In this document: in pieces, positions 1 through 64,000 of the stretch
Position numbering within the stretch: the first letter of the stretch is position 1
Layout: the number at the start of each line of letters is the position of its first letter
Source: an uncultured Saprospiraceae bacterium
Lineage (GTDB): Bacteria; Bacteroidota; Bacteroidia; Chitinophagales; Saprospiraceae
Assembly: GCA_937921825.1 (NCBI GenBank)
Contig: CAKZVK010000014.1
Coordinates: forward strand, 1-64,000
Direction of reading: 5' to 3'
DNA: 64,000 nt
The notes under the pieces: generated by a model
Seen by the model: only the letters and a program-made list of their open reading frames with translations
Databases searched by the model: none
What the model was told of the DNA's origin: nothing
Position numbers and translations under genes: made by a program

Positions 1-1
1 C

Positions 2-370
2 GAAGGTATGTCTGCTGACAAAGCAAGAGCGAATCTAGCAACTTGTATGGATTACATTCTTCCTAGAGCTTGCGTAGCACTAGATCTCCCTTGTAGAAGT
101 CTATTTACTTCTTCTACAGAAGAGCTATTGGATGACAACCTTGTAGGTGTAACACCTAACCCTGCTAATACAGAAGTGCTGATACAGTCCACTGACAGTC
201 CATTTAGTGAGTTAGTACTTTCAGATCTGCAAGGCAGAATGGTAAGAAAAATCTCTAACCTGAATACTAATAATTACTCTTTAGATAATCTTGTTGGTCT
301 TAGTGGCATGCACATTTTGACGATAAGATTTGAAGAAGGAATGGTTGCTAAAAAACTAATCATAGAATAG
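2..370 (+). CDS. C-terminal fragment of a T9SS type A sorted protein (5' end outside window)
   Basis: The reading frame is open to the left edge, so this is the tail of a longer gene; the ATG at 8 is unlikely to be its true start. From about visible residue 48 the sequence has the por-secretion tail pattern: TPNPA, a run of short beta strands, LSDLQGRMV, a GMH-x-L turn and the basic end AKKLIIE. This domain sends proteins through the outer membrane by the type IX secretion system and is then removed. The upstream visible part (cysteine-containing, no motif recognised) gives no function for the cargo. A terminator follows at 396-433. Confidence 0.75.
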   Translation, partial: EGMSADKARANLATCMDYILPRACVALDLPCRSLFTSSTEELLDDNLVGVTPNPANTEVLIQSTDSPFSELVLSDLQGRMVRKISNLNTNNYSLDNLVGLSGMHILTIRFEEGMVAKKLIIE

Positions 371-395
371 TTTTTACCACCATCATGATATACTT

Positions 396-433
396 AAGAG
401 GCTGTTCTGCTAAAGGACAGCCTCTTATTTTTT
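396..433 (+). terminator. Intrinsic terminator after the T9SS cargo fragment
   Basis: A perfect 10-bp inverted repeat (AAGAGGCTGT at 396-405 and its complement at 417-426) encloses an 11-nt loop and is followed directly by a T-rich tract. Confidence 0.85.
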
Positions 434-519
434 ACTAAAAGCGAGTTCAAATATTTGTCAGCCTTCTGTCAGAACTGAATTTTCGGACTGGTAATGTAAA
501 ATAGGTGTCACTAAATCTC

Positions 520-600
520 ATGGGAGGCATCGCTAATTAAGAACCTCTAAGTTGTATTTCCCATAGCTTTATTATTCTAATAGAATAAAAACATGGGAAT
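520..600 (+). promoter_or_regulatory. Possible leader fold overlapping the LRR gene start
   Basis: The 5' leader holds a perfect 17-nt palindrome (TTATTCTA-A-TAGAATAA, 572-588) ending four bases before the ATG at 593. In addition TTCCCAT at 558-564 can pair either with ATGGGA upstream (520-525) or with ATGGGAA at the start codon (593-599). The pairings are seen in the sequence; a regulatory role is inferred. Confidence 0.25.
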
Positions 601-3600
601 CATAAGTCACCTTAAGGCATTAGTGCTGGTAGCAGTCTCTGCTACATGCCTGTTTGCATCATCTACTAATACACCTCCTTCTTACGAGTCTTTAGAACTC
701 AGCACCTATTCCAGTATGGATGAGGCCATTGCTGGGAATAGACTAAATGATTCATTGGTCTTAGTAGATTTCTATAATTCTACCAACGGAGACAACTGGT
801 TTTTGAAATGGAATTTTTCTCTTCCTATCTCATTGTGGGCAGGAGTCACTGTAGATGCTACTGGTTGCGTGACCTGTATAGATCTTGATGGATCTGGTGG
901 ATGCTCTATTTCTGTAGGTGGAGGAAATGGCCTGACAGGATATCTTACTCCCAGATTAGGAGAGCTCAGAGGACTTAAGCATCTAATCCTTGGAAACAAT
1001 AGAATATCTGGTGAAATACCTCGAGAATTATTTGACTTACCAAATATCATCACGATTGATGTATTTGCAAATGAAATGATAGGTCCCCTACCAGCCGACA
1101 TCAGGAAAGCGGACAATCTCAGCACCTTCTCAGTTGCTGGAAATAACTTCGCAGGTTCTATTCCTGCAGAGATCGGCGAACTACAAAATTTAGAAAACCT
1201 ATTCTTAGATAACAATCAACTGAGCGGATCTATTCCTGCTGAAATAGGAAAAGCCACTAGCCTTAAATCTATAAGATTAAACAACAACAGTCTTACTGGT
1301 CCACTCCCAGCCACTATAGGAGACCTGATCAATCTGACTACAATTAACATTGCAGAAAACAGGCTGTCTGGAATGATACCTGCAGAGATTGGCAAGCTAG
1401 AAAAACTAGAAGAACTCATACTAGCAACTAATGAACTAGAGTCATCTATCCCTGAAGAACTAGGAAATTGTACCGCACTCATGAGGTTAAGATTATGCCA
1501 CAACTATCTTACTGGTCCTCTACCCGCTAGCCTGGGGCAACTGGGAAATGTAGAGCAATTCTGGGTAAATGATAATCAACTAGAGGGCAATATCCCACCC
1601 GAATTAGGAGCTTGTACTAACATGACTGATCTGAGATTGCAAGAGAACAAATTCTCTGGGAGCATCCCAGAGGAATTTGAGCAGATGGAAGACCTGAGGA
1701 AACTCAACGTGAGTATTAATAACCTGACAGGCCCTCTGCCAGCTAGGATTAATAAACTGAGTCTACTACAGGAACTAATATTTTCGGATAACCAGATGAC
1801 AGGGCCCTTACCCGCAAGTATTGGTGACCTCGATGAGCTCAAACTTATAAATGGTGCAAATAATCTCATGATAGGGCCATTACCTTCCCTCATCGAAGGC
1901 ATGGACAAACTCAGAGAAATGAATCTTTCTAACAACAAAATAGATGGTAACATACCTGAGCAATTAGGTTTAGTACCTATCCTCATGAACCTAAATCTGA
2001 GCAACAACAAACTGAGCGGTTGCTTTCCAGAAACCCTGAGAGATAAGTGCGAATTACAGTTTGATTTTTCTAATAATACAGAATTACCTTGGTTAGGAGA
2101 TCTTTCTAAGTTCTGTGCAGGAGAGGAACAGGTTGGTGCCAAGTGCTCTACCGAGACTGGATTAACTGAAGAAACGATACAAGCTGACTGTACGTGCTAC
2201 CAAGAAACCTGTCAGACGCATTCTCTAGTACAAGATGTACAGTTATGTGAAAATGAGAGCATCAATATCGAAGGTGTAGAGTATAATCAATCGACTCAAG
2301 TCATAGAAAGCCTTCTAAATGAAGGAGGTTGCGATAGTATAGTCACACATAATATCGTGAAGCTATCTATAGATATAGCAACTGAGAATACCCAATGCTC
2401 TGGTCAGAACAATGGCTCTGCAACTGTAACGGCCTCTATTAATGGCTTGTTCGAGTATCAACTTTTTGATGAAGCAAATAATCTAATAGAATCTGATTCT
2501 GGCATCAGCACCTTGCCTTCATTCGAAAACAACTTGGCCATTGGGTCCTACAGAATTGTAATCAAAGAAGAAAATTTTGAATGTAATATCATCAAGAACT
2601 TCTCAATAGAAAGCGAGAATGATGAATTACCAGAAACCTACCTGAATGAAATAAGATGTGAAGGAGAGGCTCTAATCATAAACGGAACAAGCTACGATGC
2701 CTCTAACCCTTCGGGCACAGAGACATTGAGTTCTGCATCAGGCTGTGACAGTATAGTTGTGGTTAATCTTGATTACCTCACTCTCGACTACAACACTAAT
2801 AATGTCACTTGTGAGAATGAAGAGACAGGGAGTATTAGTTGTGTGACAAACCTGACAGCAGGAACTATGAATTATATAGTACTAGATGCCGCTGGCCAAG
2901 AGGTCATAAATGAAAGTACTGTAGAGAAGCAATTTAGCACTGAGAACAAATTAGCGGCAGGTACTTATGCACTTATTCTGAACTCAGATGAACTCGGCTG
3001 TAACTATGAGATATCCTTTGAGATAATTGCTGAGCATGCTCTACCAGAGCCTATCACAGAAGAGTACAGTCTATGTCCAGGAGAAATAATAGAAATAAAT
3101 GGTCATCAGTATGATGAGGATAATCCAGAAGGATCAGAATTACTAACTACTATAAATGGCTGTGACAGCCTCATCAATGTGAGACTGAGTTATCTCCAAC
3201 TGCCTTTGGCTAATGATGATACATTCACATCCCATGAGGAAGAGGGGTATGATATCCTGTCTAATGATGAGATAAACGAAAACACAAACATTACAATCAC
3301 AATAGTGGAAACAAGTTTTGTGGATAATGCTAGTATAGATGAGGACTATAGGCTGATCGTAGAAATAGATGAGGACTACTCAGGAATCTCTACTATCACT
3401 TATGAGTTATGCTCTGATGACTGTCAAGACCACTGCGTGACTGCTAGAGCAATAATAGCCAGCTCCAGTGATGGCTATGATGAAGGCATACTGACACCTA
3501 ATAATGATGGATATAATGATGTCATGGTTGTTACTGGTTACTCTGAATATGAGGTCATTCCAAACTCTAGAATAAATGTCGTAAACAGATGGGGACAGGT

Positions 3601-3748
3601 GGTGTACTCTACCGAAAACTACAGCAATGATTGGAATGGGAATCTAAATGACGATCCTAGCAAACCACTGCCAGAAGGGGTCTACTATTACCAGCTCATA
3701 TATGATACAGGTACCTCAGTCATGGGTAGCAGATCTATAATCAGGTAA
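593..3748 (+). CDS. Leucine-rich-repeat surface protein with CHU_C (T9SS type B) sorting domain
   Basis: This 1051-residue protein is likely exported and surface-attached or released. Residues 1-23 form a hydrophobic signal sequence. Residues about 105-490 are plant-type leucine-rich repeats of about 24 residues with the signature N-x-L-x-G-x-IP/LP-x-x-L/I-G. Three looser units follow, each ending in GCDSI/L near residues 580, 717 and 857. The last 90 residues start with TPNNDGYND and contain NRWGQVVY and EGVYYY, the gliding-motility-associated C-terminal domain (TIGR04131-like). A PorP/SprF gene lies downstream, a common pairing for type B cargo. LRRs suggest protein or glycan binding; the ligand is unknown. 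Long antisense ORFs here are codon-bias shadows. Confidence 0.9.
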   Translation: MGIISHLKALVLVAVSATCLFASSTNTPPSYESLELSTYSSMDEAIAGNRLNDSLVLVDFYNSTNGDNWFLKWNFSLPISLWAGVTVDATGCVTCIDLDGSGGCSISVGGGNGLTGYLTPRLGELRGLKHLILGNNRISGEIPRELFDLPNIITIDVFANEMIGPLPADIRKADNLSTFSVAGNNFAGSIPAEIGELQNLENLFLDNNQLSGSIPAEIGKATSLKSIRLNNNSLTGPLPATIGDLINLTTINIAENRLSGMIPAEIGKLEKLEELILATNELESSIPEELGNCTALMRLRLCHNYLTGPLPASLGQLGNVEQFWVNDNQLEGNIPPELGACTNMTDLRLQENKFSGSIPEEFEQMEDLRKLNVSINNLTGPLPARINKLSLLQELIFSDNQMTGPLPASIGDLDELKLINGANNLMIGPLPSLIEGMDKLREMNLSNNKIDGNIPEQLGLVPILMNLNLSNNKLSGCFPETLRDKCELQFDFSNNTELPWLGDLSKFCAGEEQVGAKCSTETGLTEETIQADCTCYQETCQTHSLVQDVQLCENESINIEGVEYNQSTQVIESLLNEGGCDSIVTHNIVKLSIDIATENTQCSGQNNGSATVTASINGLFEYQLFDEANNLIESDSGISTLPSFENNLAIGSYRIVIKEENFECNIIKNFSIESENDELPETYLNEIRCEGEALIINGTSYDASNPSGTETLSSASGCDSIVVVNLDYLTLDYNTNNVTCENEETGSISCVTNLTAGTMNYIVLDAAGQEVINESTVEKQFSTENKLAAGTYALILNSDELGCNYEISFEIIAEHALPEPITEEYSLCPGEIIEINGHQYDEDNPEGSELLTTINGCDSLINVRLSYLQLPLANDDTFTSHEEEGYDILSNDEINENTNITITIVETSFVDNASIDEDYRLIVEIDEDYSGISTITYELCSDDCQDHCVTARAIIASSSDGYDEGILTPNNDGYNDVMVVTGYSEYEVIPNSRINVVNRWGQVVYSTENYSNDWNGNLNDDPSKPLPEGVYYYQLIYDTGTSVMGSRSIIR

Positions 3749-3786
3749 GCTTATAGTAAGCTAGCCGTCATAAGACAAATTGGAAT

Positions 3787-3816
3787 AAGAATGTCAGCTC
3801 CTTGGCATTCTTTTTT
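3787..3816 (+). terminator. Intrinsic terminator after the LRR gene
   Basis: AAGAATGTCA (3787-3796) pairs with TGGCATTCTT (3803-3812), with one G-T wobble, and runs into a T6 tract. It separates the LRR gene from the PorP/SprF gene, so the two may not share a transcript, or share it only by read-through. Confidence 0.75.
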
Positions 3817-3842
3817 CAGTAGTATATACATTAAGGATAGAA

Positions 3843-4817
3843 GTGTCAGAGTCAAAAAAGAGTAAAGTAGCAATAGTAATATTCTTATGGGTTTTGCAGC
3901 ATTCAATTGCTGTAGCTCAGCAACTTCCTCTATTCACCCAATTCAGTGAATTCAGCAGCCTGATCAATCCTTCTCATATCCCAATGGAACACTATCACTT
4001 TGGTCACAATACCTTTACTGGTATCGCTTATCGGGACCAATGGAATCAACTTCCAGATAGACCTAAGACCTTTGCAGCGCGATTTGAAAGAAGTACCAAC
4101 AGAAGACGAGGTGCGAATCTTGTCTATGGTGGTACTATTATACACGATGAAATTGGCGTCTTTACTACCACAGAACTAAAAGGAAGAATAAGTTCTTACT
4201 TCAAAACGAGCTCTTCTAGATATAGATTTTCAGCATTTGCTTTAGGGCTTAATTTAGGAGTAGGTCAGTATAGAGCTGACTTAGAAGAGTTTGCCTATAT
4301 CAATGTAGATCCTATCCTATTCCAAGAAAATTCGGCAGTTATTTATCCTGACGTAGGATTTGGTGTCTCCTATGTCACCCAATTCTACAATGATGACTAT
4401 CTGCAAGTGGGCATAGGCGTCCCTCAGATCTTTGCACTCGATCATACTTATTCTAATAGCAGAAAGGAATTCCATATCCTAAGGTTGCCTCATCTCTACT
4501 TTAGTGGAACTTACTATAGAATGCTCTCTGAAGAGACTTATCTAGAAATTACCAGTTGGGTAAAACATGTCAAGAACATCCCACTGAACTATGACTTTAT
4601 AGTCAGGTACAGATTTGCAGAAAATCTGTGGATAGGTGCAGGGGCTAATAATGCAGGTATCCTTCATACAGAAGCAGGAATCATCTTCGAATCCTACTCA
4701 GAGGATCAGATAAAAATTGGCTATGCATTCAATCCTACATTCTATACCCATTCAGTGATCTTTGGAAATATCCATGAGATAAATATTGCCTACAACTTCA
4801 ACTCTAACAAAAGGTAG
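3843..4817 (+). CDS. PorP/SprF family type IX secretion system membrane protein
   Basis: This 324-residue outer-membrane beta-barrel protein has the family hallmarks just after the signal peptide: QQLPLFTQFSEF, then a YRDQW motif near residue 60. The rest alternates short amphipathic strands rich in Tyr, Phe and Gly, and the length matches PorP/SprF proteins (about 300-340 residues). Family members help secrete or anchor CHU_C-type cargo at the cell surface, and the preceding gene encodes such a cargo. The start is GTG at 3843; it is chosen because the hydrophobic export signal begins straight after it and no suitable ATG exists nearby. This is one of many expected paralogues, not necessarily the core T9SS PorP. 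Confidence 0.88.
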   Translation: MSESKKSKVAIVIFLWVLQHSIAVAQQLPLFTQFSEFSSLINPSHIPMEHYHFGHNTFTGIAYRDQWNQLPDRPKTFAARFERSTNRRRGANLVYGGTIIHDEIGVFTTTELKGRISSYFKTSSSRYRFSAFALGLNLGVGQYRADLEEFAYINVDPILFQENSAVIYPDVGFGVSYVTQFYNDDYLQVGIGVPQIFALDHTYSNSRKEFHILRLPHLYFSGTYYRMLSEETYLEITSWVKHVKNIPLNYDFIVRYRFAENLWIGAGANNAGILHTEAGIIFESYSEDQIKIGYAFNPTFYTHSVIFGNIHEINIAYNFNSNKR

Positions 4818-4890
4818 TTTCTTCTTCTATCTTCCAATACCAGACTCTAAGTAATTCTATATTTGTGCTTTACCTAGCCTAAATCACAAT

Positions 4891-6522
4891 ATGCTCAGAG
4901 TTGTCATTATCTTCCTACTAGTTCACGTAAGCTTACTCAGTGCTCAAGGCATCAGACTAGATGGAGATATCAGTGACTGGAACAATGCTTTTACGTTAGA
5001 CGATGCAGGTGATAATTCACGATTGGACATTCTAAGTCTCAGCATTAGTGATGATTCCGAATTTATTTATTTCAAACTAGAACTAGATCAGGAGATTTTA
5101 CTCCAGAGTGATAACAACATCACACTGAATATCGAATCTTCAACTTTTGAAATCAGCTATAATCTTGGAGAAAAAGTTGGACTCTTCCAGTCTGCTGTGA
5201 ATAATGAAATCTACCATAATAATCTAGGGCTAGTTATTTCTCCTACTGTTAGCTCCAGGATATTTGAAATTAGAATAGACAAGAATTTACGCTTTGGTAG
5301 CACCAGAATATTCTACTCTGATAATATCAAAGTAAGTATATCTAATCCGGATTTTAATTCTGATAAATTACCAAATTCAGGCACTATAGATTATCAGCTC
5401 ACTGATAGTCAAGAACCCAATATACCTTCTTACAATCTCGAGAAAGTAAATGATACTGACTTCAGATTTTGTTCGTACAATGTGCTTTTTGATAATCTTT
5501 TCGAAACAAATACTAGACAGGAATTCTCAGCGATTCTAAATACTATTACAGCTGATGTCTATGTATTCCAAGAGATCTACGACTTCTCTGGGCAGCAAAC
5601 TCAGAACAGATTACAAAATGTATTCGGAGCTCTAGATCATGCCCCGGAATGGTATAACTCTAAGAGAGGGACAGATAATATACTTATATCTAGGTACCCT
5701 ATCATCTTTGAGAGAGCTGTGGCTGGCAATGGAGTCTATGTGATCCGCATAGATAATGTGGAGGTACTGATAGTGAATATCCATTTGCCTTGCTGTGACA
5801 GAGATGATGACCGAGAAACCGAAATAGATGCTATACTCTCATTCATAAGAGATGCCAAAGCGGGTATCGGAAACTTTACCCTCAAAGAAGGTAGCCCTAT
5901 CATTATATCAGGGGACGCTAATTTTGTAGGTAATGCAGATCAGATTGATGCCTTCATGGAAGGTAATATTTTCGATAATGGTAGCAATGGATCTGACTTC
6001 GCTATAGACTGGGACAGCGACGGACTAAAAGACCTGAGACCTTTTACCGCTGAGACTAATACGATGTACACTTGGTACAATCCTAATGGACTTTTCTCAA
6101 GGGGGAGATTGGACTTTGCCTTTTATTCAGATTATTCTTTGGAGAGCTTGAATTCTTTTGTGTTGGATACAGAGGTTCTACCACCTTCTGCACTAACAGC
6201 CTATAACTTGCAGCCAAGTTACTCTCAAACTTGCTCTGACCACTTTCCAATAGTATCGGACTTCAAAATCAATAGCATCGTCAATACAGAAGAAGCACTA
6301 TCTGAGACAGTGACTATAACTAATCCAGTGCAAGGAAATCTATCTATCTCACCCAAATTACTTGAGAGCTACTCGATAAATCTGTACAATTTCCAAGGTA
6401 ACCACATTACGAAGATAGATGAGCTATACACTGACACCTCTGACCTAACTGCTGGACTATACCTTCTAAAATTAATATCTAAGAGCAACCAAATCTTGAC
6501 GAGAAAGATTATAATCTTGTAG
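4891..6522 (+). CDS. Secreted endonuclease/exonuclease/phosphatase-fold protein with T9SS type A tail
   Basis: The 543-residue product begins with a signal peptide (cleavage likely near LLSAQG). Residues about 20-170 form a beta-rich region opening with a DGDISDW motif typical of carbohydrate-binding DOMON/CBM9-like domains. Residues about 190-465 carry the EEP signature in order: FCSYNVLFDN, VYVFQEI (catalytic Glu), NIHLPC, ISGDANF and a final SDHFPI (catalytic His). Residues about 475-543 are a type A sorting domain. It could be an extracellular nuclease or a phosphodiesterase acting on sugar or lipid phosphates; the substrate cannot be read from the sequence. It lies downstream of the PorP/SprF gene without a visible terminator between them. 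Confidence 0.85.
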   Translation: MLRVVIIFLLVHVSLLSAQGIRLDGDISDWNNAFTLDDAGDNSRLDILSLSISDDSEFIYFKLELDQEILLQSDNNITLNIESSTFEISYNLGEKVGLFQSAVNNEIYHNNLGLVISPTVSSRIFEIRIDKNLRFGSTRIFYSDNIKVSISNPDFNSDKLPNSGTIDYQLTDSQEPNIPSYNLEKVNDTDFRFCSYNVLFDNLFETNTRQEFSAILNTITADVYVFQEIYDFSGQQTQNRLQNVFGALDHAPEWYNSKRGTDNILISRYPIIFERAVAGNGVYVIRIDNVEVLIVNIHLPCCDRDDDRETEIDAILSFIRDAKAGIGNFTLKEGSPIIISGDANFVGNADQIDAFMEGNIFDNGSNGSDFAIDWDSDGLKDLRPFTAETNTMYTWYNPNGLFSRGRLDFAFYSDYSLESLNSFVLDTEVLPPSALTAYNLQPSYSQTCSDHFPIVSDFKINSIVNTEEALSETVTITNPVQGNLSISPKLLESYSINLYNFQGNHITKIDELYTDTSDLTAGLYLLKLISKSNQILTRKIIIL

Positions 6523-6613
6523 TAGAACTCATCGTCAGATTACGAATCGACAGTGTAAAGCGGCATTAATTTACAAGCATCTTTCCTAGACTTGCCTTCC
6601 AATTTGGGCATAA

Positions 6614-6650
6614 AAAAAGAGGTCCTCTTTTCAGAAAACCTCTTTTTATT
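6614..6650. terminator. Bidirectional terminator between convergent genes
   Basis: AAAAAGAGGT (6614-6623) and ACCTCTTTTT (6638-6647) form a 10-bp stem with A and T tracts on both sides. It can stop both the plus-strand EEP gene and the minus-strand thioredoxin-like gene. Confidence 0.8.
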
Positions 6651-6663
6651 GACATTACAAAAT

Positions 6664-8097
6664 TTATCTTTTGAAGACTTTCTGTGTTAGTCTGCCCTCA
6701 TTGTTCTGTAAACTTATAAAATACATTCCTGTATTAAAGTCAGATATGTTTACTGTTTTTCTTGTCGCTCCTTGTGGGAGATTTAGGTTAGACTCCTGAT
6801 ATAAAGTCTCTCCAGTTACAGAAGTAATAGTTAGACTTAAGTCTTTTGCTTCCTCCAGTGCTATCGAAACTGAAAGAATATCTGATACTGGATTAGGTGC
6901 AACTACCATCTCTACATCTCTGAGAATATCATTCACACTTGAGTTCATAGAAGCATTAAAATTCACCTCTACCCCGTTTCCGAAATCTGCGTTGTCATAT
7001 ATAACTCTACCTTGGCTGTCTGTCAGTCTTACTGTACCTCCTAGAAGGCCATCACCACCTGCATCAGTGATAGAGAAGAAGTGACAGATTAAGTCTTCTA
7101 ACTCATACTCATATTTATAAGTGTGGTTAGGTATATTAAGAGTTGCACTTCCTATTGTCTTTCCTAGACTACTTAGGATGAAAAAACTGTTGTTATGGAT
7201 ATCAGCATTTGCATCTGTCGTAATTTCTAGAGTTATCAAGTTAGTAACATCAGTAATTATATCAGAAGACTGAACTAAACTCTGGTCTGAATTTCCATTT
7301 ATATTATCCATTCTAAACTCTATGTTTGAGTTAGAATTCACAAGAAATTCATCTATCTCTACATTCTCTACTATACCCCATGGTTCTACATTACCAGTCC
7401 AAGCTTTAGAATATTGGATCTCGCCATTGTAAGTAACAGTAATATCACCAGACGTAATAACCTGATCACCTTGATTCATAATTACATAAGTAGGACTAGT
7501 CATTTGCTCTCCACAAATACTTCCTTCGAGTACATCACTTTCTAAGAATACAGGGTTGATACCAGCTTGTAATTTAGGTCCTAGATTATACATCTCAAGG
7601 ACACCAGACACTTGTTGCTGCCCCATCTCGTATACTTTCTTATCAGGATATACCATATACAAGGTAGGATAGTATCTACATTCATAAGCAGAGAATATAG
7701 ATCTACTATCAATAATTGGATAAGAAATCCCTTCTGTCCAGTCTCCCCAACTAGAAGAACATTCTGCAGTGGTATTTGTACTTATACATTCCACATCTGT
7801 ATTGCCATCACCTTCTATAGCAAATACATATATTTCATCTGTGCCATTAGGACCATATTCTTGATAGATATCCTCTAAGACATGCTGTGTATGGTAGCTC
7901 CAACATGGCCCACACCAAGTCGCAAACATATCAAGGATGACAGTCTTACCTTGATCCAAAAGCTCGTATAAATTATGTTCATTGCCGTAGATATCTTCTG
8001 CAGTAAAATCTGGTGCAACGCTTCCATCTGCTATTTGAGCATTAGACTGAGTCGATAGAAGAAATAGAGAAAGAAGTAGTGTAAAGAATTTATTCAT
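6664..8097 (-). CDS. Secreted thioredoxin-like (TlpA/redoxin) protein with T9SS type A tail
   Basis: The 477-residue product has a signal peptide (cleaved near SNAQ), then a redoxin domain at about residues 25-170 with APDFTAEDIYG and the active site FATWCGPCW, which has both redox cysteines. Residues about 180-390 are beta-rich without a recognised family, and residues about 398-477 are a type A sorting domain starting VAPNPVSD. The fusion implies a thiol-disulfide oxidoreductase carried outside the cell. Several further cysteines lie after the active site (near residues 104, 113, 140). It is transcribed alone and converges on the EEP gene at a shared terminator. Confidence 0.88.
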   Translation of the reverse strand: MNKFFTLLLSLFLLSTQSNAQIADGSVAPDFTAEDIYGNEHNLYELLDQGKTVILDMFATWCGPCWSYHTQHVLEDIYQEYGPNGTDEIYVFAIEGDGNTDVECISTNTTAECSSSWGDWTEGISYPIIDSRSIFSAYECRYYPTLYMVYPDKKVYEMGQQQVSGVLEMYNLGPKLQAGINPVFLESDVLEGSICGEQMTSPTYVIMNQGDQVITSGDITVTYNGEIQYSKAWTGNVEPWGIVENVEIDEFLVNSNSNIEFRMDNINGNSDQSLVQSSDIITDVTNLITLEITTDANADIHNNSFFILSSLGKTIGSATLNIPNHTYKYEYELEDLICHFFSITDAGGDGLLGGTVRLTDSQGRVIYDNADFGNGVEVNFNASMNSSVNDILRDVEMVVAPNPVSDILSVSIALEEAKDLSLTITSVTGETLYQESNLNLPQGATRKTVNISDFNTGMYFISLQNNEGRLTQKVFKR

Positions 8098-8294
8098 AGT
8101 TAGATTTTTTTCTAAAAATAATCATTGCATCGCATTAGCCAGCAATAAATAGTCACTAGAGTTGTAGTTTTTTAGCAAAATAGCGGAGAAAGTGTCTTTA
8201 AGAGTACATTCAATAAGTGAAGTTCTATAGAAATGACGATCTCAGAAATTGCTTCATATATTATTATCTAATCCACCAATAATAGTGGTAGACA

Positions 8295-8326
8295 TTGATT
8301 CTATAAGACGAATTGAACTACATTTG
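8295..8326 (+). promoter_or_regulatory. Predicted promoter of ssrA
   Basis: TTG (8295-8297), a 21-nt spacer and TACATTTG (8319-8326) match the Bacteroidota vegetative promoter pattern (TTG, about 17-23 nt, TAnnTTTG). Transcription would start near 8333, before both the duplicate element and mature tmRNA. Confidence 0.4.
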
Positions 8327-8362
8327 CACACTTGCTATGAAGATAGAAGAGATATTCAATAA

Positions 8363-8387
8363 GGGCCGAAGGGTATTGCCCGGAAAG
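8363..8387 (+). repeat. Partial duplicate of the tmRNA 5' end
   Basis: These 25 bases match the mature tmRNA 5' region at 8407-8431 with only three substitutions (positions 9, 17 and 19 of the unit). The copies start 44 bp apart. This copy lacks the first G of the acceptor stem and has no second tmRNA body after it, so it is probably a remnant of a local duplication lying inside the precursor transcript. Confidence 0.65.
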
Positions 8388-8405
8388 TTCTGACGAAATC
8401 TGAAA

Positions 8406-8796
8406 GGGGCCGAATGGTATTGACAGGAAAGAATATTTATTTGTAAGCATGTTGGAGCATTGATCTATTACTCCATTAACAAATAGAGATCATAACTATA
8501 ATTGGCGACAACAGATTCGCACTAGCTGCCTAATTTAGAATTAGCATAGCAAGTTGCACTGTGTAGGAGGAAGTCTGATAGACCTACTTATCAGTGTATA
8601 ATGACCGGCATGCTTAGCGCTGCCACTTGGACTAGGAAAGTATAAGCTTCGGGTACTTTCCGAAATTTAGAAGATAAGTTGATAGTTGGTTGTTTGTACA
8701 CCTGCTTGATATCGAAAATCTAAGAACAAACTAAACATGTAGAAAGCCTATAAGTGCTTTGTCTGGACCAGAGTTCGAATCTCTGCGGCTCCACCA
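8406..8796 (+). ncRNA. ssrA: tmRNA (transfer-messenger RNA)
   Basis: The 5' end GGGGCC pairs with GGCTCC before the terminal ACCA, giving the tRNA-like acceptor stem. The 5' region reads TGG-TATTGACAGG, close to the conserved tmRNA start, and the 3' end has the T-arm GGACCAGAGTTCGAATCTC followed by an encoded CCA at 8794-8796. The internal reading frame at 8504-8530 encodes GDNRFALAA and stops at TAA (8531-8533); the ALAA end is the usual protease signal. tmRNA rescues ribosomes stalled on broken mRNA with SmpB. The length of about 391 nt is normal for a one-piece tmRNA. The pseudoknots were not folded. Confidence 0.93.
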
Positions 8797-8833
8797 GAGA
8801 ATGAAACTGGATCGAAGATCCAAACAAAAAATT

Positions 8834-8876
8834 AACTGACAAAATGAGCTTGCTCAAGTTTTGTCAGTTTTTTTTG
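8834..8876 (+). terminator. Intrinsic terminator of ssrA
   Basis: AACTGACAAAA (8834-8844) pairs perfectly with TTTTGTCAGTT (8859-8869) and is followed by a long T tract. Confidence 0.85.
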
Positions 8877-9159
8877 TTTCTGAGCAAAGCGAGGTTAGTT
8901 TCATTTTGACCTTGGGAAAGCTGAGATGGTCATAGCCAATCTCTTTCAACTCATCCCCAGCCCTTTTCTTTCAAGAGAAGGGAGCTTGTGAACGATAGAT
9001 ATTTCCAGAAAATATGAATGCATAACCGACGACTAACATGATATTTTTACAACTATTCTCCCCTTTTATAACGCATTAGAATACAAATCAGGAATTTATT
9101 CTGAGGCTGATTGGCTTAATTCAATAACTTTACTTTAATTTGAGTTACTAAAGAAAAAA
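8877..9159. other. Intergenic stretch between ssrA and the trp leader, nothing recognised
   Basis: About 280 bp without a supported gene or RNA. It presumably contains the trp operon promoter, but no clear TTG / TAnnTTTG pair is visible; the nearest candidate near 9135-9142 lacks one spacer base. Confidence 0.4.
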
Positions 9160-9219
9160 ATGAACAGAATTACAAATACATGGTGGTGGCTAGATTCTAA
9201 ATCAGATGATTGGGATTAG
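9160..9219 (+). CDS. trpL: trp operon leader peptide
   Basis: A 19-codon ORF, too short for a standard ORF list, reads MNRITNTWWWLDSKSDDWD and ends in TAG at 9217-9219. Four of 19 residues are Trp, three of them consecutive (TGG codons at 9181-9189), which is very unlikely by chance directly upstream of trpE. An intrinsic terminator lies 29 nt after its stop codon and just before trpE. By analogy with enterobacterial trpL, scarce charged tRNA-Trp would stall the ribosome at the Trp run and alter folding of the downstream RNA. The coding content is seen; the mechanism is inferred. Confidence 0.85.
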   Translation: MNRITNTWWWLDSKSDDWD

Positions 9220-9247
9220 ATACCTATTGTATTAATATAAAATACAG

Positions 9248-9280
9248 AACGGCTTGTCGAATCTCGGCAAGCCGTTTTTT
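9248..9280 (+). terminator. trp attenuator terminator
   Basis: AACGGCTTG (9248-9256) and CAAGCCGTT (9268-9276) form a perfect 9-bp stem with an 11-nt loop and a T-tract, ending 12 bases before the trpE ATG. A competing helix is possible: GGCTAGATTC at 9188-9197, overlapping the last leader Trp codon, can pair with GAATCT (9259-9264) and AGCC (9270-9273), with a 5-nt bulge, which would occupy the terminator's 3' arm. Which fold is the antiterminator was not resolved. Confidence 0.85.
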
Positions 9281-9291
9281 TATTGCACTAT

Positions 9292-10662
9292 ATGAAGTAT
9301 ACAAATTATAAGTACTCGAAATTATCAGATCTCATTACACCACTGGGTCTTTATATGAGTCTGAGGGATAGGTTCAGCAAGGTTTTATTACTAGAAAGCT
9401 CGGACTATGCATCTAAAGAAGATAGCCAGTCCTACCTATGCTTTGATTCATTGAGCTCAATAGTTTTAGAAAATTCAATACTAAAAATAGATGGCCGTCC
9501 CAAAAGCTACGATAATATAATCACAGAAATGGAAGTATACATTTCATCATTTGTGACTGATTCAGAACCTACTAATGAAGATGGTCTCTTTGGATATTCG
9601 ACTTTTGATTGTGCTCAATATTTTGAGGATATCAAAGGCATCGAAAGTATAAAAAATGCCGACCTTCCTACCCTGAGATACGACTTCTTTAGATTCGTCA
9701 TCAAATTTGATCACTTCAGAGATACCTTAGAAATCATAGAACATTGTCCTGAAGGTGTAGCAAGCCAGATCACGGAGATTAGAAATCTAGTTAGACTACA
9801 GGACAATCAGGCTTTTAATTTTAGTCTGATCGATGATGAAAAATCAAATATCACTGACGAAGTATTTATGTCTAATGTCACTAAAGCCAAAGCACATTGC
9901 CATCGTGGTGATGTATTCCAGCTAGTGCTCTCTAGACAATATCGCCAGCGCTATAAAGGTGATGATCTTAATGTATATAGAGCTCTAAGGTCCATTAATC
10001 CCAGCCCCTATCTATTCTATTTTGATTACGGCTCTTATCGAATTTTTGGTTCTTCACCGGAAGCTCAACTTAAAGTTAGTGATGGAAAAGCAGAAATTCA
10101 TCCTATCGCTGGCACATTTAGACGGACTGGAGATCCAAGCAAAGATGCAGAGTTAGCAGAAGCCTTAGTCCATGATCCTAAAGAAAGCGCAGAACACATT
10201 ATGCTCGTAGATCTGGCCCGCAATGACCTAAGTAAGAACTGCAAGAAAGTCAGTGTATCCAGCTTTAAGGAGGTACAATATTTCAGTCACGTTATTCACT
10301 TGGTCTCTAAAGTCACAGGACACATAAAGGATGGCGTCTCTTCCTATCAAATATTTGCAGATACTTTTCCAGCCGGAACCTTAAGCGGAGCACCTAAATA
10401 CAAAGCACTACAACTCATAGATAAGTATGAAACCCAGAAGAGAAGTTTCTACGGCGGAGGAATCGGTATGTTAAGTTTCAATGGCAACCTAAATCATGCG
10501 ATTGTCATCAGATCATTTGTGAGTCGTAATAATGAATTATTCTACCAAGCTGGTGCTGGCTTAGTCATATCATCAGATGAAAGAAAAGAATTACAAGAAG
10601 TTAATAACAAATTAGCTGCACTAAAAAAAGCCTTACTTAAAGCAGAAAATTTATCAGAATGA
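9292..10662 (+). CDS. trpE: Anthranilate synthase component I
   Basis: The 456-residue TrpE converts chorismate to anthranilate using ammonia delivered by TrpG, the first committed step of tryptophan synthesis. The N-terminal part has LLLESSD, the motif of the tryptophan feedback site. The catalytic chorismate-binding domain (about residues 190-450) shows HPIAGTFRRTGDP, ESAEHIMLVDLARND, TFPAGTLSGAPK and GAGLVISSDE. The ATG at 9292 is preferred to an upstream in-frame TTG (9283) that abuts the terminator T-tract. It overlaps trpG by 4 bp (ATGA), implying translational coupling. Expression is probably attenuated through trpL upstream. Confidence 0.95.
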   Translation: MKYTNYKYSKLSDLITPLGLYMSLRDRFSKVLLLESSDYASKEDSQSYLCFDSLSSIVLENSILKIDGRPKSYDNIITEMEVYISSFVTDSEPTNEDGLFGYSTFDCAQYFEDIKGIESIKNADLPTLRYDFFRFVIKFDHFRDTLEIIEHCPEGVASQITEIRNLVRLQDNQAFNFSLIDDEKSNITDEVFMSNVTKAKAHCHRGDVFQLVLSRQYRQRYKGDDLNVYRALRSINPSPYLFYFDYGSYRIFGSSPEAQLKVSDGKAEIHPIAGTFRRTGDPSKDAELAEALVHDPKESAEHIMLVDLARNDLSKNCKKVSVSSFKEVQYFSHVIHLVSKVTGHIKDGVSSYQIFADTFPAGTLSGAPKYKALQLIDKYETQKRSFYGGGIGMLSFNGNLNHAIVIRSFVSRNNELFYQAGAGLVISSDERKELQEVNNKLAALKKALLKAENLSE

Positions 10663-11231
10663 AGAAGGTACTCATCATAGATAATTACGATTCGTTTACT
10701 TATAATCTAGTCCATGCTGTAGAAGATATTATAAAGCAAGCTGTCACCATTAAGAAAAATGATAAGCTGACTATAGAGGAGATAGACAACTACGATTACC
10801 TCCTATTATCTCCTGGTCCCGGGCTGCCCGATGATGCAGGATCACTGAAGCAGATTATAAAAACCTATGTAGGTAAGAAAAAGATTTTTGGCGTCTGTCT
10901 AGGCCTACAGGCTATCTCAGAAGTTTATGGTTGTAAGTTAAAAAATCTTGACCAGGTCTATCATGGGATCCAATCAGCAATAAACTTAATAGACTTATCC
11001 AGCCCAATATACAAAGGACTCAATCCTACTATTAAAGCAGGACGCTATCACTCATGGGTTATAAATGAAGAGACTCTATCGGATAAACTGAAGGTCACTG
11101 CTAGAGAAGCCAATGGTCAGATCATGTCCATAGAAGATCGAGAGCAAAACATCTTTGCAGTACAATATCATCCAGAATCAATCATGACACCTGATGGTAA
11201 TACTATACTGAGTAATTTCTTGAGTCTATAA
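10659..11231 (+). CDS. trpG: Anthranilate synthase component II, glutamine amidotransferase
   Basis: This 190-residue class I glutamine amidotransferase hydrolyses glutamine and channels ammonia to TrpE. The full family signature is present: DNYDSFTYNL at the N-terminus, LLSPGPGLPDDAG, the nucleophile Cys in FGVCLGLQ, and the His-Glu pair in QYHPESIMTPDG. It starts inside the trpE stop (ATGA overlap). In some bacteria the same subunit also serves p-aminobenzoate synthase (PabA), so a dual role is possible; its place in the trp operon makes TrpG the primary call. Confidence 0.95.
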   Translation: MKKVLIIDNYDSFTYNLVHAVEDIIKQAVTIKKNDKLTIEEIDNYDYLLLSPGPGLPDDAGSLKQIIKTYVGKKKIFGVCLGLQAISEVYGCKLKNLDQVYHGIQSAINLIDLSSPIYKGLNPTIKAGRYHSWVINEETLSDKLKVTAREANGQIMSIEDREQNIFAVQYHPESIMTPDGNTILSNFLSL

Positions 11232-11240
11232 GCACTAACT

Positions 11241-12233
11241 ATGAAAACCATTCTAAACAAACTCTTCGAGCACCAGCGACTGACTAGATCAGAAGCCAAA
11301 GAAGTGCTTATTAAGATTTCTACAGAGGAATACAATGCGTATCAGGTTGCTGCTTTTATAAGCGTATATCTTATGAGAAGTATCTCTGTGGAAGAACTTA
11401 CTGGATTTCGAGATGCACTTTTGGAACTATGCATACCTGTAGATTTCGGAGGGATGCACTCCATAGACGTTTGTGGAACAGGTGGCGATGGCAAGAACAC
11501 TTTTAATATTTCGACTTGTTCAGCTTTCGTCATAGCGGGTGCTGGTTACAAAGTGACCAAGCATGGTAACTATGGGGTATCCTCTATCTGTGGCTCTAGC
11601 AATGTATTACAACATCTTGGTTACAACTTTACCAGTAATCAAGATGTGCTCAAACGTCAAATAGACCAAGCTAATATCTGTTTTCTTCATGCCCCTTTGT
11701 TTCATCCCGCACTGAAATCGGTAGGACCTATAAGAAAGGATCTTGGTGTCAAGACCTTCTTTAACTTATTAGGACCACTGGTGAACCCTGCTAAACCGAC
11801 ACATCAACTCATAGGCGTTTTCAGTCTTAAAGTACTCAAACTATATCACTTCATTTTAGAACAGACAAGCACAAGGTATAGTATCATCCACTCATTGGAT
11901 GGATATGATGAGGTCTCACTGACAGGAGAAGTTAAGATCATTCAGAATACTCGGACACTTGTAGAGAGCCCAGGGTACTTTGGCGTAAGCACCTGTACAG
12001 CAAATGATATATGGGGAGGGAATGATGTACCTGCTGCAGCCAAAATATTTATGAACATACTTAATGGAAGTGGCACTAAGGCTCAGATGGATGTTGTATC
12101 TGTCAATGCAGGCATAGCTATCAATACCTTCAAACCAGAAATAAGTTTAGCTGACTGCATAATGGAAGCTAGACAAAGCATCCATTCTGGTGCTGCGCTC
12201 AATGCATTTCACAAATTAGTCTCTCTCTACTGA
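11241..12233 (+). CDS. trpD: Anthranilate phosphoribosyltransferase
   Basis: The 330-residue TrpD transfers phosphoribose from PRPP to anthranilate. It has the glycine-rich PRPP site VCGTGGDGKNTFNIST, the KHGNYGVSS segment that follows in the family, and the anthranilate-binding GPIRKDLGVKTFFNLLGPL region. It starts 9 bp after trpG and its stop overlaps the trpC start by one base (TGATG), so it is clearly part of one transcript. Confidence 0.95.
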   Translation: MKTILNKLFEHQRLTRSEAKEVLIKISTEEYNAYQVAAFISVYLMRSISVEELTGFRDALLELCIPVDFGGMHSIDVCGTGGDGKNTFNISTCSAFVIAGAGYKVTKHGNYGVSSICGSSNVLQHLGYNFTSNQDVLKRQIDQANICFLHAPLFHPALKSVGPIRKDLGVKTFFNLLGPLVNPAKPTHQLIGVFSLKVLKLYHFILEQTSTRYSIIHSLDGYDEVSLTGEVKIIQNTRTLVESPGYFGVSTCTANDIWGGNDVPAAAKIFMNILNGSGTKAQMDVVSVNAGIAINTFKPEISLADCIMEARQSIHSGAALNAFHKLVSLY

Positions 12234-13033
12234 TGCATATACTAGATAAAATAGTGGTTTATAAAAAGCAAGAAGTCTTAGACTTAAAAGCAAATAATTC
12301 CTACAAAAAGTTTGAACGTCGTCCAGCTTTTCACACAACTGGTCCTTCTATGAAACAAAGTATTCTAGCTCAGGACTCAGGAGGTATTATAGCAGAGTTC
12401 AAGAAAAAATCACCAAGCAAACAAGACATTAATCTATCAGCAGAGGTAATTGATGTGGTGAGCGCTTATGAAATAGCCGGTGCTAGTGGCATCTCTGTAC
12501 TGACTGATGGTCACTTCTTTGGCGGTCACTCCCAGGACTTGATACAAGCGGCTAGCACAACTAAGCTACCTGTCTTAAGGAAAGACTTTATAATTGATGA
12601 ATTCCAAATTGTAGAATCAAAATCCTTAGGCGCCTCCATTATATTACTCATCGCAAGAATACTTACCCAAGAAGAAATGAAGAGCTATACAAAGCTTGCT
12701 CATAACTTAGGAATGGAAGTCTTAGTAGAAATTCATAATCTAAAAGAGCTAGACAAATGCCCAGTAGACATGGACATTATAGGGATTAACAATCGAGACC
12801 TTGACAGCTTTGTAGTTGACTATCAAAGGTCTATCGCTTTGATGAATCAATTGCCAGAGGACCTTTGCAGAATCTCAGAAAGTGGTATCCATAATACAGA
12901 GGTAATGATAGAGCTCAGAAAGGCAGGATTTGATGGTTTCCTCATAGGAGAACTTTTTATGAGGGAGAGCCTACCCGGAATTGCATGCCAAAGATTAATA
13001 GCCGAGTACAAAGCTAAATTACAACTAGGATGA
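12233..13033 (+). CDS. trpC: Indole-3-glycerol phosphate synthase
   Basis: The 266-residue TIM-barrel enzyme closes the indole ring from carboxyphenylaminodeoxyribulose phosphate. Key motifs are IIAEFKKKSPSK (catalytic Lys near the first strand), SVLTDGHFFGG, VLRKDFIIDEFQI, LVEIHN, GINNRDL and SESGI for phosphate binding. It is monofunctional: TrpF is a separate gene that starts within its stop codon (4-bp overlap). Confidence 0.95.
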   Translation: MHILDKIVVYKKQEVLDLKANNSYKKFERRPAFHTTGPSMKQSILAQDSGGIIAEFKKKSPSKQDINLSAEVIDVVSAYEIAGASGISVLTDGHFFGGHSQDLIQAASTTKLPVLRKDFIIDEFQIVESKSLGASIILLIARILTQEEMKSYTKLAHNLGMEVLVEIHNLKELDKCPVDMDIIGINNRDLDSFVVDYQRSIALMNQLPEDLCRISESGIHNTEVMIELRKAGFDGFLIGELFMRESLPGIACQRLIAEYKAKLQLG

Positions 13034-13650
13034 AAGTAAAAGTTTGTGGAATGGTTGATCCAGATAATCTCAATTTAGCAAGCAGCCTAGATATAGACTT
13101 TGTTGGGTATAACTTTTATCCAGCCTCCAAAAGATATGTGGACACTACATCAAAAATTTCACAAGTTCTTTTAGAGGAAAGAATAAAAAAAGTTGGAGTA
13201 TTTGTCAATGCTTCATCAGCAACAATAGAAGCAACCCAGGTAAAGTTCGATCTAGATTATATACAACTACATGGCGATGAGTCTGTAGCATTTACCGAAA
13301 GTGTAGCAAAAAATACAGCTGTGATAAAGGTCTTCAGGATATCTGAAAACTTCGATTTCCAAGTTACGACAGGATATCAATCAGCACAATATTTTCTCTT
13401 TGATACTTATACAAAAGACTACGGTGGTTCAGGTAAAAGATTTGACTGGCGACTACTTGATGAGTACACAGGCGATACACCTTTCTTTCTTGCTGGAGGA
13501 ATCTCCCCTGATGACCTACCTGCACTGAGAAAAATAAGTCACCCAAAGTTTATTGGTATTGATATCAATAGTGGATTTGAGCTTAGTCCAGGGATAAAAA
13601 ACATAGCTACGATCAACAAATTTATAAGTGAATTAAAATCCGACATATGA
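13030..13650 (+). CDS. trpF: Phosphoribosylanthranilate isomerase
   Basis: The 206-residue TIM-barrel isomerase begins [12 protein letters not shown], where the Cys is the catalytic base of the family. It continues with [24 protein letters not shown], an Asp general acid in [18 protein letters not shown], and FLAGGIS with GIDINSGFE at the phosphate site. It overlaps trpC and trpB by 4 bp each. The second position of the first motif is usually Ile (KICG or KVCG), so the match is canonical. Confidence 0.94.
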
Positions 13651-14843
13651 GTTACGAGATAGACCCAAGAGGATACTATGGAGAATACGGCGGCGCCTAT
13701 ATCCCTGAGATGCTGCATGCTAACATTGAAGAACTCAGATCCCAATACCAGGAAATCATGGCTGACCCGTCCTTTCAAAAGGAGTATAATACGCTACTCA
13801 GAAACTATGTAGGCCGTCCATCACCCCTATATTTAGCACCTAGGCTTTCTGCCAAACACGGAGGTAAAATTTATCTCAAACGAGAAGACCTCAATCATAC
13901 CGGAGCCCACAAAATTAATAATACAATAGGCCAGATCTTAGTAGCAAAAAGACTCCATAAAACTAGAATAATAGCAGAAACAGGAGCTGGTCAGCATGGC
14001 GTCGCAACAGCTACTGTCTGTGCACTTATGAACTTAGAATGTGTCGTCTACATGGGAAGTACCGACATTGAAAGACAAGCACCTAACGTCGCTCGAATGA
14101 AAATGTTAGGTGCTAAAGTAAGACCTGCTACCAGTGGGAGCCAGACTCTAAAGGACGCTACAAATGAAGCTATACGAGACTGGATTAATAATCCTCATGA
14201 TACACATTACATTATCGGTTCTGTCGTAGGTCCTCACCCCTATCCTGATATGGTGGCAAAGTTCCAAGCGATTATAAGTCAAGAAACTAAACAACAATTA
14301 CTAGAACAAGAAGGCCGAGAAAACCCTGACTACTTACTGGCCTGTGTCGGGGGTGGTAGCAATGCCGCCGGGCTTGTCTACCATTACTTAGATCAGAATG
14401 ACGTTAAAATCATTCTTGCAGAAGCAGCTGGTAAAGGTGTGCATAGTGGTCACTCTGCAGCAACTAGCATCTTAGGGAGCTTAGGTATTATACATGGCAG
14501 CAAAACGTTACTCATGCAAGACAAGGATGGTCAGATCATAGAGCCTTATTCGATTTCAGCTGGACTAGATTATCCCGGAATAGGCCCATTACTTGCCCAC
14601 TTAATTTCATCGAAACGTGCCAAGGTTTATAGTGCAACTGACCAAGAGGCCCTTGAAGCAGCAATAGAACTATCTAGATATGAAGGGATTATCCCTGCTC
14701 TCGAAACAGCACATGCACTAGCCGTACTGCCCCATCTAAATCTTAAGACTGATGAGATAGTTGTATTAAATCTTTCTGGGAGAGGAGACAAAGATCTAGA
14801 TACCTATATAGACAATATTGATACAAGGTCCAATTTCCAATAG
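13647..14843 (+). CDS. trpB: Tryptophan synthase beta subunit
   Basis: This 398-residue PLP enzyme condenses indole with serine. The PLP lysine lies in [25 protein letters not shown] follows, and the phosphate-binding loop is [10 protein letters not shown]. The N-terminal [15 protein letters not shown] and ETAHAL near the C-terminus are typical TrpB1. It partners with TrpA encoded 35 bp downstream, where the gap is slightly wider than elsewhere in the operon but no terminator is visible. Confidence 0.96.
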
Positions 14844-14878
14844 AGGGTTACGATATACCAACAACTAACTAAGACCAC

Positions 14879-15655
14879 ATGAATAGAATAGAACAATTGT
14901 TCTCTAGAAAAAAAGAAAACATCCTGAATATATATACGACTGCTGGTTATCCTAAACTCCATGACACCGTAGAAATTGTATTGGCACTAGAGCAAGCAGG
15001 AACGGATATCATAGAGCTAGGAATGCCTTACTCTGACCCTATGGCAGATGGTGAAACTATCCAATACAGTAGCGCCAAGGCCCTTGCGAATGGAATGCAC
15101 CTCGACTTACTATTCGAACAAGTAAAAGAAATAAGATTAAAAAGTGAGATACCAATTGTCCTAATGGGATATCTCAATCAAATGATCCAGTACGGTCAAA
15201 GTAGATTCTTAAGTGCCTGTTCTGACTCAGGTGTAGATGCCCTCATTATTCCCGACCTCCCTATGGATATTTATGAAGAGGACTATCAAGAAAAAATGAA
15301 AAGTCATGGTATAGGAATCTCATTTTTAGTAACTCCACAAACTTCAGAGGAGAGATTGTACAAGGCAGATACGCTGAGTAGTGCTTTTCTCTATGTGGTC
15401 TCCCAATCTAGTATTACTGGCAATAATAAAAACATCAAGAATGACCAGCTCCAATACTTTGAGAGACTTGCTCGTCTTAACTTGTCTGCACCTAGACTTG
15501 TAGGTTTCGGTATTCATGATAGAAGCACTTATGAGACTGCCTGTAATTTTGCCAATGGTGCCATTATCGGTTCCGAGTTTATCCGTCAACTAAGAAGTTC
15601 TGAAGATCTGACAGCAACAATTTTAAGTTTTATTGCTACATTAAAAAGTTCATAA
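14879..15655 (+). CDS. trpA: Tryptophan synthase alpha subunit
   Basis: The 258-residue TIM barrel splits indole-3-glycerol phosphate and passes indole to TrpB. The catalytic Glu is in IIELGMPYSDPMADG and the catalytic Asp is in the same motif. VDALIIPDLP and a VGFGIHD loop follow. The usual glycine-rich phosphate loop after SITG is shortened to SITGNNKN, as often seen in Bacteroidota. It is the last gene of the trp operon, and no obvious terminator separates it from the convergent DUF3185 gene 41 bp away. Confidence 0.94.
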   Translation: MNRIEQLFSRKKENILNIYTTAGYPKLHDTVEIVLALEQAGTDIIELGMPYSDPMADGETIQYSSAKALANGMHLDLLFEQVKEIRLKSEIPIVLMGYLNQMIQYGQSRFLSACSDSGVDALIIPDLPMDIYEEDYQEKMKSHGIGISFLVTPQTSEERLYKADTLSSAFLYVVSQSSITGNNKNIKNDQLQYFERLARLNLSAPRLVGFGIHDRSTYETACNFANGAIIGSEFIRQLRSSEDLTATILSFIATLKSS

Positions 15656-15696
15656 TCAGTCAGAGAAGTAACAGGCTACTCCACATCATACCCCTC

Positions 15697-15909
15697 CTAC
15701 TTCTTCCCCATCAAAGTAATCCCTCCTAACAAACTTACCACGGCTAGGCCTATATATACATATCCAGTTGTTTTCTTGCCTTCATCTGAGGCAGATAGCT
15801 CTACACCAATAATCTCTACTGATTCTCCGCTATTACTCACCTTGTTGACACCAGTATAGCCTAGAAATAATGATAAAAGAATAAGTAAGGTTGCTACGAT
15901 ATTTTTCAT
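15697..15909 (-). CDS. DUF3185-like small membrane protein
   Basis: The 70-residue protein has two predicted transmembrane helices (residues about 4-20 and 49-66) around a short polar loop containing GKKTTGY. Size and layout fit DUF3185, a family of unknown function. It stands first in a minus-strand run of membrane protein genes but is separated from the next one by 130 bp, so an independent transcript is likely. Confidence 0.6.
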   Translation of the reverse strand: MKNIVATLLILLSLFLGYTGVNKVSNSGESVEIIGVELSASDEGKKTTGYVYIGLAVVSLLGGITLMGKK

Positions 15910-16039
15910 GATAATTGTTTTGATTAGATAACACTGACCTTACTAGAAAAATCAAGGATTGTTCGGTTTACTATGATTTCAATTTGGAAGGAACCTCTCC
16001 TAGTATGGTGCTAAACTCTATTTAGAAACATCTACCATT

Positions 16040-17827
16040 TTACATAGGAAAAAGAATAGGAATAAGAAATACCGCGCAGATCCATAAAATGATAGACAGT
16101 ATCCCTCCTACTACAAAGAAGTCCTTAAAGCGGTAGAGTCCCATACCATAGACTATGGTGTTAGTCTGGTATCCTATAGGTGTAAAAAAACTAAAATTAG
16201 CAGCGAGCATAATCACAACCAGAAATGCTATAGGATCAAGACCTAGTCCTTGTGCTAGAGATATGGCTACAGGTGTAATGATTATAGCTGTAGCATTATT
16301 AGATAAGACACTGCTGACGAGCATGGTTACTAGAAATAGTAAACCTATAATCCATCTCGGACTAAGGCCGCTAAAATAGGACAAGAGCAGCTCTCACAGA
16401 AAAGCATCAGCACCTGTGTTCTGCATAGCAATGCCCAAGGGAAGAAGACCTACAAGAAGAAAGACAATCTGCCAGTTAATAGACTGATAAGCATACTGCA
16501 GCGTTACCGTTTGTGTGACCAGCATGACAGCTACCCCCAGCAAAGTACTCTCAAGAATAGGTAAGGTACGGGTTGCAGCTAAAAGTATAACTAAGGCCAG
16601 TATACCGAGAGCAAGGTATTGCCTGTACTTATGGACAGTCGGATGCGATCTCTGTTCTATGATAAGATTGTTATCCTCTAGGTTCCAGTGATTATCCTCA
16701 TCTCCACTCAACTGAATCATCAAGCGGTCTCCCGGATCTATCCTTACCCGACTAAGTTTATTTTCTATGAACTTATCTGAGGGATTCATCACATTCCTAT
16801 GTTTACTCATTGCTAAGGGCATACCACCATTGAGTTCAGCGGTATCTAGATCACCAAAGCTGCGCCCGATGAGCTTAGAGTCAGGTAGTATTAGGAGTTC
16901 AATAATGGCTCCTGTAAAGTCTTTAGAGCCTTCATAATCATTTTCTGATATCGCCTCATAGTGAGGGTTAGAAATTAGGCTGAGGACATGATCCTTAACA
17001 GTGCTTAGAATTATGACATCCCCTTCTTTGAATTTTGTCCAGTAGGAAGGATGGCGAATAACTTTATTCTGTCTTCGGATTTGCAAGATTCTGACTCTCT
17101 TATCTTTATAGAGGTCGGTTGTCTTATAAGCTTGCCCTATGATAGGATTACCCTGCAGTACTCTAAACAGTGAAATATATCTCGGAAGTGGTTTTCTGCT
17201 ACTATAAGAGCTATCCTTCTTATTCAGCAATATCGTAGAGAGAATGGAGGTAATCACTATACCTAGGACCAATAAGCAGATTGCCACTGAGGTTATCTCA
17301 AAAAATTCGAAAGCAGGCATACCTTTGCTGACGGCTATCTGACTGACGATAAGATTAGTGCTGGTGCCCATCAGTGTACAGCTACCCCCTAGTATACCTG
17401 CGAAGGAAATAGGCATCATATACTTCTCGATAGGTATATTATATCTTTTACTTACTTCAGGCATGATTCTGACAAAGAGAATAACTACCGCAGTGGTACT
17501 GATAAAGGCTGAAAAACCACCAACAAACAACATCATCAGCGGCAGTGAAAAATACAAAGGCAACTTAATGATAGGCATCAGTGCATCAGATAGAAGTCCT
17601 ATAGATCCGTTGTACTCTAATGCTGCCGTAATTATCATCAATGCGACTATGGTAATCACTGCAGGATTGCTAAAGCCAGAAATGGCCTCCTCGCCAGTAA
17701 TCAGATTACACATGAACAAGGACACCATAACAAGGAAGGCAATCTTATCCACTGAAAATATTTCGGTGATAAACATCACGGTAGAAACTCCTATGATTAT
17801 GAATAATATGGCAATCTGAATATCCAT
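16040..17827 (-). pseudogene. SLC13-type (divalent anion:Na+) permease with two TrkA_C domains, broken by an in-frame TGA
   Basis: Residues 1-477 (17827-16397) cover the first transmembrane half with the GTSTNLIV substrate-loop motif, then two RCK_C/TrkA_C cytosolic domains (about 215-290 and 300-385), then the first helices of the second half ending MQNTGADAFL. A TGA follows (complement of 16394-16396), and the same frame continues without shift as ELLLSYFSGLSP through the second-half signature SNNATAIIITPVA and the PIGYQTN loop to a natural stop at 16040. Read through, the product is about 594 residues, the normal length for the family. The stop removes half the transport site, so the gene is probably inactive, unless the stop is a sequencing error. 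TGA is used as an ordinary stop elsewhere here (trpE, trpD). Confidence 0.85.
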
Positions 17828-17907
17828 CTCCTTTCTGAGTTAATATCTAAGCGATTCTAAAATAGAACTCAACTATAAGGCGCTTTTCTTCCATTGGCAA
17901 TAAGTGC

Positions 17908-19185
17908 CTATTGTATATTATAAGTACTAAGATCTTTTTCATTAGTGAGGTAGTTGAGGGCATCTGTATTCAAGGCATCTAACTGTCGGCTAATATGTGT
18001 TGCATATGCAGGGTTTCTATGATCTGCCCTTAGTAAGCTTTGTAACAACTCTTTAAGCTTAATCATAAGCACCATATTCTCTTTGCAATAAAGTCTATAC
18101 TGACTAATACATTCTTTTAATAAGCCAGCGAAAGGCACCCTATCCTCCATAAACATATTCATGCCGTCTTCTGTGAGAGAAACATCGTAGTCACTAATTT
18201 TTAGGCGTTCCAGAAATAGACTCGATAAATAATTCAAGGTAATGAGAGCAGTAGCAGGATCATTGATCCCTGGAGACATGGCCTTAAGTCCTATCTCTGT
18301 AAGCTGACTGAAACCATCGCTGTAAGTATCTATGGCTCGATGATCGTCATCAATATGCAGTGCAGCTAATATCTTCTCTTCGATCTCCAAATTTTTCTCT
18401 ATATCATAGTGACATATAATACTCCCTTGATGGACAAAGCTACCTGTATCAGCAGTAATATGAATATTGACCTTGTGGTCTTTACATACCTTTAGTAATT
18501 CAGACTTTAGCACCCCTTGATAGAAGTTACTTTTTTCTGCGCGAATGGCCGTTTCATTCTGTACTCTGGAGTCTTGTTGTTTATCCTCAGCTTCTGTTAG
18601 TTGCTGTAAGTTTTTGAGGGATTCCCGATATATCTTATTCATAATATTATCCACCTGTATACTAGTACTGATGTGATTGATAAAAGAAATAAAGAGACCT
18701 AGACAGAAAATGAATAGCATCATGGATATCAAGACCGACAATACTGATAAGGAGTAAATATCATTGTTAGGTTTGAGGCTCAAAAGAACGACCAGACAAA
18801 ATATTGCGGTCCCGAGGTAGAAGCCCAAGACAACCTGATTATTCTTTTCGGATACCAATCCAGGTAAAATACGTGGAGAGAAGTTCGAACTCGCTTGATT
18901 AAGTGTGATCATCACCATCGAAAAACTGAATACCGTCAGTGAAATAATGCCTCCGATTATTGTAGATAAAATAGTCCTAGCTGCTTCTGCTGTGGTGACT
19001 ACTAAAAAAGGCATGTTCTCCTTGAGCCAGGCCGTGAGATCTGCGTACTCAGTATTGACTAGATATATTGCTAATAAGAATAGGCCAAATGAAATAATCG
19101 TCGGATAAAATGCTATGCTTGAGGACAGCACCTTTATAAGTTTCAAGCTACGCTTACGAATTATGGATAGCATTTTATTTATCAT
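17908..19185 (-). CDS. DUF2254 family membrane protein
   Basis: The 425-residue protein has about four transmembrane helices in the first 190 residues, including TILSTIIGGIISLTVF followed by SASSNFSPRI-type residues (QASSNFSPRILPG), the recognisable core of DUF2254. The C-terminal half is soluble and contains SPGINDPATAL, the other conserved family stretch. Function is unknown; family members are inner-membrane proteins sometimes found with channel genes. Here it neighbours a holin-like gene and an MscS channel on the same strand, suggesting an envelope or osmotic-stress setting, which is inference. Confidence 0.8.
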   Translation of the reverse strand: MINKMLSIIRKRSLKLIKVLSSSIAFYPTIISFGLFLLAIYLVNTEYADLTAWLKENMPFLVVTTAEAARTILSTIIGGIISLTVFSFSMVMITLNQASSNFSPRILPGLVSEKNNQVVLGFYLGTAIFCLVVLLSLKPNNDIYSLSVLSVLISMMLFIFCLGLFISFINHISTSIQVDNIMNKIYRESLKNLQQLTEAEDKQQDSRVQNETAIRAEKSNFYQGVLKSELLKVCKDHKVNIHITADTGSFVHQGSIICHYDIEKNLEIEEKILAALHIDDDHRAIDTYSDGFSQLTEIGLKAMSPGINDPATALITLNYLSSLFLERLKISDYDVSLTEDGMNMFMEDRVPFAGLLKECISQYRLYCKENMVLMIKLKELLQSLLRADHRNPAYATHISRQLDALNTDALNYLTNEKDLSTYNIQ

Positions 19186-19243
19186 TCTAGTTCATTAATA
19201 ATTGTCTGTCAAAATAGAAATCAAACTGAAGGTATTTTAGCAT

Positions 19244-19570
19244 TTATATAATACTGGAAAATATTCCACTAGCAATACATACAATAGCTGCAAGTCCCAA
19301 TGCCCACCAAAAGTTATCCACTTTAAATCCTGGCAAAAACCAATCTGCAACTTGAATGATGATTGCATTAAGTAACCAATTAAATATGCTTAGTGACAGG
19401 ATACCAAGAGTTACAATTTTGAGCACAGTCCCTAAGGTAAGATCTAGCACTGCCACCACAATAGCGACGATTATGCATTGTACGAAATCTTTTATAGTCA
19501 CTCCTCTGAGTAACTTTGCTCCTGCGAAAAAAGAAAGGCCTGCTATTAGTAAATTAAGGATTGTATCCAT
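19244..19570 (-). CDS. Phage holin family / YvlD-like membrane protein
   Basis: The 108-residue protein consists almost wholly of four hydrophobic helices, with GAKLLRGVTIKDF after the first and LPGFKVDNFWWAL before the last, a pattern typical of PF04020 (Mycobacterium and Bacillus YvlD-like). Despite the family name these chromosomal proteins are not phage lysis genes, and nothing phage-like surrounds it. The start is the ATG at 19570; a longer frame would need a TTG at 19606. Confidence 0.75.
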   Translation of the reverse strand: MDTILNLLIAGLSFFAGAKLLRGVTIKDFVQCIIVAIVVAVLDLTLGTVLKIVTLGILSLSIFNWLLNAIIIQVADWFLPGFKVDNFWWALGLAAIVCIASGIFSSII

Positions 19571-19660
19571 AGTAAGTAGATTTTGTCGTTTAGTAAATTG
19601 CAACAAGGTTTATTACCTTAGGGTATAACAAAAAGAGAAGTCCATGACTGCCACGATATA

Positions 19661-20539
19661 TTACAACTCCTTGCTCTGCCCCATTTGTATGGCTTTATCT
19701 CTATAATTTTTTATTTCGATTATGTCCCCAGGAAGATTGATCCCTGCTTCCCCAAGACTTTTCAGCACGTTCTTCATCACCTGGGACTGAATTTCTACTA
19801 TAGAATGATCTTTCTGAAAAGTATCTACCCAAAAGCGAACGTCGATATTAATGGTACTTGCTCCGAATTCCTTTATGAGAGTACTCGGTCTCTTATTCTC
19901 CCCTATTACCCCACGTATCTTGATGGTCGTGTCTTCGATAATCTTACGTGCTAGATCGATGTCCGTATCATAATCTAGACCGATGATAAAGTTGCGTCTG
20001 TAGAACCCATCGATTGTATAATTAAATAAAGGATTCTTAATGATCTGTCCATTAGGGATAAAGACATCTTTACCATCAGCAGTCTTGATATGTGTATCAC
20101 GAAGACTCATCTCGATGATAGTGCCTTCGACATCATTTATTTTTACTGTATCTCCGATACGAAAGGGTCTATTAAATGCTAAGATCACACCGGCCAAGAA
20201 ATTTTCTGCGATATCTTTAAATGCAAATCCAATGACCACTGAAGAGATAGTTGCCGCACCTAGTATACTCCCAGCCAGACCAGACATCCCAATAACATAA
20301 AGGAATAATAAAAAAGATAAGATCCCTATGGCTATTTTAATCAGGCTGTTGAAAAAGTTAATTAAGAGCTTATCCTCCGCCTTATTATTTATAAATGCAA
20401 TGAATTTTTTTCTCAAAAAACGGGAGATACTCGCAAATAAAATGACAACCACAATTCCTACCATCACTTTAGGCATTAGAATTATGAGATCATCATAATA
20501 CGTTAGAAGTTGATTCCTGAGATCTGTTATTATTTCCAT
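19661..20539 (-). CDS. Small-conductance mechanosensitive channel (MscS family)
   Basis: The 292-residue protein has three N-terminal transmembrane helices; the pore-lining third helix is glycine/alanine rich (GLAGSILGAATISSVVIGFAFKD in two adjoining parts). The beta domain follows with FRIGDTVKINDVEGTI and the FIPNGQIIKNPLFNY stretch, both diagnostic of MscS. It probably opens under membrane tension to release solutes on osmotic downshock. It sits upstream of the holin-like and DUF2254 genes on the same strand with about 90 and 58 bp gaps, so these may be co-transcribed. Confidence 0.9.
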   Translation of the reverse strand: MEIITDLRNQLLTYYDDLIILMPKVMVGIVVVILFASISRFLRKKFIAFINNKAEDKLLINFFNSLIKIAIGILSFLLFLYVIGMSGLAGSILGAATISSVVIGFAFKDIAENFLAGVILAFNRPFRIGDTVKINDVEGTIIEMSLRDTHIKTADGKDVFIPNGQIIKNPLFNYTIDGFYRRNFIIGLDYDTDIDLARKIIEDTTIKIRGVIGENKRPSTLIKEFGASTINIDVRFWVDTFQKDHSIVEIQSQVMKNVLKSLGEAGINLPGDIIEIKNYRDKAIQMGQSKEL

Positions 20540-20745
20540 ATCTTCCTAATATTCAAAAAAGCTTATTTTAAGTTTAAGTGCTTATGCAATCATATCTCAA
20601 GGTAGCTATTTCCATGGTGTGGCAATAAGCTTAAGAGAATATCTTCTATATGTCTAAAAATGATGCTTCATATACTTTGCAATTAATTATTCATTACAAT
20701 CTATAGCTATACCATAGAACAACTAATTTGTTCGATGTAAAGATT

Positions 20746-20753
20746 TACCTTTG
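20746..20753 (+). promoter_or_regulatory. Predicted -7 element (TACCTTTG) of the esterase gene
   Basis: TACCTTTG matches the Bacteroidota -7 consensus TAnnTTTG and ends 7 bases before the ATG at 20761. A TTTG at 20727-20730 could be the upstream element, although the spacer of 15 is short. The placement predicts a leaderless or almost leaderless mRNA. Confidence 0.35.
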
Positions 20754-20760
20754 ATTACTG

Positions 20761-21420
20761 ATGGATATAAAAACGAAACACCTCAGCGTAAGAAAAACCG
20801 CCAGATACGCTACTTATGGCAGGCTCAGCGAAAACACTAAATACTTTTGGTTTTGCTTACATGGATCACAGATGCAGTGCGAACAGGTTCTTTACAAATT
20901 CAGTGATTTTGATCCTGCAGAACATTTCGTAGTCGCGCCAGAAGCACTGAATAGACAATACCTAAAAGGATTTGGTGGAGAGGCTGTTGCAACATGGATG
21001 ACTAGTCGAGATCGCTTAGAGGAGATAGAAGATTTCTCTAATTACCTTACTACTCTCTATAAGAATCTGGGGGAACAAGTTCCGGCTTCATGCAAGAAGA
21101 TAATACTAGGGTTCTCTCAGGGAGGGACCACCGCACATAGATGGTTACATCACTCGGAAATAAGTGCTGAGGTATTAATTACTTATTCAGGCTGGATACC
21201 AGAAGACATAGATCTCAGACAAAACAAGACTGATCTGGATAAGCTAAAGTTGTTATACACTTATGGGACAGAGGATGTTTTTCTATCGGCAGAAAGAATG
21301 GACATGCAAAAAAAAGTAATCAGTAAAAATAAACTTGACATAGAGATACTGAGCTATCGCGGAGAGCATAAGATCGACAAAGGACAACTTGCGTTCTTGT
21401 TCGAAAGCTATCTTTCTTAG
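20761..21420 (+). CDS. Alpha/beta hydrolase (phospholipase/carboxylesterase-like)
   Basis: The 219-residue cytosolic hydrolase has FCLHGS (oxyanion region), the nucleophile elbow GFSQGG near residue 120, an Asp after YGTEDVF and a His in RGEHKID, forming a complete catalytic triad. Size and elbow sequence match the phospholipase/carboxylesterase (YpfH/EstB-like) group. There is no signal peptide. The substrate is unknown. The next gene begins 51 bp later in the same direction. Confidence 0.8.
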   Translation: MDIKTKHLSVRKTARYATYGRLSENTKYFWFCLHGSQMQCEQVLYKFSDFDPAEHFVVAPEALNRQYLKGFGGEAVATWMTSRDRLEEIEDFSNYLTTLYKNLGEQVPASCKKIILGFSQGGTTAHRWLHHSEISAEVLITYSGWIPEDIDLRQNKTDLDKLKLLYTYGTEDVFLSAERMDMQKKVISKNKLDIEILSYRGEHKIDKGQLAFLFESYLS

Positions 21421-21471
21421 GAATTCTTTCCTAATAGTTCCCGAGTAAAAACGGAATCACTATATTCAATT

Positions 21472-22335
21472 ATGAATTGGCCGAATACACTGATTTCACT
21501 TATTCTTACGCTACTGTGTTTTGCTGCATGTAAAAATAGCTCCAACAAAGATCTACATAGAGAAGAATGGCAATCCCTTTTCAATGGCAAAGACATCAAT
21601 AAATGGACTGCAAATTTCAATGAAGAAGAGCTAGGATACAATTTCAAAAACACTTTTAGAATAGAAGATAGTTTACTCAAAGTATCCTATGACGAATATG
21701 ACACCTTCCCTGATAAGTTTGGACATCTCTTTTATAGTGAAGAATTCAGTTATTACAAACTAAGATCACAATATAGATTTATTGGTGAGCAACCTAAAGG
21801 TGCTGAACCTTGGGCCTTTAGAAATAATGGTTTAATGCTTCATTCTCAGCATCCAAGCACGATGACTTTTAAGCAAGCCTTTCCTCTATCCTTGGAGTTA
21901 CAACTCCTAGGAGGTAATGGAAAAGATGAAAGAACAAATGGCAACCTCTGCACACCGGGCTGTGATGTAATTATTAATGGCCAATTTATTGAGGAGCACT
22001 GCATAGAGGCAGACAGTCCGACTTATCACGGAGACCAATGGATTACCGCTGAAGCAATCGTACTAGGAGATTCTATCATCCATCACATAATCAATGACGA
22101 TACTGTTATTACTTATTCTAAGCCTACCATAGGTGGATGGTTACCCGAATTCGACACCTTAGCCTTTACCAAGGGAACCCCTATGGCGTCGGGTTTGATT
22201 GCCATACAAGCAGAAAGTCATCCTACAGATTTCAAGTATATTGAGGTCTTAAACCTCTGTGGATGCATGGATAAGACTGCTAAGAATTATAAATCCTACT
22301 ACATCAAGTCTGATCAGAGCAAGTGTCTATACTAA
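21472..22335 (+). CDS. DUF1080 lipoprotein (3-keto-disaccharide hydrolase-like)
   Basis: The 287-residue protein has a lipoprotein signal ending in the lipobox CFAAC at residue about 22. Then comes the DUF1080 fold with WQSLFNGKDINKW at its start, SLELQLLGG in the middle and a final strand near GLIAIQAESHPTDFKYIEVLNL. The fold is a concanavalin-like jelly roll; some members cleave 3-keto-glycosides. The C-terminus (residues about 262-287) reads CGCMDKTAKNY and ends SKCLY, a degenerate copy of the GCxDxxAxNY...CxY unit common in Bacteroidota secreted proteins. It is followed by an oxidoreductase and a TIM-barrel isomerase, a typical partner set for 3-keto sugar handling. Confidence 0.83.
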   Translation: MNWPNTLISLILTLLCFAACKNSSNKDLHREEWQSLFNGKDINKWTANFNEEELGYNFKNTFRIEDSLLKVSYDEYDTFPDKFGHLFYSEEFSYYKLRSQYRFIGEQPKGAEPWAFRNNGLMLHSQHPSTMTFKQAFPLSLELQLLGGNGKDERTNGNLCTPGCDVIINGQFIEEHCIEADSPTYHGDQWITAEAIVLGDSIIHHIINDDTVITYSKPTIGGWLPEFDTLAFTKGTPMASGLIAIQAESHPTDFKYIEVLNLCGCMDKTAKNYKSYYIKSDQSKCLY

Positions 22336-22354
22336 CTAAAGAACAATAAGAATC

Positions 22355-23506
22355 ATGGAGAGAAAAATAAGAATGGGCATGGTCGGAGGTGGCCAAGGAG
22401 CCTTTATAGGAGAAGTACATAGAATGGCTGCTCGACTAGATGGAATGATAGAGTTGGTTTGTGGTGCTTTCAGTAGTAATGCACGAAAATCCAAAGCTTC
22501 TGGTAAGGCCCTCTTTCTTGATTCTAAAAGAATCTACAAGAACTATGAAGAGATGATGACCAAAGAGGCTCAGCTTCCAGCTGACCAACGAATGGACTTT
22601 GTCTCTATCGTCACTCCCAATCACCTACACTTCGAACCTGCAAAGCTAGCACTAGAGCATGGTTTTCATGTCGTCTGTGATAAGCCGGTTACCTTCACAC
22701 TGGCTCAGGCAAAAGAACTCAAGAAACTGGCCTCAAGGAAAAGAAAAGTATTTGCAGTTACTCATAACTATACTGGCTACCCTATGGTCAAGGAAGCCAA
22801 GGCAATGATAGCGGCAGGAGCCTTTGGAAAAATAAGAAGAACAGTAGTAGAATATCCTCAAGGTTGGCTTAGTACAAGACTAGAATCCTCAGGACAAAAG
22901 CAGGCAAGCTGGAGGACAGACCCAAAAAAATCTGGTAAGGCAGGTTGCATGGGCGACATAGGCACACATGCAGAAAACCTACTCGAATATGTGACAGGAC
23001 TTAAGATCAAAAAGCTATGTGCAGACCTCAATATATTTGTCAAAGGCAGACCACTAGATGATGATGGAGCTATTCTCTTAGAGCTAGAAGACCAAGCCAA
23101 AGGCATACTCTTTGCCTCACAGATCGCAGCAGGAGAAGAAAACAATCTACGTCTGAGAGTCTATGGTGAAAAAGGTGGCTTGGATTGGTCTCAGCAAGAA
23201 CCTAATAGCTTACTAGTCAGATGGCTAGACAAGCCTACAGAAATCCGAAGAACAGGAGTGGGCCAGCAGTATGAAACCACTCAACATGCCATTAGAGTTC
23301 CAGCTGGTCATCCAGAAGGATTCATAGAGGCCTTTGCTAATATTTATAAAAATGTGGCACTCACTATAAATGACCTTAACCAGAAAAAGAAACCCTCTTC
23401 TCTCCATCTCGATTTTCCTAATATCAATGATGGTATCAGAGGCATGCAATTTATAGATAGACTGATAGCCTCTAGTAAAAGCAAACAAAAGTGGACAAAA
23501 TTTTAA
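22355..23506 (+). CDS. Gfo/Idh/MocA family oxidoreductase
   Basis: The 383-residue enzyme begins with a Rossmann fold, MGMVGGGQGAFIG, followed by DFVSIVTPNHLHFEPAKLALE and CDKPVTFTLAQAKEL (the EKP-type catalytic lysine segment). GCMGDIGTHAENLLEYVTG belongs to the C-terminal substrate-binding domain. It probably oxidises or reduces a sugar or inositol hydroxyl using NAD(P). No signal peptide is seen, so it is cytosolic in this form. It begins 19 bp after the DUF1080 gene, consistent with one operon. Confidence 0.88.
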   Translation: MERKIRMGMVGGGQGAFIGEVHRMAARLDGMIELVCGAFSSNARKSKASGKALFLDSKRIYKNYEEMMTKEAQLPADQRMDFVSIVTPNHLHFEPAKLALEHGFHVVCDKPVTFTLAQAKELKKLASRKRKVFAVTHNYTGYPMVKEAKAMIAAGAFGKIRRTVVEYPQGWLSTRLESSGQKQASWRTDPKKSGKAGCMGDIGTHAENLLEYVTGLKIKKLCADLNIFVKGRPLDDDGAILLELEDQAKGILFASQIAAGEENNLRLRVYGEKGGLDWSQQEPNSLLVRWLDKPTEIRRTGVGQQYETTQHAIRVPAGHPEGFIEAFANIYKNVALTINDLNQKKKPSSLHLDFPNINDGIRGMQFIDRLIASSKSKQKWTKF

Positions 23507-23514
23507 AGACAGAT

Positions 23515-24567
23515 ATGAAAACAATAAAAGGACCAGCAGTATTCTTAGCACAATTCATGGGCTCGAAAAAGCCTTTCAATTCATTAGATGGCCTATGTAA
23601 CTGGGCTGCAAAACTTGGATACAAAGGCATACAGATACCTACTTGGGAATCAGCCTTGATAGATCTAGATAAAGCAGCCAAGAGCAAGACCTACTGTAAT
23701 GAACTCAAAAGTAAAGTAGAGTCATATGGTCTTAAGATCACAGAACTATCTACCCACCTTCAAGGCCAACTAGTAGCAGTGCATCCTGCTTATGATATAA
23801 TGTTTGACACGTTTGCCCCAAAGGAAACTAAAGGCAAGCCTAAGGCCAGACAAAAATGGGCAGTCAAACAAGTCAAAAATGCACTCACAGCAAGTAAGAA
23901 CTTAGGGCTCAATGCTCATGCGACTTTTTCTGGTGCTCTTATGTGGCATACAGTATACCCCTGGCCCCAGAGACCGAGCGGATTAGTAAAAATGGGCTTT
24001 GAAGAACTGGCCAAAAGATGGTTACCTGTCCTAAATCATGCAGACAATTGTGGCGTAGATTTATGTTATGAAATTCATGCAGGAGAAGACTTACATGATG
24101 GGGTATCATATGAGCAATTTTTAAAAGCGACCAAGAATCACAAACGAGCTCAGCTGCTCTATGATCCTAGTCATTTCATCTTGCAGCAGATGGACTACTT
24201 AGAATTCATAGATATATATCATGATAAAATAAAAATGTTTCACGTCAAAGATGCGGAATACAATCCTTCTGGACGGAGTGGAGTATATGGAGGCTATCAA
24301 GACTGGGTAGATAGACCTGGCAGATTCAGATCATTAGGAGATGGACAGATAGATTTCATGGGTATCTTCAGCAAGCTCTCTAGATATGGATACAAAGGCT
24401 GGGCAGTCATGGAATGGGAATGCTGTATCAAGTCTTCTGAGCAAGGCGCTAAAGAAGGTGCGCCTTTTATCTCTAGCCATATCATCCAAGTTAGTAAAAG
24501 AGCTTTTGATGATTTTGCAGGAGGCACTTCCAATGACAAAACAAATAAGAAAATACTAGGTTTGTAG
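23515..24567 (+). CDS. Sugar phosphate isomerase/epimerase (xylose-isomerase-like TIM barrel)
   Basis: The 350-residue protein shows the AP_endonuc_2-like TIM barrel: LGYKGIQIPTWE early, CYEIHAGEDLHDG with a metal-binding Glu and His, LLYDPSHFILQ, MFHVKDAEY and GWAVMEWECC near the end, with metal ligands at the expected strand ends. It likely isomerises or epimerises the (keto)sugar handled by the upstream oxidoreductase. The ATG at 23515 is preferred; an in-frame GTG at 23491 would overlap the previous gene by 16 bp. Confidence 0.87.
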   Translation: MKTIKGPAVFLAQFMGSKKPFNSLDGLCNWAAKLGYKGIQIPTWESALIDLDKAAKSKTYCNELKSKVESYGLKITELSTHLQGQLVAVHPAYDIMFDTFAPKETKGKPKARQKWAVKQVKNALTASKNLGLNAHATFSGALMWHTVYPWPQRPSGLVKMGFEELAKRWLPVLNHADNCGVDLCYEIHAGEDLHDGVSYEQFLKATKNHKRAQLLYDPSHFILQQMDYLEFIDIYHDKIKMFHVKDAEYNPSGRSGVYGGYQDWVDRPGRFRSLGDGQIDFMGIFSKLSRYGYKGWAVMEWECCIKSSEQGAKEGAPFISSHIIQVSKRAFDDFAGGTSNDKTNKKILGL

Positions 24568-24610
24568 ATAGAGCATGATGAACAAATGGCAACTTGAGTT
24601 CAGCATCTAA

Positions 24611-25480
24611 CTACTGGATTTCAAGCATTTTCGCAGCATATCTCCTTCCTATTTCTCTGTATCCTTCAGAATCAAAATGTGCACGATCCATAATTGTGCA
24701 GCCGTCTGAGGATACGACATGACTAGTTGGAATCTGCTCAGGCAGTCGATCGATGATTTTATTCATTTTAGCGCAACAGCTAGTGTCTACGGAAACTACT
24801 TGTCCTGCTATAAGTGGTACTGATTCTGCCTCTAGCGAGAGGTCAGTGAGCAAGTTATTATAGACCTTATGTACATATTCTGGCCAGGCTTCATCACCAG
24901 TATTGGTTTCTCCCTGATGAAGTAATATTCCTTTTATAACCCCATCTTGCTGGGCAAGCTTAGCCAGCTCAACCAAATGCTGGTAAGGGTTACCTCCATA
25001 CCCCTCTATTTTATCAATATACCACTGACTCGTGTAACTAGAGTCATAGGCTTCATAGAGATCCTTGTCAAAGAGTCGTATGTCGCAGCCCCCAACAGCG
25101 ACATTGATAACACCTACTCTCTTATTCATCGGTAGGTTTTCTATCATTTTGCGCCCAAAGTAATCTGCTGGTGATAGGCCCGTCTCGCATTGGCATAATG
25201 GTGGAATAGCAGGCCGCCATTCTCCATACTTCTGACCTTTCTGTGGGCAATCAAGGGCCTGTAACACTTCAAATCTGTCGACAGCTGTAAGATCTTCATC
25301 CTCTATAATTCCCTGGCCTTCCATATTAGATTGGCCAAAGCAGAGATACACATGAAAATCTTCATCAATTCCAGATTGATTGCATGCCATACCTACAAAA
25401 CAAAAGGTTACAATAGTTAGAAATCTAAGCATGAAAGGTAAGGCTCCTTTATACATCGCATTTGGATTTAGTGCACTCAT
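24611..25480 (-). CDS. SGNH/SASA-type carbohydrate acetylesterase, probable lipoprotein
   Basis: The 289-residue product has a hydrophobic N-terminus ending in VGMAC (lipobox, near residue 33). The family motifs follow: CFGQSNMEGQG with the catalytic Ser, VINVAVGGCDI, LLHQGETNTG and the C-terminal DRAHFDSEGY with the catalytic Asp/His pair, matching the sialate O-acetylesterase-like family (PF03629). It probably removes acetyl groups from glycans at the cell envelope. The start overlaps the PnuC-like stop by 4 bp, making it the last gene of a five-gene operon. A later start at an internal Met (near residue 9 or 17) is also possible. Confidence 0.82.
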   Translation of the reverse strand: MSALNPNAMYKGALPFMLRFLTIVTFCFVGMACNQSGIDEDFHVYLCFGQSNMEGQGIIEDEDLTAVDRFEVLQALDCPQKGQKYGEWRPAIPPLCQCETGLSPADYFGRKMIENLPMNKRVGVINVAVGGCDIRLFDKDLYEAYDSSYTSQWYIDKIEGYGGNPYQHLVELAKLAQQDGVIKGILLHQGETNTGDEAWPEYVHKVYNNLLTDLSLEAESVPLIAGQVVSVDTSCCAKMNKIIDRLPEQIPTSHVVSSDGCTIMDRAHFDSEGYREIGRRYAAKMLEIQ

Positions 25481-26241
25481 GATGATAATTTTTGTACATC
25501 TCCATTATATTTCCAATCAATAAAAGTCAGTGCTGCATTGAAAAGATAGAAGATATATTTGATAACATTGGCAAGGTTCATTAGCATACTATTCTTTATC
25601 AGCTGAATAATATTATAGATCATCCAGTTTGCCCAAGTTTCTTGATACTTAAACGCATTACTGGTTGTCGCTCCTAGTGAAATTCCAAAAGTCAAAGCCA
25701 CCACAAGCAAAAACACTGTATCTGTTTTTCCTCCGAATAGATAGGCTCCTAGAAAAACTAGAGCAAAAGCTATAACCATAGAAATAGAAATAATAAGATA
25801 GTAGAAAGAGTCTTTCTCTCTGATCTTCTCTCCTCCAGCCCATCTTTTTACAGCCAGACTATGTGTCAGAAAGGTTATAGGGTAGGTTATAATAGCAGAT
25901 GCATTTCCAAATAGAAAGTCATTTGCTCCAGAATTAACTGTGGTAGCCACACCGATCATATTGCCCACATTATTCTGTTTGCTCGTGAATCTTGTCGCTA
26001 GCATAGAAAAGACAGCGCCTAGTGTAGAAAGAATGCCTAAAGGATAAGCTCCTGCCAGTACCGTATCCCAAAGCTCTGCAAAGGGTACACCAAACTTGAC
26101 TTCACCACCTTGATAGACAGTCCCATGAAAGTTCCTATAAATACAGACTCCTAAAATCAACGCAGCTCCCAGTACATCTAGAAAGGTAGAATGCACGATG
26201 CTTCTCAGCCTAGGAAATATTATTGATTTTGCTGTCATCAA
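25477..26241 (-). CDS. PnuC-like transporter (nicotinamide riboside family)
   Basis: The 254-residue integral membrane protein has about seven hydrophobic helices. The C-terminal pattern ETWANW...YNIIQLI...YIFYLFNAALTFIDWKYN resembles the conserved ESWALW...D and terminal GxxxW region of PnuC vitamin transporters, though the usual Gly is replaced. PnuC proteins facilitate uptake of nicotinamide riboside or related vitamins. The assignment is by overall pattern only and the substrate is open. It overlaps both neighbours by 4 bp. Confidence 0.6.
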   Translation of the reverse strand: MMTAKSIIFPRLRSIVHSTFLDVLGAALILGVCIYRNFHGTVYQGGEVKFGVPFAELWDTVLAGAYPLGILSTLGAVFSMLATRFTSKQNNVGNMIGVATTVNSGANDFLFGNASAIITYPITFLTHSLAVKRWAGGEKIREKDSFYYLIISISMVIAFALVFLGAYLFGGKTDTVFLLVVALTFGISLGATTSNAFKYQETWANWMIYNIIQLIKNSMLMNLANVIKYIFYLFNAALTFIDWKYNGDVQKLSS

Positions 26242-26693
26242 TTTTGAGTTTGGATAGAATAGGTCTTTAACACTTCTAGAGACATGTACTGTAAGGCATT
26301 TTCATGTGTCGCTTCCAATTTTATGGGAGGTGCTACACCTGCCCTATTTGCTTCTATCCATCGAGAGATACAGAGGCACCAATAATCCCCTGCTACTAAT
26401 CCTGGAAAATGTCTAGTAGGCAAAGGGGTTATAAGATCATTGCCTTGCGCCTTGCTATACTGCAAGAAGGGATCTGTCATACGAGCACATACTATATGGG
26501 TGCCATAGTCAGTGGGGCCTGTATAACAATGCCCATCTCTATAATAGCCTGTCATTGGGTCCGTACAACAAGCTACTAAAGGTTGACCAAAGACATTTTT
26601 TGCTGATCTTTCCATCTTATCTTCTTGGAATTGTACTTCTGAATTCTTGCATGAAAAACAATACACCGCTATTATGAAAACAAATAATTTCAT
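26238..26693 (-). CDS. DUF2237 family lipoprotein
   Basis: The 151-residue protein has a short lipoprotein signal with lipobox YCFSC (residues 12-16). The DUF2237 core follows: NVFGQPLVACCTDPMTGYYRDG, then DYGTHIVCARMTDPFL and GDYWCLCISRW, which includes the cysteines typical of the family. Most DUF2237 proteins are cytosolic and of unknown function, so the lipoprotein signal here is noteworthy. It overlaps the SIMPL gene by 1 bp and the PnuC-like gene by 4 bp. Confidence 0.82.
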   Translation of the reverse strand: MKLFVFIIAVYCFSCKNSEVQFQEDKMERSAKNVFGQPLVACCTDPMTGYYRDGHCYTGPTDYGTHIVCARMTDPFLQYSKAQGNDLITPLPTRHFPGLVAGDYWCLCISRWIEANRAGVAPPIKLEATHENALQYMSLEVLKTYSIQTQN

Positions 26694-27385
26694 TACTCAA
26701 GGTAGTAGTCTAGGGTACTCACTACTCTAATAATTTTATCTGGGAAGAATACTTCATTCTCATTGGTTTGATTACCAGGAAGAATCTGAAAGACCCCTTG
26801 ATTGGCTCTCTTTATATTTCCCACTCTTGAGTTTGAATTTATAGCAAATTCAGTAGCCGCAGCTTTGGCTTCCTTCGTCGCTTCAGCCAACATTTCCTTT
26901 TTAGAATCTTTAAATTTAGTGTAGTAGTATTTAGGACCACTACTCCACTTGTCAGCCTGAACTAATATCCCTTGTGCAATTAAATCTCCGACCGCTTTGG
27001 AGGCATTCTGTACTTTGGTGATATTACTAGTCGTGACACTGATTCTAAGATCCGCATTCATCGTCGTTTGGGCTCCTTGATAATTATTCTGTCTGATATT
27101 TACTGATTCAATATTGATCTCCTCATTAGAAAAGCCTTGTTGTTCTAAAAAAGCTGTCACCTTATTTTCTATTCTGGCTACTCCATTTTGTATATCTGTA
27201 GTAGTGTTGGCACCGAATTGAGCATTAATAGACCACCAAGCTTTATCTGCCGTGACCTCCTTTTCTGAGAGTCCCTTGACAGTAACAAAGTTGTTTTGCT
27301 TTCTTACGTTGTGTAGACCCCAAGCAATTATGAGGCTAGAAAAAACAAACCCCAAGGATAATATAATGGAGGAAGTCCTATTCAT
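26693..27385 (-). CDS. SIMPL domain (DUF541) protein
   Basis: The 230-residue protein has one N-terminal transmembrane helix (residues about 7-25) and a periplasmic SIMPL domain beginning VTVKGLSEKEVTADKAWW, with the VESVNIRQN segment in the middle. Family members of the BP26 type form ring or channel-like assemblies; their biochemical role is not settled. It starts one base before the purC stop ends, so it is translationally linked to purC. Confidence 0.83.
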   Translation of the reverse strand: MNRTSSIILSLGFVFSSLIIAWGLHNVRKQNNFVTVKGLSEKEVTADKAWWSINAQFGANTTTDIQNGVARIENKVTAFLEQQGFSNEEINIESVNIRQNNYQGAQTTMNADLRISVTTSNITKVQNASKAVGDLIAQGILVQADKWSSGPKYYYTKFKDSKKEMLAEATKEAKAAATEFAINSNSRVGNIKRANQGVFQILPGNQTNENEVFFPDKIIRVVSTLDYYLE

Positions 27386-28323
27386 TAATTCTGGAAGTAA
27401 TTAGTAACGTTAGACTCTATACGATGAAGCACATCATCACTGGGCACTCTATCTAACTGATGGCCTGTAAGCAACTGATACAGCTCAGCATATCTGTCTG
27501 TCACATTATCTACAAAGCTGTCTGGCATCACTGGCATGACCTGCCCTTCCTTTCCTTGAAAACCATTTTCCATCAGCCATTCTCTGACAAACTCCTTTGA
27601 CAATTGCTTCTGCTTTGCGCCCCTCTCCTGTCGCTGGCTATATCCTTCACTGTAGTAGTACCTAGAGCTATCTGGTGTATGTATCTCGTCTATAAGAATA
27701 ATATCTCCTTGATACATTCCAAACTCATATTTCGTATCCACTAGAATCAAGCCTTTCTCGGCGGCCATCTCAGTTCCTAAATGAAATAACTGTAAGGCAT
27801 AAATAGCTAGTTTATTCCAGTCTACTTGTGACACTATTCCTTGACTTAAGATCTCTTCTTTGGATATATCTTCATCGTGACCTTCCTCAGCCTTAGTAGC
27901 TGGGGTGATGATAGGACTTGGGAATTTATCCCCTTCTTTCATTCCTTCTGGCATCGGAACCCCGCAGATCATGCGTCTTCCCGCTTTATACTCTCGCCAT
28001 GCATGCCCCGCTAGATATCCACGGACCACCATTTCTAACTTGATCGGATCCGCTTTCTTTCCTATGCTCACATTGGGGTCAGGATTGGCTTCTAACCAGT
28101 TAGGCACAATATGGGTAGAGGCATTCAGGAAGTGCTTTGCGAGCTGGGTTAATATCTGACCCTTATATGGGATAGGTTTCGGAAGTATATGATCAAAGGC
28201 TGATATCCTATCTGAGGCAACGATGACTATCTTATCTTTTACAGAGTATACATCTCTTACCTTGCCATTATAGACTCCAGTTTGACCCGGAAAATTAAAC
28301 TTGGTTTCCTTTATTCCTCTCAC
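27385..28323 (-). CDS. purC: Phosphoribosylaminoimidazole-succinocarboxamide synthase
   Basis: The 312-residue SAICAR synthetase ligates aspartate to CAIR in purine synthesis. Motifs include GKVRDVY (nucleotide-binding loop), VASDRISAFD, LEMVVRGYLAGHAW and LVDTKYEFG followed by IDEIHTPDSSRYY, all conserved in the longer SAICAR synthetase type. It is the first gene of the minus-strand operon. Regulation is not visible: no purine riboswitch is recognised in the 130 bp upstream. Confidence 0.95.
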   Translation of the reverse strand: MRGIKETKFNFPGQTGVYNGKVRDVYSVKDKIVIVASDRISAFDHILPKPIPYKGQILTQLAKHFLNASTHIVPNWLEANPDPNVSIGKKADPIKLEMVVRGYLAGHAWREYKAGRRMICGVPMPEGMKEGDKFPSPIITPATKAEEGHDEDISKEEILSQGIVSQVDWNKLAIYALQLFHLGTEMAAEKGLILVDTKYEFGMYQGDIILIDEIHTPDSSRYYYSEGYSQRQERGAKQKQLSKEFVREWLMENGFQGKEGQVMPVMPDSFVDNVTDRYAELYQLLTGHQLDRVPSDDVLHRIESNVTNYFQN

Positions 28324-28453
28324 TATTAAACTTTCTTTAGAGGAGGGAAGTTAGTCATATTCTATGGATATATAAAAGATATTCATATACTTGATTTTTG
28401 ATCTGTCATAAGCTAGTTTATCGTACTTTTAATTAGCTAAAAAAAACTGACTA

Positions 28454-29011
28454 ATGGAATATATTTTAGACCCTTGGCCATGGTTCATTGCAGGCCCATT
28501 GATAGCGCTAGTCCTTTTCATTATGCTATATTTTGGAAAGTCTTTTGGCTTTTCTAGTAACCTCAGACACCTGTGCACAATAGGTGGCGCAGGAAAGGTA
28601 TCTGATTTTTTCGATTATGACTGGCGTACAAAAAAGTGGAGTTTATTATTTCTACTAGGCACTGTAGGTGGTGCTTTCATCGCTTCTAAATACCTAATGA
28701 AAAATCATATCGTAGATATCAATCCCAAAACTGCCCTTGCACTGGAAGAGCTAAATATCAAAAGTGGTATAGACAGTTATGTCCCAGCAGAGATCTTTGA
28801 CACTGCTCACATAGGATCTGCCAAGGTCTTAGCTATTCTCATCATTGGAGGTATTCTGATTGGATTTGGGACAAGATGGGCTGGAGGTTGTACCTCTGGT
28901 CATGCCATCACAGGCTTGAGCAACTTACAGATACCCTCTCTTATAGCAACCATTGGTTTCTTTATAGGAGGCCTGATTATGACACATTTTTTACTACCCA
29001 TAATATTTTAA
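28454..29011 (+). CDS. YeeE/YedE family sulfur transporter subunit, N-terminal half
   Basis: The 185-residue membrane protein has about five helices and the conserved GFGTRWAGGCTSGHAI motif near residue 140, whose Cys is the relay residue known in thiosulfate transporters of this family (TsuA/YeeE). The next gene encodes the second half. In the Bacteroidota this split pair commonly occurs with rhodanese, as it does here. Confidence 0.85.
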   Translation: MEYILDPWPWFIAGPLIALVLFIMLYFGKSFGFSSNLRHLCTIGGAGKVSDFFDYDWRTKKWSLLFLLGTVGGAFIASKYLMKNHIVDINPKTALALEELNIKSGIDSYVPAEIFDTAHIGSAKVLAILIIGGILIGFGTRWAGGCTSGHAITGLSNLQIPSLIATIGFFIGGLIMTHFLLPIIF

Positions 29012-29014
29012 ATA

Positions 29015-29428
29015 GTGAAAGCAGCAAAATTTCTTCTCACAGGTATATTCTTTGGAATCGTCCTCACGAAGTCCCAAGTGATTTCATGGTTTAGGATCTA
29101 TGAAATGTTTAGGTTCGAGTCTTTCCATATGTATGGCATCATAGGATCAGCTGTAGTGCTGGGAGCTATAATGATACAGATCATCAAAAGAAAAAAGCTT
29201 CAGAGCACTGAAGGTACTCCTATTGAGGTGCCAGATAAAGAGAAAGGCTTTATTAAGAACATAGGTGGAGGCATCCTTTTTGGCTTAGGTTGGGCTCTAG
29301 TAGGAGCTTGTCCAGGTCCATTATTTGCCTTATTAGGTGCTGGATACTGGATGATACTTATAGTCATCATAAGTGCCGTATTCGGAACTTTCCTCTATGG
29401 ACTACTTAGAAATCATTTACCTCATTAA
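29015..29428 (+). CDS. YeeE/YedE family sulfur transporter subunit, C-terminal half (DUF6691-like)
   Basis: The 137-residue membrane protein has about four helices and the second YeeE motif GLGWALVGACPGPLFA, again with a conserved Cys. The start is GTG at 29015, 3 bp after the previous stop, which places the hydrophobic first helix correctly. The two proteins probably assemble into one channel for thiosulfate or a related sulfur species. Confidence 0.85.
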   Translation: MKAAKFLLTGIFFGIVLTKSQVISWFRIYEMFRFESFHMYGIIGSAVVLGAIMIQIIKRKKLQSTEGTPIEVPDKEKGFIKNIGGGILFGLGWALVGACPGPLFALLGAGYWMILIVIISAVFGTFLYGLLRNHLPH

Positions 29429-29449
29429 TCCCATACAACTGACCACAAG

Positions 29450-29776
29450 ATGAAAATCAAAAGCTTAAATGTCCAAGAACTGAAAGCACTTAGAGACAAT
29501 AACGAAGATCACATCCTCATAGACGTCAGAGAACAACATGAATACGATCTCGTCAATATGGGTGGTGAATTAATCCCTATATCTCAAGTGCCTGCACATA
29601 TAGACAAGTTTGATAGGGACACCGAAAAAGTAGTAGTCCATTGCCGTTCCGGAGCCAGAAGCATGAATATCATTGCCCAGTTGCAACAGTTAAGAGGTTT
29701 TGAAAACTTGTATAATCTTGAGGGTGGTATCCTCGCTTGGGCTAGAGAAATAGATCCTAGTCTACCGTCTTATTAG
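29450..29776 (+). CDS. Rhodanese-like sulfurtransferase
   Basis: The 108-residue single-domain rhodanese begins with LIDVREQHEYD, and the active-site loop VVHCRSGARS contains the catalytic Cys. The C-terminal GGILAWARE is also typical. It is cytosolic. It lies 21 bp after the YeeE pair, so it likely receives sulfur from thiosulfate entering through the transporter. Its stop codon abuts the stop of the convergent murB gene. Confidence 0.92.
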   Translation: MKIKSLNVQELKALRDNNEDHILIDVREQHEYDLVNMGGELIPISQVPAHIDKFDRDTEKVVVHCRSGARSMNIIAQLQQLRGFENLYNLEGGILAWAREIDPSLPSY

Positions 29777-30796
29777 TTAGCGCCAGACATTAACTTCTCT
29801 TTCTAGATCTATTTTGAATTTCTGCCGGACAGAGATTTTTATGTCCTCACTTAGAGCATAGATTTCTTTACCAGATGCTCCTCCATGATTGACCAGTACG
29901 AGAGCCTGATTCTTATAAGTGCCTGTCTGGCCTATAACTTTTCCTTTCCATCCACACTGATCTATCAGCCAGCCTGCGGGTACTTTGACTGAGGCTGCAT
30001 CTATTGGGTACGAAGGCATGTGGGGATATTCTGAGACAAGCTCTTCATAGAGACTCATGGAAATAATGGGGTTCTTGAAGAAACTCCCTGCATTACCGAC
30101 CTCCTCAGGATAAGGCAATTTAGACTGCCTGATAGCTATGACAACCTCACTTAGATCTGAAATGGTGGGTTGTACAATACCTCTATCTGCGAGCTCCTTT
30201 TCTATGGCGCCATAACTGGTATTCAGTGTATGATGGCCTTCCTTCGAGAGTCTTAATATGATACTCGTAATAATAAACTTGTCCTTCCATATTGTCTTGA
30301 AGTTGCTGGTACGATAGCCAAACTCACATTCTTCATTATGAAAGGTGTATTCGTATCCATCTTCCAGTTTATAGGCTGTCACAGCATGCAAGACATCTTT
30401 TACTTCTACGCCATAAGCGCCTATATTTTGCATCGGAGCAGCACCACATTTTCCAGGAATGAGAGAGAGATTTTCTATGCCACCATAGTTATGAGCTACT
30501 GCCCACAGTACTGCTTCGTGCCATGACTCCCCAGCTTGCATCTTGACTAGAACATAATCGTCGGACTCTTTTATTACTTCGAGACCTTTGGTATTGATGT
30601 GTAGAACAGGAGCGGTGACATCATTGAGCAGTAAGACATTACTACCGCCACCTAATATGTGATATTCCTTTCCTTGCAGGACCGTATGGAGAGAGGAAAA
30701 ATCTTCCTTAGAGTTTAGCTCTATAAGAGTTGAAATATTGACCTCTAGACCAAAGGTGTTATAAGGAACAGAAGAAATATTGTTGGTGATATTCAT
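29777..30796 (-). CDS. murB: UDP-N-acetylenolpyruvoylglucosamine reductase
   Basis: The 339-residue flavoenzyme reduces the enolpyruvyl ether to UDP-MurNAc in peptidoglycan precursor synthesis. FAD-binding motifs are ILGGGSNVLLL and LIPGKCGAAPMQNIGAYGVEV; YRTSNFK follows, and the catalytic Ser lies in NAGSFFKNP. Length and layout match the E. coli-like type I MurB. It is followed by a beta-barrel gene on the same strand 37 bp upstream of its start, so the two may be co-transcribed. Confidence 0.94.
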   Translation of the reverse strand: MNITNNISSVPYNTFGLEVNISTLIELNSKEDFSSLHTVLQGKEYHILGGGSNVLLLNDVTAPVLHINTKGLEVIKESDDYVLVKMQAGESWHEAVLWAVAHNYGGIENLSLIPGKCGAAPMQNIGAYGVEVKDVLHAVTAYKLEDGYEYTFHNEECEFGYRTSNFKTIWKDKFIITSIILRLSKEGHHTLNTSYGAIEKELADRGIVQPTISDLSEVVIAIRQSKLPYPEEVGNAGSFFKNPIISMSLYEELVSEYPHMPSYPIDAASVKVPAGWLIDQCGWKGKVIGQTGTYKNQALVLVNHGGASGKEIYALSEDIKISVRQKFKIDLEREVNVWR

Positions 30797-30833
30797 GAAT
30801 TGCTGTAGCTATGCTAGTGAACTTTCTGATAGG

Positions 30834-31466
30834 CTACAATTCACTTTCAGGTCTTCGAATTTTCTTGAGCTTGATAAAATTAAAATCAAACTGTAGACCG
30901 ACATGCAGATTTCTTGCCCCTTCAAGATCGGGATTGTACCCATATCTTGTGAATAGATGAGCGGTAAATCCTGACATTCCTATACCTACCCCTAACTGAC
31001 CATTATAGGTCTTGTAGAAATCTCTGACGACTCCTAAGTCTACATACTCTTGCTGCAGGCCATACAATTCCGTTTTGCTATACTGGATTCCTCCTCCTAC
31101 AGAGAAGCCCAACTTCATATTCTTATTCATCCCTGACAAGCCGCCAAAATTCAACTTAGCCATCATCGGAAATGACGCCGAACCAAGACCCTTGTAGTCC
31201 TTTATTGCCAGGCCGAGTAGGCCTATGTTAGCCTGAGCTTCTGCAGAGATGCTGAAGTTCTCCCCTCCTATCCAGATCTTAGGACCTAAGGCGGGATTCA
31301 ATAAGACACTGCCATTCTTCCTATGTGCAAGGTTGTCCTCTTCATTGCTGTAGACATTGTACAGATCATTAGAGAATGTTAGTCCTATTCCAAACTGTGC
31401 TGTCGCTGAGTGGACAGATAACAATAACACAAGAAGCAGCTGCAATATCTTTATCGACTTCAACAT
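30834..31466 (-). CDS. Outer-membrane beta-barrel protein, function unknown
   Basis: The 210-residue protein has a signal peptide (cleavage after ATAQ) followed by alternating amphipathic strands rich in Gly and aromatic residues, for example LGFSVGGGIQY and LGVGIGMSGFTAHLF. This fits a small eight-stranded outer-membrane barrel. No specific family motif was recognised. It lies 21 bp after the TPR gene, on the same strand. Confidence 0.65.
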   Translation of the reverse strand: MLKSIKILQLLLVLLLSVHSATAQFGIGLTFSNDLYNVYSNEEDNLAHRKNGSVLLNPALGPKIWIGGENFSISAEAQANIGLLGLAIKDYKGLGSASFPMMAKLNFGGLSGMNKNMKLGFSVGGGIQYSKTELYGLQQEYVDLGVVRDFYKTYNGQLGVGIGMSGFTAHLFTRYGYNPDLEGARNLHVGLQFDFNFIKLKKIRRPESEL

Positions 31467-31487
31467 AAGATTCCTTTACTTACTATT

Positions 31488-32471
31488 TTAGTTACTCCCA
31501 GTAATTCTATAGACTATCGTCCCACATGTTTCATTAGCTGTAGAGCTCTTGAACCAAAACTCCTTAGACTTTCTCACAGCTAGTGAGATGATACTTTGTG
31601 TTCTCAGCGAAGATTCACTTTGGTTGAACTCAGCCTGCGTTACTTTACCATTTCCATTCACACAGAGATCTATCACTACGTTACCAGAGGTTTCTGATAA
31701 GATAAGGATACTCGGCTGCTGCAATACTTTTCTTGCACCTAAGCCATTCTTGATCTCCAAGGTGACGTCTTCATCTACATAGATCTCATTGATGCTATTA
31801 TCTACTGCTGGTTCTATTTCTACAGGCTCTTCTTTATCTCCAAGATCCACTTTAGTGTTTGGCTGACCCTTAGTTTGTCTATCATTTGGCTCACTGCTAG
31901 AACCTGAGTTGTCATTTGTTCTATCTGGAGTTCCTGTGGTCGTTCCTCCATTCTCATCCGTTTTTTCGGTAGTACCATCACCTGGTAGGAGGTCTTCTAG
32001 GATGCTTGAGATTTTATCCTTCATTGCTTCTACCGGATCTTTATCTTCAGCTGTCTCTGCTTTTTGCTTTTCCGCTTTCTCACGAGCTGAAGTGCCATTA
32101 GGGTATAAAAGTCCCGCTGTCTCCATGGTTTGAGCAGCAGCATCTGCTTTACCGAGATTTTTCTGAGCTTTACCATAGAGCAGTACTGCCTCTGGTGTTA
32201 TACCTTTTGCTTCAAAAGACTGTAAGAGATCATTATAGGTTCCTTGGAAAGCGCCCACATTGAACTTAGCGTCAGCCCTCTTATATAGGGCATCTTTGAA
32301 CGAAGGGTCCTTTGCTATTATCTTCGTAAATTCTTTGATAGCCTCATCATACCTATTAGTTTCTAGCAGATAATCCGCTTTTACATAGATAAAACCCAAC
32401 TCTTCATCTACATTCTGAGCAGAAAGTGAAAGAGAGAAGAAAACGAGTAAGGACAGTGTTAATAATCTCAT
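31488..32471 (-). CDS. TPR protein with C-terminal TonB-like domain
   Basis: The 327-residue product has a signal peptide (MRLLTLSLLVFF..., cleaved near LSAQN) and two to three tetratricopeptide units at about residues 28-125. A Gly/Thr/Asn-rich low-complexity linker (about 150-220) follows, and a C-terminal domain VVIDLCVNGNGKVTQAEF...CGTIVYRITG resembles the AgmX/TonB-type end. It is probably periplasmic and involved in envelope or motility function; this is inference. The start is the ATG at 32471, which places the signal sequence at the N-terminus; a longer frame would begin at a non-standard codon at 32537. Confidence 0.7.
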   Translation of the reverse strand: MRLLTLSLLVFFSLSLSAQNVDEELGFIYVKADYLLETNRYDEAIKEFTKIIAKDPSFKDALYKRADAKFNVGAFQGTYNDLLQSFEAKGITPEAVLLYGKAQKNLGKADAAAQTMETAGLLYPNGTSAREKAEKQKAETAEDKDPVEAMKDKISSILEDLLPGDGTTEKTDENGGTTTGTPDRTNDNSGSSSEPNDRQTKGQPNTKVDLGDKEEPVEIEPAVDNSINEIYVDEDVTLEIKNGLGARKVLQQPSILILSETSGNVVIDLCVNGNGKVTQAEFNQSESSLRTQSIISLAVRKSKEFWFKSSTANETCGTIVYRITGSN

Positions 32472-32493
32472 GACCGATATATTATAATTTTTG

Positions 32494-32501
32494 CAAAAGT
32501 A
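32494..32501 (-). promoter_or_regulatory. Predicted -7 element (TACTTTTG) of the TPR gene
   Basis: On the minus strand TACTTTTG matches TAnnTTTG and ends 22 bases before the ATG at 32471, supporting that start. No convincing upstream TTG element was found. Confidence 0.35.
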
Positions 32502-32672
32502 AGTTGTATTTGAATTTAAGACGCATCTAAGCTGCATTAGTTATGAAATACTATTCGACTTTGCTTTAAACTTTAGTTAAAACTGTCAGTTTAACCGCTT
32601 TATTACCTCGAAATGAATGGATTATAGCGAAAATGATGCTGCCATTATGGCATTCTTAACTATGATTTCTTT

Positions 32673-32680
32673 TACTTTTG
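32673..32680 (+). promoter_or_regulatory. Predicted -7 element (TACTTTTG) of miaB
   Basis: TACTTTTG fits the Bacteroidota -7 consensus and ends 27 bases before the miaB ATG at 32708. It would drive the miaB to secG run. Confidence 0.35.
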
Positions 32681-32707
32681 TGATCCAAAATAGCCCGATC
32701 CCTACAG

Positions 32708-34141
32708 ATGAATGATAAAGAACTACTAGAATCACCTCTCAAAATCATAGATCCTTCTAAGCAAGGTCAAGTCTATGAGGATAGAAAAGCAAATGAAGGC
32801 GCCAGTAAGCACTATTATATAGAAAGCTATGGCTGTGCCATGAATTTTAGTGACTCTGAGATTGTAGCTTCTATCCTTGCTGATAATGGCTATGCCTCTA
32901 CCAAGGATATGAATGAGGCAGATCTGATACTTGTGAACACTTGCTCCATAAGAGAGAAGGCAGAGGAAACCGTCCGTAACCGCTTACAAGTCTATCAATC
33001 TGTAAAGAGAAAGAAGAAAGGTCTACTCGTCGGTGTCTTAGGATGTATGGCAGAAAGATTGAAATCAAAATTTCTAGAACAAGAAAAACTAGTAGATATC
33101 GTACTAGGTCCTGATGCCTACAGAGACCTACCGAGACTGATCGCCAATGCCCAAGGAGGCGAACGAGGGATCAATGTCTTACTTTCTAGAGAAGAGACTT
33201 ATGCTGACATCGCTCCAGTGCGATTAGATAATAATGGTATCTCGGGATTCATATCTATAATGCGTGGCTGTGATAATATGTGCTCCTTTTGTGTCGTCCC
33301 TTTTACCAGAGGCAGAGAACGAAGTCGAGACCCATTCACCATTGTATCAGAAGCCGATATGATGAGTGCACAAGGATATAAGGAGATAACCCTTCTAGGA
33401 CAAAATGTGGACTCTTACAAATGGGAAAACCCAGAAACAGGTAAAGTTGTAAGTTTTGCTGAGCTCTTAATCATGGTAGCCAAGGTCAATCCTAGAATTA
33501 GAATTCGATTCTCGACTTCTCATCCTAAAGACATCAATGAAGATGTAATGTATGCTATCAGAGACTATGATAACATCTGCAACTACATACACCTCCCTAT
33601 CCAGTCAGGAAGCTCCAGAGTATTAGAGCTGATGAATAGAACGTATACCCGTGAGTGGTATCAAGATAAAGTAAAAAAGATATATGAGATCATCCCTGAC
33701 TGCGCGATATCCTCAGATATCATTTGTGGTTTCTGCACCGAGACAGAAGAAGATCACAAAGAGACGCTGAGCATCATAGAGGAAAGCAATTTTGTCTTAT
33801 CATACATGTACTATTATTCTGAGCGACCAGGTACACTAGCAGCTAGAAAGTATGAAGATGATGTGCCTTACGAGACTAAAAAAAGAAGGTTAGCTGAGGT
33901 GATCAAAGTGCAGGCCGCAGTCTCCTACAGAGATAATGAAAAAGATCTCGGCAAGACTTTCGAAGTGCTTATAGAAGGAGATTCCAAGAAATCAAACCAA
34001 CATTTCAAAGGCAGAAACAGTCAATACAAAATGGTGGTCTTTCCTAAGAAAGAGGGTCTAAAACCTGGCGACTTTGCACATGTCAAAATCGATAAAATTA
34101 CTAGTGGTACACTATTAGGTAACCTTGTAGAACCTGCATAG
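32708..34141 (+). CDS. miaB: tRNA-2-methylthio-N6-dimethylallyladenosine synthase
   Basis: The 477-residue radical-SAM methylthiotransferase adds the methylthio group at tRNA position A37. The N-terminal UPF0004 domain has the three cluster cysteines in YGCAMN, NTCSIRE and GCMAER. The radical SAM motif is MRGCDNMCSFCVVPFTRG, and a C-terminal TRAM domain (about residues 405-475) binds RNA. It starts a block running through a sigma-54 activator, lptE-like, a Lys-rich protein and secG with only short gaps or overlaps. Confidence 0.96.
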   Translation: MNDKELLESPLKIIDPSKQGQVYEDRKANEGASKHYYIESYGCAMNFSDSEIVASILADNGYASTKDMNEADLILVNTCSIREKAEETVRNRLQVYQSVKRKKKGLLVGVLGCMAERLKSKFLEQEKLVDIVLGPDAYRDLPRLIANAQGGERGINVLLSREETYADIAPVRLDNNGISGFISIMRGCDNMCSFCVVPFTRGRERSRDPFTIVSEADMMSAQGYKEITLLGQNVDSYKWENPETGKVVSFAELLIMVAKVNPRIRIRFSTSHPKDINEDVMYAIRDYDNICNYIHLPIQSGSSRVLELMNRTYTREWYQDKVKKIYEIIPDCAISSDIICGFCTETEEDHKETLSIIEESNFVLSYMYYYSERPGTLAARKYEDDVPYETKKRRLAEVIKVQAAVSYRDNEKDLGKTFEVLIEGDSKKSNQHFKGRNSQYKMVVFPKKEGLKPGDFAHVKIDKITSGTLLGNLVEPA

Positions 34142-34142
34142 T

Positions 34143-35405
34143 ATGAACCTACAAGCTGTAAAACAACGATACGGTATAGTCGGTCGGTCAGAAGCCCTCG
34201 ATCATGCCCTGAACACCTCACTGAGAGTGGCGTCCACTGATCTAACTGTACTAATCAGAGGAGAAAGTGGTGTAGGAAAAGAAGTTATCTCCAAGATTAT
34301 CCACGAATACAGTCCTCGAAAACACAACAAGTTTATTGCCATCAATACAGGTGCTATCCCTGAGGGCACCATTAATTCGGAACTTTTCGGGCATGAAAAA
34401 GGCGCCTTTACTGGAGCTAGCTCTGAAAGAAAAGGATATTTCGAATCTGTAAACAAAGGGACTATTTTCTTAGATGAGATAGGTGAAATGCCTTTGGATA
34501 CTCAGGCCTTTCTACTGAGAGTACTGGAATCAGGAGAATATCTAAAAGTAGGTTCTTCTAAGGTACTGAAGACTGATGTGAGAATCATAGCTGCAACAAA
34601 TGTAGATCTAGAAAAGAAGATACAAGCAGGCAAATTTAGAGAGGATCTCTACTACAGATTGAATACTGTACCTATTACCATACCTGCCTTGCATGAAAGA
34701 AGAGAAGACATTCATATCCTCTTCCGAAAATTTGCCAATGACTTTGGAGAAAAGTATAAGACAGACTCGGTAAGACTAGATGAGGAAGCGAGGATGATCC
34801 TAGAGAATTATAGATGGCCAGGTAACATTAGAGAGCTCAGAAATTTAGTAGAGCAGCTTTCGGTACTTAGTGAAGACCACTTAGTCTCCGCTAAGGATTT
34901 ACTAAAAGTTTCTCCCAGGCTTTCGCGAAGGAATCTTCCCGCTAAAACTGACAATGAAGGCAAAACTGATTTTGAAGAAAGAGAGATCTTGTACAAGTTT
35001 CTCTTTGATATGAAGAGCGATCTGAATGACCTGAAGTCGATGTTCTACGAAATGGTACAGCGCAATAATCTAGAAATGCCCAGCACTTCAAGGAAGCCAG
35101 ACCAACGGTACGATGAGCAGTTCAGCAGCCTACCCTCTCAGTCCAATGACTTTGGTTTTGATCCTGTACCAGATAACGGTGGATACAATGAATTAGAAGA
35201 TGGAACAGTTATAATAAAGCGATCAGATGCCTTCAGCGATGCAGAGGAAGTAGAAGAGTCTCTGTCCTTAGATCAAAAAACCAAAGAGCTGATTACTAAA
35301 GCCCTGAAGAAACACAAAGGCAAAAGAAAGAATGCAGCAGAAGAACTGGGCATATCAGAGCGAACACTATACAGAAAGATAAAAGAATATGACATCAGTA
35401 TTTAG
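34143..35405 (+). CDS. Sigma-54-dependent transcriptional activator (AAA+ and Fis-type HTH, no receiver domain)
   Basis: The 420-residue protein starts almost directly with the AAA+ domain: Walker A GESGVGKE, the sigma-54 contact loop GAFTGA, Walker B TIFLDEIGE and the arginine-finger region LYYRLN. After a 120-residue linker the C-terminus (about 380-420) is a Fis-like helix-turn-helix, KGKRKNAAEELGISERTLYRKIKEY split over helices. There is no N-terminal receiver or PAS domain, so activity must be controlled differently. It begins one base after the miaB stop. This miaB-activator-lptE order is common in Bacteroidota. Targets are unknown. Confidence 0.92.
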   Translation: MNLQAVKQRYGIVGRSEALDHALNTSLRVASTDLTVLIRGESGVGKEVISKIIHEYSPRKHNKFIAINTGAIPEGTINSELFGHEKGAFTGASSERKGYFESVNKGTIFLDEIGEMPLDTQAFLLRVLESGEYLKVGSSKVLKTDVRIIAATNVDLEKKIQAGKFREDLYYRLNTVPITIPALHERREDIHILFRKFANDFGEKYKTDSVRLDEEARMILENYRWPGNIRELRNLVEQLSVLSEDHLVSAKDLLKVSPRLSRRNLPAKTDNEGKTDFEEREILYKFLFDMKSDLNDLKSMFYEMVQRNNLEMPSTSRKPDQRYDEQFSSLPSQSNDFGFDPVPDNGGYNELEDGTVIIKRSDAFSDAEEVEESLSLDQKTKELITKALKKHKGKRKNAAEELGISERTLYRKIKEYDISI

Positions 35406-35895
35406 ATTTATCCTACTCCTTTCACTACTGCTCTGCTCATCATGTGGCTTCTTTTATGACTTTCAAGGAATATCTATAGATTCAGAAATCAAAACCTTTC
35501 TTGTAGATGACTTTAGTCGTACTGCGACTAATTCTCCTGTTGACTTAGATCAACTGTTTGCCGAGTCGCTGAGACAAAAAGTAAGAGATCAGACCAGACT
35601 TATAAAGAATGAGGTTGAACCAGATATCACCTTTTTAGGGTCTGTGACTTCTTTTAGGACCAGCCCAGTAGCACCATCAGAAGGGAGCACTACCAGCCTC
35701 AATAGATTAGAAATCGCAGTCAAGATTGAATACATTAACTATCAAGATGAGGAGAAGAATTGGAAGAAATCCTATTCGGCCTTCCAAGACTATGATAGCA
35801 ATGCGGATTTTACGTCTCTACAAGATGGTCTTACTGCTTCCATTATAGAAGATATCGTAGAAAGAATATTTAATGATGCCTTTACTAACTGGTAA
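35389..35895 (+). CDS. LptE-like LPS-assembly lipoprotein
   Basis: The 168-residue protein has a lipoprotein signal with lipobox CSSCG (Cys near residue 19) and the GFFYDFQGISI start typical of Bacteroidota LptE-like proteins. The body is a small alpha/beta domain. LptE plugs the LptD barrel that inserts lipopolysaccharide into the outer membrane. Its start overlaps the sigma-54 activator by 17 bp; a later Met does not fit the signal. The family assignment relies on the N-terminal motif and synteny. Confidence 0.75.
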   Translation: MTSVFRFILLLSLLLCSSCGFFYDFQGISIDSEIKTFLVDDFSRTATNSPVDLDQLFAESLRQKVRDQTRLIKNEVEPDITFLGSVTSFRTSPVAPSEGSTTSLNRLEIAVKIEYINYQDEEKNWKKSYSAFQDYDSNADFTSLQDGLTASIIEDIVERIFNDAFTNW

Positions 35896-35922
35896 GACGC
35901 CGCGAAGTTCTATTTTTACGAC

Positions 35923-36840
35923 ATGAGCGGAGACAAATTGAAGAAGTCCCTAAAAGATCTGATTACTTCGAAAAGTCCTTCTGACAAGATGGATATAGAA
36001 CAAAAGGTCAAGATAAGCAGTTTTTCACAGCCTATTCAACGGCTAGCTGCAGAACAAGGACTAAAGAATGATTTTGAGATACACCGCTACTCCTGGCTAG
36101 AAACGAATACTGCCGAACAAGTCGATACAAGTGATGGCATTACCTTAGGTAAAGTGACTCTTAAGAATAAAACCGGGGCTCCTACCCAACAATCAATAGC
36201 TCCAATAACAAAGGCTCAAACAAAAGAGATCAAAAGCAGCACCTCATCAGCAGCATCAGAAATTAAGTCAACAGCTAGTAAGAGGACAACAGTTAAGCAG
36301 CCTAGCTATGCTCCTGCTACAGAGTTAGGGGCATTCTCTCAGTGGCTGCGAAAAAACACCAAACCCGTGGACAAGAATAGTAAAGAGGAAAATACTCTGG
36401 GTACAGATCCCACTGTCTCATCTAACCCTCAAGAAAGGAGCATTAGCCCCAAAGAGGCAGCGACCACTCCAGAAATAACCATGGATGACTCCGTGTCTAA
36501 AAAGAGGGAAAAAGCTAAGGACAAGACAGTAGACAAGAAGAACACCAAGACAAAAGAGAAATCAGAGAAAAAGTCTAAAGCCAAAGACTCCAAAAAGTCT
36601 AAGTCCAAGAAGAAGAAATCAGCTGTAAAAGCTAAAAAGGATAAGATCCTCAAAAAGAAGATAGCCGAAAGTGTTATCGCCAAAGATGAAATAGTGACTG
36701 AAACTTTAGCAAAGCTCTATGCAGAACAGGGATATCATAAGAAGGCTATTAAGCTCTACGAGAAGCTCAGTTTGAAATATCCCGAAAAAAGTAGTTTCTT
36801 TGCGGCATTTATAGCAGATATTAAACTGAAAATTAAATGA
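35923..36840 (+). CDS. Lys-rich protein with C-terminal TPR-like unit
   Basis: The 305-residue protein has no signal peptide. Residues about 60-160 are Ser/Thr/Pro-rich and residues about 180-245 are extremely Lys-rich and probably disordered. The C-terminal 50 residues carry one TPR-like helix pair, LAKLYAEQGYHKKAIKLYEKLSLKYPEKS (in segments). No function is recognised; TPR helices suggest protein binding and the Lys-rich part nucleic-acid or acidic-surface contact. It overlaps secG by 4 bp, so it is coupled to export machinery. Confidence 0.7.
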   Translation: MSGDKLKKSLKDLITSKSPSDKMDIEQKVKISSFSQPIQRLAAEQGLKNDFEIHRYSWLETNTAEQVDTSDGITLGKVTLKNKTGAPTQQSIAPITKAQTKEIKSSTSSAASEIKSTASKRTTVKQPSYAPATELGAFSQWLRKNTKPVDKNSKEENTLGTDPTVSSNPQERSISPKEAATTPEITMDDSVSKKREKAKDKTVDKKNTKTKEKSEKKSKAKDSKKSKSKKKKSAVKAKKDKILKKKIAESVIAKDEIVTETLAKLYAEQGYHKKAIKLYEKLSLKYPEKSSFFAAFIADIKLKIK

Positions 36841-37112
36841 TTACTCTACTTACTATAATTATCGCTCTTGTAAGCTTTGTTTTGATGGGAGTTGTTCTTA
36901 TCCAGAATCCTAAAGGAGGAGGGGTAGATTCTACCTTTGGAGGAGCAGGAGCTAATCAAGTTTTTGGTGCTGCTAGATCTACAGACTTTGTAGAAAAGCT
37001 CACTTGGGGCTTAGCCATAACACTATTTGTTCTTGCTATTATTACTGCCATTGTGGTAAGTAACTCTGCTGGAGCATCAGGAGGTGTTATTCCTCTTCAG
37101 TCTCAGGGCTAA
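36837..37112 (+). CDS. secG: Preprotein translocase subunit SecG
   Basis: The 91-residue protein has two transmembrane helices separated by the conserved SecG loop VLIQNPKGGGVDSTFGGAGANQVFGA (seen as IQNPKGGG and FGGAGANQVFGA). It stabilises the SecYEG channel. It overlaps the preceding Lys-rich gene by 4 bp and ends before the groES leader. Confidence 0.93.
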   Translation: MITLLTIIIALVSFVLMGVVLIQNPKGGGVDSTFGGAGANQVFGAARSTDFVEKLTWGLAITLFVLAIITAIVVSNSAGASGGVIPLQSQG

Positions 37113-37293
37113 GATAGACAAGACAGGTCTCTTGACAAGATTGGTTGACAAAGTGTCAATTCATGTCATATTTTCCGCTCAAAGGCCTTTATTTCCTAGT
37201 TAAATTGTAAAAATGTCACAGATTATGGAATGGCACATTTCATGATTAGTAGGTATTATATATTTATTTCTATTCAAAAAACAAGTAAACATT

Positions 37294-37557
37294 ATGAAGC
37301 CTATCAATGATAGAGTCGTCGTCAAGCCTGGTAAAGCAGAAGCAAAAACCAAAGGCGGAATCATCATCCCTGACACAGCTAAAGAAAAGCCTCAGAAAGG
37401 TGAAGTTATCGCAGTTGGACCTGGAAAAGATGGTATCAAAATGACCGTCAAGAAAGGAAACAAAGTTCTTTACGGCAAGTATGCAGGCCAAGAAATGCAC
37501 TACAAAGGTGAAGATTACCTAATTATGAGAGAAGACGATATCCTCGTAATACTCTAA
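37294..37557 (+). CDS. groES: Co-chaperonin GroES
   Basis: The 87-residue co-chaperonin starts [26 protein letters not shown], with the mobile loop that binds GroEL in the middle. The C-terminal half has [11 protein letters not shown] and the terminal DDILVIL. Together with GroEL it folds cytosolic proteins. It lies 40 bp before groEL and 182 bp after secG. No CIRCE operator is visible upstream. Confidence 0.97.
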
Positions 37558-37575
37558 TCAATCAACATTCATTAA

Positions 37576-39228
<1,653 letters not shown>

Positions 39229-39249
39229 GATCTTTCTATCTAGATAAAA

Positions 39250-39281
39250 AAAAGCCTCATCAGTATCTGGTGGGGCTTTTC
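39250..39281 (+). terminator. Intrinsic terminator of groES-groEL, probably bidirectional
   Basis: AAAAGCCTCATCAG (39250-39263) pairs with CTGGTGGGGCTTTT (39267-39280) through G-T wobbles, with A and T tracts on the two sides. It can also end the convergent T9SS-cargo gene. Confidence 0.8.
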
Positions 39282-39293
39282 TATTGCGACCCA

Positions 39294-40364
39294 TTAATGT
39301 TCTAAAACTGTCAATCGCTTAGACTGCACGTATCTATCTTTATCATCCTTGATACTGTATAAATAGACGCCTTTCTCTAGATTAGGTAATCGTAGTCGGA
39401 AATGCTCTTTGCTCTCTAGGTTCAGTTCTGTAGTCCAGACTTCATGACCTATGATATTATACAGACTGAAAGTATAGGCCCCCTCCTCCACATCTATCAT
39501 TCTGACATTGAGATCCCCCAAGGTCGGGTTAGGATATACATAGACCTGGCTATCTGCTTTATTGCATACAGGCACCGGTGTAGCTTCTTGCTGTAATCTG
39601 TACTCTAACTTTATCTCAGGATAATACCAGACTCTAAGAATGCCATAAGGGTCAGCCGCAGCATGGTAAGTCACATACTCAGTATAGTTACTCTGAAAGT
39701 ATTGTTCATGGTTAGGAATCGTGCTTACAGAGACTATCTTCCAGTCTTCGCTTTTCATTTGCACCTCTTCCACCTTTATACTGTAGCTGGTTTTCAGTTT
39801 ATCACATTTGAGATCCTCAGAGATAGGAATGAGTGCTGAGCCTATATAACTGGTGGTGTAGTCTATCCTAGACTTTATCCGCAGCTTAGTATATTCTTGA
39901 AATCCTGCCCATAACATTAACTCTTCTGGTAGATCCTCTACATTGTATTCTAGATAAAAGCTTTGCTCTCCAGTATTATTAAAATCATTAGCCTTAGCTA
40001 AGTTTAGAGTAGGTATCCCTCCTATCAGCTGAATCAACTTAACAGATTCTCCAAAGTATGGATCTGTAATCTTAAATCCCTTCTGGACCAGCATACTATC
40101 TACTACAGAATAAATAGCCCCTAGGCCATACTGATCCTCATAGAGATAGTCTACTCGCGGTATATCAGAGGCTTTGATCCAAATCTTATCATGACATGGA
40201 AAGTCCAGCTCATAGAACTGGAAGTTTGCCAAGTCTTCTATCGGCTTCTGACTTGTGTAGGTGTAGATGTATAAAGAATCTCCGACGGTTGGAGCATGCT
40301 GACCCCACCCTAGGTAAGTAAGCAATAAGAATAAAGGAGTTGTAATTAGTCTTGAGATTATCAT
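39294..40364 (-). CDS. Secreted protein with T9SS type A sorting domain, body unrecognised
   Basis: The 356-residue protein has a signal peptide (LTYLGWGQ cleavage region). The N-terminal 270 residues are beta-rich and match no family I recognise. Residues about 275-356 are a type A sorting tail with YPNPTLGDLNV, LYNIIGHEVW and the final LTVLEH. It starts 4 bp after the ABC transporter stop on the same strand, so it may be transcribed with it. Confidence 0.78.
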   Translation of the reverse strand: MIISRLITTPLFLLLTYLGWGQHAPTVGDSLYIYTYTSQKPIEDLANFQFYELDFPCHDKIWIKASDIPRVDYLYEDQYGLGAIYSVVDSMLVQKGFKITDPYFGESVKLIQLIGGIPTLNLAKANDFNNTGEQSFYLEYNVEDLPEELMLWAGFQEYTKLRIKSRIDYTTSYIGSALIPISEDLKCDKLKTSYSIKVEEVQMKSEDWKIVSVSTIPNHEQYFQSNYTEYVTYHAAADPYGILRVWYYPEIKLEYRLQQEATPVPVCNKADSQVYVYPNPTLGDLNVRMIDVEEGAYTFSLYNIIGHEVWTTELNLESKEHFRLRLPNLEKGVYLYSIKDDKDRYVQSKRLTVLEH

Positions 40365-40367
40365 GGC

Positions 40368-42164
40368 TTACAGGGTTTGTATTTCTACATAATCCTTATA
40401 ACGTCCCGAGATATCCATGAGCTCCTGATGGGAGCCACTTTCTACGATCTTTCCTTTAGACAAGAATAGTATCCTATCTGCATACTTGATGGTGGATAAA
40501 CGATGGGCAATGATAACTGCTGTCCTATCATTGATAGCTTCTGTGATAGCTAGACTGACCTTATGCTCAGAACTAGGATCTAGAGCAGAGGTCGGCTCAT
40601 CAAATATTAGCAGGGCTGGATTCTCTAGTAAAGCTCTGGCAATAGTTAGCCTCTGTCTTTCTCCCCCACTCAACATAACGCCTCTATCCCCTATGTTACT
40701 CTGCAGACCACTTGGAAGGGCAGTCACAAAAGACTGTGCATTAGAAAGGAATAAGCTATGAGCTAGTGCCTGCTCTGAAATAAGCTCCCGCCCCATGGTA
40801 ATGTTATCCTTCACCGTACCATTAAATAAAAATGGCTGTTGGGTCACAATCCCGATATTTTTATACAGACTTTGAGTATCAATCTGCTTGAGCTCTTTTC
40901 CATCTATAAGTATTCTTCCCCCAGTAGGTTGTAGTATCCCTAATAGCAGAGAAACAATCGTTGACTTTCCAGCACCCGAGTCTCCGACTAAAGCTAACTT
41001 CTCTCTCTTTTTGATCACAAAGGAGACCTTGTCTAGAACGACTCTATCATCATAACTAAATGAAACCTCTTCAAATCTGATTTCCTTATCAAAGAGAAAC
41101 TCCTGGGTGCCTTCTATGATCTCTGTATTGTCTATCGTTGTTATATTGTTAATCCTGTCTAGAGAGGCGCTACCTTTCTTGATATTATAGAATGCTGTAG
41201 AAAAAGATTTCAGAGGTTCGATCACATGATAAAAGGCAAAGACAAAAGCAAAAAAGACTTCAGGTTTTAAGTCCTGCTTGAATACCAACTGAGCACCATA
41301 CCACAGCAATACAACTACGACAGTAACCCCTAGAAACTCTGACAGTGGTGAGGACAATTCTTGTCGCTTACTCACCCTATCATACAGCTGCTTATGCCTG
41401 GCTAGTATCCCAGAGAAATCACCTTTCCATATTTTATCTACCCTGAATACTTTTAGGAGTAATGAGCCATCTAATGATTCATCTATCTTACTCGTCAGCT
41501 GAGACAAAGAATCTTGCAGATCCAAGGAATGCTTCTTCAGAGTTCCGGACAGAGAACCTATGACTAATAAAGTAAATAACATCAGCCCAAAGACAAAAAA
41601 AGTCAGTCGTGGACTGATGGTCAACATCAGAAAGATACTACCCAAAATAATTACTGGCGCTTTAAATAAGGTCTGGACCATCCTCAATATGCTCCACTCT
41701 ACTTCTTGTACATCTGTGGTCATCCTGGTGAGTAGGTCACCTCTCGTTTGCCCTATTTGATCTGTGTAGGAAAACTTAAGATAGCTATCATATAGATCTG
41801 ATCGGAGAGAATTCACTACACTAGATCTAACAGGTATCATAAAGTACATCGCCAGATACCTAAACAAATTCTTCATAAAGAAAGTGAATACTATGAAGCC
41901 ACAGGTATATAGCAAAGCCGTCTGCTGGCCATATGCATTAATCAATTGTACAAAGTAGTATTCTAGCCAGCCTATTAGATTGAATAAAGAATCGGGCTTC
42001 TCTGCCAGTTCGGGTACAGTGGAGAATAAAAACTGAAAGAAGGGTATGATAAGTGGAATCGAAACGATAGTGAATATCGCCATCAGAATGTGACACAGCA
42101 TGCTTAAGCTTACCTGCCCTTTGTAGGGTGATAGGAACTTAAGTATAGCTTTGAAATCCCTCAT
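40368..42164 (-). CDS. ABC exporter, MsbA-like half transporter
   Basis: The 598-residue protein fuses a six-helix type 1 ABC exporter membrane domain (about residues 15-330) with an ATPase domain. Walker A is GDSGAGKST, the signature is LSGGERQR, Walker B is LLIFDEPTSALD, and the H-loop is IIAHRLST. It would act as a dimer. The likeness to MsbA and lipid or peptide exporters is general; no substrate can be read from it. Its downstream neighbour is a T9SS-sorted protein. Confidence 0.88.
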   Translation of the reverse strand: MRDFKAILKFLSPYKGQVSLSMLCHILMAIFTIVSIPLIIPFFQFLFSTVPELAEKPDSLFNLIGWLEYYFVQLINAYGQQTALLYTCGFIVFTFFMKNLFRYLAMYFMIPVRSSVVNSLRSDLYDSYLKFSYTDQIGQTRGDLLTRMTTDVQEVEWSILRMVQTLFKAPVIILGSIFLMLTISPRLTFFVFGLMLFTLLVIGSLSGTLKKHSLDLQDSLSQLTSKIDESLDGSLLLKVFRVDKIWKGDFSGILARHKQLYDRVSKRQELSSPLSEFLGVTVVVVLLWYGAQLVFKQDLKPEVFFAFVFAFYHVIEPLKSFSTAFYNIKKGSASLDRINNITTIDNTEIIEGTQEFLFDKEIRFEEVSFSYDDRVVLDKVSFVIKKREKLALVGDSGAGKSTIVSLLLGILQPTGGRILIDGKELKQIDTQSLYKNIGIVTQQPFLFNGTVKDNITMGRELISEQALAHSLFLSNAQSFVTALPSGLQSNIGDRGVMLSGGERQRLTIARALLENPALLIFDEPTSALDPSSEHKVSLAITEAINDRTAVIIAHRLSTIKYADRILFLSKGKIVESGSHQELMDISGRYKDYVEIQTL

Positions 42165-42233
42165 ACTTGGCTAAGAAATAGAAAAATAGTGGCAGACACA
42201 AAATGTAACTGCCTATCAGCCGAAAATATTTTA

Positions 42234-43577
42234 CTAGATAGGCTTAAGCTCGAAATCCTCTAGAAACTTCGTAGTTATATTACCACTTTTGAATCGCTCA
42301 TCCTTCATGAGTTGCTGATGAAAAGGCACAGTAGTCTTAATCCCTTCGATGATAAATTCATCTAGAGCTCTCTGCATCTTTTTGATACATTCTTCTCTTG
42401 TCTCTGCAGTGCAGATTAGTTTGGCGATCATAGAGTCATAATAAGGAGGCACAGAGTATCCTGCAAAAGCATGAGTATCTACTCTCACTCCATGGCCTTT
42501 AGGACTGTGGAATGACGAAATATGCCCTGGACTTGGTCTGAAGTCATGGAATGGGTCTTCAGCATTAATTCTTACCTCTATAGCATGTAGTGTGGGGTAA
42601 TAGTTCTTGCCTGAGATCTTCTCACCAGCAGCAACCTTTATTTGCTCCTTAATAAGATCTCTATTTATCACCTCTTCAGTAACCGTATGCTCTACCTGTA
42701 TTCTCGTATTCATTTCCATAAAGTAGAATTTCCTGTGCTTATCCACTAAGAATTCTACAGTGCCGACACCTTCATAGTCTATAGCTTTAGCCGCCTTGAT
42801 GGCTGCCTTACCCATTTTTTCTCTGAGCTTCTGATCTAGAAAAGGAGATGGTGATTCCTCCACTAATTTCTGGTGCCTTCTCTGGACTGAGCAATCTCTC
42901 TCTGAGAGATGGACTACTCTTCCATATTGATCACCTATAACCTGTATCTCTATGTGCCTCGGCTCTTCAACAAACTTCTCTAGATACATGGCATCATTAC
43001 CAAAAGAGGCACTTGCTTCTATCTGCGCTTTCTCTAGTTGCTCAGCAAACTCATCTTCATTGTTTACTATACGCATTCCCTTTCCTCCACCACCTGCTGT
43101 GGCTTTTAGTATTACAGGATACCCTATTTTCTTTGCGACTTTGAGACCTTCTTTTACTGACTTCACTTGACCATCCGAGCCAGGAACTACTGGGACTTTG
43201 GCCTTAATCATGGTCTCCTTGGCAGTAATTTTATCACCCATCGTACGAATCATCTCCGCTGTAGGGCCGATAAACTTTATACCGTATTGCTCACATACCT
43301 CAGCAAATCCAGCATTCTCAGCTAGAAAGCCGTAACCAGGATGCACAGCATCAGCATTGGTAATTTCTACCGCTGCCATTATTTTAGGAATACTAAGATA
43401 AGATTCTGCTGAGCTAGGTGGCCCAATACAGACTGCCTCATCGGCAAACCTTACGTGTAAACTTTCAGAATCAGCTGTAGAGTAAATGGCTACCGTGCTG
43501 ATACCCATTTCCTTACAAGTCCTGATTACCCGTAATGCGATTTCTCCTCTATTAGCAATGAGTACCTTCTTAAACAT
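42234..43577 (-). CDS. accC: Acetyl-CoA carboxylase biotin carboxylase subunit
   Basis: The 447-residue enzyme carboxylates biotin on AccB using ATP and bicarbonate. It begins [17 protein letters not shown] and has the glycine-rich ATP loop [11 protein letters not shown], and [14 protein letters not shown] with active-site residues. It lies 29 bp after accB. Together they make the first part of acetyl-CoA carboxylase, which supplies malonyl-CoA. Confidence 0.96.
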
Positions 43578-43606
43578 ATAGGGGTCTTTAAGATGAAAAT
43601 TATTAC

Positions 43607-44104
43607 CTATCCTTTCGGATCTACTAAGAAAAGGACTTGATCGTATTCTACAGGTGAGGCATCATCTACCATTACCTTTACAATCTTTCCAGCCACTTCA
43701 CTTTCTATCTCGTTGAATAGTTTCATTGCTTCTACGATACAGACGACTGATCCCTCAGAGATTGTATCACCTACAGAAACATATACTGGCTTATCAGGAG
43801 ATGGTGATCTATAGAATGTCCCTACTATAGGGGATTTTACTTCTAGAAGATTACTGGTATCAGTTGTGTCTCCTCCACCAGTCGTCGCCTCTCCTGCAGC
43901 GGCTGGAGCGGCTTCTGCTGCTGGAACAGGGGCTGCCATTTGCATCTGAGCAGGTGCGGCCATCATTGTCGGCGCTGCATATTTTGTCTTAGAATAGGCA
44001 CTCGTCCTCACTGTAATTTCAAAATCACCGTCTTTCAATCTGACTTCTGATAAGTCAGAATCTGAAACAAGTTTTAGCAGATTTTGGATTTCCTTATAGG
44101 TCAT
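43607..44104 (-). CDS. accB: Biotin carboxyl carrier protein of acetyl-CoA carboxylase
   Basis: The 165-residue carrier has an N-terminal dimer region, an Ala/Pro-rich flexible linker (about residues 42-75) and a C-terminal biotinyl domain with the EAMKLFNEI motif, where Lys carries biotin. It begins 3 bp after the efp stop on the minus strand. Confidence 0.96.
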
Positions 44105-44107
44105 CTT

Positions 44108-44674
44108 TTACTTTTTGATTCGTTCTACGTAAGACCTTGTTTTAGTATCTACTTTCACAAGATCGCCTTCGTTTATAAATATAGGAACTTTTATTTGTGC
44201 TCCTGTAGTCACGGTTGCTGGCTTAGTCACATTTGTAGCCGTATTCCCTTTTGCACCAGGCTCAGTATATGAGATTTCTAGTGTCACATACTGTGGTAAG
44301 TCTATAGTCAGAGGGATCTCTTTGTCAGCATGATAAAGAATCTCGACATTCTCGCCATCCTTGAGTAAATCTCCGTTCTCTATCATCTTACCCTCTATTT
44401 CTACTTGATCATAGGTCTCTGCATTCATAAAGTTAAATACCTCACCATCCTTGTACAGAAACTGGTGGGTTCTTCTCTCTACTCTCACGACATCTATCTT
44501 ATGCCCTGCTGGGAAGGTATTATCTATTACCTTTCCTGTAGTAAGGCTTTTCAGTTTAGTCCTCACGAAAGCTGGACCTTTTCCTGGTTTTACATGCAGA
44601 AATTCTACCACTTTGAAGATATCGTGGTTATAATTCATACAGAGTCCATTCTTAATATCAGAAGTACTTGCCAT
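44108..44674 (-). CDS. efp: Elongation factor P
   Basis: The 188-residue factor has three beta-barrel domains. The loop that enters the peptidyl-transferase centre reads KPGKGPAF, with the Lys that can be modified in this family, and the C-terminal TRSYVERI is conserved. EF-P relieves ribosome stalling at consecutive prolines. It precedes accB by 3 bp, an arrangement also seen in other phyla. A TACTTTTG promoter element is present upstream. Confidence 0.95.
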   Translation of the reverse strand: MASTSDIKNGLCMNYNHDIFKVVEFLHVKPGKGPAFVRTKLKSLTTGKVIDNTFPAGHKIDVVRVERRTHQFLYKDGEVFNFMNAETYDQVEIEGKMIENGDLLKDGENVEILYHADKEIPLTIDLPQYVTLEISYTEPGAKGNTATNVTKPATVTTGAQIKVPIFINEGDLVKVDTKTRSYVERIKK

Positions 44675-44696
44675 TTTGCTAGTTTATTTAAGGTTG

Positions 44697-44704
44697 CAAA
44701 AGTA
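44697..44704 (-). promoter_or_regulatory. Predicted -7 element (TACTTTTG) of efp-accB-accC
   Basis: The minus-strand octamer fits TAnnTTTG and ends 22 bases before the efp ATG at 44674, in the gap after fabH. It suggests efp-accB-accC can be transcribed separately from fabH. Confidence 0.35.
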
Positions 44705-44729
44705 ATCAATTATTAGAGCTCCATAGACA

Positions 44730-45716
44730 CTAATAGGCCCATGTTAGGAGTACTGCTCCCCAAGTAAACCCTCCGCCAAATGCTGTAAGGATGATTTTAT
44801 CCCCTTTCTTAAACTTTGATTGAAAATCATTTAGACATAGAGGAATAGTGCCTGCAGTAGTATTTCCATACTTCTCTATGTTCACTAGGACCTTTTCACG
44901 CGGAAAGTCTAGCATATCTGCTACACCATTGATTATTCTGAGATTTGCCTGATGGGGAATGAGGTAATCGATATCATCCGCAGTCATATTATTTCTTTTC
45001 AGCACATCCTGAATACTCTCTTTCATACCAGTAATTGCGGCTTTGAACACTGTTCTACCCTCTTGATAGACAAAATGCTCTCTATTCGCTACTGTTTCAG
45101 CAGTAGATGGGTGCAAACTTCCTCCAGCCTTCATACGTAGATATTGGACTCCAGAGCCATCTCCTCTGAGGACAGCGTCTTGTAGACCATATGTATCGTC
45201 TGGTTCTATGAGTACCGCTCCTGCGCCATCTCCAAAGAGAATACAAGTCGTTCGGTCTTCGTAATCCAAGATTGAAGACATTTGGTCCGCGCCTATCACT
45301 ATTACTTTCTTGTAAGTACCCGTTTCTACAAATTTAGCGCCTGTGGTCAAAGCGAAGATAAATCCTGAGCAAGCCGCATTAATATCGAAGCCAAAAGCAT
45401 TTTTAGCTCCTATCTTACTAGCTACAAGATTAGCGGTGTCTGGAAAAGGATAATCAGCGGTTACTGTGGCTACGATGATCATTTCTATCTCTTCAGCCCC
45501 AATTCCTCTGTTTTTAAGTAGTTGGTTTACTGCAGCAACTCCCATATCACTGGTCGCCTTAGTAGGGTCCTTCAGGATATGTCTCTGCTTGATACCAGTA
45601 CGGGAGACTATCCACTCATCATTAGTCTCTACTATGTCCTCCATATCCTTATTCGTTAGAATATCTTCTGGAACATAACCTGCAACTGCCGTAATAGCGG
45701 CTTTGAATTGACCCAT
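44730..45716 (-). CDS. fabH: Beta-ketoacyl-ACP synthase III
   Basis: The 328-residue condensing enzyme starts fatty-acid chains from acyl-CoA and malonyl-ACP. The catalytic triad is visible: Cys in NAACSGFIF, His in PHQANLRI and Asn in KYGNTTAGT. The start is ATG at 45716 (MGQFKAAITAVAGY); a longer frame would use a TTG at 45746. The neighbourhood with accB and accC makes this a fatty-acid initiation cluster. Confidence 0.95.
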   Translation of the reverse strand: MGQFKAAITAVAGYVPEDILTNKDMEDIVETNDEWIVSRTGIKQRHILKDPTKATSDMGVAAVNQLLKNRGIGAEEIEMIIVATVTADYPFPDTANLVASKIGAKNAFGFDINAACSGFIFALTTGAKFVETGTYKKVIVIGADQMSSILDYEDRTTCILFGDGAGAVLIEPDDTYGLQDAVLRGDGSGVQYLRMKAGGSLHPSTAETVANREHFVYQEGRTVFKAAITGMKESIQDVLKRNNMTADDIDYLIPHQANLRIINGVADMLDFPREKVLVNIEKYGNTTAGTIPLCLNDFQSKFKKGDKIILTAFGGGFTWGAVLLTWAY

Positions 45717-46004
45717 ATTTTCGTCTTGATTTTCCTTGAAAAGCAAATAAACGAATTATCTGGTATAGCCCTCTTTTTGAACCCTTCTTTCTCAAAATAT
45801 CTCTCAGGAAACATTAGAATTAAATTAACATTAAAAATATTTATCATGCCTAATAAGCTGATTTATAGCGTATTAAATATTATCAATTGGCTTGTTCTGG
45901 TGGTTATTTCTTATCTGAGGGTCTATTGCTACGATATTGGAACAAGGTTTGCTTCCTATACTTTATTATAAATCAAGTTTTTATACATCGTAAATATTTT
46001 TAAT

Positions 46005-46793
46005 ATGAAATCATTGACTAACATTCTAATGGCAATTCTCCTTCCGACCTTCATATTGATAGGAAGTGATGACGTCAACACAACTCCAGAAGGAACAGTC
46101 AATTATGTTGAGTTCCATAATGGATCCTTCGAAAGTGGCATGAACAAAGCGGCTTCTCAAGGAAAGCTCTTCTTTGTTGAATTTTATGCTGACTGGTGTA
46201 CTCCTTGTAAATGGATGGACAAGACAACATTCACTAACTCTGAAGTGGTGCAACTTATGAATTCAAACTTCGTTGCATTAAAACTAGATATAGAAACAGA
46301 TGATGGGGCGAGCCTTAAAAAGGAATATTCTGTAAGAATGCTCCCAACTATCCTCATATTTAATGCAAATGGAGATATGGTAGAACGCGTAGAAAAGACT
46401 CTAAGTCCTGAATCTATGATCAGTTTACTCTCTTTTCATGAAGCTGAAGAAAGTACGCTATTGGTTACTTATCCATATAATACTAGTCCTAGTCAGTCAG
46501 CTGAAGAGGATGATGAAGAACTCAATGAGCTCTATTCTAAGTACCTGAACAAGGAAAGACATAGAACGAATTATAAGCTTCAAATAGCGAACTATACTGA
46601 CTACGAGCAAGCATTCAAAAGAGTAAATGAGCTTAGCCAGACTTTTATGGAGCCTATTATAGTGGTTAATGACTATGTGAATAATATGACACAATACAAA
46701 GTGGTCATGGGAGAATTCCAGAGCATGGATGAAGCTGAAGGCTTCAGGAGAATCTTAAAAAGAGATTTCGGTATCGCTGCGATTATCCACTAA
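46005..46793 (+). CDS. Thioredoxin-fold protein fused to a SPOR-like domain
   Basis: The 262-residue protein has an N-terminal export signal (to about residue 21), then a thioredoxin domain with the redox motif YADWCTPCKWMD near residue 65 and the cis-Pro segment VRMLPTILIF. After an acidic linker (about 155-180) the last 75 residues have the SPOR pattern, YKLQIANYTDYEQAFKRV and VVMGEFQSMDEAEGFRRIL. SPOR domains bind denuded septal peptidoglycan. The fusion suggests a thiol oxidoreductase placed at the cell division site, which is inference. Confidence 0.82.
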   Translation: MKSLTNILMAILLPTFILIGSDDVNTTPEGTVNYVEFHNGSFESGMNKAASQGKLFFVEFYADWCTPCKWMDKTTFTNSEVVQLMNSNFVALKLDIETDDGASLKKEYSVRMLPTILIFNANGDMVERVEKTLSPESMISLLSFHEAEESTLLVTYPYNTSPSQSAEEDDEELNELYSKYLNKERHRTNYKLQIANYTDYEQAFKRVNELSQTFMEPIIVVNDYVNNMTQYKVVMGEFQSMDEAEGFRRILKRDFGIAAIIH

Positions 46794-46817
46794 CAGAAAG
46801 AAATACGAAAACCAGCT

Positions 46818-46850
46818 GCCTCATCAATTCACATTGATGGGGCTTTTTTT
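46818..46850 (+). terminator. Intrinsic terminator after the thioredoxin-SPOR gene
   Basis: GCCTCATCAA (46818-46827) pairs with TTGATGGGGC (46834-46843), with one G-T wobble, and is followed by a T7 tract. Confidence 0.85.
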
Positions 46851-47011
46851 ATGCCCGGTCCCCTACTCCACTCATTAGTATTCCACTCATCACTGACATA
46901 AATATCCCATAAGCAACGTTTATTGCTTGTAAGGTATATTATTAGTGTAGCTAATGACTTATGCATTAGGCAATTAATTCATTTGAAGGCCTTACATATA
47001 TTAGTTTCTTC

Positions 47012-47019
47012 TATCTTTG
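47012..47019 (+). promoter_or_regulatory. Predicted -7 element (TATCTTTG) of the large SprB-repeat gene
   Basis: TATCTTTG is a clean TAnnTTTG match ending 22 bases before the ATG at 47042. A TTTG at 46982-46985 lies upstream but the 26-nt spacer is longer than usual. Confidence 0.4.
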
Positions 47020-47041
47020 CTTATTAAGAATCCTAGCTTTC

Positions 47042-50000
47042 ATGAATATCTGCACCAAGAGCATTTTAATGTTCTTTTTTTCTTTCTGTATACTCCCCCT
47101 TTTTGGTCAAGATAGTCCATGCGAGTCTACAATCCCCCTCTTAGAAATCGAAATAGAAATAGTGGGCCCCAATCTACCAGGAGATCCCAATATCTACCCA
47201 GGAGATGACTTCTGCATCAATCTCAGAGCTAACAATTTTACAAACTTATCATTAGTTCAGTTTGTGCTCAATTTTGACCCGACAGTTATTGAGCTTGATG
47301 ATCCTAATCTCGTCACACTAGGCGCTCTTTCAGGAGATCTCATATTCAATGAAGGAAGAAAAGATCAAGGTATTCTTAACATTCTTTGGTTTGACAATTT
47401 CCTTACAACGGATGGCTCTTCCCTTAATGATGGAGATATATTTCTAACTATTTGTTTCGAAGCACAAGCTGCAGGTGATTGTTCACAACTCTTTGAGATA
47501 GATGGTGCTGTCTATAATCCTCCTTTCGCCACGCTAGTCAAAAACGAAGTAGAAGGCTGTGTAATGGATTCCATAATATTTAATACTAGCGAAGTAGAGG
47601 TCTGTATAGAATGCGAAACACCTACTGTCAAAGATTTGCAGATTTGTAATTCTTCAGGAACAATTTCATTCGGAGTATGTGGTGCAGCCTTTCCTGTTGA
47701 AGTAGATATTATAGGCACTCCATTTACGAATGAAGAATTGTTATCAGAAGATGATAGATTAAATTTCAGCAATATCCCTTCTGGCACCTATGCCATAGAG
47801 TTGGTAGATGCCATGGGCAATACCAATGGATTTGGAGACTTCTTTGACATTGATAGAAATCTGAGTAGCATCACGATAGATACTATGGTCATAGACCCAC
47901 GCTGCTTCAATACTAATGATGGTGAAATACAATACACATTATCTGGAGGTGCTGAAACCTCTGATTATACTGTAGAAGTTTCTGATGGCGTCTACTACTT
48001 TGAAAATCCTGGTGTTATTTCCAACCTAAGTAATGGTACATACAGTCTCACTGTTACAGATGAGGCAGGCTGTAGCGAAGTAATGGAAGACATTACCCTA
48101 TTCACAGAGCCGCTCTCTATAGATTTTGATTCAGATGTTTTTCTATGCATGTTCGATGATATGGGGACTCTTTCTATCTGTGGCGCAGGAGGTACACCAT
48201 TCCCCGGATTAGAATACGAGATAAATAATAGACTAGGAACTTGTGTCACCATTGATGACCCGATGGGGAGTATTTCATTTAATGAGCAGGACACTTGCTA
48301 CATGGTAGAAGTGAGAGATCAGGTCGGATGTATACTAGAAGAATGTGTGCCTATTCCTATAGAAAATAGATTCCCATTAGAGTTTGACACTATACCACCA
48401 GGTTGTGATGATCCAGGATATTCAGCATCGCTCAGGCTTAGTACTTTTCCAGTCCAGGGAATTTTAGTGAATTCGTTAAGGAGAGTAGGTGTAGCAGGCA
48501 GCATTCCTACAGCAGGTGGTGGTGATTGTGCCTTCGTAGGCTTTGGTGCAGGTTGTGGTGCGCCCACTTCTACAGGTAATTTCCTCTCAGCTGGAGATTA
48601 TGAATGGACAATGCAGATTTTAGATCCCAATGATCTAAGTAGGATATTATGTAGTGAGACTTTCCCATTCTCGATACCAGACTTCTCTACGGACCCGATA
48701 GAGCTCATGCCTATAGGTGTACAACCAGATTGTGGACAAGACAATGGCGCCATTACCCTTACAGCTACAGGAGGCAATGGTGACTACTCCTACAGATGGG
48801 AATTTGATACCCTAAGAGACAATCGAATACTTAGTAACTTACCCGCAGGTATATACAATGTAACCGTCACAGATACACAGGGCTGTACTCAAGATACTTT
48901 TGTTGATCTAGAGCAAGGTGATTTCCTAACAGTAGAAGCTATGCTCAATCAAAACCTCGATTGTACCGACCCTACCCTAGCTGCTGTATTAGAGGCGGTC
49001 TTTAATGGCTTTGATGAAAGTGAATTAACCTTTAATTGGTATACAGAAAATGAAGCGAACTTAGGAGACCAAGCGATCTTCACTACAGATACTGCTGCAA
49101 CCTATATAGTGGAAGTTAGTAATATTGCGATGACCTGCATTGTTACAGATACTATAGTACTAGGAGACCCAGGAAGACTAACTTTTGAGTTTAACCAGAC
49201 TGATCCTGCAGAATGTGGCGTTGCTATTCCTATCCCCGGAAGTATAGAAATTACAGATATACAAGGTGGCTCAGGTATGTATAATTGCTTTTGGGAACTA
49301 AATGGCATCCCTTTACCACCCTCTACAAATTTTGATTGCTCTAGAGATAATCTTGCGGGAGGTGATTACTTTATCACCATAGTAGATGCTAATGGTATGG
49401 GTTGTCCTGCTACACTAGAAGTCTCCCTAAGACAAAACGATGATGTGGCCTTCACGGGGACTTTGACATCACCTACTTGCCCTGGCTTGAATGATGGTAT
49501 TATTGCTATAGAAGGAAACCCAGGTGCTCCTGATCTTATTTGTACATGGGATGATCCTAGTATTACTTCTTGTGTCGCAACTAATCTATTAGCTGGTGAC
49601 TACAATATCACAATAGAGGATGTAAATGGTTGCTCTAAGGATACCCTCTTTTCCTTAGCTGAACCAGAAATATTCACAGCTAGTATAACAGATACCATAG
49701 ACATCTCATGTTTCGGAGGAGGCGATGGAACAGCCACAGCGATGATAGAAATGAATCCTAGTGGTCACAGTACTTTTGGATATGTGTGGTCTAATGGGGA
49801 TGCTCTCTCAGGAGGTCTCATGGAGACAAACAGTGACCTTCCATTAGGACCAAACTTTGTAATCATCAGTGATGAAAACAATTGTCAACTAAGACTAGAA
49901 TTTGAAATCGGAGAACCTGAAGAAATGAACTTTATAGCAGGATCAAACATAGGTTCTGTGCTCTGCAATGGAGAATGCAATGGCTCAGTGACACTGCAAG

Positions 50001-51217
50001 CTATGGGTGGCACGGTGTCCACGGGATCGGGTTCTTATTCTTATACCTGGGCTTTTGATAATTCTTCGGCAGAGACCAGAGATGATCTTTGTGCTGGAGA
50101 ATACCTAGTAACCATATCTGACGCATTGGGTTGCGAAAAAATAGACACTGTATTCATCATGGATACAGACTCACTGATAGTAGAAGTCGCACAAAAAATA
50201 AACATTGGTTGCCAAGACCCCGGAGCAGGAGGAAGCATACAACTTGTTACCACTGGTGGATGCGACGGATACAGCTACACATGGACAGATAGTGTATCTG
50301 ATACTGACCTAGGCCAAGGTCTGGCAGAAGGCACTTACTCTATAACAGTAACTGATGCCTGTGATTGTACTGCGGTAGTTATGGACACCATATCTGCTTC
50401 AGAACCAATCTTCGCAGAGATAGAGCTTTCAGGTCCCCCTGCTTGCCAAGGAGAAACTGTCTGCCTTGGGATCAATCAAAACACAATTACAGGTGGAACT
50501 GGGATTAATTACACTTACACTATAGGCAGTGGAGCACTGGGTGGTAGAATTCCAATAGATTCTTGTGTACAAGTTCTTCCTGGACCGACCACGGTCTCGG
50601 TTTTTGACTCAGAGGGTTGCCCATTTGACTTAGGCCTTATACAGGTGCCAGGACCTCCAGAATTTAGTGTAGACCTAGGACCAGATATAGATGCAGAAAT
50701 AGGTGCAGCACCAATAGAAATCACTCCTACGATTATCAGCTCTACAGAAATAGAGGATATCCTATGGACCCCAGCTGATGGATGGGACTGTCTGACTATG
50801 GACCCATGTACTTCTATCAGTTATACCGCAACTAACAATGTTACAATTACTGTCATAGTTACAGATGAAAATGGTTGCACGACCACAGATGAACTCCTTA
50901 TTAATCTAGATACACCTAGAAGAGTCTATAGACCGACTGCCTTTCTACCAGATTCAGACATTGATGATAAATTCATGTTGTTGACTGGACGTGGAGTAGA
51001 AAGAATAGAGAACTTCCTTATCTATGACAGATGGGGTAATCTAGTGTTTGAATTACCTGATGCGGTCAAAGATTTTCCACATAGTAAAGATGATGGCTGG
51101 GACGGTAGAAAAGACAACAGAGATTGTAGTCCAGGTGTCTATGTATGGATCGCAAAGGTACTATTCAGCGATGGACAGACTATCGACTATAGAGGAGAAA
51201 TAACTCTGATTAGGTAA
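47042..51217 (+). CDS. Very large SprB-repeat protein with cohesin-like domain and CHU_C sorting domain
   Basis: The 1391-residue protein has a signal peptide (cleaved near PLFGQ). Residues about 30-190 look like a cohesin-type domain (FCINLRANNF...VQFVLNFDPTVIELDD). From about 265 to 1130 come repeated SprB-like units with the pattern GG.G.Y.Y.W...L..G.Y.VTVTD..GC. The last 90 residues are CHU_C (RPTAFLPDSDIDD, DRWGNLVFE, GVYVWIAKV). SprB-type adhesins are carried on the surface and moved by gliding machinery in flavobacteria; whether this organism glides is unknown. No PorP/SprF gene adjoins it. Cysteine pairs recur in the repeats. Confidence 0.88.
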   Translation: MNICTKSILMFFFSFCILPLFGQDSPCESTIPLLEIEIEIVGPNLPGDPNIYPGDDFCINLRANNFTNLSLVQFVLNFDPTVIELDDPNLVTLGALSGDLIFNEGRKDQGILNILWFDNFLTTDGSSLNDGDIFLTICFEAQAAGDCSQLFEIDGAVYNPPFATLVKNEVEGCVMDSIIFNTSEVEVCIECETPTVKDLQICNSSGTISFGVCGAAFPVEVDIIGTPFTNEELLSEDDRLNFSNIPSGTYAIELVDAMGNTNGFGDFFDIDRNLSSITIDTMVIDPRCFNTNDGEIQYTLSGGAETSDYTVEVSDGVYYFENPGVISNLSNGTYSLTVTDEAGCSEVMEDITLFTEPLSIDFDSDVFLCMFDDMGTLSICGAGGTPFPGLEYEINNRLGTCVTIDDPMGSISFNEQDTCYMVEVRDQVGCILEECVPIPIENRFPLEFDTIPPGCDDPGYSASLRLSTFPVQGILVNSLRRVGVAGSIPTAGGGDCAFVGFGAGCGAPTSTGNFLSAGDYEWTMQILDPNDLSRILCSETFPFSIPDFSTDPIELMPIGVQPDCGQDNGAITLTATGGNGDYSYRWEFDTLRDNRILSNLPAGIYNVTVTDTQGCTQDTFVDLEQGDFLTVEAMLNQNLDCTDPTLAAVLEAVFNGFDESELTFNWYTENEANLGDQAIFTTDTAATYIVEVSNIAMTCIVTDTIVLGDPGRLTFEFNQTDPAECGVAIPIPGSIEITDIQGGSGMYNCFWELNGIPLPPSTNFDCSRDNLAGGDYFITIVDANGMGCPATLEVSLRQNDDVAFTGTLTSPTCPGLNDGIIAIEGNPGAPDLICTWDDPSITSCVATNLLAGDYNITIEDVNGCSKDTLFSLAEPEIFTASITDTIDISCFGGGDGTATAMIEMNPSGHSTFGYVWSNGDALSGGLMETNSDLPLGPNFVIISDENNCQLRLEFEIGEPEEMNFIAGSNIGSVLCNGECNGSVTLQAMGGTVSTGSGSYSYTWAFDNSSAETRDDLCAGEYLVTISDALGCEKIDTVFIMDTDSLIVEVAQKINIGCQDPGAGGSIQLVTTGGCDGYSYTWTDSVSDTDLGQGLAEGTYSITVTDACDCTAVVMDTISASEPIFAEIELSGPPACQGETVCLGINQNTITGGTGINYTYTIGSGALGGRIPIDSCVQVLPGPTTVSVFDSEGCPFDLGLIQVPGPPEFSVDLGPDIDAEIGAAPIEITPTIISSTEIEDILWTPADGWDCLTMDPCTSISYTATNNVTITVIVTDENGCTTTDELLINLDTPRRVYRPTAFLPDSDIDDKFMLLTGRGVERIENFLIYDRWGNLVFELPDAVKDFPHSKDDGWDGRKDNRDCSPGVYVWIAKVLFSDGQTIDYRGEITLIR

Positions 51218-51249
51218 TTTATTTAGTCCTAGCTCTAGACAACTAAGCC

Positions 51250-51933
51250 TTACTTATTTTGAAGACTATCTACTGGGGCTTCTTCTGGAGCTAGAGTATC
51301 TTTTATCTCCTCATCTTTCTCAGGCACGTTAACAATGCCACTTAGCATCAAAGTGATCGGTTCCTTAGAAGCATTGGTATAGACTGTAACTAGAGGCTTC
51401 TGTGCGCCTTCTTTTCCTACACTGACATACTTAATCCCGATAGTACCCTCCTCTCCTGGATCAATAGGGACGAATGGATAACTTGGTTGAGTGCAGCCAC
51501 AGGTGACTTTCACTGTATTGATGACCAAAGGCCCCTTGCCTACATTAGCAAACTTAAAATCTACATCTACCGTATCGCCCTGATTAATTTCACCAAAGTC
51601 ATAACGATCTAATTCAAACTTTATAGCCGGCCTTGGTCTAGGTCTCTTTTTCTTTGGCTTTGGTTTGGAGGGAGAGATTGCTGGTTTCTTAATGACCTCT
51701 TTCTTAGTGACTACTTCGGCTACTTCCTCTTGATTTTCAATTGTAGTCAAAGTGTCTTTCTCTTCTAGCTCTGGTGTACTAACCACTTCCTTTTTGACCT
51801 TATCTATCGTAGGTGTTTTAGCATGAATGGAAGAAATCGCTGGGGCATCATTCTTACAACCAACTGATAAACAGGTGATTATCAATAAAAACGAGAAAGG
51901 CTCGAGAAAATGACTTAAGGGATTGGTGTGCAA
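51250..51933 (-). CDS. DUF1573 lipoprotein
   Basis: The 227-residue protein has a lipobox LSVGC near residue 26, a long Thr/Lys/Pro-rich linker (about 35-100) and a DUF1573 domain (about 103-205) with FELDRYDFGEINQGDTVDVDF, VKVTCGCTQPSYP and YTNASKEPI. DUF1573 is an Ig-like ASPM/SPD-2/Hydin-type fold of unknown function. It is convergent with the SprB-repeat gene and lies 7 bp after the LamG-like gene. Confidence 0.8.
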   Translation of the reverse strand: MHTNPLSHFLEPFSFLLIITCLSVGCKNDAPAISSIHAKTPTIDKVKKEVVSTPELEEKDTLTTIENQEEVAEVVTKKEVIKKPAISPSKPKPKKKRPRPRPAIKFELDRYDFGEINQGDTVDVDFKFANVGKGPLVINTVKVTCGCTQPSYPFVPIDPGEEGTIGIKYVSVGKEGAQKPLVTVYTNASKEPITLMLSGIVNVPEKDEEIKDTLAPEEAPVDSLQNK

Positions 51934-51940
51934 CTATGAC

Positions 51941-53158
51941 TTATTTAATCAGATTAAAGCTACCGGTTTTTTTGTAATTATTATCAAGACACTGATATTC
52001 TATCTTGTAGACATAAGTCCCTGGCGACATACTCTGTCCTTTATAAGTCCCATCCCACATATCTGCCTTATTAGAGGCCTCGTACAGTTTTAGTCCCCAT
52101 CTATCATAGATTTCATAGCGAGCAAGGTCAGATATTATAAATCCGTTACTAATACCAAACTCATCATTGAGATTATCACCATTAGGTGTAAAGGCTTTAG
52201 GTAGAAGTAAGGTATTACAATCTATATCATCAGATTGCACCACACTAATTCTCACAGAGTCAGTACTTACACAAGTACCATTATCAAAGGTCACTTCATA
52301 GGTAGTCGTCATTGAAGGAGTAGCAACTGGAGACAGAGAAGAGGCATCATCTAGACCTACAGCTGGGCTCCAAGTAATATTATTAGCGCAGGTAGATCCT
52401 GTAAAAATCTGATAGGCATCACCCTCAAACAAAGTAGTATCCTGAGATAATACTCTATCTGCATTGAAATCAATGGCGTTGATCTCATTTTCATCTATGG
52501 CGGTATCATAAATTCTTATTTCATCTATCCTCCCATCATAGTACTCATCAAAACGGCCTACGCATTCAGAAAATCCGACATACACTGGATGGTTCTTACC
52601 GAAACTTATATCTGTCAAGAACTCTATACTTTCTACAAAAGCACCATCAACATATAGCGAGTAGGTGGTTCCATTTCTTGTAAGCACTATTTGATGCCAG
52701 CAGATATCAGTAGTTATGGTATGGAAAAAATTGACAGCATCTCCAGCATTAGCTGCTAGTTCTATTCTCAATTCATTGTTAGCCGTAAATCTGATATTCA
52801 AAGAAGAATCTCTTTCACAATTATTCTGAATCGAAAACAGAGTATAAGATTCAACCTCGTATTGCGGCCAGAAGTAAAAACTCAATGAGAAGTTATCCTC
52901 CATCAGAGACTTCACTTTAGGGTCTAGACATATCGTATCTGCTGAACCCTCCATGCTCAGCGCATTAGAGTTCTCCCCTACTCCACAGTCATAGAAATCA
53001 TTATTCTTAGCGGATCCATCTGAAAAATTGCCTGTACTCTCAGAGATGTCTAAGGCATCAAAATTATACACAGCTCTAGGCATGGTCTGGCCCTGAGCCT
53101 CAAAAAAGCTTATAAATAGGAAACTTACCATTGTTATAATCCTAACAGCTTTGTACAT
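51941..53158 (-). CDS. LamG-like CHU_C-sorted protein
   Basis: The 405-residue protein has a signal peptide (cleaved near EAQGQT). Residues about 35-215 form a concanavalin/LamG-like domain with NFSLSFYFWPQ, ICWHQIVLTRNGTTYSLYVDG and GRIDEIRIYDTAI. A short Ig-like part follows, and CHU_C (about 318-405) starts LPKAFTPNGDNLND and has YDRWGLKLYE and GTYVYKIEYQ. It is probably a surface sugar-binding protein exported by T9SS. It lies 7 bp upstream of the DUF1573 gene on the same strand. Confidence 0.87.
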   Translation of the reverse strand: MYKAVRIITMVSFLFISFFEAQGQTMPRAVYNFDALDISESTGNFSDGSAKNNDFYDCGVGENSNALSMEGSADTICLDPKVKSLMEDNFSLSFYFWPQYEVESYTLFSIQNNCERDSSLNIRFTANNELRIELAANAGDAVNFFHTITTDICWHQIVLTRNGTTYSLYVDGAFVESIEFLTDISFGKNHPVYVGFSECVGRFDEYYDGRIDEIRIYDTAIDENEINAIDFNADRVLSQDTTLFEGDAYQIFTGSTCANNITWSPAVGLDDASSLSPVATPSMTTTYEVTFDNGTCVSTDSVRISVVQSDDIDCNTLLLPKAFTPNGDNLNDEFGISNGFIISDLARYEIYDRWGLKLYEASNKADMWDGTYKGQSMSPGTYVYKIEYQCLDNNYKKTGSFNLIK

Positions 53159-53195
53159 ATGGTTTATGACTTGATTCTGAACTGTGAATGATGGT

Positions 53196-53203
53196 CAAAA
53201 TTA
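53196..53203 (-). promoter_or_regulatory. Predicted -7 element (TAATTTTG) of the LamG-like gene
   Basis: The minus-strand octamer fits TAnnTTTG and lies 37 bases before the ATG at 53158. The upstream element is not clear, so confidence is low. Confidence 0.25.
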
Positions 53204-53238
53204 ACCCAACTTTCAATATCGAAGTAAATATAACACGA

Positions 53239-54156
53239 CTACAGAGAGGAGAATTGTTCAGCAAGGTAAAATCCATAGAAAGTCAATAATAGAAGACCTT
53301 CCCACTTGCCAATCTTTTTAGACAAGGTGACAGCTCCAAAGAGCAAGGTCATAGCCACCATGAATGGTAAACTAAATGAGATCACATTCTCAGGTATCGC
53401 TAGCTCTCCTAAAAAGGAAGGAATCGCCATCACTGCATAGGAATTAAAGATATTGGATCCCAGTACATTACCAACCGCAATAGCATGCTTACCTCTCTTT
53501 GCTGCTGCCATACTGACTACTACCTCAGGGAGTGAGGTTCCTAGTGCAACAAAGGTAAGAGAAATGACTTCTGGACTAATTCCGACTAACTTAGAGACTT
53601 CTTCTATACCGAATATGCAATATTTAGCAGCTATAAAGACTCCGAAGCCTCCGAGGACCAACTTAGCGACATCCATTAGTTCCACACTGGTCTTTTCTAG
53701 ATCATTATCCGCATTACCCGTCACAGAATTAATCAAAAACCCAAACAAAGCAACGAGATACAGAATAGATTCTATAAAAGATAAATGTCCGTCTGTCAAG
53801 GTAAACATCAACAAGAAAGCTGATCCGATCAGAAGGGGCATATCTACATCCCATACATCAAAGTCTAATACGATCTTCTTCCCTACCATGGCCGTGAGCC
53901 CTAGTACCAACAAAATATTGGTGATATTGGACCCAACCACATTACCTATGACAATTTCTGAAGTGCCGCTATATACTGAAGCAATGGAAGCAGCAAGCTC
54001 TGGAAGAGAGGTCCCAAAAGCTACTATAGTCACTCCTATTATAAAAGGAGAAATCCCAAAGGAAAGTCCAATCTTCTCTGCAGATTCTATAAACTTGTCA
54101 GAAGAATAAAGTAAGACTACTAGACTGACTACAGCTATTAAGGTATAGGTTAGCAA
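53239..54156 (-). CDS. Calcium/sodium antiporter (CaCA family)
   Basis: The 305-residue membrane protein has ten hydrophobic helices in two inverted halves. Each contains an alpha-repeat: GTSLPELAASIASVYSG and GNVVGSNITN in the first, GTSLPEVVVSMAAAKRG and GNVLGSNIFN in the second. These acidic repeats bind Ca and Na ions. It resembles YrbG/ChaA-type exchangers and extrudes calcium at the cost of sodium or protons. Confidence 0.93.
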   Translation of the reverse strand: MLTYTLIAVVSLVVLLYSSDKFIESAEKIGLSFGISPFIIGVTIVAFGTSLPELAASIASVYSGTSEIVIGNVVGSNITNILLVLGLTAMVGKKIVLDFDVWDVDMPLLIGSAFLLMFTLTDGHLSFIESILYLVALFGFLINSVTGNADNDLEKTSVELMDVAKLVLGGFGVFIAAKYCIFGIEEVSKLVGISPEVISLTFVALGTSLPEVVVSMAAAKRGKHAIAVGNVLGSNIFNSYAVMAIPSFLGELAIPENVISFSLPFMVAMTLLFGAVTLSKKIGKWEGLLLLTFYGFYLAEQFSSL

Positions 54157-54184
54157 CGTATGGTAAATTCGTAAATGTGAAAAT

Positions 54185-54192
54185 CAAAAGTA
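54185..54192 (-). promoter_or_regulatory. Predicted -7 element (TACTTTTG) of the exchanger gene
   Basis: The minus-strand TACTTTTG ends 28 bases before the ATG at 54156. It lies in the divergent gap shared with tatC. Confidence 0.35.
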
Positions 54193-54242
54193 AAGGAAAA
54201 TATTTCTATACTTTGGTTATATCCGTATAATTTTACGTCCTG

Positions 54243-55055
54243 ATGTCAGAGCCACAAAAAAACAATGAAGAAAAAGAAATGAGCTTCTTGGATCATCTCG
54301 AGGAATTGAGATGGCACATCGTACGTTCACTGGTTTCAGTGTTGTTTTTTGGGACTGTGGTCTTTGTCTTTAAGAGCTTTGTCTTTGATAATATAATCTT
54401 AGCACCAAAAAACAATGACTTCATCACTTACCAGTTTTTCTGCAGTATATCTGATTTCACTTGCTTCTATCCGCCTGAATTCACGATAATGCCCAGAGAA
54501 CTTGGTGAGCAGTTCTTTACTCACCTCAAGGTTTCGATCTGGCTAGGAATCATAATTTCCTTTCCTTATATCTTCTCGGAGTTCTGGCGTTTTATTAAGC
54601 CTGGCCTCTATCCTAATGAGCAGAAGGCAGCTCGAGGAATCGTCTTTATTTGTTCTTTTTTATTTCTTTCAGGAGTCCTTTTTGGGTACTATGTGATATC
54701 ACCCTTTGCGGTTTCATTTCTTGCAGGATATAGTATATCCAGTGAAGTCATAAGCAGTCCATCCTTAGCTTCATATGTGAACTACATGACTATGTTTACC
54801 GTACCTACTGGAATCATTTTTGAGCTTCCAGTGCTCATCTATTTTCTCTCCAGAATAGGTCTCGTCACACCTGAATTTATGCGCCAATATAGGAGGCATG
54901 CGATTGTAGTAATTTTGCTTTTTGCGGCGATTATCACACCTCCAGATATTGTCACACAATTCCTCATAGGTATACCTGTTTTCTTCCTCTATGAAGCTAG
55001 TATACATATCTCAAAAAGAGCCGTAGAAAAGTACCAAAAAGATCTAACGCCGTAA
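54243..55055 (+). CDS. tatC: Twin-arginine translocase subunit TatC
   Basis: The 270-residue protein has six transmembrane helices and the TatC start MSFLDHLEELRWHIVRSL, with the conserved Glu; YPFxxPGL-type residues occur as FWRFIKPGLYPNE. It recognises twin-arginine signal peptides in the inner membrane. No tatA or tatB gene lies next to it. It converges with porX, 2 bp apart. Confidence 0.94.
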   Translation: MSEPQKNNEEKEMSFLDHLEELRWHIVRSLVSVLFFGTVVFVFKSFVFDNIILAPKNNDFITYQFFCSISDFTCFYPPEFTIMPRELGEQFFTHLKVSIWLGIIISFPYIFSEFWRFIKPGLYPNEQKAARGIVFICSFLFLSGVLFGYYVISPFAVSFLAGYSISSEVISSPSLASYVNYMTMFTVPTGIIFELPVLIYFLSRIGLVTPEFMRQYRRHAIVVILLFAAIITPPDIVTQFLIGIPVFFLYEASIHISKRAVEKYQKDLTP

Positions 55056-55057
55056 GT

Positions 55058-56614
55058 CTAAGACTTAGGTGTCAGACTTATAAAGGGACAGATCATTTCT
55101 TCCATGGAAAGGCCTCCATGCTGGAAGGTATCTGTATACATTCTGTTGTAATGGTTGTAGTTATTTGGATACAAGAAAAAGTGATCTTCTCTCGCAAAAA
55201 TAAACTTGGAACTAATGTTAGGTCTAGGTAATCCGTAAGAATGTGGATCTTTCACATCGAGTACCTGTTTTTCATTGTAATTAAGGTTCTTTCCTACCTT
55301 ATATCTAAGGTTAGTTGTCGTCTCTCTATCTGCTAAAACCTTAGACGGTTGACTCACTCTTATAGTCCCATGATCAGTCGTAATAAATAGCTTAATATCC
55401 TTATCTGCTAAGGCTTGTAGGCTATTCCATATAGGAGAATTAAGGAACCAAGACTTGGTTAATGATCGGTAAGCTTTCTCATCTGAAGCAAGCTCTTTAA
55501 GCACCTCCATTTCCGTACGGGCATGAGAAAGCATATCTATAAAATTATATACTATAACCGTTAGATCATTCTTAGTAACATTCAGAATATTATCCTGTAG
55601 ACTTTTAGCATCATTTAGATTTCTGATCTTGTGATACTGCCACTTTAGGGGATCTCTGAAATTCCTCTCTATTTGCTTAGAAAGCAACTGTTCTTCATAC
55701 TGGTTTTTACCACCTTTTTCATTATCGTTTAACCAATACTGAGGGAAGTTCTTTTGTATTTCGTGAGGTGTCATACCTGCAAATATGGCATTACGGCTAT
55801 ACTGCGTAGACGTCGGTAAAATACTGCAGAAAACTTGCTCTTCCTCCACCCTGAACAACTCACTAATTACTGGCTCCAAGGTTCTCCATTGATCGAACCT
55901 CAAATTGTCAAACAATACTAATACGTTAGACTTCTCTTTATCCAACTTTGGAAATAGATATTCCTTAAACAAATTGTGAGAAGAAACAGGTCCCTCGCCC
56001 TTGGTTTGCCAATCGAGATAGTTCTTAGAAACAAACTTACAGAACTCCTTATTGGCTTCCTTTTTCTGCATATCTAAGATATCCCGCATTCCCTCATTAT
56101 CAGAGTTATCTAACTTAATCTCCCAATCAATAATGCGATTATAGAGCTCATTCCATTCCTCCATAGAAAGCCCACTATTGATATCCATACTAATCTTTCT
56201 GAACTCTTGCTGGTAGTCTACTGCCGTCTTTTCACTGACTAACCTTTTGTTGTCTATGATCTTCTTTAAGGAAAGTAGTATTTGGTTAGGATTGACAGGT
56301 TTTATGAGATAATCATCGATCTGGCTACCTATAGCCTGCTCCATGAGGTCTTCTGCCTCATTCTTAGTAATCATGACTATCGGTACAGTCTTATTATTTT
56401 TCCTAATTTGTTCTAGGGTCTCCAATCCAGTAATACCAGGCATAGACTCATCTAGGAAGACCACCTGTATATCATTATTCTCGGCAAGGACATCAAGGGC
56501 ATCATGACCATTGGTGACTTGGACGACTTCGTAGCCTTTTTTTTCTAGGAAGAATAGTTGTGGCTTGAGAAGATCTATTTCATCATCTGCCCAGAGGATT
56601 TTTACCTTTGACAT
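55058..56614 (-). CDS. porX: PorX-type response regulator with PglZ domain
   Basis: The 518-residue protein has an N-terminal receiver domain (about residues 4-120) with the phospho-acceptor in VVFLDESMPG, the Thr/Ser in PIVMITK and the Lys in YLIKPVNPNQ. It continues with helices and a C-terminal PglZ (alkaline-phosphatase-fold) domain (about 200-510), with NVLVLFDNLRFDQW and FITTDHGTI carrying metal-binding Asp and His residues. In Porphyromonas and Flavobacterium PorX regulates T9SS genes with PorY and SigP, and its PglZ domain hydrolyses phosphodiesters. The many T9SS cargo genes in this window make this role plausible here. Confidence 0.93.
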   Translation of the reverse strand: MSKVKILWADDEIDLLKPQLFFLEKKGYEVVQVTNGHDALDVLAENNDIQVVFLDESMPGITGLETLEQIRKNNKTVPIVMITKNEAEDLMEQAIGSQIDDYLIKPVNPNQILLSLKKIIDNKRLVSEKTAVDYQQEFRKISMDINSGLSMEEWNELYNRIIDWEIKLDNSDNEGMRDILDMQKKEANKEFCKFVSKNYLDWQTKGEGPVSSHNLFKEYLFPKLDKEKSNVLVLFDNLRFDQWRTLEPVISELFRVEEEQVFCSILPTSTQYSRNAIFAGMTPHEIQKNFPQYWLNDNEKGGKNQYEEQLLSKQIERNFRDPLKWQYHKIRNLNDAKSLQDNILNVTKNDLTVIVYNFIDMLSHARTEMEVLKELASDEKAYRSLTKSWFLNSPIWNSLQALADKDIKLFITTDHGTIRVSQPSKVLADRETTTNLRYKVGKNLNYNEKQVLDVKDPHSYGLPRPNISSKFIFAREDHFFLYPNNYNHYNRMYTDTFQHGGLSMEEMICPFISLTPKS

Positions 56615-56685
56615 ATTATATTAGGGATTGAGCTTAATTAAATTTTGATTAGGAGCTAAACGAACGTTATAAAAGATCAATCTAG

Positions 56686-56693
56686 TACTTTCG
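56686..56693 (+). promoter_or_regulatory. Possible -7 element (TACTTTCG) of the HD gene
   Basis: TACTTTCG differs by one base from TAnnTTTG and ends 7 bases before the ATG at 56701, again predicting a nearly leaderless mRNA. Confidence 0.25.
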
Positions 56694-56700
56694 CAGCTAA

Positions 56701-57912
56701 ATGAACAAACGAAAGATAATAAATGATCCTATCTATGGATTGATCTCATTCCCCTTTGATCATCTGTATGATCTCATAGATCATCCTTATTTCCAAAGAT
56801 TAAGGAGAATAGGTCAGATGGGACTTTCTTCCTATGTCTATCCAGGAGCGAACCATTCTAGGTTTAGTCATGCCTTGGGGGCTCTTCATTTGATGAATAA
56901 TGCTATAACTAGTCTCAGGTCGAAAGATATTGAGATTAGTGAGGAAGAGCACCTAGCTGTATGTCAGGCCATATTACTGCATGACATTGGCCATGGTCCT
57001 TTTTCACACGGCTTGGAAAGTTTATTATTTCCACTCCACCATGAGAAGATATCTCTAGATCTCATGCAAAAGCTCAATACCGAGTTCGAAGGTAAACTAG
57101 AATTGGCCATTAAGATCTTCCTAGGGATGTATGATAGGCCCTTCTTCCACCAGCTAGTCTCTAGTCAGCTAGATATGGACAGGATGGATTATTTAACTAG
57201 AGATAGTTACTATACAGGTGTCGCTGAAGGCGTCATTGGTTATAAAAGGCTGATATCAATGATGAATGTTGTTGACAATCAACTAGTTATAGAGGAGAAA
57301 GCCGTTTTTTCTATTGAAAAGTTCTTAGTCGCTCGACACTTCATGTACTGGCAAGTTTATCTGCATAAGACTTCTATCTCCTCAGAGACCATGTTAAGAG
57401 AATTCGTAGTGAGATTAAAAACAATGTTGGAAGCATCAGATTTAACACTTCATAGTAGCTGTTTTCTCACCAAATTTCTTCGTGACAGCATGAATGGCAC
57501 AATAAATGAAGATAATTATGTGGAGAGATTCACTGAATTGGATGATGTGGATGTAATCTCTAGTTTAAAAATTTACAAGAATCACCCTGATATTATTCTG
57601 AACTATCTATCAAATAGCATCTTAGAACGAAGATTATTTGCCATAAATCTTCAGGATAAACCTTTCTCTAGTGACTTTGTGACAAACCTACGTCACAAAA
57701 TCGAGCAAAACTTAGGAGTTTCAGCTTCATTAAGCAAAAGCTTAGTTTTCAAAGGTCAGGAAACTACACAAGCATACAACAGTTACAAGCAGGATATTAA
57801 AGTGTTAAAAAAAGATGGGGTTATAGTACCCCTATCTGAGTTATTAAATCTTTGGATAAACGTAAAGAAGGTTACCAAATACTATCTATGTTATCCAAGA
57901 TTTATTGAGTAG
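56701..57912 (+). CDS. HD-domain phosphohydrolase
   Basis: The 403-residue protein has an HD domain in its first 200 residues: NHSRFSHALG, AILLHDIGHGPFSH (the HD metal pair) and SQLDMDRMDYLTRDSYYTG. It resembles the dGTPase-like/SAMHD1 group, which hydrolyses dNTPs or other phosphate esters. The C-terminal part is helical and unassigned. It is divergent from porX with an 86-bp gap that must contain both promoters. Confidence 0.87.
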   Translation: MNKRKIINDPIYGLISFPFDHLYDLIDHPYFQRLRRIGQMGLSSYVYPGANHSRFSHALGALHLMNNAITSLRSKDIEISEEEHLAVCQAILLHDIGHGPFSHGLESLLFPLHHEKISLDLMQKLNTEFEGKLELAIKIFLGMYDRPFFHQLVSSQLDMDRMDYLTRDSYYTGVAEGVIGYKRLISMMNVVDNQLVIEEKAVFSIEKFLVARHFMYWQVYLHKTSISSETMLREFVVRLKTMLEASDLTLHSSCFLTKFLRDSMNGTINEDNYVERFTELDDVDVISSLKIYKNHPDIILNYLSNSILERRLFAINLQDKPFSSDFVTNLRHKIEQNLGVSASLSKSLVFKGQETTQAYNSYKQDIKVLKKDGVIVPLSELLNLWINVKKVTKYYLCYPRFIE

Positions 57913-58006
57913 ATTTGTTGTCTTAAACTGATAATAGATTTCCTATTTGTAATATCTTAGGACTAAACCTTTATTGACATTATATAATAAAATTTTAAAA
58001 TCAACC

Positions 58007-61000
58007 ATGAAACAAGTTAGTCTAATTTTATCTTGTCTATTCCTTATTGGTATGGTTAACTTAAGCGGTCAGAGCGACTCACCTAGTGAGGGCATGCCGC
58101 AAGAGCCTGGCAAATGTTATGCTCGTTGTTTAATCCAAGATCAATATGAAACTGTGACAGAGCAGATTCTTGTAAAAGATGCTACCACAAGAGTGGAAAT
58201 AGTTCCTGGAACTACTGAAACTATGACGGAGCAAGTATTAGCCTCTGATGGAGGAAATACACTATCTGTTATTCCTGCACAGTTTGAAACTACTACTGAA
58301 CAAGTACTTAAGTCAGATGGTGCTTCTTCTGTTAACATTACCCCAGCTACATTCGAAACTGTAACTGAGCAAGTGTTAGCATCTGATGGAAGTAACGAAC
58401 TGAGAATTATCCCAGCTACATTCGAAACTGTAACTGAGCAAATTCTTAAGTCTGATGGTGCTTCTTCTGTTAACATTACCCCAGCTACATTCGAAACTGT
58501 AACTGAGCAAGTGTTAGCAAGTGAAGGTGCATCTGATGTTAGAATCTCCCCTGCACAGTTTGAAACTGTAACTGAGGAAGTAATAACACAAGATGGAGCT
58601 TCTGACTTGAGAATAACTCCAGCACAATTCGAAACTGCTTCTGAGCAAGTACTTAAATCTGAAGGTTCTTCAGATGTAAGAATTACACCTGCGACATTCG
58701 AAACAGTAACGGAGCAAGTAATCGCTAACACTTGTGCATCAGGTGGAAGTGGATACAGAGCTGGAACGGCACTGAACGTAAACTTTAACTCTGGATCTGC
58801 AGTTCTTACGGGTTCTTCTAGCGCTGAAATCGCGAGAATAGCTAGTTCTATGGATTGCAGTAGTGGTGTATCTAGAATCGTAGGTCACACAGATTCTCAA
58901 GGTAACGATAACTCTAACTTGAATCTATCGAGAAACAGAGCAAAAGCGGTATACGATGCTTTGATTGCTGCTGGTGTTTCTGCTTCATGCCTTAGTTATG
59001 AAGGTATGGGAGAATCTAGCCCGATAGCTGATAATAGCACTTCTTCAGGAAGAGCGACTAACAGGAGAGTAGAATTAGTAACTCCAGCTGTAGCTGCAGC
59101 TAGTCAAGGAACTCAAGATCCTAACTGTGTAGTTAACTATAGAGTTATCCCTGCACAATTCGAAACTGTAAGCGAGCAAGTGCTTGCTAGTGAAGGTTCT
59201 TCTGATGTAAGAATTACACCTGCAACTTTCGAAACTGTTTCTGAGCAGATCTTAAAGTCTGACGGTTCTTCTTCAGTAAATATATCTCCTGCACAGTTCG
59301 AAACTGTAACTGAGCAAGTAATGACTAAGGATGCATACACTACTATAAGAGTAGTTCCTGCCTCTTTTGAAACTGTTACTGAGCAAGTATTAGTTCAGGA
59401 AGCATATGATGTCTTAAAGGCGGTTCCTGCTGTATATGAAACAGTAACTGAGCAAGTACTTCAAAAAGATGGTTATACTACTCTTAGAAAAGTACCTGCT
59501 GTATACGAAACAGTATCAGAAACTGTACTCCAAAAAGATGGCTACACTACTCTAAGAGCAGTACCAGCTACTTACGAAACAGTAACTGAGCAGATTCTTA
59601 AGAAGGATGCATACACAACTTTAAGAAAAGTTCCAGCTACATACGAAACTGTAACTGAGCAAAAATTAAAGAAAGATGGATACACTACTCTTAGAAAAGT
59701 ACCAGCTACATACGAAACTGTAACTGAGCAAGTATTAGTTAAAGATGCTTACACTACCCTAAGAAAAGTGCCTGCACAATACGAAACTGTAACTGAGCAA
59801 GTACTGCAAAAAGATGCTTATACTACTCTAAGAGCAGTACCAGCTACTTACGAAACTGTAACTGAGCAAGTTCTTCAGAAAGATGCTTACACTACTTTAA
59901 GAGTAGTTCCTGCTGTATACGAAACAGTAACTGAGCAAATCCTTCAGAAAGATGCTTACACTACTCTAAGAGCAGTACCTGCAACTTATGAAACTGTAAC
60001 TGAGCAAGTACTTAAGCAAGATGCCTATACTACTATCAGAACTATACCAGCTACATATGAAACAGTAACTGAACAAGTTCTTGTTTCTGAAGCAACTACA
60101 AGATTAGAAAAGAGACCAGCAAGATATGAGACGATGACTGAGCAAATTGAAACTGCTCCAGCGTCTACTAAGTGGGTAAAGAAGAAAGCTGACAAAAACT
60201 GTCTTTCTGCAGATCCTAATGATTGTCTAGTTTGGTGTCTACAAGAAACGCCTGCACAATTCAGAACTGTTACTAAGAAGGTAAGAGTAGGTTGTGAAGC
60301 AGGATGGACTGAGTCAGGTGACGATTGTATTAAGACTATCGATGTACCAGCTCAATACACTACTAGAAGTTTCAGAAAGCTAGTTAACGATGCTACTACT
60401 GAAGTAGTTGACGTGCCTGCTCAATATGAAACTAGATCATTTAGAAAGTTGGTATCTGCTGCTACTACTGAAGCGGTAGAAGTGCCTGCTGTATATACTA
60501 CTAGATCATTCAGAAAATTAGTTACGCCTGCAACGACTGAAGCTGTAGAAGTTCCAGCTGTATTTACTACGATTTCTTATAGAAAACTAGTTTCTCCAGC
60601 AACTACTGAGGCTGTAGAAGTTCCAGCTGTATACACTACTAGATCATACAAGAAACTTGTTTCTGCTGCAACTACTGAAGCGGTAGAAGTTCCAGCTGTA
60701 TATGAAGAAAGATCTTACAGAAAACTTGTTAATCCAGCAACTACTGAAGCTGTAACTGTAGAGCCAGAATACACTACGATTTCTTATAGAAAACTAGTTT
60801 CTGCTGCAACTACTGAAGCGGTAGAGGTGCCTGCTGAATACACAACTAGATCTTACAAGAAATTAGTTACTCCTGCTTCTACTGAAGCTGTAACTGTAGA
60901 ACCAGTTTACACTACAAGAACTTATAGAAAACTTGTAACTCCAGCTACAACTGAAGCTGTACAAGTGGATCCTGTATACACTACTATATCTTACAGAAAA

Positions 61001-62488
61001 TTAGTTACTCCAGCGACTACAGAGTCAGTAACTATGCCTGCTAAGTATGAGACTAGATCTTACCAAAAGCTAGTATCACCTGCAACTACTGAAGTTGTAG
61101 ATGTACCGGCTGTATTTACTACAAGATCTTTCAAGAAATTATCTGCTCAAGCAACTGCAGAAAATACTTCAGGTGATCCTCAGTACACAACTAGATCTTT
61201 CGAGAAACTGGTTAATGATGCTGGTGCTGAAAATGTATCAGGTGATGCTCAGTACACAACTATTACTTCTCAGAAGTTAGCTAATGATGCTGTGTCTGAG
61301 CCAGTATATGGTGCTGCACAGTACACGACTATCTCTTCTCAGAGATTAGCAAATGATGCTTCTGCTGAAAATATCAGCGGTGATGCTTCTTACGGTACAT
61401 ATACCTATCAGAAATTAGTTAGCGATGCAGGTGCTGAGAACTACGTTCCAGGTGGATCTTCTAACTATGTAATCAACGTTAATTTCAACTCAGGTTCTGA
61501 TGTTCTTTCAGGAGGTTATTCTTCTGAGATAGCTAGAGCTGTAGAGAAGATTAACTCTATGGGAGGTGGAACTATCGTAGGTCACACTGATTCTCAAGGA
61601 AATGATGGAGCTAACTTAACTCTATCAAGAAACAGAGCCAAGAGAGTATATGATGCTCTGATAGCAGCTGGTGCAAATGCTAGCTCTCTATCTTACGAAG
61701 GCAGAGGAGAAACACAGCCTAAAGCTGACAACTCTACTGCTAACGGAAGAAGAGCGAACAGAAGAGTAGAACTAGTTCTTGCTGGTGCTTCTACAGAGGG
61801 TGATGGAAAATCATACTCTACTAGAACTTTCCAAAGACTAGTAAATGATGCAACTGCTGAAAACATTTCTGGAGATGACCAATTCACTACTATCTCTTCT
61901 CAGAGATTAGCGAATGATGCTTCTGCTGAAAATGTATCAGGTGATGCTCAGTACACAACTAGATCATTCCAGAAGTTAGCTAATGATGCTTCTGCTGAAC
62001 CAATTACTGGTGAAGCTCAATACACTACTATTTCTTACCAGAAGTTAGCTAATGATGCTTCTGCTGAAAATGTAAGTGGAGATGCTCAGTATACTACTAG
62101 ATCATTCAAGAAACTTGTTAATCCTGCAACTACTACAAGTAATCCTGTAGAGGCTAGATACGAGACTAGAACATTTAGTAAGACTACTCCAGCGACTACT
62201 AGAACTATTGATATACCTGCAGAATACAAGACTGTAACTAAGAGACAACTAGTTAAAGCTGGTGGTTTCACAGAGTGGAAAGAAGTAGTTTGTTCTACTG
62301 CTCCAGGTTACTCTCAATTAACTAGAAAAGTACAGGAAGCTCTTAACTCAAGAGGATACAATGTAGGAACTCCTGATAATTCAATGGGGCCAAAGACAAA
62401 AGCGGCTCTTATCAAGTTCCAGAAAGACAATGGTCTTCCAATCGGACAGATGGATGTAGAGACATTGAGAGCATTAGGAATTCAATAA
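58007..62488 (+). CDS. Giant 23-residue-repeat envelope protein with two OmpA domains and a PG_binding_1 domain
   Basis: The 1493-residue protein starts at ATG 58007 with a signal peptide ending near LSGQS; a longer frame would start at a TTG (57974). It then has repeat block A (8 units), OmpA domain 1 (58771-59089), block B (15 units), a Cys-containing linker, block C (16 units), OmpA domain 2 (61463-61786), block D (5 units) and a C-terminal PG_binding_1 domain (about 62308-62485). Units are exactly 23 residues. Class 1 reads like YETVTEQVLxKDAYTTLRxVPA, class 2 like YTTRSYRKLVxPATTEAVEVPA, class 3 like YTTISSQKLANDASAENVSGDA. Both OmpA domains keep GHTDSQGN and NRRVEL, the diaminopimelate-binding Asp and Arg. 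It is probably a long peptidoglycan-bound periplasmic fibre or scaffold; no function is established. Confidence 0.85.
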   Translation: MKQVSLILSCLFLIGMVNLSGQSDSPSEGMPQEPGKCYARCLIQDQYETVTEQILVKDATTRVEIVPGTTETMTEQVLASDGGNTLSVIPAQFETTTEQVLKSDGASSVNITPATFETVTEQVLASDGSNELRIIPATFETVTEQILKSDGASSVNITPATFETVTEQVLASEGASDVRISPAQFETVTEEVITQDGASDLRITPAQFETASEQVLKSEGSSDVRITPATFETVTEQVIANTCASGGSGYRAGTALNVNFNSGSAVLTGSSSAEIARIASSMDCSSGVSRIVGHTDSQGNDNSNLNLSRNRAKAVYDALIAAGVSASCLSYEGMGESSPIADNSTSSGRATNRRVELVTPAVAAASQGTQDPNCVVNYRVIPAQFETVSEQVLASEGSSDVRITPATFETVSEQILKSDGSSSVNISPAQFETVTEQVMTKDAYTTIRVVPASFETVTEQVLVQEAYDVLKAVPAVYETVTEQVLQKDGYTTLRKVPAVYETVSETVLQKDGYTTLRAVPATYETVTEQILKKDAYTTLRKVPATYETVTEQKLKKDGYTTLRKVPATYETVTEQVLVKDAYTTLRKVPAQYETVTEQVLQKDAYTTLRAVPATYETVTEQVLQKDAYTTLRVVPAVYETVTEQILQKDAYTTLRAVPATYETVTEQVLKQDAYTTIRTIPATYETVTEQVLVSEATTRLEKRPARYETMTEQIETAPASTKWVKKKADKNCLSADPNDCLVWCLQETPAQFRTVTKKVRVGCEAGWTESGDDCIKTIDVPAQYTTRSFRKLVNDATTEVVDVPAQYETRSFRKLVSAATTEAVEVPAVYTTRSFRKLVTPATTEAVEVPAVFTTISYRKLVSPATTEAVEVPAVYTTRSYKKLVSAATTEAVEVPAVYEERSYRKLVNPATTEAVTVEPEYTTISYRKLVSAATTEAVEVPAEYTTRSYKKLVTPASTEAVTVEPVYTTRTYRKLVTPATTEAVQVDPVYTTISYRKLVTPATTESVTMPAKYETRSYQKLVSPATTEVVDVPAVFTTRSFKKLSAQATAENTSGDPQYTTRSFEKLVNDAGAENVSGDAQYTTITSQKLANDAVSEPVYGAAQYTTISSQRLANDASAENISGDASYGTYTYQKLVSDAGAENYVPGGSSNYVINVNFNSGSDVLSGGYSSEIARAVEKINSMGGGTIVGHTDSQGNDGANLTLSRNRAKRVYDALIAAGANASSLSYEGRGETQPKADNSTANGRRANRRVELVLAGASTEGDGKSYSTRTFQRLVNDATAENISGDDQFTTISSQRLANDASAENVSGDAQYTTRSFQKLANDASAEPITGEAQYTTISYQKLANDASAENVSGDAQYTTRSFKKLVNPATTTSNPVEARYETRTFSKTTPATTRTIDIPAEYKTVTKRQLVKAGGFTEWKEVVCSTAPGYSQLTRKVQEALNSRGYNVGTPDNSMGPKTKAALIKFQKDNGLPIGQMDVETLRALGIQ
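58142..58730 (+). repeat. 69-bp tandem repeat block A (8 units plus a partial)
   Basis: Eight in-frame 69-bp units start at 58142 and the next partial unit starts exactly at 58694. Each encodes a class 1 unit with ETVTEQVL and a DG or EG turn (F or Y at the second position). Confidence 0.9.
59155..60189 (+). repeat. 69-bp tandem repeat block B (15 units)
   Basis: Fifteen 69-bp class 1 units. The first two resemble block A; the middle nine share the sub-motif KDAYTTLR. Nucleotide identity between neighbouring middle units is high, indicating recent expansion. Confidence 0.9.
60353..61456 (+). repeat. 69-bp tandem repeat block C (16 units)
   Basis: Sixteen 69-bp units. The first eleven are class 2 (RKLV and ATTEAVEV), the last five move into class 3 (NDASAEN, SGDA). 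The change happens without any change of period. Confidence 0.9.
61811..62155 (+). repeat. 69-bp tandem repeat block D (5 units)
   Basis: Five 69-bp units, mostly class 3, follow OmpA domain 2. They run into two less regular units and the PG_binding_1 domain. Confidence 0.88.
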
Positions 62489-62510
62489 GCCTAATAATTT
62501 CATATAAGAT

Positions 62511-62546
62511 AAAAAGCCTTGCGGGATTCCCGCAAGGCTTTTTTAT
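62511..62546 (+). terminator. Intrinsic terminator after the repeat-protein gene
   Basis: AAAAGCCTTGCGGGA (62512-62526) pairs with the complementary arm TCCCGCAAGGCTTTT (62528-62542), a long GC-rich hairpin followed by T residues. Confidence 0.88.
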
Positions 62547-62589
62547 TTTTGGTTCGTATTAAATAGAACACGACCAATAACTACATTAA

Positions 62590-63867
62590 ATGAAAGATAC
62601 TCAGATCAATACTCTTGTAGAGAAAGAGCTAAAGAGACAAAGAGAAGGTATAGAACTGATAGCTTCAGAAAATTTCACCAGCCTAGAGGTTATAAACACC
62701 ATGGGCACATGTCTCACAAATAAATACGCTGAAGGATATCCTGGTAAGAGATATTATGGTGGATGTGAAGTAGTAGACGAAATAGAGCAGTTGGCCATTG
62801 ATAGACTCAAAGAGCTTTTCGGCGCTGAGTATGCTAATGTACAACCCCACTCTGGAGCTCAAGCTAATGCAGCAATTTTCCTATCAGTCCTACAACCAGG
62901 AGATACTGTATTAGGTTTTGACCTTTCTCATGGTGGACATCTCTCTCATGGATCTCCGGTTAACTTTTCTGGGAAAGTATACAAACCTGTGTTCTACGGC
63001 GTAGAAGAGGACACTGGGACCATAGATATGAATAAGGTAGAAGCCCTCGCTCAGTTACATAAACCTAAATTGATTATCTGTGGAGCTTCAGCATACTCAA
63101 GAGACTGGGACTATGAAAGATTCAGAAAGATAGCAGACTCTATTGATGCTTTATTGTTAGCTGATATTGCTCATCCAGCAGGACTAATCGCAAAGGGATT
63201 ACTTAATGATCCTATCCCCCACTGCCATATTGTATCCTCTACCACTCATAAGACTCTCAGAGGTCCAAGAGGCGGGATCATAATGATGGGTAAAGATTTT
63301 GAGAATCCATGGGGGAAAACGACAAAGAAAGGAAAGACACTAATGATGTCTTCGATACTGAACAGTGGTGTCTTCCCTGGAATGCAAGGTGGTCCACTAG
63401 AACATGTCATTGCGGCTAAGGCTGTCGCATTTAACGAAGCGCTGCAAGATAGTTTCAAAGCATACGGAGAAAAGGTCATCGCTAATGCACAAGCAATGGC
63501 AGAAGCTTTTCTAGCTAAAGACTATAATATTGTATCTGGTGGTACAGATAATCATCTTATGCTCATCGACCTCAGATCTAAAAGTATCTCAGGAAAGCAA
63601 GCTGAAAATGCCCTTATAAAGGCGGATATAACTGTGAATAAGAATATGGTCCCTTTCGATGACAAGAGTCCATTTGTGACTTCTGGAATAAGAATAGGGA
63701 CCGCTGCAATTACTAGTCGCGGTATGGGTACAGTTGCCTCAGCACAGATTGTAGATTGGATAGACACTGTCCTCAGTGATGTAGAGAACGAAGAGCTAAT
63801 CTTGAAAATAAAGGGGAAGGTGAACAGCTTTATGGAAAACTATCCCTTGTATCCTGATCTTAGCTAA
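62590..63867 (+). CDS. glyA: Serine hydroxymethyltransferase
   Basis: The 425-residue PLP enzyme interconverts serine and glycine and charges tetrahydrofolate with one-carbon units. It has IELIASENF at the N-terminus, the [17 protein letters not shown] stretch, [10 protein letters not shown] and the PLP lysine in [14 protein letters not shown]. Length is standard. It is transcribed alone between a terminator and the convergent clpX end. Confidence 0.96.
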
Positions 63868-63878
63868 AGGCGTTTTTT

Positions 63879-64000
63879 CTAAGCTACTTTGAGTTTAGCT
63901 ATCGTAGACTTATCCAGTTGCTGAGTAGCATAAAGCTTATCTACAGTAAATTCCTTGACATCATCATGCGAAGGCAATTCGAACATTGCATCTGCTAATA
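63879..64000 (-). CDS. clpX: C-terminal end of ATP-dependent protease ATPase subunit ClpX (partial)
   Basis: On the minus strand a frame open to the right edge ends in TAG at 63879-63881. It reads ...ADAMFELPSHDDVKEF and continues for 39 visible residues. The MFELPS motif followed by an acidic loop is the conserved C-terminus of ClpX, which unfolds substrates for ClpP. The rest of the gene is outside the window, so this rests on one motif. It would be the partner of the tmRNA tag encoded here. Confidence 0.65.
   Translation of the reverse strand, partial: LADAMFELPSHDDVKEFTVDKLYATQQLDKSTIAKLKVA

Follow-up and report, generated by a model that had tools for sequence, protein, structure and literature searches.

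Within the window, a stretch of 64,000 nucleotides from an uncultured Saprospiraceae bacterium, a complete trp operon (trpEGDCFBA) occupies positions 9292-15655, directly 3' of a short leader open reading frame (ORF) and an intrinsic terminator. The leader ORF has the 19 residues and four Trp codons, three of them consecutive, given in the original prediction; the Trp codons start at 9181, 9184, 9187 and 9211, and the stop codon at 9217. A tmRNA gene lies upstream of the leader at 8406-8796; visual inspection shows that this unit ends in a hairpin with a T run of its own (about 8834-8876), unlisted by the automatic terminator scan. The features of the locus are the following.

9135-9142, + strand: putative -7 promoter element TTAATTTG, a 5/6 match to TAnnTTTG (motif scan)
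9160-9219, + strand: leader peptide ORF MNRITNTWWWLDSKSDDWD, 19 codons, stop TAG (sequence)
9175-9233, + strand: protector hairpin 1:2 (fold and permutations; modelled in RF01692)
9181-9189, + strand: three consecutive Trp codons (sequence), the putative regulatory stall site
9211-9213, + strand: fourth Trp codon, overlapping antiterminator strand 2 (sequence and masked fold)
9212-9265, + strand: antiterminator 2:3 (masked partial-transcript folds; covariation in relatives)
9246-9282, + strand: intrinsic terminator 3:4, stem 9246-9260:9264-9278 with a T tail to 9282 (terminator scan, fold, covariation)
9292-10662, + strand: trpE, first structural gene of the operon (TIGR00564, E 8e-117, 391 bits, below the model's curated cut-off)
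10659-11231, + strand: trpG (TIGR00566)
11241-12233, + strand: trpD (TIGR01245)
12233-13033, + strand: trpC (NF001377)
13030-13650, + strand: trpF (NF002298, below cut-off)
13647-14843, + strand: trpB (TIGR00263)
14879-15655, + strand: trpA (TIGR00262)

The terminator stem (9246-9278) consists of 15 pairs, seven of them G-C, around a 3-nt loop and is followed by T up to 9282. A terminator ahead of trpE had been predicted at a distance of 12 bases; the terminator is there, and the trpE ATG (9292) lies 13 nt after its stem. In total, two terminator-like sites were found on the two strands of an 801-nt stretch, against 0.2 expected in shuffles, and the folding of the RNA from 9150 to 9291 lies 4.6 standard deviations below shuffles. 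The motif scan predicts a transcription start at about 9147, which would give the leader ORF a 13-nt 5' UTR. TrpE is 69% identical to that of L077 (Saprospiraceae), the nearest relative with a name.

Conservation of the leader before trp genes

We defined the leader pattern as a short ORF with at least two Trp residues in a run, followed by an intrinsic terminator, and searched for it upstream of trpE in two sets of relatives. Set 1, drawn from the source family and order, comprises 76 of 78 strong TrpE matches (30 loci and 46 fetched stretches), the partial G051 and G087 being left out. Set 2 comprises 89 genomes examined of at least 290 with a TrpE match, down to about E 4e-80, with more distant TrpE outside the sample.

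Absence of the leader peptide and terminator from relatives had been named as evidence that would speak against the original prediction; both are kept in 70/76 upstreams of set 1 and in 82/89 of the wider phylum sample (54/57 from the same class and 28/32 from other classes). The proposed comparison of leaders among relatives also bore fruit, with the Trp codons kept in 152 of the 165 upstreams and compensatory changes in the terminator and antiterminator. Six dinucleotide shuffles yielded the pattern in 0, 0, 1, 0, 2 and 1 of 165 upstreams, and the pattern with at least three Trp residues, present in 129/165, was found in none of the six. Runs with at least three Trp residues occur in 58 of the 70 leaders of set 1 and 71 of the 82 of set 2. 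In the median leader, 8-9 codons precede the Trp run, whose last Trp codon lies 30 nt from the end of the stop codon and 56-60 nt from the terminator. Before trpE, WWW or WWRW leaders are present at all four loci L077-L080 (Saprospiraceae, Bacteroidetes, Bacteroidia and Bacteroidales).

These counts bear on the alternative of chance, namely that a random Trp-rich ORF happens to lie next to an ordinary terminator, for instance one at the end of the upstream tmRNA unit. A lone short ORF is indeed weak evidence, and a tmRNA gene is located upstream; nevertheless, the recurrence of the pattern in 152/165 upstreams against 0-2 in shuffles, the covariation described below, and the hairpin and T run that the tmRNA unit has for itself make the probability of such a coincidence negligible.

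The amino acid of the leader matches the pathway specifically. Upstream of hisG, a His-run leader with a terminator is present in 17/22 cases and a Trp-run one in 0/22, and a His-run leader is found in 1/76 trpE upstreams. Rfam, at gathering score, returned no leader family in the 15 hisG loci (of 22) that were searched, and the His-run leaders among loci L124-L145 are probably unannotated his attenuators. HisG itself was found in only 22/60 genomes searched, with none in the source genome (96.5% complete); genomes that lack it, including the source genome, possibly belong to histidine auxotrophs.

Eleven of the 13 upstreams that missed the pattern were scanned further upstream, with L021 and L041 outside that scan. 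Five of the 13 carry a leader at a greater distance. In L030 (G128), the leader MIQNTKNTWWWHIQT with a hairpin and T run, which matches RF01692 at 48.1 bits, precedes trpS, followed by trpE, about 1.4 kb before the latter. Three trpB-trpE loci (rows L191, L201 and L203; L239, L240 and L241) have a WWW or WW leader with a terminator ahead of trpB, also about 1.4 kb before trpE, and L032 has a Trp-run leader about 600 nt before trpE. No Trp leader with a terminator was found within about 4 kb of trpE in L059, L066, L188, L214, L215 and L226. The same 4-kb scan produced one chance hit, a Trp-run ORF with a hairpin inside a long ORF of L235. Overall, the element is present in 157/165 cases; of the eight without a leader, six were scanned to about 4 kb. 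Because leaders among the misses stand before trpS-trpE or trpB-trpE, the attenuator goes with the head of the trp transcription unit, also when the gene order changes.

Two loci, L050 (G010, same genus) and L071 (G083, same family), contain two complete WWW leaders and two terminators in series before trpE, with predicted pairing between the end of each leader and the terminator that follows it (energies of -18.9 and -11.6 in the former, -9.7 and -15.0 in the latter). By sequence, these look like tandem trp attenuators. A further tandem candidate is L177, with a WWTW ORF that has its own hairpin. L067 was rejected as a tandem, with no Trp-Trp in the first ORF, and so was L216, in which the second frame uses the same terminator. 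About 160-245 bases before trpE, L034 has one WWW leader, two terminator-like hairpins in series and a run of N.

Alternative helices and their covariation

Three structures can be drawn for the leader RNA. The folded protector consists of helices 9175-9180:9228-9233, 9185-9188:9221-9224, 9190-9191:9218-9219 and 9193-9200:9210-9217. In masked folds, the antiterminator includes three helices in competition with the terminator: 9212-9217:9260-9265, 9219-9222:9255-9258 and 9223-9224:9251-9252. Within the antiterminator lies an inner hairpin, 9227-9233:9241-9247, that is largely compatible with the terminator. In the masked folds this hairpin, or most of it, is found together with the terminator and also when the ribosome sits at the stop codon, and therefore would not itself be the deciding switch.

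We compared pairing energies of leader segments within each genome with those of segments exchanged between genomes in 5000 permutations, using 79 of the 82 leaders in set 2 (three of the source genome's own family were left out). The permutations, like the covariation tests below, are uncorrected for relatedness; set 2 repeats the permutation result in other families. The ORF end with the first bases past the stop codon pairs with the terminator hairpin of its own genome at a mean of -20.9, against -16.0 after swapping (sd 0.39, 0/5000, n=70), in set 1, and at -17.4 against -13.0 (sd 0.33, 0/5000, n=79) in set 2. Likewise, for the segment before the Trp run and its own spacer before the terminator, that is, the protector, 0/5000 permutations were as good in both sets. 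The controls were not all clean: the ORF end against the spacer gave 4879/5000 in set 1 but 26/5000 in set 2, the pre-Trp segment against the terminator 307 and 341 of 5000, the Trp run against the spacer 431/5000, and the spacer against the terminator 1141/5000. Yet these are weak beside the 0/5000 of the protector and the antiterminator. In the leader at 9160-9291 itself, the antiterminator duplex has an energy of -11.9, and 64 of the 69 remaining leaders of set 1 form a stronger one.

Covariation was assessed on alignment A1, which holds 45 of the 70 leaders (48 passed the spacing filter, and L052, L070 and L071 were then left out). The terminator stem is 97.3% paired across the 45 leaders, with changes on both sides at 13/15 pairs. 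For the antiterminator, 68.2% of positions are paired against 62.8 in shuffles (0/500 reach this value), and the covariation score is 0.267 against 0.187 (sd 0.011, 0/500); both-side changes occur at 14/17 pairs, a number reached by 15/500 shuffles. Helix 4 of the antiterminator is only 49.5% paired in A1, in which the spacer is poorly aligned and the pairing partners move from one lineage to another. Judged from these alignments, both alternative helices, antiterminator and terminator, co-vary.

The competing helix originally proposed, 9188-9197:9259-9273, was rejected. Its complementarity is present and part of it forms in one model fold, without support across relatives: with partners exchanged between genomes, the Trp run paired at least as well with the terminator in 3397/5000 permutations in set 1 (no effect) and in 5000/5000 in set 2 (the opposite effect), and on A1 the covariation score of this helix was reached by 53/500 shuffles and its paired percentage by 116/500. 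That helix had led to the suggestion that the geometry might differ from that of E. coli. The supported antiterminator instead draws on the last part of the ORF (from 9212), and a ribosome stalled on any WWW codon leaves this part free, so the geometry is E. coli-like.

The effect of the ribosome was modelled by folding transcripts that end just past the terminator loop with the ribosome footprint masked, the footprint sizes being assumed. At least five expected antiterminator pairs were obtained in 69/70 leaders of set 1 with the ribosome on the Trp run, in 3/70 with the ribosome at the stop codon, and in 23/70 without a ribosome; the corresponding counts in the phylum set were 75/82, 12/82 and 27/82. 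As judged by folding and covariation, then, the antiterminator behaves like that of a ribosome-mediated trp attenuator: a ribosome on the regulatory codons leaves it free, and one at the stop masks it. For the leader at 9160-9291, the expected numbers of antiterminator pairs are 13.1, 0.6 and 10.6 in the same three states. In this model the protector is not decisive in this leader, because the truncated transcript forms the antiterminator without any ribosome. In folds of the full-length transcript, the terminator prevails whichever of the three states is assumed (P about 0.95), so that the switch must be kinetic, decided during RNA synthesis. Attenuation of the E. coli trp operon is likewise decided while the RNA is being made.

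In masked folds of the same leader, the competing helices appear whichever WWW codon occupies the A site and are absent when the fourth Trp codon does. Because 22 nt separate the last WWW codon from the antiterminator strand, a ribosome on WWW would leave strand 2 uncovered. The fourth Trp codon (9211-9213) is probably not a regulatory codon, since it overlaps strand 2 and a ribosome positioned on it abolishes the competing helices in the model.

Probable tryptophan sensing by the leader

We interpret the element as a ribosome-mediated transcription attenuator of the trp operon with the classical three-structure logic, at a probability of about 0.93. With conservation, covariation and a match to RF01692 at hand, the original idea of a trp attenuator with a WWW leader peptide in a member of the Bacteroidota is borne out. 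From these data we infer translation of the leader ORF, stalling, the direction of regulation and its timing relative to RNA polymerase. When charged tRNA-Trp is ample, the ribosome would pass WWW and reach the stop codon at 9217, where it would cover strand 2 (from 9212), and the terminator (9246-9282) would end transcription. When charged tRNA-Trp is scarce, the ribosome would stall on 9181-9189 and cover strand 1; the freed strand 2 would then pair with 9251-9265, that is, the 5' arm and loop of the terminator, before the 3' arm is made. With the antiterminator formed, RNA polymerase would continue into trpE. Thus, the bacterium very probably reads into its trp genes only when tryptophan is short.

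A terminator switch could, in principle, answer to another sensor, since trp genes in other phyla are regulated via a TRAP-like protein, a T-box or the Trp repressor. Among 40 genomes including the source genome (96.5% complete), the TRAP family PF02081 was found in 0/40, with the control found in B. subtilis. TrpR (PF01371) was found in 3/40 genomes at E<=0.001 and in 1/40 over the cut-off, with none in the source genome, and no T-box family appeared when 9100-9300 was matched to Rfam at E up to 5. None of the three systems is known to need a conserved WWW ORF. Control of the terminator by such a sensor is therefore very improbable.

The leader peptide or the terminated leader RNA might also act in trans, besides cis attenuation or instead of it, as in the precedent of peTrpL and rnTrpL of Sinorhizobium meliloti (PMC7298713). 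By eye, the peptide outside the Trp run varies greatly between genomes, which argues against a conserved peptide function, and we consider action in trans unlikely.

The phylum does not rely on Shine-Dalgarno (SD) initiation; in Flavobacterium psychrophilum, the -7 box TAnnTTTG is located at -12 to -5, and 5.5% of mRNAs are leaderless (PMC9723704). We tallied boxes with at least 5/6 matches before 67/70 leaders of set 1 and 82/82 of set 2. A box ending exactly 4 nt before the leader ATG, so that the start would fall on the A of the ATG, was found in 12/67 leaders of set 1 (base-shuffle mean 0.9, max 4) and 7/82 of set 2 (mean 1.4, max 5). Boxes ending 4-7 nt before the ATG number 24/67 (mean 3.4, max 8) and 36/82 (mean 5.0, max 11). 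In many relatives the transcript is thus predicted to begin no more than 3 nt from the leader ATG, or on it.

To a broader picture we give slightly less than even odds. A classical, coupling-dependent trp attenuator would be ancestral to the phylum and nearly universal in it despite SD-independent initiation; in many lineages the leader ORF would begin no more than 3 nt from the transcription start, or on it, with ribosomes loading as the RNA emerges; some lineages would stack two attenuators in series, and the element would follow the head of the trp unit (before trpS or trpB). If this is true, the leader offers a natural readout of how closely transcription and translation are coupled in Bacteroidota. 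Working attenuation would require ribosomes to trail RNA polymerase closely on the leader in an SD-independent phylum, and the leaders make that testable.

Relation to known trp leaders

The switch is real and well conserved, but its type has already been described in the phylum. The closest known relative is RF01692, Bacteroid-trp ('Bacteroidete tryptophan peptide leader RNA'), the full model length of which (1-131) aligns to 9140-9258. The two share the phylum, the place before trp genes, the Trp leader peptide, the 1:2 hairpin and the start of the terminator arm GGCUUGUC, and the leader conforms to the description of the family, in which a Trp leader peptide hairpin precedes trp genes of Bacteroidota. 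The score of 47.1 bits (E 7e-5 for 241 bases, 2.7e-4 genome-wide) falls 1.9 short of the curated gathering score of 49, and automatic annotation would therefore miss this leader. By the Rfam rule it is formally outside RF01692, yet in the models it works like a member and stands in the same place.

The family's existence answers the doubt, raised in the original prediction, as to how far trp attenuation is described in this phylum. The source of the Bacteroid-trp motif is Weinberg et al. 2010 (PMC2864571, Table 1), and a 2019 paper places it upstream of the F. psychrophilum trp operon, drawing a comparison to the leader of E. coli (PMC6414381). A survey from 2010 states that, to its authors' knowledge, leader peptide systems were unproven outside Proteobacteria and Actinobacteria (PMC2965389). 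In the literature searched, with subscription papers mostly outside its scope, we found no account of the antiterminator, the phylum-wide reach, or leaderless or tandem trp leaders in Bacteroidota.

As printed, the RF01692 model contains base pairs only for the 1:2 hairpin and none for the terminator or antiterminator; the present analysis adds covariation support for the antiterminator half that the model lacks. A search of 148 relatives with RF01692 gave six matches at E<=0.001 and one over the cut-off, the filters losing some weak matches, and Rfam at gathering score gave one RF01692 match in 12 trpE-upstream loci. This type of leader, recognised by its architecture in 70/76 trpE upstreams of set 1, is far more widespread than RF01692 reveals, and many copies are probably unannotated.

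The E. coli trpL attenuator (RF00513) gave no match in 9100-9300 at E up to 5 in Rfam. The logic is nonetheless alike: in E. coli, as in the mechanism proposed here, the regulatory Trp codons are part of strand 1 or adjoin it, a ribosome that has reached the stop codon masks strand 2, and the 2:3 and 3:4 structures are mutually exclusive. Unlike in E. coli, strand 2 here begins inside the ORF and pairs with the loop and 5' arm of the terminator, and there are three consecutive Trp codons. The S. meliloti trpL transcript begins directly with the start codon of the leader (PMC7298713), and many of the relatives analysed here likewise have a predicted start on or close to theirs, whereas the leader at 9160-9219 differs from S. 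meliloti trpL in its predicted 13-nt 5' UTR.
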